In this document: positions 1 through 21,819 of the stretch, piece by piece
Position numbering within the stretch: position 1 is the stretch's first letter
Layout: each line of letters starts with the position of its first letter
Virus record (IMG/VR): IMGVR_UViG_3300027782_000407
Coordinates: 1-21,819 of that record
Source of the DNA: a virus
DNA length: 21,819 nt
Reading direction: 5' to 3' (one strand)
Notes under the pieces: generated by a model
Seen by the model: the letters and a program-made list of their open reading frames with translations, nothing else
What the model was told of the DNA's origin: nothing
The model's database searches: none
Translations under genes and position numbers: made by a program

Positions 1-723
1 TTCCAATACAAATTGTTTGTTATTAGGTGAGTTTTTACTTATGTTATTTTTATGTTCTTCAGATTTAGGTTCTGAATTAACCTCTCTTAATTTTTGAATA
101 TGTTCTTCACTATGAGTTTTACCTCTAAATGGATTATTCTCTTTCATCCATTTTGAATGTTTGATATTTTCTTTATCTTTCCAGTAACCATCTTTCCCAG
201 TATTAGCTCTACTTATTTTTTGTCTAGTTTCTTCTGAAACTGTTCGGCCTAGAGCTTTTTCTCGGATTCTACTTTTAGTTTCTTCTGAATGGTGTTTACC
301 GTAGTTTGGATTGTTAACACCTTTTGATTTATCACCAAAAGATTTTTTCCATTTTTCTATTTCATCACCACTCTTTTTTCTACCTCTAGTAGGGTTATTT
401 TCTACCATCCATTTAGAATGATTATTAGCAATTACATCTCTATTAGGGTTGTTTGAAATTGTATCACCTCCTTGACCTCCTTCGGCTATATTATATCCTG
501 TGTTAATGGAATCAAAGTGTTTAATCCAATACTTTTCTTTAAGTAACCAAACTTCTTCTGTAAGACACTCTTCTAAAGTTTCTTTTGTAAAATTTTCTTT
601 ACCGTATTTTTTAATTGCTAATTTTAGAATCTTTCCAGAGCCTAAATAACTTGGGTTATTATTTTTATCCTTACCGATATAAATTTTCCCGTTGACTAAA
701 TTTGTTGTTTTGTAAATTATCAT
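1..723 (-). CDS. GIY-YIG homing endonuclease with NUMOD3 repeats, 3' end outside window
   Basis: The frame is open for 241 codons and runs off the left edge. The N-terminus is a GIY-YIG nuclease domain (IIY at residues 2-4, YIG near 15-17), followed by the EKYWIKHFDS and GYNIAEGGQGG blocks seen in phage Seg/I-TevI-type enzymes. The rest carries repeated basic units (NNPNYGKHHSEETK, GRTVSEETRQK, NNPFRGKTHSEEH) typical of NUMOD3 DNA-binding modules. Such enzymes nick or cut DNA at one site and spread by recombinational repair. The start is supported by a strong AAGGAGGT Shine-Dalgarno sequence about 10 bases upstream, unusual in this window. It lies directly downstream of a thymidylate synthase that stops early, as I-TevI does in the T4 td gene. 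Whether it lies in an intron or is free-standing cannot be decided here. Confidence 0.9.
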   Translation of the reverse strand, partial: MIIYKTTNLVNGKIYIGKDKNNNPSYLGSGKILKLAIKKYGKENFTKETLEECLTEEVWLLKEKYWIKHFDSINTGYNIAEGGQGGDTISNNPNRDVIANNHSKWMVENNPTRGRKKSGDEIEKWKKSFGDKSKGVNNPNYGKHHSEETKSRIREKALGRTVSEETRQKISRANTGKDGYWKDKENIKHSKWMKENNPFRGKTHSEEHIQKLREVNSEPKSEEHKNNISKNSPNNKQFVLE

Positions 724-738
724 AATGGTACTACCTCC

Positions 739-757
739 TTTTATAATAAATAGTCAC
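739..757 (-). promoter_or_regulatory. Upstream motif of the GIY-YIG gene (GTGAC-TATTTATTATAAAA)
   Basis: On the minus strand this reads GTGACTATTTATTATAAAA, just upstream of the Shine-Dalgarno of the HEN gene. The 14-base core is identical to one at 18764-18777 and closely similar to elements in front of the other three HENs. It may be a phage-specific (late) promoter. That role is inferred from recurrence and position only. Confidence 0.4.
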
Positions 758-769
758 AACTTTTGTTTT

Positions 770-1459
770 CTACTCAAAATTCTTTAAATAATCTTGATAA
801 AGTTCATCATCCGTTCTATAATCAGTAACAGGTAAATCAGCTACATTCCAAGCATTAACCATTAATCGTCTTGAATCTGGATTTGTTTTGAGGTCGTTGA
901 TTAGATTTTGGATTTGGTCTATTTGACCCTCTATTACATTTTGACTAACAGGAAACTTACCCTCTTCTTTTATTCTCTTTGTTACTAATTCACCACCCCA
1001 ACTTCTCCATTGCTTACCATAAATTGGACCTAACTCACCCCACTTCTTAGCAAACTCATCATCTGTTTTTATTTTGTTGATAAATTCTTCTTGTGTAAAT
1101 CTAACTGCTTCGTGCTCTGTTGGTGATGAATATTCATTAGAACTAAACGTACCTTCACTTGGATATTTAGCCCATTCATTACAATATCTCTTATAAGCAT
1201 CACCATCCCAAATATGACAATTATTATCAACCAAAAACTTAATGTTTGTATCACCACGTAAGAACCAAAGAAGTTCTGTTGCGATTGTTTTGAATGGCAT
1301 TTTCTTTGTAGTAAGTAGAGGAAACCCATCTTTCATATCGTGACGTATTTGTCTTCCAAATACTGAGATTGTTCCAGTTCCTGTTCTGTCTTGCTTTGTA
1401 ACTCCGTTATCAAGAATGTCTTGAAGAAGGTCTGTGTATTGCTTATCTAGTTTGTTCAT
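770..1459 (-). CDS. thyA: Thymidylate synthase, N-terminal part only (ends before catalytic Cys)
   Basis: This is the N-terminal part of thymidylate synthase (dUMP to dTMP using methylene-tetrahydrofolate). Visible family blocks are DRTGTGT (24-30), [11 protein letters not shown] (62-72), [11 protein letters not shown] (144-154) and NPDSRR (193-198). Residues 85-142 carry a long insert, which I recall from phage and Bacteroidota long forms. The match stops at AWNVADLP (203-210), where the chain would approach the Pro-Cys-His catalytic motif. An acidic tail of 19 residues and a TAG stop follow instead. The catalytic Cys, the QRS-D block and the LG-PFN block are absent, so this piece alone cannot be active. 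The tail looks protein-like and may be part of a natural linker. A GIY-YIG HEN begins 47 bases after the stop. The gene is therefore an exon of an intron-split thyA, one half of a split protein, or a broken gene. Confidence 0.9.
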
Positions 1460-1586
1460 TTACTTTAATTTTAACTCTACCTGATGTTATTAGTTCAATT
1501 ACTTTCATACATTCACTCCAATTTTTGCAGCTGCTTAAGTCTATTTGTATTATGTTTCGTTTATCTAGTTTATTTAGAGATCCCAT
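1443..1586 (-). CDS. Small hypothetical protein, 47 aa
   Basis: A 47-residue frame starting [10 protein letters not shown] and ending KVNEQTR overlaps the thyA start by 17 bases in another frame. I do not recognise it. Its support is position: it fills an otherwise empty 127-base gap in an operon where genes overlap or nearly touch. The upstream bases include a long A-run. Two Cys residues sit in its middle (SSCKNWSEC). No function can be assigned. Confidence 0.55.
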
Positions 1587-1610
1587 ATACTTTTTTTTTT
1601 ACGTTTTATT

Positions 1611-1757
1611 TTATCTAGTAGTAAGTTCATTATCAATATTAATATCTGCAACTTCTTCTTCATCTTCTAATTCTGTTATTTGTTGATACCACATTGGATT
1701 TGGTAAACCACTATAGTGATCCCAAAGGTCTTCTTCTATTAAATCAATTTTGATCAT
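1611..1757 (-). CDS. Small acidic hypothetical protein, 48 aa
   Basis: A 48-residue acidic frame (starts MIKIDLIEEDLWDHY, contains LPNPMWYQQ, ends NELTTR). Its ATG overlaps the end of the upstream gene by 14 bases, as elsewhere in this operon. The composition looks like real protein rather than random AT-rich translation. I do not recognise a family. Confidence 0.65.
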   Translation of the reverse strand: MIKIDLIEEDLWDHYSGLPNPMWYQQITELEDEEEVADINIDNELTTR

Positions 1758-1944
1758 CTAAATACTTATTAAACATTCGTTTTGCTTTTTCTAAATTTTC
1801 TTTATCTTCTTCCATAATAGTTAGAATAATAAAGTTTGCTTCTTCTTCAGTACATTCACAATCAATTATTCTAATGTAAGTGTAAAGATCAACTCCTAAT
1901 TCATGTGCGATGGCATCATCCATCATATCAAATAGCCCTGCCAT
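1744..1944 (-). CDS. Hypothetical phage protein, 66 aa
   Basis: A 66-residue acidic, helical protein beginning MAGLFDMMDDAIAHELGV. The segment DCECTEEEANFIILTIMEED suggests a small helical fold. It starts 3 bases after the stop of the gene upstream and ends inside the next frame, so it is part of the long operon from the promoter at 3691-3720. I know no function. Confidence 0.8.
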   Translation of the reverse strand: MAGLFDMMDDAIAHELGVDLYTYIRIIDCECTEEEANFIILTIMEEDKENLEKAKRMFNKYLDDQN

Positions 1945-1947
1945 AAC

Positions 1948-2190
1948 TTATCCTTTCATAAAATTTTTAGCACCGTTTACTACTAAGTTTCTTTGTTCCC
2001 CTTCTATAGCTAGAAGTTTTTCTTCTATACTTCTAATAATATAGTCGGATAGTCCCTCTTGTTCTAATCTTTTTAAATACAATCTTATTAACTTCCTAAT
2101 CTTAAGAACTTGTTGATAAGTTTCACATGAATTAATTACTTTCTCAATCCAGATTTCAATATCTACTGGTGTGTTACTTTCTGCTGCCAT
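1948..2190 (-). CDS. Hypothetical phage protein, 80 aa
   Basis: An 80-residue, charged, mostly helical protein without signal peptide or membrane segment. Residues about 20-65 are rich in Leu, Ile, Lys and Glu and could form a helical hairpin. Its ATG overlaps the stop of the gene before it (TAATG), indicating translational coupling. No family recognised. Confidence 0.8.
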   Translation of the reverse strand: MAAESNTPVDIEIWIEKVINSCETYQQVLKIRKLIRLYLKRLEQEGLSDYIIRSIEEKLLAIEGEQRNLVVNGAKNFMKG

Positions 2191-2408
2191 TACTGTTCTC
2201 TTTGGTTTATCATTGCGTCTGCCATTTTGTATGAAACTATTGAGATTATATCAAACTCTGCTGATACATCACCTTTGAAAGCACTTATTAATCCTTCCAT
2301 TGCTTTTGCTGCAAAGTAATCTCTTATAGTTATTCCCGATGTCCACTCATTATCATCTCCGGTATTGGGGAATGCTGGTCTTCTGTATGGGAATTTTTGT
2401 TTTTCCAT
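2190..2408 (-). CDS. Hypothetical phage protein, 72 aa
   Basis: A 72-residue protein with an N-terminal charged, proline-containing stretch (KFPYRRPAFPNTGDDNEW), followed by helices (IRDYFAAKAMEGLISAF, YKMADAMINQREQ). Start and stop both overlap the neighbours through TAATG junctions. No motif identifies a function. Confidence 0.8.
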   Translation of the reverse strand: MEKQKFPYRRPAFPNTGDDNEWTSGITIRDYFAAKAMEGLISAFKGDVSAEFDIISIVSYKMADAMINQREQ

Positions 2409-2656
2409 TATAATTTACTAAATTTTAAATACTGTGCTGCTTTTGCTGCGTTAAGAAAATGTTTTATTGCTACTCCCACTGAGGGTGTTCTTCCTTTTGG
2501 TGTTAGTAATTCTTGTACACTCATTTGTGTATTAGCTTCTCCCCAATGGATGTAATAACTGTACTTCCCATTTTGGTAATACTCTCTGTATAGTTTTACT
2601 TCATTCCCATTTACAATGGTTGATGCTTGAAATTCTTTGTCGTAGCGTCTTATCAT
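2408..2656 (-). CDS. Hypothetical phage protein, 82 aa
   Basis: An 82-residue basic protein. The first half is rich in Tyr and beta-prone (VKLYREYYQNGKYSYYIHW), the second half helical (VGVAIKHFLNAAKAAQYLKF). The start overlaps the stop of the upstream gene by four bases (ATGA). No recognised family. Confidence 0.8.
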   Translation of the reverse strand: MIRRYDKEFQASTIVNGNEVKLYREYYQNGKYSYYIHWGEANTQMSVQELLTPKGRTPSVGVAIKHFLNAAKAAQYLKFSKL

Positions 2657-2889
2657 TTTTTATAATTTCTATCTATTAAATCGAACCAAGTCAAAATTCC
2701 TATTAAATGATATATTGACCAAGAGTCTGTAAACATTGAACTTCCTCCACATATTGGATCTTTAAACATTACTTCATAGTACTTATCTGCAACTAACACA
2801 GTACATTCTGAATTATAGTAGTTGTTGTCTTCTCGTTTCTCAAATCCATTATTTAATAGAAATGGTCCTACATAATGATTTAGTTCCAT
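2653..2889 (-). CDS. Hypothetical phage protein, 78 aa
   Basis: A 78-residue protein with an aromatic-rich core (YNSECTVLVADKYYEVMF) and a C-terminal hydrophobic stretch (WSIYHLIGILTWFDLI) that is more likely an amphipathic helix than a membrane span. It is coupled to its neighbours by TAATG upstream and ATGA downstream. Function unknown. Confidence 0.8.
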   Translation of the reverse strand: MELNHYVGPFLLNNGFEKREDNNYYNSECTVLVADKYYEVMFKDPICGGSSMFTDSWSIYHLIGILTWFDLIDRNYKK

Positions 2890-3242
2890 TATACTAATTG
2901 TAGCTTACTTTTTACTTGATCAAGCATTTTACGTTCATTCTCAAAGATTTGGTCTTCTAATGCTTGACGATCTTTTTCAATGTAAGCATGTACCATATCT
3001 AAAATTATATCGTATGCTCTTGGATGAATTCCTTTTGCAAATGAAAATTTTGTGTTTGTTACTTGTACATTTGGAAATTGTAACATCATGTAGTAGTGAC
3101 GTTTTTCATTTGTTAAGAAATATTTTCTTGAACAGAAAGTCATTCTTACTACTGTGTCTGGATGATTTAAAAGATCTTGAGCAATATCTATAAATTGTTG
3201 TTCTTGCTCTGTTGGTTTGTACTTAAATAGTTTTTTGAACAT
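2889..3242 (-). CDS. Hypothetical phage protein, 117 aa
   Basis: I choose the ATG at 3242 (MFKKLFKYKPTEQEQ), giving 117 residues. A longer frame reaching 3296 would overlap the upstream gene, while 3242 has the usual A-rich leader AAAAGTTATG and sits 10 bases after the upstream stop. The protein is alpha/beta with a charged C-terminal helix rich in Glu and Lys (IEKDRQALEDQIFENERKM). No domain recognised. Confidence 0.8.
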   Translation of the reverse strand: MFKKLFKYKPTEQEQQFIDIAQDLLNHPDTVVRMTFCSRKYFLTNEKRHYYMMLQFPNVQVTNTKFSFAKGIHPRAYDIILDMVHAYIEKDRQALEDQIFENERKMLDQVKSKLQLV

Positions 3243-3252
3243 AACTTTTATT

Positions 3253-3504
3253 TTAATTTTTATAAACTTGTTGATATGCATTTTGAATTGCTCCATATAC
3301 TACTACAATTAAACATAAACAATCAAATATTCCTATAAACCATCTAACCCATAAAGGAGAAGGAAATAATATTGGACACATTATCATCATAATACCAAAT
3401 CCTGTACATACCCATGCTAATAGTAATATAACAATAGTCACTGTTGATATAAATATAACTGCAGGTCCTATTAAAACCCAAATAAATTCTAAAAACTTTT
3501 TCAT
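3253..3504 (-). CDS. Small membrane protein, 83 aa, two TM segments
   Basis: An 83-residue hydrophobic protein with membrane segments at about residues 9-35 (IWVLIGPAVIFISTVTIVIL) and 56-73 (WFIGIFDCLCLIVVVYGAI), joined by a short loop containing MCPILFPSP. It is probably an inner-membrane protein of the infected cell. The start follows the operon's usual leader, AAAGGTTATG. It may act in host takeover, superinfection exclusion or lysis, but nothing in the sequence decides. Confidence 0.8.
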   Translation of the reverse strand: MKKFLEFIWVLIGPAVIFISTVTIVILLLAWVCTGFGIMMIMCPILFPSPLWVRWFIGIFDCLCLIVVVYGAIQNAYQQVYKN

Positions 3505-3509
3505 AACCT

Positions 3510-3659
3510 TTATTTTTTTAATTTTTGTTGAAGTTCTTTCATTTCATCTAGAACTTTTTGTAAATTTTCAAAATCAAATACTTCCCAGTTGGGAATATAT
3601 TTAGTTACATACTGTACCTCTTTGCTAAGTAGTTGGTATCTTTCAAATGTTTGTTCCAT
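3510..3659 (-). CDS. Small hypothetical protein, 49 aa, first gene of operon
   Basis: A 49-residue charged helical protein (MEQTFERYQLLSKEVQY at the start, LDEMKELQQKLKK at the end). It lies 31 bases downstream of the promoter -7 box at 3691-3697, and its leader ends AAAGGTTATG like many genes here, so it is well supported as the first gene of the operon. The C-terminus could form a short coiled coil. No family known. Confidence 0.75.
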   Translation of the reverse strand: MEQTFERYQLLSKEVQYVTKYIPNWEVFDFENLQKVLDEMKELQQKLKK

Positions 3660-3690
3660 AACCTTTATTTTTTATTTGTTTCTAATACTT

Positions 3691-3720
3691 AAATATACGA
3701 AAAAAGACTTGAATAAACAA
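3691..3720 (-). promoter_or_regulatory. Bacteroidota-type promoter (TTG-N20-TATATTT)
   Basis: On the minus strand TTG (3718-3720) is followed after exactly 20 bases by TATATTT (3691-3697), with TTCG directly before the -7 box. It reads into the gene starting at 3659. The TTG lies in the 5' arm of the terminator stem at 3700-3727. Confidence 0.85.
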
Positions 3721-3727
3721 GCCTTTT
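3700..3727 (-). terminator. Intrinsic terminator of the operon ending with the gene at 3733
   Basis: The minus-strand RNA forms an 8-bp stem, AAGGCTTG with CAAGTCTT, with loop TTTATT, one G-U pair and a following run of T. It begins just after the stop at 3733. The same sequence recurs at 14108-14136. Confidence 0.85.
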
Positions 3728-3732
3728 ATCAA

Positions 3733-4254
3733 TTATTTTTTAAAAATTAATTCTCCTTCTCTCCTAGATTCAGCTTGATATCCTGGAATTGTTTTTAGTT
3801 GCTGAAGAATGTATGCTTTGTATAGATTAGATTTTTGAATCTTTCCTTCTTGTTTTTCTGTAGCTTCTATATAAAGTGCATTTGGATCTTCAGATGCTAT
3901 AAAATCTTTTACAATTGCAGTTACAGTTGATAGTATGGTTAATAAAGTTTTTATATCAGCTTTCTGTAACTGTGTTGTACTTCCTCCAACATCGTACCCT
4001 ACATTATAAGTTCTAGGAAGATCTTTTAAAAAACTAGGTAGGTAGTATTGTCTTTCAGCATCCAGTACACTTTCATTATGAAAATCTTCAAACTCTACAG
4101 TAATAGTCTCAGTATAATCTCCAATGTCTACTAAAGCTTTATATTTGTTTTTAAAAGCTCTTGTAAAAGAAAGTGGGGGAATATTTGCTTCCCCAACTTC
4201 TTTCATTAGAATTTCCTTTAAAAGAGGAATCATTAAAGTTGACATCTTACTCAT
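3733..4254 (-). CDS. Hypothetical phage protein, 173 aa
   Basis: A 173-residue protein without signal peptide or membrane segment. It has an N-terminal helix (STLMIPLLKEILMKEV), a middle part with YNVGYDVGGSTTQLQKAD and a C-terminal alpha/beta part (NALYIEATEKQ, YKAYILQQLKTIPGYQ). I recall similar uncharacterised proteins in large phages but cannot name a function. It is the last gene before the terminator at 3700-3727. A TATTTATTGTAAAA element just upstream may give it its own promoter. Confidence 0.85.
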   Translation of the reverse strand: MSKMSTLMIPLLKEILMKEVGEANIPPLSFTRAFKNKYKALVDIGDYTETITVEFEDFHNESVLDAERQYYLPSFLKDLPRTYNVGYDVGGSTTQLQKADIKTLLTILSTVTAIVKDFIASEDPNALYIEATEKQEGKIQKSNLYKAYILQQLKTIPGYQAESRREGELIFKK

Positions 4255-4258
4255 ATTG

Positions 4259-4272
4259 TTTTACAATAAATA
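4259..4272 (-). promoter_or_regulatory. TATTTATTGTAAAA element upstream of the 173-aa gene
   Basis: The minus strand reads TATTTATTGTAAAA five bases before the ATG at 4254. It differs by one base from the elements at 739-752 and 18764-18777. It is a candidate second promoter class, supported by similarity only. Confidence 0.3.
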
Positions 4273-4389
4273 TTAGATAAACTCAATTGTATTTGTTTCT
4301 TTATCCCAATCAAACGTCATTGGCTTTTGAGTGTATTCGTATCTCTCATCCAATACTGATGCATTGAAGAAATGTGTACCACTATACAT
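4273..4389 (-). pseudogene. Remnant of the C-terminus of a metallophosphoesterase (38 aa)
   Basis: The frame from ATG at 4389 gives 38 residues. From GTHFFNASVLDERYEYTQKP onward it matches the last 37 residues of the phosphoesterase at 6009-6716 (GTLFINASVLDERYEYTQKP). About 22 of 35 positions are identical, and many codons differ silently. None of the metal-binding motifs is present, so this is the tail of a second, diverged copy whose front part is gone. A new ATG supplied by the junction would allow expression of a short peptide. The piece sits between the 75-aa gene and the 173-aa gene. Confidence 0.8.
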
Positions 4390-4404
4390 CTAACTTGTTC
4401 ATAT

Positions 4405-4632
4405 TTATAATTCGCCTTCTGTTAAAGGTAATAATTTATCGGTATGTAATATAAAAGGTTTACCTGTTTTTATACATTGAAGAAAAGAATGTGCTTTCAT
4501 TCCATTTACTTCTCCGAAATACATAAAAATCATACCCTCATAAGGATTTGGGTTCTTATCTCTCCACTGCTCAGGTAAACTATCATAATTCCATTTAACC
4601 AATGTTAAGGTCTTTAGGTCTGTGTTTTTCAT
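4405..4632 (-). CDS. Hypothetical phage protein, 75 aa
   Basis: A 75-residue protein with beta-prone segments (LTLVKWNYDSLPEQW, GMIFMYFGEV, SFLQCIKTGKPFIL) suggesting a small beta-rich fold. It starts 4 bases after the upstream stop. Function unknown. Confidence 0.8.
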   Translation of the reverse strand: MKNTDLKTLTLVKWNYDSLPEQWRDKNPNPYEGMIFMYFGEVNGMKAHSFLQCIKTGKPFILHTDKLLPLTEGEL

Positions 4633-4636
4633 AATC

Positions 4637-4903
4637 TTATTTTTTGTTTTTAAATAATTGCAAAGTTTCTTTTAATAAATCCATTTGCTCAATATTAGTA
4701 TTGCCAAATTTATACTGTTGAATAATTGTTTGAGTAAAGTTTAATACTTCTTCCTCACTATAACTTGTTTCTTGTTGATACTTAATACCAATCATAAAGG
4801 CATTGTATAAATCTTGCTTGTAGTGATAATCTCTAAAATTATCCAATTCATTTAAGTTTAATAATCTTTCAGCAACTTCTTCAAGTGTTTCTTTTACTTT
4901 CAT
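4637..4903 (-). CDS. Hypothetical protein with SYSEEEV-type C-terminal module, 88 aa
   Basis: An 88-residue helical protein. Its central segment, IGIKYQQETSYSEEEVLNF, and its end, LLKETLQLFKNKK, match the C-terminal module of the proteins at 10948-11247 and 11249-11980. I recall this module at the end of several uncharacterised Bacteroidota phage proteins. No catalytic motif. Confidence 0.8.
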   Translation of the reverse strand: MKVKETLEEVAERLLNLNELDNFRDYHYKQDLYNAFMIGIKYQQETSYSEEEVLNFTQTIIQQYKFGNTNIEQMDLLKETLQLFKNKK

Positions 4904-4916
4904 ATTTTATTTATTT

Positions 4917-5045
4917 TTAAATTAAAAATATTAAAAAAATTGTAAACCAAATAATTATTGGTTCTAATAAACCACCAAACCAAAACCTGTCGTAATATTC
5001 ATAACACTCTTTTAACTCGTTTTTCATTTTTTTTAATATTTTCAT
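4917..5045 (-). CDS. Small single-span membrane protein, 42 aa
   Basis: A 42-residue frame with a basic N-terminus (MKILKKMKNELKE), a short middle (YYDRFWFGGLLEP) and one hydrophobic C-terminal span (IIIWFTIFLIFLI). It starts 27 bases below the -7 box at 5073-5079 with the usual leader AATAAGATTATG, so it is the first gene of that operon. Probably a membrane-tethered peptide; role unknown. Confidence 0.7.
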   Translation of the reverse strand: MKILKKMKNELKECYEYYDRFWFGGLLEPIIIWFTIFLIFLI

Positions 5046-5072
5046 AATCTTATTTATTTTAAATTTATAATT

Positions 5073-5102
5073 AAATATACGAACTTATTTCCTAATATCC
5101 AA
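5073..5102 (-). promoter_or_regulatory. Bacteroidota-type promoter (TTG-N20-TATATTT)
   Basis: The minus strand has TTG at 5100-5102 and TATATTT at 5073-5079, preceded by TTCG, with 20 bases between them. It drives the operon starting with the 42-aa membrane protein. It lies between that operon and the oppositely oriented LAGLIDADG gene. Confidence 0.85.
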
Positions 5103-5148
5103 ACTTTTTTTAAAATTTTCCATATTTTTCATGAATAAAATACAAAAC

Positions 5149-5166
5149 GTGCATATTTATAATAAA
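5149..5166 (+). promoter_or_regulatory. Upstream motif of the LAGLIDADG gene (GTGCATATTTATAATAAA)
   Basis: On the plus strand GTGCATATTTATAATAAA lies about 10 bases before the ATG at 5177. It resembles the elements in front of the other three HENs although this gene is on the opposite strand, which argues that the element belongs to the HEN genes. Promoter activity is inferred. Confidence 0.4.
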
Positions 5167-5176
5167 CAACAATATT

Positions 5177-6022
5177 ATGGCTTTTAAATTTTCAAATAAA
5201 GTAAACTCTGATTTGTTTACTAAAAACTTTACTCCTGAATCCTCATATATCCTAGGTCTTCTTTGGGCTGATGGGTATATTTCTAAAACTACTAATTCTA
5301 TTAGTTTGCAATGTTTACAAGATGATATAGATTACTTTCTTCCAATTTTTCTAAAAACAGGAGAATTTAATACTTACACTAAAAAACAATCTCTAAATAA
5401 TAAATTAAGTGGTACTATCAACTTTTCTTCAAAACCTATAGCAGACTTTCTTAAAGAGAATAACTATACAAGTAAATCATCAGATTCCCCTTGTAAAATT
5501 CTATCACATATTCCCAATAATTTACATAAATATTTCTTCTTAGGATGGAATGATGGAGATGGATGTTTCTACCACAATTCTAATTCTAACTTAATACAAT
5601 GTATTATTACAAGTTCTCATGAACAGGATTGGAAAGCTTTAGAAAATCTATGTAATACTCTAGATATTCAATTTACAGTACGTAAAACTGTTAGAGCCTC
5701 CTCAAAATACTCTCAATTCCAAATAAATCAAAATGAAAGTATTATTATGTTTGGAGAATATCTTTATTCAGATCCCTCTATAGGCCTGCCTAGAAAGAAG
5801 GAAAAGTATTTAGGTATTAAATCTTATGTAGATTCTAGATCTTCTCGTAGAATATTTTGTTATTCTAAAGACAATATTTTAGTAAATACTTTCCCCACAT
5901 TAATGGAAGCTTCTAATTGGATTGGAAAATCCCGTAACGTATCCTCAGATATTAATGATGTATGTGTAGGTAGACAAGCTACCGCTTTTGGTTATAAGTG
6001 GCAAAAATTTACATTAATATAA
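5177..6022 (+). CDS. LAGLIDADG homing endonuclease with C-terminal NUMOD1
   Basis: The only plus-strand gene supported here. Two LAGLIDADG helices are visible: LGLLWADGY at residues 26-34 and FLGWNDGDG at 121-129, each with the acidic residue that binds the catalytic metal. This makes a single-chain enzyme of 281 residues. Residues about 229-278 (CYSKDNILVNTFPTLMEASNWIG through AFGYKW) look like a NUMOD1 DNA-binding module. Such enzymes cut a long asymmetric site and are copied into the break. The gene ends with a 14-base tail-to-tail overlap with the metallophosphoesterase. A broken second copy of that phosphoesterase's C-terminus lies on its other side (4273-4389), suggesting recombination linked to homing. 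Upstream, 5103-5148 shows nothing else. Confidence 0.92.
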   Translation: MAFKFSNKVNSDLFTKNFTPESSYILGLLWADGYISKTTNSISLQCLQDDIDYFLPIFLKTGEFNTYTKKQSLNNKLSGTINFSSKPIADFLKENNYTSKSSDSPCKILSHIPNNLHKYFFLGWNDGDGCFYHNSNSNLIQCIITSSHEQDWKALENLCNTLDIQFTVRKTVRASSKYSQFQINQNESIIMFGEYLYSDPSIGLPRKKEKYLGIKSYVDSRSSRRIFCYSKDNILVNTFPTLMEASNWIGKSRNVSSDINDVCVGRQATAFGYKWQKFTLI

Positions 6023-6716
6023 TTTCATATTCACCTGTTGTAAAATCAAAATCTATTGTTATAGGTTTTTGGGTATACTCATATCTTTCATCTAGGACTG
6101 AAGCATTGATGAATAAAGTTCCATTTTTATATTCTATACCTCTACCACTATGGATATGGCCGCAAATATGAATCTTTGGTCTAAATCTTTCAATTCTTTC
6201 TGCTAGTAACTCGCATCCTAAATTATCCCAAGGGCGACCTGCTACTGTATCTAAAGTTCCAAATGCAGGACCATGAGTAATGAGAATGTCTGTGTTGTCA
6301 GGAATTGCTTCCCACTTACCTGCTAACTCAATTCCATTTTTAGGAAGATTGAATGCCCAAGAATAGAATTCCGGTTGCCAAGGTGAACCATAAATCTTTG
6401 TACTTGTATCAGTATCTAAATCATATAAATCATATCCTTCATCTTGGAGATAGTCAATATCCAAATATATGTTTAGTAGTTCCTCTACTCCTTCAGGATG
6501 ATTCTCAAACATACGATCATGATTACCTGCTATGAATATTTTTTTATCATATTGCTCAAGTGAATGAAACCAAGTACAGAAATCTAAGATATCATTTTTG
6601 TTATATCCTGAGTTCATTATGTCTCCGGCATGGATTAATAAATCCCCTCCAGGTAAATCTGTAAGGGGAATCAATCCATGTTTTGTATGTGTATCTGAGA
6701 TTACTGTTATTCTCAT
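6009..6716 (-). CDS. Calcineurin-like metallophosphoesterase
   Basis: A complete metallophosphoesterase of 235 residues. The dinuclear metal-site motifs are all present: SDTH (D8, H10), HAGD (D32), GNHD (65-67), ITHGP (H148) and GHIH (H187, H189). The substrate cannot be read from the sequence; phosphodiesters, including 2',3'-cyclic phosphates or nucleotides, are possible. Translation starts behind a strong GGAGGAG sequence that is itself the end of the 30-aa peptide gene upstream, with one base between stop and start, so coupling is likely. It closes the operon from the promoter at 7823-7852 and overlaps the LAGLIDADG gene at its 3' end. Confidence 0.93.
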   Translation of the reverse strand: MRITVISDTHTKHGLIPLTDLPGGDLLIHAGDIMNSGYNKNDILDFCTWFHSLEQYDKKIFIAGNHDRMFENHPEGVEELLNIYLDIDYLQDEGYDLYDLDTDTSTKIYGSPWQPEFYSWAFNLPKNGIELAGKWEAIPDNTDILITHGPAFGTLDTVAGRPWDNLGCELLAERIERFRPKIHICGHIHSGRGIEYKNGTLFINASVLDERYEYTQKPITIDFDFTTGEYEIILM

Positions 6717-6717
6717 T

Positions 6718-6810
6718 TTATTCTCCTCCTTTTTTTATTAAATAATACCACAACCAAATTAATTTGGATCTTATCAATTCATAAGCTGCTAGTAGTAAAA
6801 TGTATTTCAT
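6718..6810 (-). CDS. 30-aa membrane peptide, copy B
   Basis: A 30-residue frame: a hydrophobic span (YILLLAAYELI), then RSKLIWLWYYLIKKGGE. The peptide at 7488-7580 differs at only four residues. The two DNA copies also differ at silent positions, so the protein sequence has been kept. The last codons (GGA GGA GAA, stop) form the Shine-Dalgarno of the phosphoesterase gene that begins one base later. It starts one base after the stop of the upstream 224-aa gene. Likely a membrane peptide acting as a coupling leader or in its own right. Confidence 0.75.
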   Translation of the reverse strand: MKYILLLAAYELIRSKLIWLWYYLIKKGGE

Positions 6811-6811
6811 T

Positions 6812-7486
6812 TTATTTTAAATTTAATCTCTTTTTTACTAGTTCTCTTAATACTATACTCTTTGCTGCATTACTCAATGACATAGATGTTATCTGCCAAA
6901 ATTCTTTAATTGATAGTGCTGGCTTATTTTCAATAATATAATCCTCTGCTTCTTCTCTTGTTAGGAAGTATGTATTTAGATCTGAAAAAAATGTTACTGA
7001 AGGTGTTGGTACAAAGTAATCGAATTCAAAAGTCTTTTTATTCACCCACCATACTTTGTCTCCTGCAAAAATATCTTTTTTATCGTGTGTTATGAACAGT
7101 GGTTGTTTTGCTTTTGTAGCATATACTAACTTAGTATCACCATGCTTTTGTTCTAATTCAATTGATCCATCATATCTTATTTTAATTTTTTCAATAACTC
7201 TAGCGTCTGCATAAGACTGTCCAGTAATTAAATCACCTACTGTAAATACTTCTCCATCTGAGAGACGTTTTACTGAGAGTATTTCTTGTGGTACTACTCT
7301 TGATATTAGAATTTCATAATCTTTTTCAACTACTTCTTCCCAGAATTCAGGTTGATTCTCAATCATTTGAGAACCGTACATATTTCCTGTCTCTATGTTA
7401 TGATACATCCCACAATGTCTTTCAAATACTACAAATCCTAATTTAGGAGATGCTGGGTATTCTTTTATTAGTTTAAATTTTTTCAT
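6812..7486 (-). CDS. Hypothetical phage protein of KEYPxSPxLG type, 224 aa
   Basis: A 224-residue protein opening with FKLIKEYPASPKLGFVVF. I recall this opening from a family of uncharacterised proteins in large Bacteroidota phages. The middle is beta-rich with short repeats (DGEVFTVGDLI, DKKDIFAGDKVWW), resembling small beta-barrel modules. The C-terminus is helical (LTREEAEDYIIENKPALSIKEF). No catalytic residues are evident. It has a strong Shine-Dalgarno supplied by the 30-aa peptide gene before it. Confidence 0.85.
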   Translation of the reverse strand: MKKFKLIKEYPASPKLGFVVFERHCGMYHNIETGNMYGSQMIENQPEFWEEVVEKDYEILISRVVPQEILSVKRLSDGEVFTVGDLITGQSYADARVIEKIKIRYDGSIELEQKHGDTKLVYATKAKQPLFITHDKKDIFAGDKVWWVNKKTFEFDYFVPTPSVTFFSDLNTYFLTREEAEDYIIENKPALSIKEFWQITSMSLSNAAKSIVLRELVKKRLNLK

Positions 7487-7487
7487 T

Positions 7488-7580
7488 TTATTCTCCTCCT
7501 TTTTTAAGTAAGTAGTACCATAGCCAAATTACTTTGGACCTTATAAATTCATATGCTACTAATAGTAAAATGTATTTCAT
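7488..7580 (-). CDS. 30-aa membrane peptide, copy A
   Basis: A paralogue of the 6718-6810 peptide: a hydrophobic span (YILLLVAYEFI), then RSKVIWLWYYLLKKGGE. Its ATG overlaps the stop of the upstream membrane-protein gene (ATGA). Its GGA GGA GAA codons provide the Shine-Dalgarno for the gene starting at 7486, with one base between stop and start. Two copies with the same architecture argue strongly that it is translated. Confidence 0.75.
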   Translation of the reverse strand: MKYILLLVAYEFIRSKVIWLWYYLLKKGGE

Positions 7581-7798
7581 TTTATTCTTTTGTTAAAAAA
7601 ATTATTAACTGTTTTTGATTCACATAAAGATATTAATCCACCTATATATCCAGCAAAGAAATTAAATAGAGGTACTAGTGATACTAAAATTATCCCGATT
7701 AAATCTCCACGAGTTACTTCGTTTGATTTATGATATATAACTACTACGGAAAGTATAGCAGGTAGAATGTAAAGAAATATTAATGGAATTAAAATCAT
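7577..7798 (-). CDS. Small membrane protein, 73 aa, two TM segments
   Basis: A 73-residue protein with membrane spans at about 2-21 (ILIPLIFLYILPAILSVVVI) and 34-56 (IGIILVSLVPLFNFFAGYIG) and a basic C-terminus (NNFFNKRIK). It is the first gene after the promoter at 7823-7852 and overlaps the 30-aa peptide gene by four bases. Together with the two peptides this operon is rich in small membrane proteins. Function unknown. Confidence 0.8.
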   Translation of the reverse strand: MILIPLIFLYILPAILSVVVIYHKSNEVTRGDLIGIILVSLVPLFNFFAGYIGGLISLCESKTVNNFFNKRIK

Positions 7799-7822
7799 AA
7801 CTTTATCTTTTTATTTATACTT

Positions 7823-7852
7823 AAATATACGAAATTTATTTCGATAAAACAA
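7823..7852 (-). promoter_or_regulatory. Bacteroidota-type promoter (TTG-N20-TATATTT)
   Basis: TTG at 7850-7852 and TATATTT at 7823-7829 on the minus strand, spacing 20, TTCG before the -7 box. A weak CGAAA/TTTCG hairpin overlaps the spacer. The GIY-YIG HEN ends 8 bases upstream of the TTG. Confidence 0.85.
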
Positions 7853-7860
7853 CTTTATTT

Positions 7861-8547
7861 CTAAATTTCTTTATATTTCCAAATAAATCCTCCTGAGTGT
7901 TTATACCTTCCTTTCAGACATGCTGTTATATTTGCTGGATGTATTCCTAGAGTGTTCCCTGCTTCTTTTCCTGATGTCCATTCTTTTATAAATGTTCCAT
8001 CTTTTGCATGTTGAATTATAGGTTTTTTACTCTTCTCAGCTCTTGCTACTTCGTCTCTACTTGCTAATCTTTTTATATTTGAGGCTACATAGTCTATTTT
8101 AGAAGCTCTATTTTTTATGGTGGCTCTTCCTTCTGGTGTCTTATAGTAGGCTTTAATGTTAGTTATCATAGTAGCTCTAATTTCTTTTCCTTCAGGAGTT
8201 AATTCAAAAAGTTTACGACTTATTATTTGTTTGTTAGTAGATTCTATGGAATGTACTCCGGATTTATCTAGTGTGTGTGTTAGTCTACAATTTAATCCTC
8301 TCTCACTTAGTACGTTGTAACATTCTTGCCAGTGTCTCTCACGAATGTTTAATTGTTCAGCAGTACATTCTTCTATAATTTCAAAGAGATGTGTAGAGAA
8401 ACCGTATTTTACTAGTGAAGCATGCAATCTAGGCTGTCCTTTACACTTATGTACTTTAGAATACTCAAACTCTCTTCTTTCTAAATCAATACTCTGCCCA
8501 ATATAAACTCTTCCTTTTGGACTTGTAATCTTATAAATGCCTATCAT
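7861..8547 (-). CDS. GIY-YIG homing endonuclease with C-terminal NUMOD1-like domain
   Basis: A 228-residue enzyme. The N-terminal nuclease domain shows GIY (3-5), YIG (15-17), the Arg of the DLERRE helix and the ERHWQECY block with the conserved Glu. The middle is a basic linker containing two TPEGK/TPEGR segments. The C-terminus (KPIIQHAKDGTFIKEWTSG to GGFIWKY) matches the NUMOD1 DNA-binding pattern also seen at the end of the LAGLIDADG protein, so two unrelated nuclease folds here share a targeting module. It is the last gene of the operon from 10296-10325 and ends right before the next promoter, so it is probably free-standing. Confidence 0.92.
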   Translation of the reverse strand: MIGIYKITSPKGRVYIGQSIDLERREFEYSKVHKCKGQPRLHASLVKYGFSTHLFEIIEECTAEQLNIRERHWQECYNVLSERGLNCRLTHTLDKSGVHSIESTNKQIISRKLFELTPEGKEIRATMITNIKAYYKTPEGRATIKNRASKIDYVASNIKRLASRDEVARAEKSKKPIIQHAKDGTFIKEWTSGKEAGNTLGIHPANITACLKGRYKHSGGFIWKYKEI

Positions 8548-8562
8548 ATTAAATAAAAAAAG

Positions 8563-8610
8563 GAGAAATTAAAATAGACCATCTGGAACATGGTGTTATC
8601 TTAAAATCTC
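8563..8610 (-). terminator. Long hairpin with T-run upstream of the GIY-YIG gene
   Basis: In the minus-strand RNA 14 bases (GAGATTTTAAGATA) pair with TATTTTAATTTCTC (12 of 14, one G-U), around an inner ACCAT/ATGGT stem. The sequence CTTTTTTTATTT follows. This has the form of an intrinsic terminator, 15 bases before the HEN start codon. It could end transcription from the 120-aa gene or limit HEN expression. Confidence 0.5.
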
Positions 8611-8645
8611 CGTAATGTTTTTATCGAGTAGTTCCAGTACTCTTA

Positions 8646-8665
8646 TTTAATATAAATAGCACTAA
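8646..8665 (-). promoter_or_regulatory. Upstream motif of the GIY-YIG gene (GTGCTATTTATATTAAAT)
   Basis: The minus strand reads TTTAGTGCTATTTATATTAA about 100 bases before the start of the HEN. Eighteen bases (TTTTAGTGCTATTTATAT) are identical to those at the HEN at 16856, within otherwise dissimilar flanks. It is the only feature besides the hairpin in the 144-base gap at 8548-8691. Confidence 0.4.
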
Positions 8666-8691
8666 AAAAGATTTTCTAGTAAAAAATACGG

Positions 8692-9054
8692 TTAGATTTC
8701 AAAAAGCTCATATACAGAATTTTCAGTTGAAAACTTAATATACCTCTCTTTACTTTCCAGTATACTGACTACTGGTGTTGTTTGCCAAGTAAATGTAGGA
8801 CCAAATGGAGACATAAGTAAACTTCTTCCAACTGCTACTTGTGGAAAGTCTGCTTTATATCTTCCATCTTCACCAAACTCTAACCATTTCACATCTACAG
8901 ATGTTTTTGTTAGTCCATCTCTTTCTCTTACTAATTTGTATTTATGGTCTTCTTGTTTACCGTAAATTTGTTCAAATAGTTCGTCTAAATGTAAAGTACC
9001 ATCCTCTTCTTGAGATAGTAATACTTTTGGTTGTACCCCTCCTATCATAGCCAT
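8692..9054 (-). CDS. Hypothetical phage protein, 120 aa
   Basis: A 120-residue soluble protein, probably beta-rich in its second half (FGPTFTWQTTPVVSIL, YIKFSTENSVYELFEI). It overlaps the end of the upstream gene by 10 bases. No family or motif recognised. Confidence 0.8.
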   Translation of the reverse strand: MAMIGGVQPKVLLSQEEDGTLHLDELFEQIYGKQEDHKYKLVRERDGLTKTSVDVKWLEFGEDGRYKADFPQVAVGRSLLMSPFGPTFTWQTTPVVSILESKERYIKFSTENSVYELFEI

Positions 9055-9647
9055 TTCTTTTTTAAAATTAAATTATAATAATCTGTTGTTTCTTTTTTAC
9101 CTTCACTATGACTAGTCCAAGTCTGTGGTGCTTCTTTTCTGCATTGAGCTACTCTTTCTGCTGTAGTTCCTTTAGTTTCTCTTGTATAATATAACCAAGC
9201 CTCCCAGTAATGCATATCATGCTCTGGTATAAACATAAGTGCTATTTGCCATTTAAAAAATACAAAACTAATCATTGGGTTCCACTCATGTCTATATGAA
9301 TCGTATTTTGTTTTCCATCCCAGTCTAACAAAATCAAATCCTATTTTCTTAGGAACAGCATATGAGCAGTTCATTTTATCTGCAAATATTTCATCATAAG
9401 GCCTTATACTACGAGTATATTTAGGGTTACGTTCATTAAACTCTTCAGTGCTTTTTATATAATCTAAAGTGGCTTGATGAGCTCTTTCTGGGGTTGCTTT
9501 TACCCATTTTCTAGGAAAGAAGTAAGGAGTTCCTAAAGCAATTTTTCCACAATACCATTTTAATTTTGGTGCTTTGAATGGAGAGTTATATGCTCTTAAA
9601 AAATCTAAATCTTTTATAAAATATTTTATTTTATTTTTTAGTGTCAT
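9045..9647 (-). CDS. Hypothetical phage protein, 200 aa
   Basis: A 200-residue protein very rich in Trp, Tyr and Phe, with GFDFVRLGWKTKYD, RHEWNPMISFVFFKWQIAL and HYWEAWLYYTRET. I recall such uncharacterised proteins in large Bacteroidota phages. The pattern KIALGTPYFFP is loosely echoed in the 89-aa protein at 19575 (RISIGMPWHPE). No signal peptide; hydrophobic stretches are too broken by charged residues to be membrane spans. Function unknown. Confidence 0.85.
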   Translation of the reverse strand: MTLKNKIKYFIKDLDFLRAYNSPFKAPKLKWYCGKIALGTPYFFPRKWVKATPERAHQATLDYIKSTEEFNERNPKYTRSIRPYDEIFADKMNCSYAVPKKIGFDFVRLGWKTKYDSYRHEWNPMISFVFFKWQIALMFIPEHDMHYWEAWLYYTRETKGTTAERVAQCRKEAPQTWTSHSEGKKETTDYYNLILKKKWL

Positions 9648-9653
9648 AGTTTG

Positions 9654-9839
9654 TTAATTTAAAATCCACTTAATTAGAGCATTCATTCTATACTGTTCTT
9701 CCCTTACTTTAATATGGTCTTGAATATTTTCAATATCAATACCACTATACTTACTTGGGTTGTTAACCATATCATCTAAATCTTCTGTATGCTTTAACAT
9801 CTCTTTGTACTTTTCTCTGATTTGTTGTTCTGTTTTCAT
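9654..9839 (-). CDS. Small helical hypothetical protein, 61 aa
   Basis: A 61-residue charged protein, probably two helices (EQQIREKYKEMLKHTEDLDD and IQDHIKVREEQYRMNALIKW). It begins 3 bases after the cREC gene's stop. No known family. Confidence 0.8.
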   Translation of the reverse strand: MKTEQQIREKYKEMLKHTEDLDDMVNNPSKYSGIDIENIQDHIKVREEQYRMNALIKWILN

Positions 9840-9842
9840 AAT

Positions 9843-10277
9843 CTATACTGTATGTTTAATTCTTACTCTTACACAATTCTGAGGCAGTCTATGGATATGT
9901 CTGTAGTTGTTTATATACCCCATCATATTAGCACTACCAACTGCATTTGCAGAATGTATTACAACATCAACAACAGGAGCTCCATCCAGCCATTGATTAA
10001 CCAACCATTTTGTGCAATCCATTCCAGTTTTCTCCTGAATATTATCATAATTTAATTCGTAATTGTGATATACATTTGAATGCCATTCAGCCATTGCTGA
10101 AGGTCCTAAGTCATGATCTAGAGAGATTATTTCGATATTTTCTAGTCCAATCTCAATTACTTTACTTACAAACTCATCATAAGAACGAACAACAGTCCAT
10201 TCTGGTGTTCCTTCCACCCATTCATTGTTTGGTGATACAGGTGTTCTTACATCGTCTAAGTATATTCTTTTTTTCAT
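9843..10277 (-). CDS. cREC-type receiver protein (cyclic-phosphate processing)
   Basis: I choose the ATG at 10277 (MKKRIYLDDVRTP), giving 144 residues. A longer frame to 10325 starts with TTG and runs through the promoter. Motifs match the cyclic-phosphate-processing receiver domain (cREC): LDDVRTP with D8, D9 and R11; WTVVRSYDEF (27-36); SLDHDLG (52-58); CTKWLVNQW (88-96); and VIHSANAVG (106-114). In published comparative genomics this family is linked to RNA repair and removal of cyclic phosphate ends; the biochemical role here is inferred. A kinase, an RNA ligase and a tRNA cluster in the same window support an RNA-repair role. It is the first gene after the promoter at 10296-10325. Confidence 0.85.
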   Translation of the reverse strand: MKKRIYLDDVRTPVSPNNEWVEGTPEWTVVRSYDEFVSKVIEIGLENIEIISLDHDLGPSAMAEWHSNVYHNYELNYDNIQEKTGMDCTKWLVNQWLDGAPVVDVVIHSANAVGSANMMGYINNYRHIHRLPQNCVRVRIKHTV

Positions 10278-10295
10278 TGTTTCTATTTTATATCT

Positions 10296-10325
10296 AAATA
10301 TACGAAATTTATTTTGATCTACCAA
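10296..10325 (-). promoter_or_regulatory. Bacteroidota-type promoter (TTG-N20-TATATTT)
   Basis: TTG at 10323-10325 and TATATTT at 10296-10302 on the minus strand, spacing 20, TTCG before the -7 box. The TTG directly follows the TAG stop of the upstream gene, and no terminator is visible in between. Confidence 0.85.
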
Positions 10326-10943
10326 CTAATCCCACCAGGAATTTATATTTTCTTCTAAAATTTTAAATAGAAGTTTTTGTACTCTATCCTGATTTACATG
10401 GGCAATATTCTGTGCAATAATCCTTTTCATATCAGCTTCACTTCTACCATTCAAAGTAAATGGTCCTGCTCCGTTTAATACTTGTTTATAAACAAGAGGG
10501 TACTTTTTAAAAAAGTCATCATACTTTTCCCATACCTCTTCTGAATTATAAAGAGAAGATCCTGGGCTGTCTTCACAATCTGTAAACCAATGTCTGTCTT
10601 TTGCATAATCCATATACTCCATTTGGTATGTTTCGTCTTGAACTAATTCAATCAACTTAATACAAAGTCTCATTCTTTTAGCATCAAGCTGTGCTCTTGT
10701 ATGCCTATCACTATTACCAATGTATTTGGCTTGTGCTTTTAGTTTATGTTTTAGTACTTCAAAGATATAATGGTCATCCCAATGCCTATCTTTCCAGATA
10801 ATTGGGAACCAATACCATATATTTTTTACCCCTTGTTTAAAGTATTTGTGATAATACCTTCCGTCATGATACCACCAAAGATATATTCTTCTGAATAAGT
10901 TTGGTCTTGGTCTGTTTTTTAAATCTTCAAAAAAGTCTTTCAT
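10326..10943 (-). CDS. Conserved phage protein of the IWYWFPIIWKDRHWD type, 205 aa
   Basis: I choose the ATG at 10943 (MKDFFEDLKNRP), 205 residues; the longer frame to 10985 enters the upstream gene. The segment IWYWFPIIWKDRHWDDHYIF followed by a helical LKHKLKAQAKYIG stretch is, from memory, shared by many uncharacterised phage proteins. His, Asp and Trp residues are plentiful (DRHTRAQLDAKRMRLC, YAKDRHWF), which could mean metal or nucleic-acid binding, but no established catalytic motif is present. The start has the usual leader AATAAGATTATG. Confidence 0.85.
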   Translation of the reverse strand: MKDFFEDLKNRPRPNLFRRIYLWWYHDGRYYHKYFKQGVKNIWYWFPIIWKDRHWDDHYIFEVLKHKLKAQAKYIGNSDRHTRAQLDAKRMRLCIKLIELVQDETYQMEYMDYAKDRHWFTDCEDSPGSSLYNSEEVWEKYDDFFKKYPLVYKQVLNGAGPFTLNGRSEADMKRIIAQNIAHVNQDRVQKLLFKILEENINSWWD

Positions 10944-10947
10944 AATC

Positions 10948-11247
10948 TTATTTGTTTTTAAATTGTAAAAAATGCTCTTTTGCATCTATTCTAAATAAAT
11001 TTGCATATTGTCTAAATAAATCATCTATAATTATTAACACTTCTTCCTCACTATATCCTTGTTGTTGCTTTTCCATTTCTAAAAGTTCTTCATCAATTCT
11101 TTTAATGATACTACTCAAAGTTAATCTCACGACTTCTTGACAAGCTTTTCTTATTTCTTGATTTTCAATTTCAATTAAGGCATCTTTTGCTGATGTTTGA
11201 GTTAAAATTAAATCTTCTCTCAAATCTTGCATTACTGTTTGTTTCAT
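10948..11247 (-). CDS. Hypothetical protein with C-terminal YSEEEV module, 99 aa
   Basis: I take the ATG at 11247 (MKQTVMQDLREDL), one base after the upstream stop; the longer frame to 11391 only shadows the neighbour. It is a helical protein with a possible coiled coil at about 38-64. The end (QQQGYSEEEVLIII to HFLQFKNK) matches the C-terminal module of the 88-aa protein at 4637 and the 243-aa protein next door. Function unknown. Confidence 0.8.
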   Translation of the reverse strand: MKQTVMQDLREDLILTQTSAKDALIEIENQEIRKACQEVVRLTLSSIIKRIDEELLEMEKQQQGYSEEEVLIIIDDLFRQYANLFRIDAKEHFLQFKNK

Positions 11248-11248
11248 C

Positions 11249-11980
11249 TTATTTCTTTTTAAATTGTTCAAACCATTCTTTAAATGATAATTTACATTCA
11301 ATTCCATCAGATACATTTGCTTTCCAACAAGCCATAAATGATTCTGCCATATCTTCCTCACTATAACTATTCTGTTGTTGCCATTTAGCACCGTCTATAA
11401 AAGCTTGGATTTTAGGGTATCCATTTGACTCTTTAGTATAGTTTTTGGAATTTTTACTAGCTTCTTCAAGTGTTTCTTGTGGTGGTTCATTATTAAGATT
11501 GTCTACTGCATTACCTATTCCATCATGGTCTGAAATATCAATAATTTCATCTTCTTCTAGTTTAGGTTCTTCTTTTGGAATAATGATTTTGTATTCAAAT
11601 CTCCATTCATCACGAAGTCTTGTTTTAAATTTAAAAATTTCAACTTCCTCACAACTTGGATTCTTAACAAACCATTCTAAGAACTCATCATCAATAGCTT
11701 GTACACCATCTAATGATTGGTCTGTTGTTAAAATGATTTTTTTGCAACTTGGTGCTTTATCTGCTAATTCAAACATTGCTCCATTAGAAACAACATTATT
11801 ATCTCTGTTTAACCAATAACTATCCCATTCAATTTCTTCATCAGAAGTGATGTATATGTTTTGAGTCACACCACTTGCTATTTTACCACTAAATTTAATT
11901 GCAGATAATCTAAATTTATTGTTGGTTTGTAATATTAACCTACTTGGTTTATCTGTTGATAATATGTGTATGTTTTTCAT
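11249..11980 (-). CDS. Phage protein of the MKNIHxLxTDKPSRL type, 243 aa
   Basis: A 243-residue soluble protein. The opening MKNIHILSTDKPSRL, the block QNIYITSDEEIEWDSYWL and the core IILTTDQSLDGVQAIDDEF with FLEWFVKNPSCEEVEIF belong to a family I recall as frequent, often multi-copy and uncharacterised in Bacteroidota phages. A low-complexity acidic linker (about 136-175) leads to a C-terminal module, GAKWQQQNSYSEEDMAESF to EWFEQFKKK, shared with the neighbour and with the 88-aa protein at 4637. The role is unknown; the architecture suggests an adaptor-like C-terminal tag. Confidence 0.85.
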   Translation of the reverse strand: MKNIHILSTDKPSRLILQTNNKFRLSAIKFSGKIASGVTQNIYITSDEEIEWDSYWLNRDNNVVSNGAMFELADKAPSCKKIILTTDQSLDGVQAIDDEFLEWFVKNPSCEEVEIFKFKTRLRDEWRFEYKIIIPKEEPKLEEDEIIDISDHDGIGNAVDNLNNEPPQETLEEASKNSKNYTKESNGYPKIQAFIDGAKWQQQNSYSEEDMAESFMACWKANVSDGIECKLSFKEWFEQFKKK

Positions 11981-11982
11981 AA

Positions 11983-12543
11983 CTAATTAAATTTAGCTTT
12001 TAAGTTATTGTTTTTAATCAATGCTTTTAATCTAGTAACATATGATTTATCTTCAGCATAATTTTGTCTTAAATACTCAAAATACTCTCCTTCCGTTTTT
12101 ATATCTGATAAATATGTTGCTGAGTATAGAGCGTAATCTATAAGTGAATCTTGCCAAGTATCGTAATAAGCATGTCCTCTATTAGTACCCTTTGCTAGAT
12201 TAGTTCTCACTACTGCTTCTTTCATGCCAAATAAATTATTGTTCTCTCTAAAAATAATTGAGGAGTAATGACCTGTCTCTTGATATGTTTGAGCTAGTAT
12301 AATATGAGGGAATTTAAAATTGAGTGATTTAATTTTATCCTCTAATGCTTTTTCTGAAAATCCATTGTATTCTCTAACAACAATAATTTTTTCTTCTGGT
12401 GTTAGATCTTTTAGAACTGCTCTTGGTGAACAGCTAAATCCTACAATAGCAGTAATTGCTAATGTTAATAATCCTCCTTTTAGATAAGTGGATGGTTTTA
12501 CTCTTTGGAATTCAAGAGTATCTTGATTGAATTTGTAAAACAT
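11983..12543 (-). CDS. Membrane-anchored GH73-like glucosaminidase (cell-wall hydrolase)
   Basis: A 186-residue protein with 22 cytoplasmic residues, one membrane segment at about 23-38 (GGLLTLAITAIVGFS) and an external domain. The domain matches GH73-type N-acetylglucosaminidases: HIILAQTYQETGHYSS carries the likely catalytic Glu (E89), followed by NNNLFGMKEA (101-110) and the AYYDTWQDSLIDYALYS block, then LRQNYAEDKSYVTRL. It should cut the glycan strands of peptidoglycan from the periplasmic side, so a lysis or wall-remodelling role is likely. The segment ends in SCS, but the residues before Cys do not make a good lipobox. It is the first gene after the promoter at 12574-12603. Confidence 0.85.
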   Translation of the reverse strand: MFYKFNQDTLEFQRVKPSTYLKGGLLTLAITAIVGFSCSPRAVLKDLTPEEKIIVVREYNGFSEKALEDKIKSLNFKFPHIILAQTYQETGHYSSIIFRENNNLFGMKEAVVRTNLAKGTNRGHAYYDTWQDSLIDYALYSATYLSDIKTEGEYFEYLRQNYAEDKSYVTRLKALIKNNNLKAKFN

Positions 12544-12573
12544 AACCTTTAGTTTTTAATTATTAATATACCT

Positions 12574-12603
12574 AAATATACGAAGAATATTCTAAGTAAG
12601 CAA
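12574..12603 (-). promoter_or_regulatory. Bacteroidota-type promoter (TTG-N20-TATATTT)
   Basis: TTG at 12601-12603 and TATATTT at 12574-12580 on the minus strand, spacing 20, TTCG before the -7 box, 30 bases above the glucosaminidase start. Only a weak hairpin is seen between it and the upstream stop. Confidence 0.85.
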
Positions 12604-12607
12604 CTTT

Positions 12608-12988
12608 TTACTCACATTTTTTTAATATTAATCTATAATACTTTTCTTCTTTCCTATCTGAATAATAGTATAATTCTAAATTATCTAATGTTCCTAATAC
12701 AATTACCCTAAAGCTACATTCCTTATAATCTTCATCAACTAAAGTATATAAAAAAGTATCTAGTCTTAAAAATAACTGCTTTGACTTAACATACAAATGC
12801 TCAAATCTATTTTCAGTTATAATAGAAACTGTGTTACTATATTTATCTTCATAGAAAATTACATCACCTGGTGTGTGTACTTTTTCCCATCCGTCTGGTG
12901 TTCTATTTTCTCTATACTCAAAAGAGTATTTTCTTTCTTGGCTAAAGGTAAATTGTGTTAGTAAAAGTAATAGTATTAAATATTTCAT
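12608..12988 (-). CDS. Exported hypothetical protein, 126 aa
   Basis: A typical signal peptide (MKYLILLLLLTQFTFS) is probably cleaved near residue 16, leaving about 110 residues that are beta-rich and full of Tyr (RKYSFEYREN, LELYYYSDRKEEKYYRL). The two Cys in the mature part could pair. The start overlaps the preceding lipoprotein gene by four bases, so it is translated with two CAP lipoproteins as an envelope-directed operon. No family recognised. Confidence 0.8.
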   Translation of the reverse strand: MKYLILLLLLTQFTFSQERKYSFEYRENRTPDGWEKVHTPGDVIFYEDKYSNTVSIITENRFEHLYVKSKQLFLRLDTFLYTLVDEDYKECSFRVIVLGTLDNLELYYYSDRKEEKYYRLILKKCE

Positions 12989-13449
12989 CTTTTTATTATT
13001 AATACGGTATAGTATTTTTTGTTTGTATTAGGATCTTTTATTATTGATACTCCTATATCTGTGTAGTTTCTTTCAATTATGGTTTTTGAAGTAATATCAC
13101 TCATTATTGCATTCATTGCTGATTGAGTATTACTAAAGTTGTAAAGTATGATTTGACTTACATATTGTGTATTATATAATTCATCAATACTATTTACTGA
13201 TTCAATAAAATGGCAATTACATAGAGTCCCTGCTTCTATCATCTCTTGATTGTTTTTAGAACAAAGATAACCTAAGTGAGGTAGTATTTGTAATTGAGTT
13301 AAATTAATATCTACTCTATGTTGATTTATTATATCAATTAATTCTAATTCACTATCATTAAATAAATAGTCGTTTTCTATTTCTTGTGCGGAATCATTAC
13401 TGCATGAAATTAATACAATGCATAGTAATATGTAAGTTAATTTTTTCAT
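12985..13449 (-). CDS. CAP-domain-like lipoprotein, degenerate copy
   Basis: A lipoprotein of 154 residues: signal LTYILLCIVLIS with lipid-attachment Cys16. The body aligns with the neighbouring CAP-like protein (SELELIDIINQHR near residues 34-46 and a matching tail, DIGVSIIKDPNTNKKYYTVL). The positions equivalent to the CAP His and Glu residues are not kept: CSKNNQEM replaces the His segment, QIILYNF the GE segment and DITSKTIIER the SP-H segment. The fold may be kept without the ligand site. Four-base overlaps join it to both neighbours. Confidence 0.75.
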   Translation of the reverse strand: MKKLTYILLCIVLISCSNDSAQEIENDYLFNDSELELIDIINQHRVDINLTQLQILPHLGYLCSKNNQEMIEAGTLCNCHFIESVNSIDELYNTQYVSQIILYNFSNTQSAMNAIMSDITSKTIIERNYTDIGVSIIKDPNTNKKYYTVLIIKR

Positions 13450-13919
13450 TTGGCAATAAAAATAAATGTATAATACTTTTTCTTGTTACTAGGATTCGTT
13501 ACTATTGATACACCAAAATTAGTATACCCAGGTCTTGTTAATGTTGCAAAATGAATTGGACTATTAATCCAGGCCTGTAATACTGCTTGGTTAGTTTGGT
13601 AGTTGTACGCTAATATTTCTCCAACTCTAGTTGCTCTATATAATTGTTGTAAATTTATTTGCCTATCATAAAAATAATCATGTGTTATTGTATCTTCTTT
13701 AATCATGTATAGATTATGTTCTTCACATAAATGACCTATATGTTCAATAGGGGTTAATGTACTTAGTTGTAGACTTTCTCTATATTGATTTGTAATATCC
13801 ATTAAATCTAATTCTTGTTCGCTATAACTGTATTGATATTCTATAGGTATAGTGGTGGGGTACTGTTTATCGCATCCAAGCGGAAAAAGTAGCATTATTA
13901 AGAGTATTGTATAATTCAT
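13446..13919 (-). CDS. CAP (SCP/PR1)-domain lipoprotein
   Basis: A lipoprotein of 157 residues with signal YTILLIMLLFPLG and lipid-attachment Cys16. The CAP pattern is visible: ELDLMDITNQYRESLQL (34-50), HLCEEHNLYM with H66, THDYF with H78, VGEILAYNY with E99, AWINSPIHFATL with H121, and the closing YTNFGVSIV plus KKYYTFIF strands. CAP proteins are secreted and in other organisms bind lipids or act on partners; in a phage the role is unknown, with envelope modification or superinfection exclusion as possibilities. It is followed by a degenerate paralogue. Confidence 0.8.
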   Translation of the reverse strand: MNYTILLIMLLFPLGCDKQYPTTIPIEYQYSYSEQELDLMDITNQYRESLQLSTLTPIEHIGHLCEEHNLYMIKEDTITHDYFYDRQINLQQLYRATRVGEILAYNYQTNQAVLQAWINSPIHFATLTRPGYTNFGVSIVTNPSNKKKYYTFIFIAK

Positions 13920-14080
13920 AGTTTTTTAATGCGAAAAGTTTTTAAACAGAATAACATATCGTCTCCCACATATTCATACTGTTGACCGTGTATCTCCACT
14001 GTTTTTCCATGGTTCTTAGATGTTCTAATTGATTTTATAGTGGGTGATATATCTTCACAGTAAATTCTTTTTCCTCTCAT
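13916..14080 (-). CDS. Small hypothetical protein, 54 aa
   Basis: I choose the ATG at 14080 (MRGKRIYCEDISPT), 18 bases below the -7 box at 14099-14105; the longer frame to 14128 would run through the promoter. It is a basic protein with predicted beta strands (KTVEIHGQQYEYVG, MLFCLKTFRIKKL), giving 54 residues. It leads the lipoprotein operon and overlaps the next gene by four bases. Unknown function. Confidence 0.75.
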   Translation of the reverse strand: MRGKRIYCEDISPTIKSIRTSKNHGKTVEIHGQQYEYVGDDMLFCLKTFRIKKL

Positions 14081-14098
14081 AACTTTTATTTTATACTT

Positions 14099-14128
14099 AA
14101 ATATACGAAAAAAGACTTGAATAAACAA
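14099..14128 (-). promoter_or_regulatory. Bacteroidota-type promoter (TTG-N20-TATATTT)
   Basis: TTG at 14126-14128 and TATATTT at 14099-14105 on the minus strand, spacing 20, TTCG before the -7 box. The sequence from terminator to -7 is the same as at 3691-3727. The TTG lies in the terminator stem. Confidence 0.85.
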
Positions 14129-14136
14129 GCCTTTTT
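14108..14136 (-). terminator. Intrinsic terminator after the RNA ligase gene
   Basis: The minus-strand RNA forms AAGGCTTG paired with CAAGTCTT, loop TTTATT, followed by a T-run. It ends the operon that closes with the RNA ligase at 14151. Confidence 0.85.
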
Positions 14137-14150
14137 GTAATTATTTTTTG

Positions 14151-15275
14151 CTAGTGGCTGTCGCCATAATCGTGCTTCTCTGATGCAATTAAATATTCAG
14201 GATTGATTACCTTTGCTACCTTTTTACGATCTCCAGATATGTGCTTTATAACTATTCCCTCGTGAGGAGTTTTAGTCCCTGGAATGAAGTTGTTGAATAT
14301 ATAATTATCTTGAATTTCTTGATTCCAAATTCCATTATAGAGAACTTGTACATGAGGAAGTTTGAATAACTCTGTGATTAGGATTTCTGTTGTTTCTGAT
14401 GCTAGGTATTCTCCATCTATCTTAATATCAAAACCTGCAAACTCAATATCTTTTAAACCATATTCATAGTTCTTTTGAATACCAGCTCCATAAATTTCTC
14501 CATAAAGGATAATTCCTGCTCCTAAATTCTCTACACCTCTACACTTTGCTCCTTCTAGAAGCTTTGCTTTGATATCATACTTTTCAGCAATTGTTCTCCA
14601 AACGTCAGTTGAATAGAATCCTTGAGAGTCACTTCCTTTCTCACAATTATGTGAACCATAAATGTATTCGTAGTCAATCCACTCATCAGCAATTCTTAAG
14701 AATTTTTTTACTTTATCCCAGAATGTTAATTTACTTTTCTTTACAATACCGTATCTAGCATTTGTACCGTGAATCTTTCTAGTGATTTGAACTTCATCTT
14801 CTTCTGTAAACATTCCTTCAACGTTTTTAAGGTTTGGGAATTTGTAGTAGATGTGGAAGTTTTGATTGTCTCTCCACTTAATCTTTCTACCTGAGGCAAG
14901 TTGGATTTGTTTAACTGGTGGTTCGTATTTCACAATACCAAGTTTTACCATCATGTCTTGACCCTCTGAGTAGTTAATCTCATGTCCAGGAGTGATTGGT
15001 ATTACTAAGCATTCAGAATAAACTCCTCTTAGTTTTACAGTTCTAACTCTTTGTCCTTTTCTTAGGTAGTTAGTTACACCAAACTTGTCAGAAAGTTCTA
15101 CAGGGATAACTGCATCAGTAGTTGCTACTATTACTAGTTGTCCTGCATGATGTGTTCCTTTTTTTACAATCGTATTCCATCCTCCGATAACTGCTTGTTC
15201 GATGTTGTCAGCTCCTTCGATTGCTTTTACTTCGTTTATTTTTGCTATGAAGCAAACTGAATTATTGTTTTCCAT
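14151..15275 (-). CDS. RNA ligase, Rnl5 (Deinococcus DraRnl)-like
   Basis: A 374-residue ATP-dependent ligase. The N-terminal part (about 1-120; FIAKINEVKAIEGADNIEQA, VIGGWNTIVKKG, GQLVIVATTDAVIP) is the OB-type domain placed before the catalytic domain in the DraRnl family. The nucleotidyltransferase domain has motif I RKIHG with the AMP-accepting Lys167, motif III LYGEIYG (E260), motif IV EGIVIK (339-344) and motif V KVAKVINPEYL (352-362). These enzymes seal 3'-OH/5'-phosphate breaks whose 3' side is RNA. It ends the operon from 16041-16070 and is followed by a terminator. With the nearby kinase and cREC protein it suggests repair of cut RNA, perhaps tRNA. Confidence 0.92.
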   Translation of the reverse strand: MENNNSVCFIAKINEVKAIEGADNIEQAVIGGWNTIVKKGTHHAGQLVIVATTDAVIPVELSDKFGVTNYLRKGQRVRTVKLRGVYSECLVIPITPGHEINYSEGQDMMVKLGIVKYEPPVKQIQLASGRKIKWRDNQNFHIYYKFPNLKNVEGMFTEEDEVQITRKIHGTNARYGIVKKSKLTFWDKVKKFLRIADEWIDYEYIYGSHNCEKGSDSQGFYSTDVWRTIAEKYDIKAKLLEGAKCRGVENLGAGIILYGEIYGAGIQKNYEYGLKDIEFAGFDIKIDGEYLASETTEILITELFKLPHVQVLYNGIWNQEIQDNYIFNNFIPGTKTPHEGIVIKHISGDRKKVAKVINPEYLIASEKHDYGDSH

Positions 15276-15278
15276 TTC

Positions 15279-15710
15279 TTATTTCTTTTTAAATTTTGGG
15301 TCAGTTCCAATGTAATTACCATCATCATCCAAATCATCAAAAGGTGGTAATTCCACATCAATATAATCAGAAGGTTTTAAAGAGAATATTTTTTCTAATT
15401 CATAAGACCATTCTTGTAAACTTTTTTCACTTGACTGAACTCTAACGCACAAACCATGTTGTGGATGTTTCCAATAAATGCTACCTTCTTTTTGGTCTTT
15501 TGAACCATTAAAGTTATCACCTAAATTAAGTGAAAAAATAATTTTCTCATTTTGTTTTAATTTTGATATAATTGTTTTTATATCATAACCTTCTTTTTCA
15601 ATACATAAGTTTAAGTAATTATTATAATTTCCTTGTGTGAACTTATAATCAAAATTCAACCCTTCTGATTTTAGTTGGTCAATTTCTAATTCTGCAATTT
15701 CTGTTTTCAT
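15279..15710 (-). CDS. Hypothetical phage protein, 143 aa
   Basis: A 143-residue acidic soluble protein with an alpha/beta pattern (DIKTIISKLKQNEKIIFSL, SIYWKHPQHGLCVRVQ) and an acidic tail (DVELPPFDDLDDDGNY). It lies 3 bases from the ligase start and may be co-translated with it. No family recognised. Confidence 0.8.
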   Translation of the reverse strand: MKTEIAELEIDQLKSEGLNFDYKFTQGNYNNYLNLCIEKEGYDIKTIISKLKQNEKIIFSLNLGDNFNGSKDQKEGSIYWKHPQHGLCVRVQSSEKSLQEWSYELEKIFSLKPSDYIDVELPPFDDLDDDGNYIGTDPKFKKK

Positions 15711-15715
15711 AATTT

Positions 15716-16018
15716 TTATTTGTTTAATTGTTGAACTAATACATCTCCTACTTCTTTATTAAAATCCTTTTGGAATTGTTTTGAAGCAATTTGTTCTAAG
15801 TGTATTTCTTCTCTAGATTCTCTATTAAATAATTGATCATCCATATCCTTTTCTGCAAAATACATAAACTCAAGACATTTATAGACACTCATTCCACTTT
15901 TACAACAATCTCTGATGTACTCTTCATATTGGATAAAATCCTCATCAGTGTACTTATAATCGTCTTCTGTACGTCTGTCTTTTAGTCTTTGTAGGTATTG
16001 TTCAAATGTTTCTTCCAT
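15716..16018 (-). CDS. Hypothetical phage protein, 100 aa
   Basis: A 100-residue, highly charged helical protein (EETFEQYLQRLKDRRTEDD, EEIHLEQIASKQFQKDFNK). It is the first gene of the ligase operon, 22 bases below its -7 box. No motif identifies a function. Confidence 0.8.
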   Translation of the reverse strand: MEETFEQYLQRLKDRRTEDDYKYTDEDFIQYEEYIRDCCKSGMSVYKCLEFMYFAEKDMDDQLFNRESREEIHLEQIASKQFQKDFNKEVGDVLVQQLNK

Positions 16019-16040
16019 AACTTTTGTTTATTTAATACTC

Positions 16041-16070
16041 AAATATACGAACTATTCTTTGTATTTCCAA
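16041..16070 (-). promoter_or_regulatory. Bacteroidota-type promoter (TTG-N20-TATATTTG)
   Basis: TTG at 16068-16070 and TATATTTG at 16040-16047 on the minus strand, spacing 20. This copy matches the full TAnnTTTG consensus. A HEN gene ends 12 bases upstream of the TTG. Confidence 0.87.
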
Positions 16071-16082
16071 ATAAATTTACAT

Positions 16083-16856
16083 TTATTTTAGTAATCCTAA
16101 TTCTTTTAGGTAGGCTTTATTAACAAGTACTAGAGTATGTTCAGGGTATTGCTCGATAAATTGTTCCATCTTTACTTTTGAATGTGGATGTAAGTATCCT
16201 TTGACTTCGTAAAAGGTGCCATTACAGTAAAAATCTGGAGTGTATGTGTGCTTTTCTCCTAGTTTAAAGGTGTGTTTTTCATACTCCCAGTCAGATCCTA
16301 ATCTGTCTAAGTATTGAGCAAAAAGTACTTCCCAAGTAGATCGCATCTTTATCGTAGTAGTACCCTTTTCATATAAGGAGTATTTTGAATATATAGGAAC
16401 TTTCCCGTACATTCCGTTCTTATTTCCTGATACTTTTTCTCCTATTTTCTTTTTACTTTCCTCTGTATGATTCCAGCCTGATACTTTAGGTCTTGTTAGA
16501 TTATAAAGAGTAGTTGAAGGTTTTGGGACTCCTTTTTGAGCATCTGAGATTTTCTTTTTAGTTTCTTCGCTTTGTATGCGACCTACTCTGCTACTTCTTT
16601 GCTGCTCCCTGTATTCTTCATTCTCCCATAATTTTTTTTGGGTATTGGATGTCCTTAGTTTTACTTCATCACTAATAGTCTTACCCTTATGTGCTTTGCT
16701 TATTTTTGATTTTGTTTCATCACTTCTTTTCTTTTGAGGTTTTCCTTTTGATGCCTTGTTTCGACATCCAATAGAGCAGTATAATTTTCCTTGCCCATAA
16801 TACTGCTGCTTACAGCATTCGCAGATTCTGTGTTCTTTTCCCATAGTTTTCAACAT
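16083..16856 (-). CDS. Homing endonuclease: zinc finger, NUMOD3 repeats, PD-(D/E)XK nuclease
   Basis: A 257-residue protein in three parts. The N-terminus has a four-Cys zinc site (C12, C15, C27, C31). The middle is a set of basic NUMOD3-like repeats (SDETKSKISKAHKGK, SEETKKKISDAQKG, HTEESKKKIGEKVSGNKNG). The C-terminus (about 168-235) has TWEVLFAQYLDRLGSDWEYE, then TPDFY and YEVKGY, the PD and ExK parts of a PD-(D/E)XK active site (D208, E217, K219). This fits a free-standing homing endonuclease of the Vsr/PD-(D/E)XK-related kind. It is the last gene of the operon from 18518-18547 and ends right before the next promoter. Confidence 0.85.
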   Translation of the reverse strand: MLKTMGKEHRICECCKQQYYGQGKLYCSIGCRNKASKGKPQKKRSDETKSKISKAHKGKTISDEVKLRTSNTQKKLWENEEYREQQRSSRVGRIQSEETKKKISDAQKGVPKPSTTLYNLTRPKVSGWNHTEESKKKIGEKVSGNKNGMYGKVPIYSKYSLYEKGTTTIKMRSTWEVLFAQYLDRLGSDWEYEKHTFKLGEKHTYTPDFYCNGTFYEVKGYLHPHSKVKMEQFIEQYPEHTLVLVNKAYLKELGLLK

Positions 16857-16870
16857 TCATAGTTAGTACT

Positions 16871-16889
16871 ATATATAAATAGCACTAAA
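16871..16889 (-). promoter_or_regulatory. Upstream motif of the PD-(D/E)XK HEN (TTTTAGTGCTATTTATAT)
   Basis: The minus strand reads TTTTAGTGCTATTTATATA, 14 bases before the ATG and immediately after the kinase stop. It is identical over 18 bases to the element upstream of the GIY-YIG HEN at 8646-8665. Candidate HEN promoter or insertion boundary. Confidence 0.45.
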
Positions 16890-16891
16890 AT

Positions 16892-17293
16892 CTATAAACG
16901 AACGATAAACCTGTCCCTCATTTTATTAATGCTTTCTTCTGGAACGTTATGAATGCTTTTTCCGTTGTGGATGTTTTCTACAATTAAAGAATAAACTCTG
17001 TATCCGTACTTTTCTGCTAGATCATAGTATGGTTGCATTTCCCATTCCTGAGTGAATGTGTTTGATACTACAACTTTTAAATCCCTAAGCATACATACTT
17101 CAACTGTCTTTTGACACCAAGCATGTGCTTCTTTTAATTTAGAAGGATCAAACTTATAAGTATGTACTGTCCTAAATTCTAAGGATGGTTCCATAAAAAA
17201 CATATCTGCTTCTACATGCATTCCACCTATTGATTTTGCTAATGTTGATTTTCCTGATCCAGGTAATCCTCTTAATAGATAAAGTTCCTTCAT
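16892..17293 (-). CDS. P-loop polynucleotide kinase-like protein
   Basis: I choose the ATG at 17293 (MKELYLLRGLPG), giving 133 residues; it overlaps the upstream stop by four bases (ATGA), while the longer frame to 17329 only shadows the neighbour. The Walker A loop is LRGLPGSGKST (7-17), followed by EADMFF with acidic D30, the substrate-binding SNTFTQEWEM segment and the end HNVPEESINKMRDRF typical of AAA_33/NEDD4BP2-like kinases. Related phage enzymes add phosphate to 5'-OH ends of RNA or DNA. There is no phosphatase domain, so 3' ends would be treated by another protein, such as the phosphoesterases or the cREC protein. Confidence 0.88.
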   Translation of the reverse strand: MKELYLLRGLPGSGKSTLAKSIGGMHVEADMFFMEPSLEFRTVHTYKFDPSKLKEAHAWCQKTVEVCMLRDLKVVVSNTFTQEWEMQPYYDLAEKYGYRVYSLIVENIHNGKSIHNVPEESINKMRDRFIVRL

Positions 17294-17553
17294 ATTACTT
17301 TTACTTCTATTAGTTTTCTTCTTAACCATTGTTCATCAACATTATCAGGTCTTTTACCTAAAATGATTTCATCAATTGTATCACCAAGAAATTCCATCAA
17401 CATTCTTTTAATTTCAGATGGTGCATCCATTGCTGCATACGAATAACAATCTTGTAGCATTTCGTGAGATAATGGAACCTCAATTATAATCCGTGACGAT
17501 ATTAATGAACCATCTTCATTAAAGTGGTTGTCTTCTACTCTTGTGTTTAACAT
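17290..17553 (-). CDS. Hypothetical phage protein, 87 aa
   Basis: An 87-residue acidic alpha/beta protein (SSRIIIEVPLSHEMLQDCYSY, IKRMLMEFLGDTIDEIIL). It starts 1 base after the phosphoesterase stop and overlaps the kinase start. It may serve the same pathway, but no family is recognised. Confidence 0.8.
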   Translation of the reverse strand: MLNTRVEDNHFNEDGSLISSRIIIEVPLSHEMLQDCYSYAAMDAPSEIKRMLMEFLGDTIDEIILGKRPDNVDEQWLRRKLIEVKVI

Positions 17554-17554
17554 A

Positions 17555-18205
17555 TTAAATTCTTTTTTCGTGATGATCCTTTGGTAATGCTAATTTTTTA
17601 ATTGGACGATCTTTCATTATCGATAATATCTCGTCCATTGAAATTGGCTCCAGTTCATTTCCATCTACTCCAACATCCATTGCTTTACCCTCTGCTATTC
17701 GTAGGTTTGCCGGTAAATGCACGTGGCCATGCAAGTGAATTACTCCTTGGTTCATATCATGCCATGACGCAATTGGATAGTGCATACACACGAAAATAAA
17801 CTTCTCAGTTGTTGCTTTATTAATTGGTCTTCTTACTTCTAATCTCAAGTAGTTCTGTACTGAAGAGAATAATGATTGAATTCCTTCTTTGTTTCTTTCA
17901 ATGTGGTGATCGTGATTTCCAAGTACCAAGTGAATGTTTTTACAAACAATTCTATCTCTAAATTCTTGCACTTTATCAAATCCTCCGAATGACCAATCAC
18001 CTAAGTGAATTAAGATATCATCTTCACCAACCATGTTGTTAATGTTATCAACTAGTCTTTGGTTCATATCTTCCAATGAATCAAACTTACGAGCATATCC
18101 ATCATTCACTGACCAGTTTGTAGTTGCACTACAAATGTTTGAGTGAGCGTAATGTGTGTCTGATGTAAAGAACAACTGTTGTCCTTTTCCTAATGTTAGT
18201 TTCAT
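17555..18205 (-). CDS. Calcineurin-like metallophosphoesterase (phage type)
   Basis: A 216-residue phosphoesterase with SDTHYAH (D16, H18), HLGDWSFGG (D70), GNHDHH (96-101), MHYP (H142) and LHGHVH (158-163), so both metal sites are complete. It differs clearly from the phosphoesterase at 6009 and resembles short phage and bacterial enzymes acting on phosphodiesters. It lies two genes upstream of the kinase, so a role in trimming RNA 2',3'-cyclic or 3'-phosphate ends is possible; that is inference from position. Confidence 0.92.
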   Translation of the reverse strand: MKLTLGKGQQLFFTSDTHYAHSNICSATTNWSVNDGYARKFDSLEDMNQRLVDNINNMVGEDDILIHLGDWSFGGFDKVQEFRDRIVCKNIHLVLGNHDHHIERNKEGIQSLFSSVQNYLRLEVRRPINKATTEKFIFVCMHYPIASWHDMNQGVIHLHGHVHLPANLRIAEGKAMDVGVDGNELEPISMDEILSIMKDRPIKKLALPKDHHEKRI

Positions 18206-18207
18206 AA

Positions 18208-18492
18208 CTACTCTATTTCTTCAATTAATTCTTCTATTCTTTCAATCATATATTCTATATATGTTTGTTCTCTTGTTTTTACTTTCTCTTTACCAAACCA
18301 TCCAACTTCTATATATTCTATATTTTTATATTGAAAGCCTCCCTTTGGTGATAGCTTACCTAAAGAATAAAGAATACCTTCTAAAAAAGCTCCTGCTCTA
18401 GTTATCTCAAGAATTGTTCCAGACTTTCTGACTTTACTTATATTGTCTAATGTGGCTATTAAATGCCCCTTGGTAATTATTGATTTTATCAT
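18208..18492 (-). CDS. Hypothetical phage protein, 94 aa
   Basis: A 94-residue protein with a basic N-terminal half (IKSIITKGHLIATLDNISKVRK) and an acidic C-terminal helix (YIEYMIERIEELIEEIE). First gene of the operon with phosphoesterase and kinase, 25 bases below the -7 box, with the leader AAAGGTTATG. Unknown function. Confidence 0.8.
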   Translation of the reverse strand: MIKSIITKGHLIATLDNISKVRKSGTILEITRAGAFLEGILYSLGKLSPKGGFQYKNIEYIEVGWFGKEKVKTREQTYIEYMIERIEELIEEIE

Positions 18493-18517
18493 AACCTTTA
18501 TCTTATTAATTATAACT

Positions 18518-18547
18518 AAATATACGAAAAAAAGCCTGCCGAAGCAA
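18518..18547 (-). promoter_or_regulatory. Bacteroidota-type promoter (TTG-N20-TATATTT)
   Basis: TTG at 18545-18547 and TATATTT at 18518-18524 on the minus strand, spacing 20, TTCG before the -7 box. The TTG is in the 5' arm of the terminator stem, and the T-run lies in the promoter spacer. Confidence 0.85.
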
Positions 18548-18555
18548 GCCTTTTG
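18527..18555 (-). terminator. Strong intrinsic terminator with UUCG tetraloop
   Basis: The minus-strand RNA forms AAGGCTTGC paired with GCAGGCTT around a C(UUCG)G tetraloop: 9 or more pairs with two G-U, extended by A-T pairs and followed by a T-run. It ends the operon containing the structured RNA and the 57-aa gene. Confidence 0.9.
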
Positions 18556-18581
18556 TTAATTATTTTTAAAATATTCTAAGT

Positions 18582-18755
18582 TTACTTATCTAATTTCTTT
18601 AAAATTGTTTGGATTGACGCATATTCACTTTTCTCTATTTTTCCACTATCATATAGTTTAAATACAATCTTATTTAATTGCTGTAAATCTGAGTTCTTAA
18701 GAAACTGGTCTGTTATTGCTTCTTTAATAAGGTTTTTTAAATCTTCTTTTTTCAT
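18582..18755 (-). CDS. Small charged protein, 57 aa
   Basis: A 57-residue, very charged helical protein (MKKEDLKNLIKEAITDQFLK at the start, ASIQTILKKLDK at the end). It lies between the structured RNA and the terminator, with a TATTTATTATAAAA element 8 bases upstream. The composition is clearly protein-like. No family recognised. Confidence 0.75.
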   Translation of the reverse strand: MKKEDLKNLIKEAITDQFLKNSDLQQLNKIVFKLYDSGKIEKSEYASIQTILKKLDK

Positions 18756-18763
18756 AATATATG

Positions 18764-18777
18764 TTTTATAATAAATA
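18764..18777 (-). promoter_or_regulatory. TATTTATTATAAAA element upstream of the 57-aa gene
   Basis: Identical over 14 bases to the element at 739-752. It sits exactly between the end of the structured RNA and the start of the 57-aa gene. Possible internal promoter; alternatively part of RNA processing. Confidence 0.35.
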
Positions 18778-18778
18778 T

Positions 18779-19104
18779 GTTGCTGGGATGTAAAGCATAT
18801 AGACTAAATCTAAGCTAAAATCAAGGTCAAGGACCTTCCTTACCACAAAGGCAAGGACAAAAACTAAGTCTCAAAGTTGCTAGCCACTTTTAGTCTCCCA
18901 GTAGGAGTAACATGTCTAGCTGTTGAGTTCTATCTTAGTTTTGAAAGTTTGTAAGGAAGCGTGTCTGTCTAAATGGCACGGGGCCATTTAAGTGTCTCAT
19001 AGAATGATTAAAAGTCATTTTTATATGTATCTATAATTTAAGACTCCACTATCCCAGCATAAAGCTTTGGAGGATCGGCTTGTGCTTACCTCCTTAGCAC
19101 CAAA
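18779..19104 (-). ncRNA. Structured non-coding RNA of about 270-325 nt, unknown class
   Basis: A gene-free stretch of about 350 bases inside an operon. Bases 19051-19059 and 18781-18789 pair perfectly (ATCCCAGCA with TGCTGGGAT) and close a domain of about 280 nt. Inside are: a 9-bp helix 18951-18959 with 18835-18843; a 9-bp helix 18934-18942 with 18860-18868, nested in it; a 7-bp hairpin at 18971-18989 (AAATGGC with GCCATTT); and a 6-bp helix 19039-19044 with 18994-18999 that needs a G-U pair in the minus-strand RNA. Upstream, GTGCT and AGCAC (about 19079-19097) form a hairpin whose loop, AGGAGG, could also pair with CCTCC near 19070. The G-U pairs exist only in the minus transcript, matching the operon direction. 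I see no tmRNA, RNase P or 6S hallmarks. Confidence 0.75.
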
Positions 19105-19269
19105 TTATTTTATTTTATCAACAAAGTAGTTACTGCTACTATACCCATACTTTTTTCTAGCTTGTTGAGCATCTTCTTCTGAATTAAATGGACCTAATAT
19201 TATCCCATTTTCTTCGCTACCATGTGCAGGTACTTTTTCGTACACAGCATACTGTTCTCTGAGATTCAT
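19105..19269 (-). CDS. Small hypothetical protein, 54 aa
   Basis: I choose the ATG at 19269 (MNLREQYAVYEKV), two bases after the upstream stop; the longer frame to 19305 shadows the neighbour. The segment GIILGPFNSEEDAQQARKKY, with a beta strand and then a helix, resembles the short repeat of SPOR-like or other small sequence-binding folds, but the match is too short to name. Last protein gene before the structured RNA. Confidence 0.75.
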   Translation of the reverse strand: MNLREQYAVYEKVPAHGSEENGIILGPFNSEEDAQQARKKYGYSSSNYFVDKIK

Positions 19270-19271
19270 AG

Positions 19272-19559
19272 CTATTTTTCTTCTTCTTGGAATCTTTTCT
19301 CCCAAATCTGCCTTGTTCCGTAAGGATCATTTATGTAATCAGTAAAAGCGTTCATTGCTTCTTTGATTGTAGAAAATGCAACTTGTTTACATCCTACATT
19401 GATAACACATCCTCTTGAAAGAAATCTAATTCCTATTTCATAATCTCTTAGACATTCCATTCTAGATGGTCTGTATTTTTCTGATCTGTCGTCATATGTT
19501 TTGGTTACACATGCTTCCTGACATAATTCTGGTTCTGGCATTCCTACTACTTCGTTCAT
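19272..19559 (-). CDS. Hypothetical phage protein, 95 aa, Cys-rich
   Basis: A 95-residue protein with five Cys (C13, C17, C36, C51, C57). The spacing is not a standard zinc-finger pattern, although C13/C17 and C51/C57 are close enough to bind metal. The C-terminus is helical (STIKEAMNAFTDYIND). The start has an A-rich leader. No family recognised. Confidence 0.8.
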   Translation of the reverse strand: MNEVVGMPEPELCQEACVTKTYDDRSEKYRPSRMECLRDYEIGIRFLSRGCVINVGCKQVAFSTIKEAMNAFTDYINDPYGTRQIWEKRFQEEEK

Positions 19560-19574
19560 AACTATTATTTTATA

Positions 19575-19844
19575 TTAATTTTTAATAAATCTAAATCTTC
19601 CCCATTTTTTTATTCCAATTCTATTTTGCTCATTGGTCTTTAGCATATGATTAATTCCTTCCATTGGATAGTTTACATCAGCTTTTCTTATAACTTCAGG
19701 GTGCCAAGGCATACCAATTGATATTCTATAATTATAGATTTGAAATTCCATAGCATTAGATCCTCTAGTTTTCCAAAACTTTTTAAACCATCCTTCTCTT
19801 CTTTCTATTGTAAACCAAAATACCCAATCAACTTTTTGACCCAT
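19575..19844 (-). CDS. Hypothetical phage protein, 89 aa
   Basis: An 89-residue basic protein rich in Trp (KVDWVFWFTIERREGWFKKFW). Its middle, FQIYNYRISIGMPWHPE, loosely resembles a segment of the 200-aa protein at 9045, so they may be distant relatives; this is uncertain. No membrane segment or catalytic motif. Confidence 0.8.
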   Translation of the reverse strand: MGQKVDWVFWFTIERREGWFKKFWKTRGSNAMEFQIYNYRISIGMPWHPEVIRKADVNYPMEGINHMLKTNEQNRIGIKKWGRFRFIKN

Positions 19845-19845
19845 A

Positions 19846-20757
19846 CTATTTTAATTGATTCAAGAATTCGTCTACTACATCCTGGAATCTTTCTGCTACA
19901 TTAATTTTTAAGTTAACAGCATCTTGAATTTTACCTTGACGTTTTTCTTCAAACTCGTGTTGAGCCTTACGTTGATCTGCTAACCACTTATCATAAGCCA
20001 ACTTATACTCATTTGCTAATTCTAAGTTTACTTGATTAACTCTTGCTTGAATTTCACCTCTCTCTTTCTGAATTCTAGCATTCTCAGAAGTAACAGCATT
20101 CTTTGCTTTTGATTTGAAGTAATTCACTTTTTGCTCATACCCTCTATGAAGTCCTGCTAATTCTTCATGAATTGCAAGCAATTGCTCAGGTGTGTGGTGA
20201 ATAGTTACTTTAAGAGGAGTTCTTTTTCCTGCTTCAATATCCATAAACTCTAAAGTTTTAATGGTAGGAAGTTCTGCTCTTAAACGGTCTAGAGTTCCTC
20301 TTTTATGAATGAACTGACCAATATGTGAAGCATAAGCCTCTGCTTCTAAATACTCATTATATTCGGCTGCAGTCATTTGATCTAAACCAAAATCTCCATC
20401 TACCTCTAAAGGAAGGTTTTCTGAAATGGTTGTAGGACGGATTGGAGCTTCTACCTCATAGTTGAATTTCTCAGTTTGAATATCTTTAATTAATTCATCC
20501 TTAGCTTTGATGTTTTCCATCAAGAATGCTTGAGTGGCAGATAATCTTGCTTTGGCTTGTAGTAACTGTACTACGTTTTCTGGAATAGGATTTCCTTGAG
20601 TTTCAATATAGGTTTCAGTACCTATTACTAAAGTTTTCTCTACGTTGTTGATGTTATCTAATTTAGTAGAAATCTCTTTTGCTCTTTGATTGCAAAGATT
20701 AGAGATTGATTGTGCTTGAGACATTGATAACCCTTTTGCTGATAACGAATTCTTCAT
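19846..20757 (-). CDS. Coiled-coil phage protein, 303 aa
   Basis: A 303-residue, mainly helical protein. Residues about 15-110 and 215-285 are rich in Glu, Lys, Gln and Ala with heptad-like spacing (ARIQKERGEIQARVNQVNLE, WLADQRKAQHEFEEKRQGK), indicating coiled coils. They flank a mixed region around 111-195 (LPLEVDGDFGLDQMTAAEY). It has no enzyme motif or signal peptide. Codon use looks better balanced than in its neighbours, which could mean high expression; a structural or scaffolding role is possible but unproven. Confidence 0.85.
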   Translation of the reverse strand: MKNSLSAKGLSMSQAQSISNLCNQRAKEISTKLDNINNVEKTLVIGTETYIETQGNPIPENVVQLLQAKARLSATQAFLMENIKAKDELIKDIQTEKFNYEVEAPIRPTTISENLPLEVDGDFGLDQMTAAEYNEYLEAEAYASHIGQFIHKRGTLDRLRAELPTIKTLEFMDIEAGKRTPLKVTIHHTPEQLLAIHEELAGLHRGYEQKVNYFKSKAKNAVTSENARIQKERGEIQARVNQVNLELANEYKLAYDKWLADQRKAQHEFEEKRQGKIQDAVNLKINVAERFQDVVDEFLNQLK

Positions 20758-20759
20758 AA

Positions 20760-20999
20760 CTATACGATTTTTACTAATTTAATTATTGTTGTATCTTTTC
20801 TGTTGATTAATTTTGCTATTGCAGTACCAAACCAATTGTTTTTAACTAGTGCTACTGCATATTGGTTTTTAACTGTGGTGCCCTGTTCTTCGGTTAGAAA
20901 CCCTTCTCTAACTAATCCATCTACGATTGCTTCTTTTGTTGCATTATAATTAGTTAACTCAGATGCTAACTGTACTTCGTCTGTTGAATAACTTGCCAT
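20760..20999 (-). CDS. Hypothetical phage protein, 79 aa
   Basis: A 79-residue helical protein (DEVQLASELTNYNATKEAIVDGLVREGFLTEEQG). The last part (WFGTAIAKLINRKDTTIIKLVKIV) is basic and hydrophobic. It is the first gene after the promoter at 21028-21057 and has the usual leader AAAAGTTATG. I recall similar small proteins in Bacteroidota phages but know no function. Confidence 0.8.
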   Translation of the reverse strand: MASYSTDEVQLASELTNYNATKEAIVDGLVREGFLTEEQGTTVKNQYAVALVKNNWFGTAIAKLINRKDTTIIKLVKIV

Positions 21000-21027
21000 A
21001 ACTTTTATTAATTTTATTTCTATACTT

Positions 21028-21057
21028 TAATATACGAAGAAAGATCCAGATATCCAA
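21028..21057 (-). promoter_or_regulatory. Bacteroidota-type promoter (TTTG-N20-TATATTA)
   Basis: TTG at 21055-21057 and TATATTA at 21028-21034 on the minus strand, spacing 20, TTCG before the -7 box. It is the only one of the nine whose -7 box deviates at the last base. The TTG lies in the terminator stem. Confidence 0.8.
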
Positions 21058-21064
21058 ATCTTTC
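21039..21064 (-). terminator. Intrinsic terminator after the 77-aa gene
   Basis: The minus-strand RNA pairs GAAAGATTTGG with CTGGATCTTTC around ATAT (11 positions, three of them G-U). The T-run is weak (TTTCTTCG), so it may act mainly through its stem. Confidence 0.6.
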
Positions 21065-21078
21065 TCCGAATATTTTTC

Positions 21079-21312
21079 TTATTGGTGATGACGAATATAC
21101 TTTCCATGTCTGTCAACTCTGACATTCATTTTAGTTAATTCGAAATACCAATTGTTAAACTTACCCAAACCTGACCTTTGTCTTGCTTGGCGGTTTGCAG
21201 ATGCTACTGCTTCTTCTCTACCGTTCTCTGTTGTTTCAACAAAAAACGTGGGAGCCTGAACACCAGTCTTACTGGTAGGGACTACTCTCCAAATTCTCAA
21301 TTTCTGAGTCAT
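21079..21312 (-). CDS. Hypothetical phage protein, 77 aa
   Basis: A 77-residue basic protein (KLRIWRVVPTSKTG, TENGREEAVASANRQARQR, VRVDRHGKYIRHH) with an alpha/beta pattern, possibly a nucleic-acid binder. It lies just downstream of the tRNA cluster and may be read from the same transcript. A small hairpin (TTAGC/GCTAA, 21316-21330) lies between them. No family recognised. Confidence 0.75.
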   Translation of the reverse strand: MTQKLRIWRVVPTSKTGVQAPTFFVETTENGREEAVASANRQARQRSGLGKFNNWYFELTKMNVRVDRHGKYIRHHQ

Positions 21313-21377
21313 AAATTAGCTAATAGCTAATCTACATTGGAGATGAAGGAATTGACCTCATAATGGATAAAATTTAG
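21313..21377 (-). other. Gap between tRNA cluster and 77-aa gene; possible tRNA 3'-half remnant
   Basis: The minus strand contains GAGGTCAATTCC followed by TTCATCTCCA, which resembles the T-arm and acceptor 3' strand of a tRNA. No matching GGAGATG 5' strand exists nearby. It could be a decayed tRNA; the evidence is weak. Confidence 0.25.
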
Positions 21378-21449
21378 TGGCCTTGGGGAATTATGATATC
21401 CCAACCTTTTCGTTATGAGCGAACTGCTCCTCCTTTGAGCTACAAGGCC
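21378..21449 (-). tRNA. tRNA with CAU anticodon, Ile2 (lysidine)-like
   Basis: The cloverleaf has acceptor GGCCTTG paired with CAAGGCC (7 of 7), D-stem GCTC/GAGC, anticodon loop CTCATAA and T-stem GGGAT with TTCCC (one mismatch). The T-loop is ATCATAA, which keeps T55 and C56 but not T54. The GGCC...GGCCA ends with CAU recall bacterial tRNA-Ile2, which reads AUA after lysidine modification; elongator tRNA-Met is the alternative. CCA is not encoded (ACTA follows). It abuts the next tRNA without a spacer base. Confidence 0.75.
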
Positions 21450-21522
21450 TGGTAGCGTAACGTGGACTCGAACCACCCCCCTAGCTTATGAGACTAGGAT
21501 GCAACCTTTACACTTTAACGCA
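21450..21522 (-). tRNA. tRNA with CAU anticodon (Met-like), CCA encoded
   Basis: D-stem GTGT/GCAT, anticodon arm CTAGT-CTCATAA-GCTAG (CAU) and T-arm GGTGG-TTCGAGT-CCACG (outermost pair mismatched). It ends with ACCA, the CCA being encoded. The acceptor pairs TGCGTTA with TTACGCT with two T-T mismatches, so it is imperfect. The CCA end touches the first base of the following tRNA. It is either a functional elongator tRNA-Met with a weak acceptor or a decaying gene. Confidence 0.65.
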
Positions 21523-21531
21523 GTTTATTAG

Positions 21532-21609
21532 CTGATTAATAAGGAGTCGAACCTTAAACCCCTACCTCCTTTAGATTCAGAGGTGGTGTGCACCCTTACA
21601 CCATAATCA
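21532..21609 (-). tRNA. tRNA-like element, anticodon uncertain (UCU possible)
   Basis: The acceptor TGATTAT/TTAATCA (6 of 7) and the T-arm TAAGG-TTCGACT-CCTTA (5 of 5) are clear, and a GTGT/GCAC D-arm is present. The anticodon arm is odd: CCTCT and GGAGG enclose nine bases. With an extra G-A pair the loop becomes AATCTAA, giving UCU (Arg), but position 33 is then A instead of the near-universal U. The total of 78 nt is longer than a usual class I tRNA. Confidence 0.45.
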
Positions 21610-21660
21610 TTCCGAGAGTTTCGAACCTCTCAGCCTTAGGTTAATTACTCCCAAGGTTTG
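21610..21660 (-). other. Degenerate tRNA-like piece (one stem plus T-arm)
   Basis: The minus strand shows CCTTGGG paired with CCTAAGG around nine bases, then GAGAG-GTTCGAAA-CTCTC, a T-arm with the TTCGAAA core. A matching acceptor 5' strand and D-arm are missing because tRNA-Asp ends immediately upstream. This looks like a 3' half of a tRNA. Confidence 0.4.
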
Positions 21661-21732
21661 CGGTCTATGAGAGAATCGAACTCTCGCCTCTGACGTGACA
21701 AGCCAGTACTGCTACCATTACACAAATAGACC
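21661..21732 (-). tRNA. tRNA-Asp (GUC)
   Basis: The clearest tRNA of the cluster: acceptor GGTCTAT/ATAGACC perfect, D-arm GTGT-AATGGTA-GCAG, anticodon arm CTGGC-TTGTCAC-GTCAG with anticodon GUC, T-arm GAGAG-TTCGATT-CTCTC perfect, and G73, the discriminator expected for Asp. A full CCA is not encoded. Confidence 0.88.
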
Positions 21733-21819
21733 AAATTACCTGTCTTTCCAGGCTGTCAACTACTTACCAATTAGCCTCATTGGTCAATCCTCTTATAGTC
21801 GATTTTGTGGAGCTATGGA
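21733..21819 (-). other. Upstream end of tRNA region, hairpins but no complete tRNA
   Basis: Two hairpins are visible on the minus strand: ACCAAT/ATTGGT around 7 bases and CCTG/CAGG around 6 bases. A GGCTAATTGGTAAGT segment resembles a tRNA D-arm, but no complete cloverleaf can be closed. The cluster probably continues beyond the window. Confidence 0.3.

Follow-up and report, generated by a model that had tools for sequence, protein, structure and literature searches.

Why would a phage carry, within one packed chain of genes, two nearly identical open reading frames (ORFs) of 30 codons whose last codons look like a Shine-Dalgarno (SD) sequence for the gene that follows? We analysed this locus in its window, the whole 21,819 bases of an IMG/VR virus record, which has ~30% GC and matches Flavobacterium phage immuto in scattered pieces at ~82% nucleotide identity. 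The chain lies on the minus strand and runs from 7798 to 6009 in the order 73-aa gene, copy 1, 224-aa gene, copy 2, phosphoesterase:

7808..7873, minus strand: copy of a repeated AT-rich element (TTCGTATATTTAAGTATAA on the minus strand), upstream of the chain, a candidate phage promoter
7577..7798, minus strand: 73-aa hydrophobic protein, whose TGA stop overlaps the ATG of copy 1 (ATGA)
7488..7580, minus strand: micro-protein copy 1, MKYILLLVAYEFIRSKVIWLWYYLLKKGGE, 30 codons + TAA, 93 nt
7484..7505, minus strand: AAAAAAGGAGGAGAATAAAATG, made up of the copy 1 KKGGE codons, the stop, one spacer base and the start of the 224-aa gene; predicted anti-SD pairing -11.8 kcal/mol
6812..7486, minus strand: 224-aa protein of unknown function (phrog_11079), after copy 1
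6718..6810, minus strand: micro-protein copy 2, MKYILLLAAYELIRSKLIWLWYYLIKKGGE, 30 codons + TAA, 93 nt
6714..6735, minus strand: AAAAAAGGAGGAGAATAAAATG, made up of the copy 2 KKGGE codons, the stop, one spacer base and the phosphoesterase start; predicted anti-SD pairing -11.8 kcal/mol
6009..6716, minus strand: calcineurin-like metallophosphoesterase, after copy 2

The 73-aa ORF, which the first-pass annotation of this DNA did not mention, extends the packed chain. The AT-rich element, with core AAATATACGAA, recurs between genes at 3676-3741, 5050-5119, 7808-7873, 10274-10307, 12559-12624, 14084-14149, 16026-16091, 18503-18568 and 21013-21078, and is a candidate promoter at these sites as well. 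A 38-aa ORF at 4273-4389 (minus strand) is a remnant of the phosphoesterase C-terminus (~67% amino-acid identity), and a LAGLIDADG ORF on the plus strand (5177-6022) lies between this remnant and the intact phosphoesterase gene. Elsewhere in the window, two adjacent lipoprotein-like ORFs (12985-13449 and 13446-13919, minus strand) resemble each other and look like a tandem duplication, and ARAGORN calls a tRNA-Phe with the unusual anticodon AAA (21531-21609, minus strand), and this could reflect either a misfold or a tRNA that is divergent.

All junctions in the chain are either ATGA overlaps or TAA-A-ATG, and the stop of each twin lies one base before the next ATG. We found that the 22-mer AAAAAAGGAGGAGAATAAAATG, which ends in the next start, occurs at exactly two sites in the window; its expectation in shuffled sequence is 0.00 with 3 mismatches allowed. 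When we inspected 42 window starts for AGGA, GGAG or GAGG within 18 nt, only three had such a motif, and the strongest two (-11.8 kcal/mol) are those that follow the twins. The twins' own starts have no SD-like motif of this kind. The first-pass annotation had described two frames of 30 codons that are four residues apart with silent changes, that both end in KKGGE one base before the next gene, and that lie in a window where most genes lack an SD; this description is accurate.

The two copies differ at residues 8, 12, 17 and 25, with 4 nonsynonymous and 8 synonymous base changes (dN 0.058, dS 0.68), and are 88% identical across a 107-nt repeat. Contig L029, which is near-identical to the window, carries the same pair. 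We considered a recent local duplication and dropped it, because copy 2 is closer to the single copy of another locus, L063, than to copy 1 (93% as compared to 85% identity over 81 nt). In L063, this single copy precedes the 224-aa gene. Judged from these comparisons, recombination between neighbouring slots is the more likely origin of the twins, and the same AATAAAATGA string, which bounds both copies, could have aided such recombination. Further copies, which the first-pass annotation had proposed to look for, are present at no fewer than 160 loci across contigs; however, a single copy is found in 28 of 30 records, so that duplication is not the normal state. Two diverged copies ~4.7 kb apart are found in one other record (G003, which holds loci L187 and L206).

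The first homologues were seen beside relatives of the phosphoesterase. We scanned viral contigs with two patterns taken from non-overlapping halves of the peptide; each pattern returned at least 120 stretches, and in the loci matched the two mostly coincide, among the matches listed. An earlier scan with an SD-like pattern had returned mostly unrelated loci. In a profile search of the fetched loci, 222 hits have E<1e-7 and are well apart from chance hits at E>0.002. The family comprises 160 distinct contexts and at least 132 distinct peptides of ~30 aa, among the matches listed, with the consensus MKYILxLxAYEFIR[PS]KxIWLWYYLIKKGxE. Since each half had served as a selection pattern, we scored conservation on the opposite half. 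Among the matches listed, Y10 (114/115), E11 (115/115) and R14 (115/115) are essentially invariant in loci found from the C half, and K16 (113/119), W19 (109/119) and L24 (117/119) are conserved in loci found from the N half. Median dN/dS is 0.14 among the matches listed, pN is lower than pS in 99.6% of sampled pairs, and variation is concentrated at third codon positions. An open frame of ~30 codons is thus under purifying selection across independent phages, and the earlier claim that these are real micro-proteins stands. A chance ORF or a non-coding RNA element, for which only the short length speaks, is refuted by these codon-level data and by the invariant residues, and we give it practically no weight. 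The first-pass annotation had reasoned that its reading would fall if relatives kept the motif region and lost the frame; the opposite was found, as the frame is kept and the motif varies.

We found no credible profile match for 80 members scanned against PHROGs, Pfam, NCBIfam and PDB, and tblastn of the peptide gave no match in 50,697 phage records or in a plasmid set. Default tblastn settings recover family members in a local control, so the absence from the phage and plasmid sets is not a filter artefact. In bacterial genome contigs there were 12 pattern hits, one of which is a real member (L362, on a contig of a Bacteroidetes MAG). In the collections searched here, members are therefore seen only in uncultured viral contigs and on this one MAG contig. 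The terminase adjoining one member is nearest to those of Flavobacterium phages (54%), which suggests hosts among the Flavobacteriales. The family is unnamed and looks new, and is common in uncultured phages that probably infect Flavobacterium-like bacteria; it adds a 30-residue gene family to what is known of environmental Bacteroidota phages.

To describe what the micro-gene does in its operons, we measured its distance to the neighbouring genes. Among the matches listed, the next start lies -4 to +2 nt from the micro-ORF stop in 124 of 160 loci, which is the arrangement of a termination-reinitiation pair, and an upstream stop is equally close to the micro-ORF start in 108 of 149. The next genes fall into 54 clusters among the matches listed and include small modular phage proteins, helicases, the phosphoesterase and terminase genes. 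Many genes adjoining micro-ORFs belong to a small modular family with a YSEEE... segment (cluster 0; 189 proteins at 107 loci), and this segment is also shared by window proteins at 4637-4903, 10948-11391 and 11249-11980. Most members are mid-operon; in three (L337, L256 and L329), which end their operons, a hairpin followed by T's, resembling an intrinsic terminator, lies directly after the stop. When we searched 15 phosphoesterase-bearing phage records whole, one had a member, at another place, indicating that the gene is patchy and changes position. The first-pass annotation had called the twins "duplicated as translation-coupling leaders". A leader is the first ORF of a transcript, ahead of the gene that it serves; this reading is not supported, because 108 of 149 members are tightly coupled to an upstream gene and some have no following gene to lead.

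A ribosome-stalling peptide that controls the next gene by arrest or attenuation would also be a short conserved ORF directly ahead of other genes. Arrest peptides conserve the residues that adjoin the stop, whereas these residues are variable in this family, which makes such a role unlikely. Moreover, overlapping junctions leave no room for a terminator before the next gene, and the next genes have no common theme. We regard arrest or attenuation as very improbable.

AlphaFold2, run with 80 family members, predicts one continuous helix over residues 2-29 (pLDDT 90), and octanol-scale energies summed over residues 3-25 are strongly favourable (-11 to -13). The predicted peptide is thus one helix of membrane-compatible hydrophobicity, and is most simply read as a lone membrane helix whose core, YE..R.K, is conserved. 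The earlier suggestion that the peptide is probably membrane-inserted agrees with this predicted 28-residue helix and its energy. Buried E11, R14 and K16 would be unusual in a transmembrane helix, so a helix lying on the membrane surface is possible instead. A holin-like role in lysis was considered since some members precede terminase genes, and is not favoured because other members lie among replication genes.

To find out how general the SD-like motif is, we compared junctions within and outside the family. Among the matches listed, AGGA, GGAG or GAGG is present at ~66% of coupled junctions after the micro-ORF. In same-contig controls, the frequency of the motif is 2.5% at other starts (n = 1154) and 5.5% at other coupled starts (n = 566), and predicted pairing to the 16S tail has a median of -5.8 kcal/mol after micro-ORFs as compared to +0.4 kcal/mol in controls. 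At the starts of the micro-ORFs themselves, among the matches listed, pairing is always weaker than -6 kcal/mol. Where a micro-ORF is present, the phosphoesterase start has a strong motif (6 of 6 loci); where it is absent, 2 of 46 loci have a motif. The claim that the bases coding for the end of the frame also supply the next gene with an SD-like motif is therefore right, and holds generally.

These same numbers favour a reading in which the ORF serves mainly to supply the next gene with ribosomes that are terminating and with a strong SD, and the peptide is incidental. In contrast to what this would predict, amino-acid constraint on the peptide body is strong and it is the tail that varies, among the matches listed. 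A terminator follows three of the members, the motif is missing from about a third of those that are coupled (for example, those with KQANK and KKNTE tails), and relatives of the next gene manage without the micro-ORF motif. SD sequences are also present in only about 10% of Bacteroidetes overlapping pairs (PMC6728339). We consider it unlikely that coupling is the main purpose of the gene.

The probable hosts add a further difficulty. Bacteroidia ribosomes are reported to fail to recognise SD sequences because bS21, bS18 and bS6 sequester the anti-SD (PMC9976891), and in Bacteroidetes the SD is reported to be used neither in initiation nor in reinitiation (PMC6728339); both reports, as well as the frequent absence of the motif, speak against the leader claim. 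F. johnsoniae ribosomes that lack bS21 do read SD sequences (PMC9976891), and such specialised ribosomes could switch on the next genes, with the micro-gene as a portable SD carrier. The window motifs reach -11.8 kcal/mol, which fits this; however, the rpsU motifs described in the literature pair more strongly still (below -13 kcal/mol), most family motifs are near -6 kcal/mol, and a search of 20 phage records for a bS21 gene found none. The codons of the tail do not fit it either. GGA makes up 112 of 122 glycine codons (42% expected), and AAA makes up 251 of 254 lysine codons and GAA 84 of 87 glutamate codons, although AAG and GAG would pair equally well. The preference for AAA over AAG and for GAA over GAG is as biased as that for GGA, suggesting that A is preferred near starts, rather than bases that pair with the anti-SD; an A at -3 is a known positive determinant in F. 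johnsoniae (PMC6847099). The silent-site bias that the first-pass annotation proposed to look for is therefore real, but it is directed toward A and not specifically toward an SD, and we dropped it as proof of selection on the SD. The motif is somewhat commoner in coupled members (83/127, 65%) than in uncoupled members (10/26, 38%), with p 0.015 before any correction for relatedness, so the motif may be under selection. We judge a mere SD carrier for specialised ribosomes decidedly improbable. A mobile micro-gene with a dual role, as a membrane-acting peptide and as a portable SD for a bS21-deficient minority of Bacteroidota ribosomes during infection, is quite unlikely in our estimate. A functional SD in the tail of a micro-gene is at present an unproven, testable oddity of the sequence. 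It offers a natural test of what an SD means for phage translation where host ribosomes hide the anti-SD, because the phosphoesterase gene is found behind the motif-bearing micro-gene in some loci and without it in others.

Taken together, these data make it likely that the micro-gene is a gene in its own right and encodes an accessory protein of ~30 aa with a single, probably membrane-inserted helix, carried in packed operons of Flavobacteriales-type phages and coupled to its neighbours. At the sequence level, this reading is built on strong purifying selection on the peptide, the invariant YE..R core, two-sided overlap, patchy presence and changing neighbours. A chain of 30 residues is too short to clear the ribosome exit tunnel during synthesis, so the peptide would insert into the host inner membrane after its release. 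There it may bind a host or phage membrane protein, as other membrane micro-proteins do. Termination-reinitiation at ATGA, TAATG or TAAAATG would link translation of the micro-gene and the next gene, and the KKGxE tail, which is polar and encoded by A-rich codons, would present an SD-like AAGGA or GGAG just before the next start. This tail may help the terminating ribosome to reinitiate, which is probably not the reason that the gene exists. In the window phage, recombination between neighbouring slots would have left two copies. The first-pass annotation was thus correct in its observation, its protein and its dual-use junction are supported, and its account of leaders and duplication is unsupported.

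Single-helix membrane micro-proteins are known from phages and bacteria, such as KdpF, CydX, TisB and lambda CIII. Like these, the micro-protein falls in the range of about 30-50 residues with one hydrophobic or amphipathic helix; it differs in its residue pattern, with the YE..R.K core, and has no detectable sequence relationship to any profile. The autoregulation of rpsU by an SD and bS21-deficient ribosomes (McNutt et al., 2023; PMC9976891) resembles the micro-gene junction in its strong SD and in the kind of host, as far as the host of the micro-gene can be inferred; however, rpsU is one host gene, and its SD pairs more strongly (below -13 kcal/mol). Korolev et al. (2016; PMC4833913) proposed leader genes that increase translation via reinitiation, and these are likewise short ORFs just ahead of a structural gene. 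Such leader genes are considered to yield no stable product and are placed in the 5' leader, about 10-14 nt away, whereas the micro-gene is a conserved ORF that overlaps the adjoining genes and mostly sits inside an operon. Huber et al. (2019; PMC6728339) described overlapping gene pairs that are coupled by termination-reinitiation; these share with the micro-gene the ATGA, TAATG or short-gap junctions and a motif located within the upstream gene, at its 3' end. In Bacteroidetes, about 10% of such pairs have an SD as compared to ~66% of micro-gene junctions and, unlike in those pairs, the upstream partner here is a conserved 30-codon family that stands before many unrelated genes.
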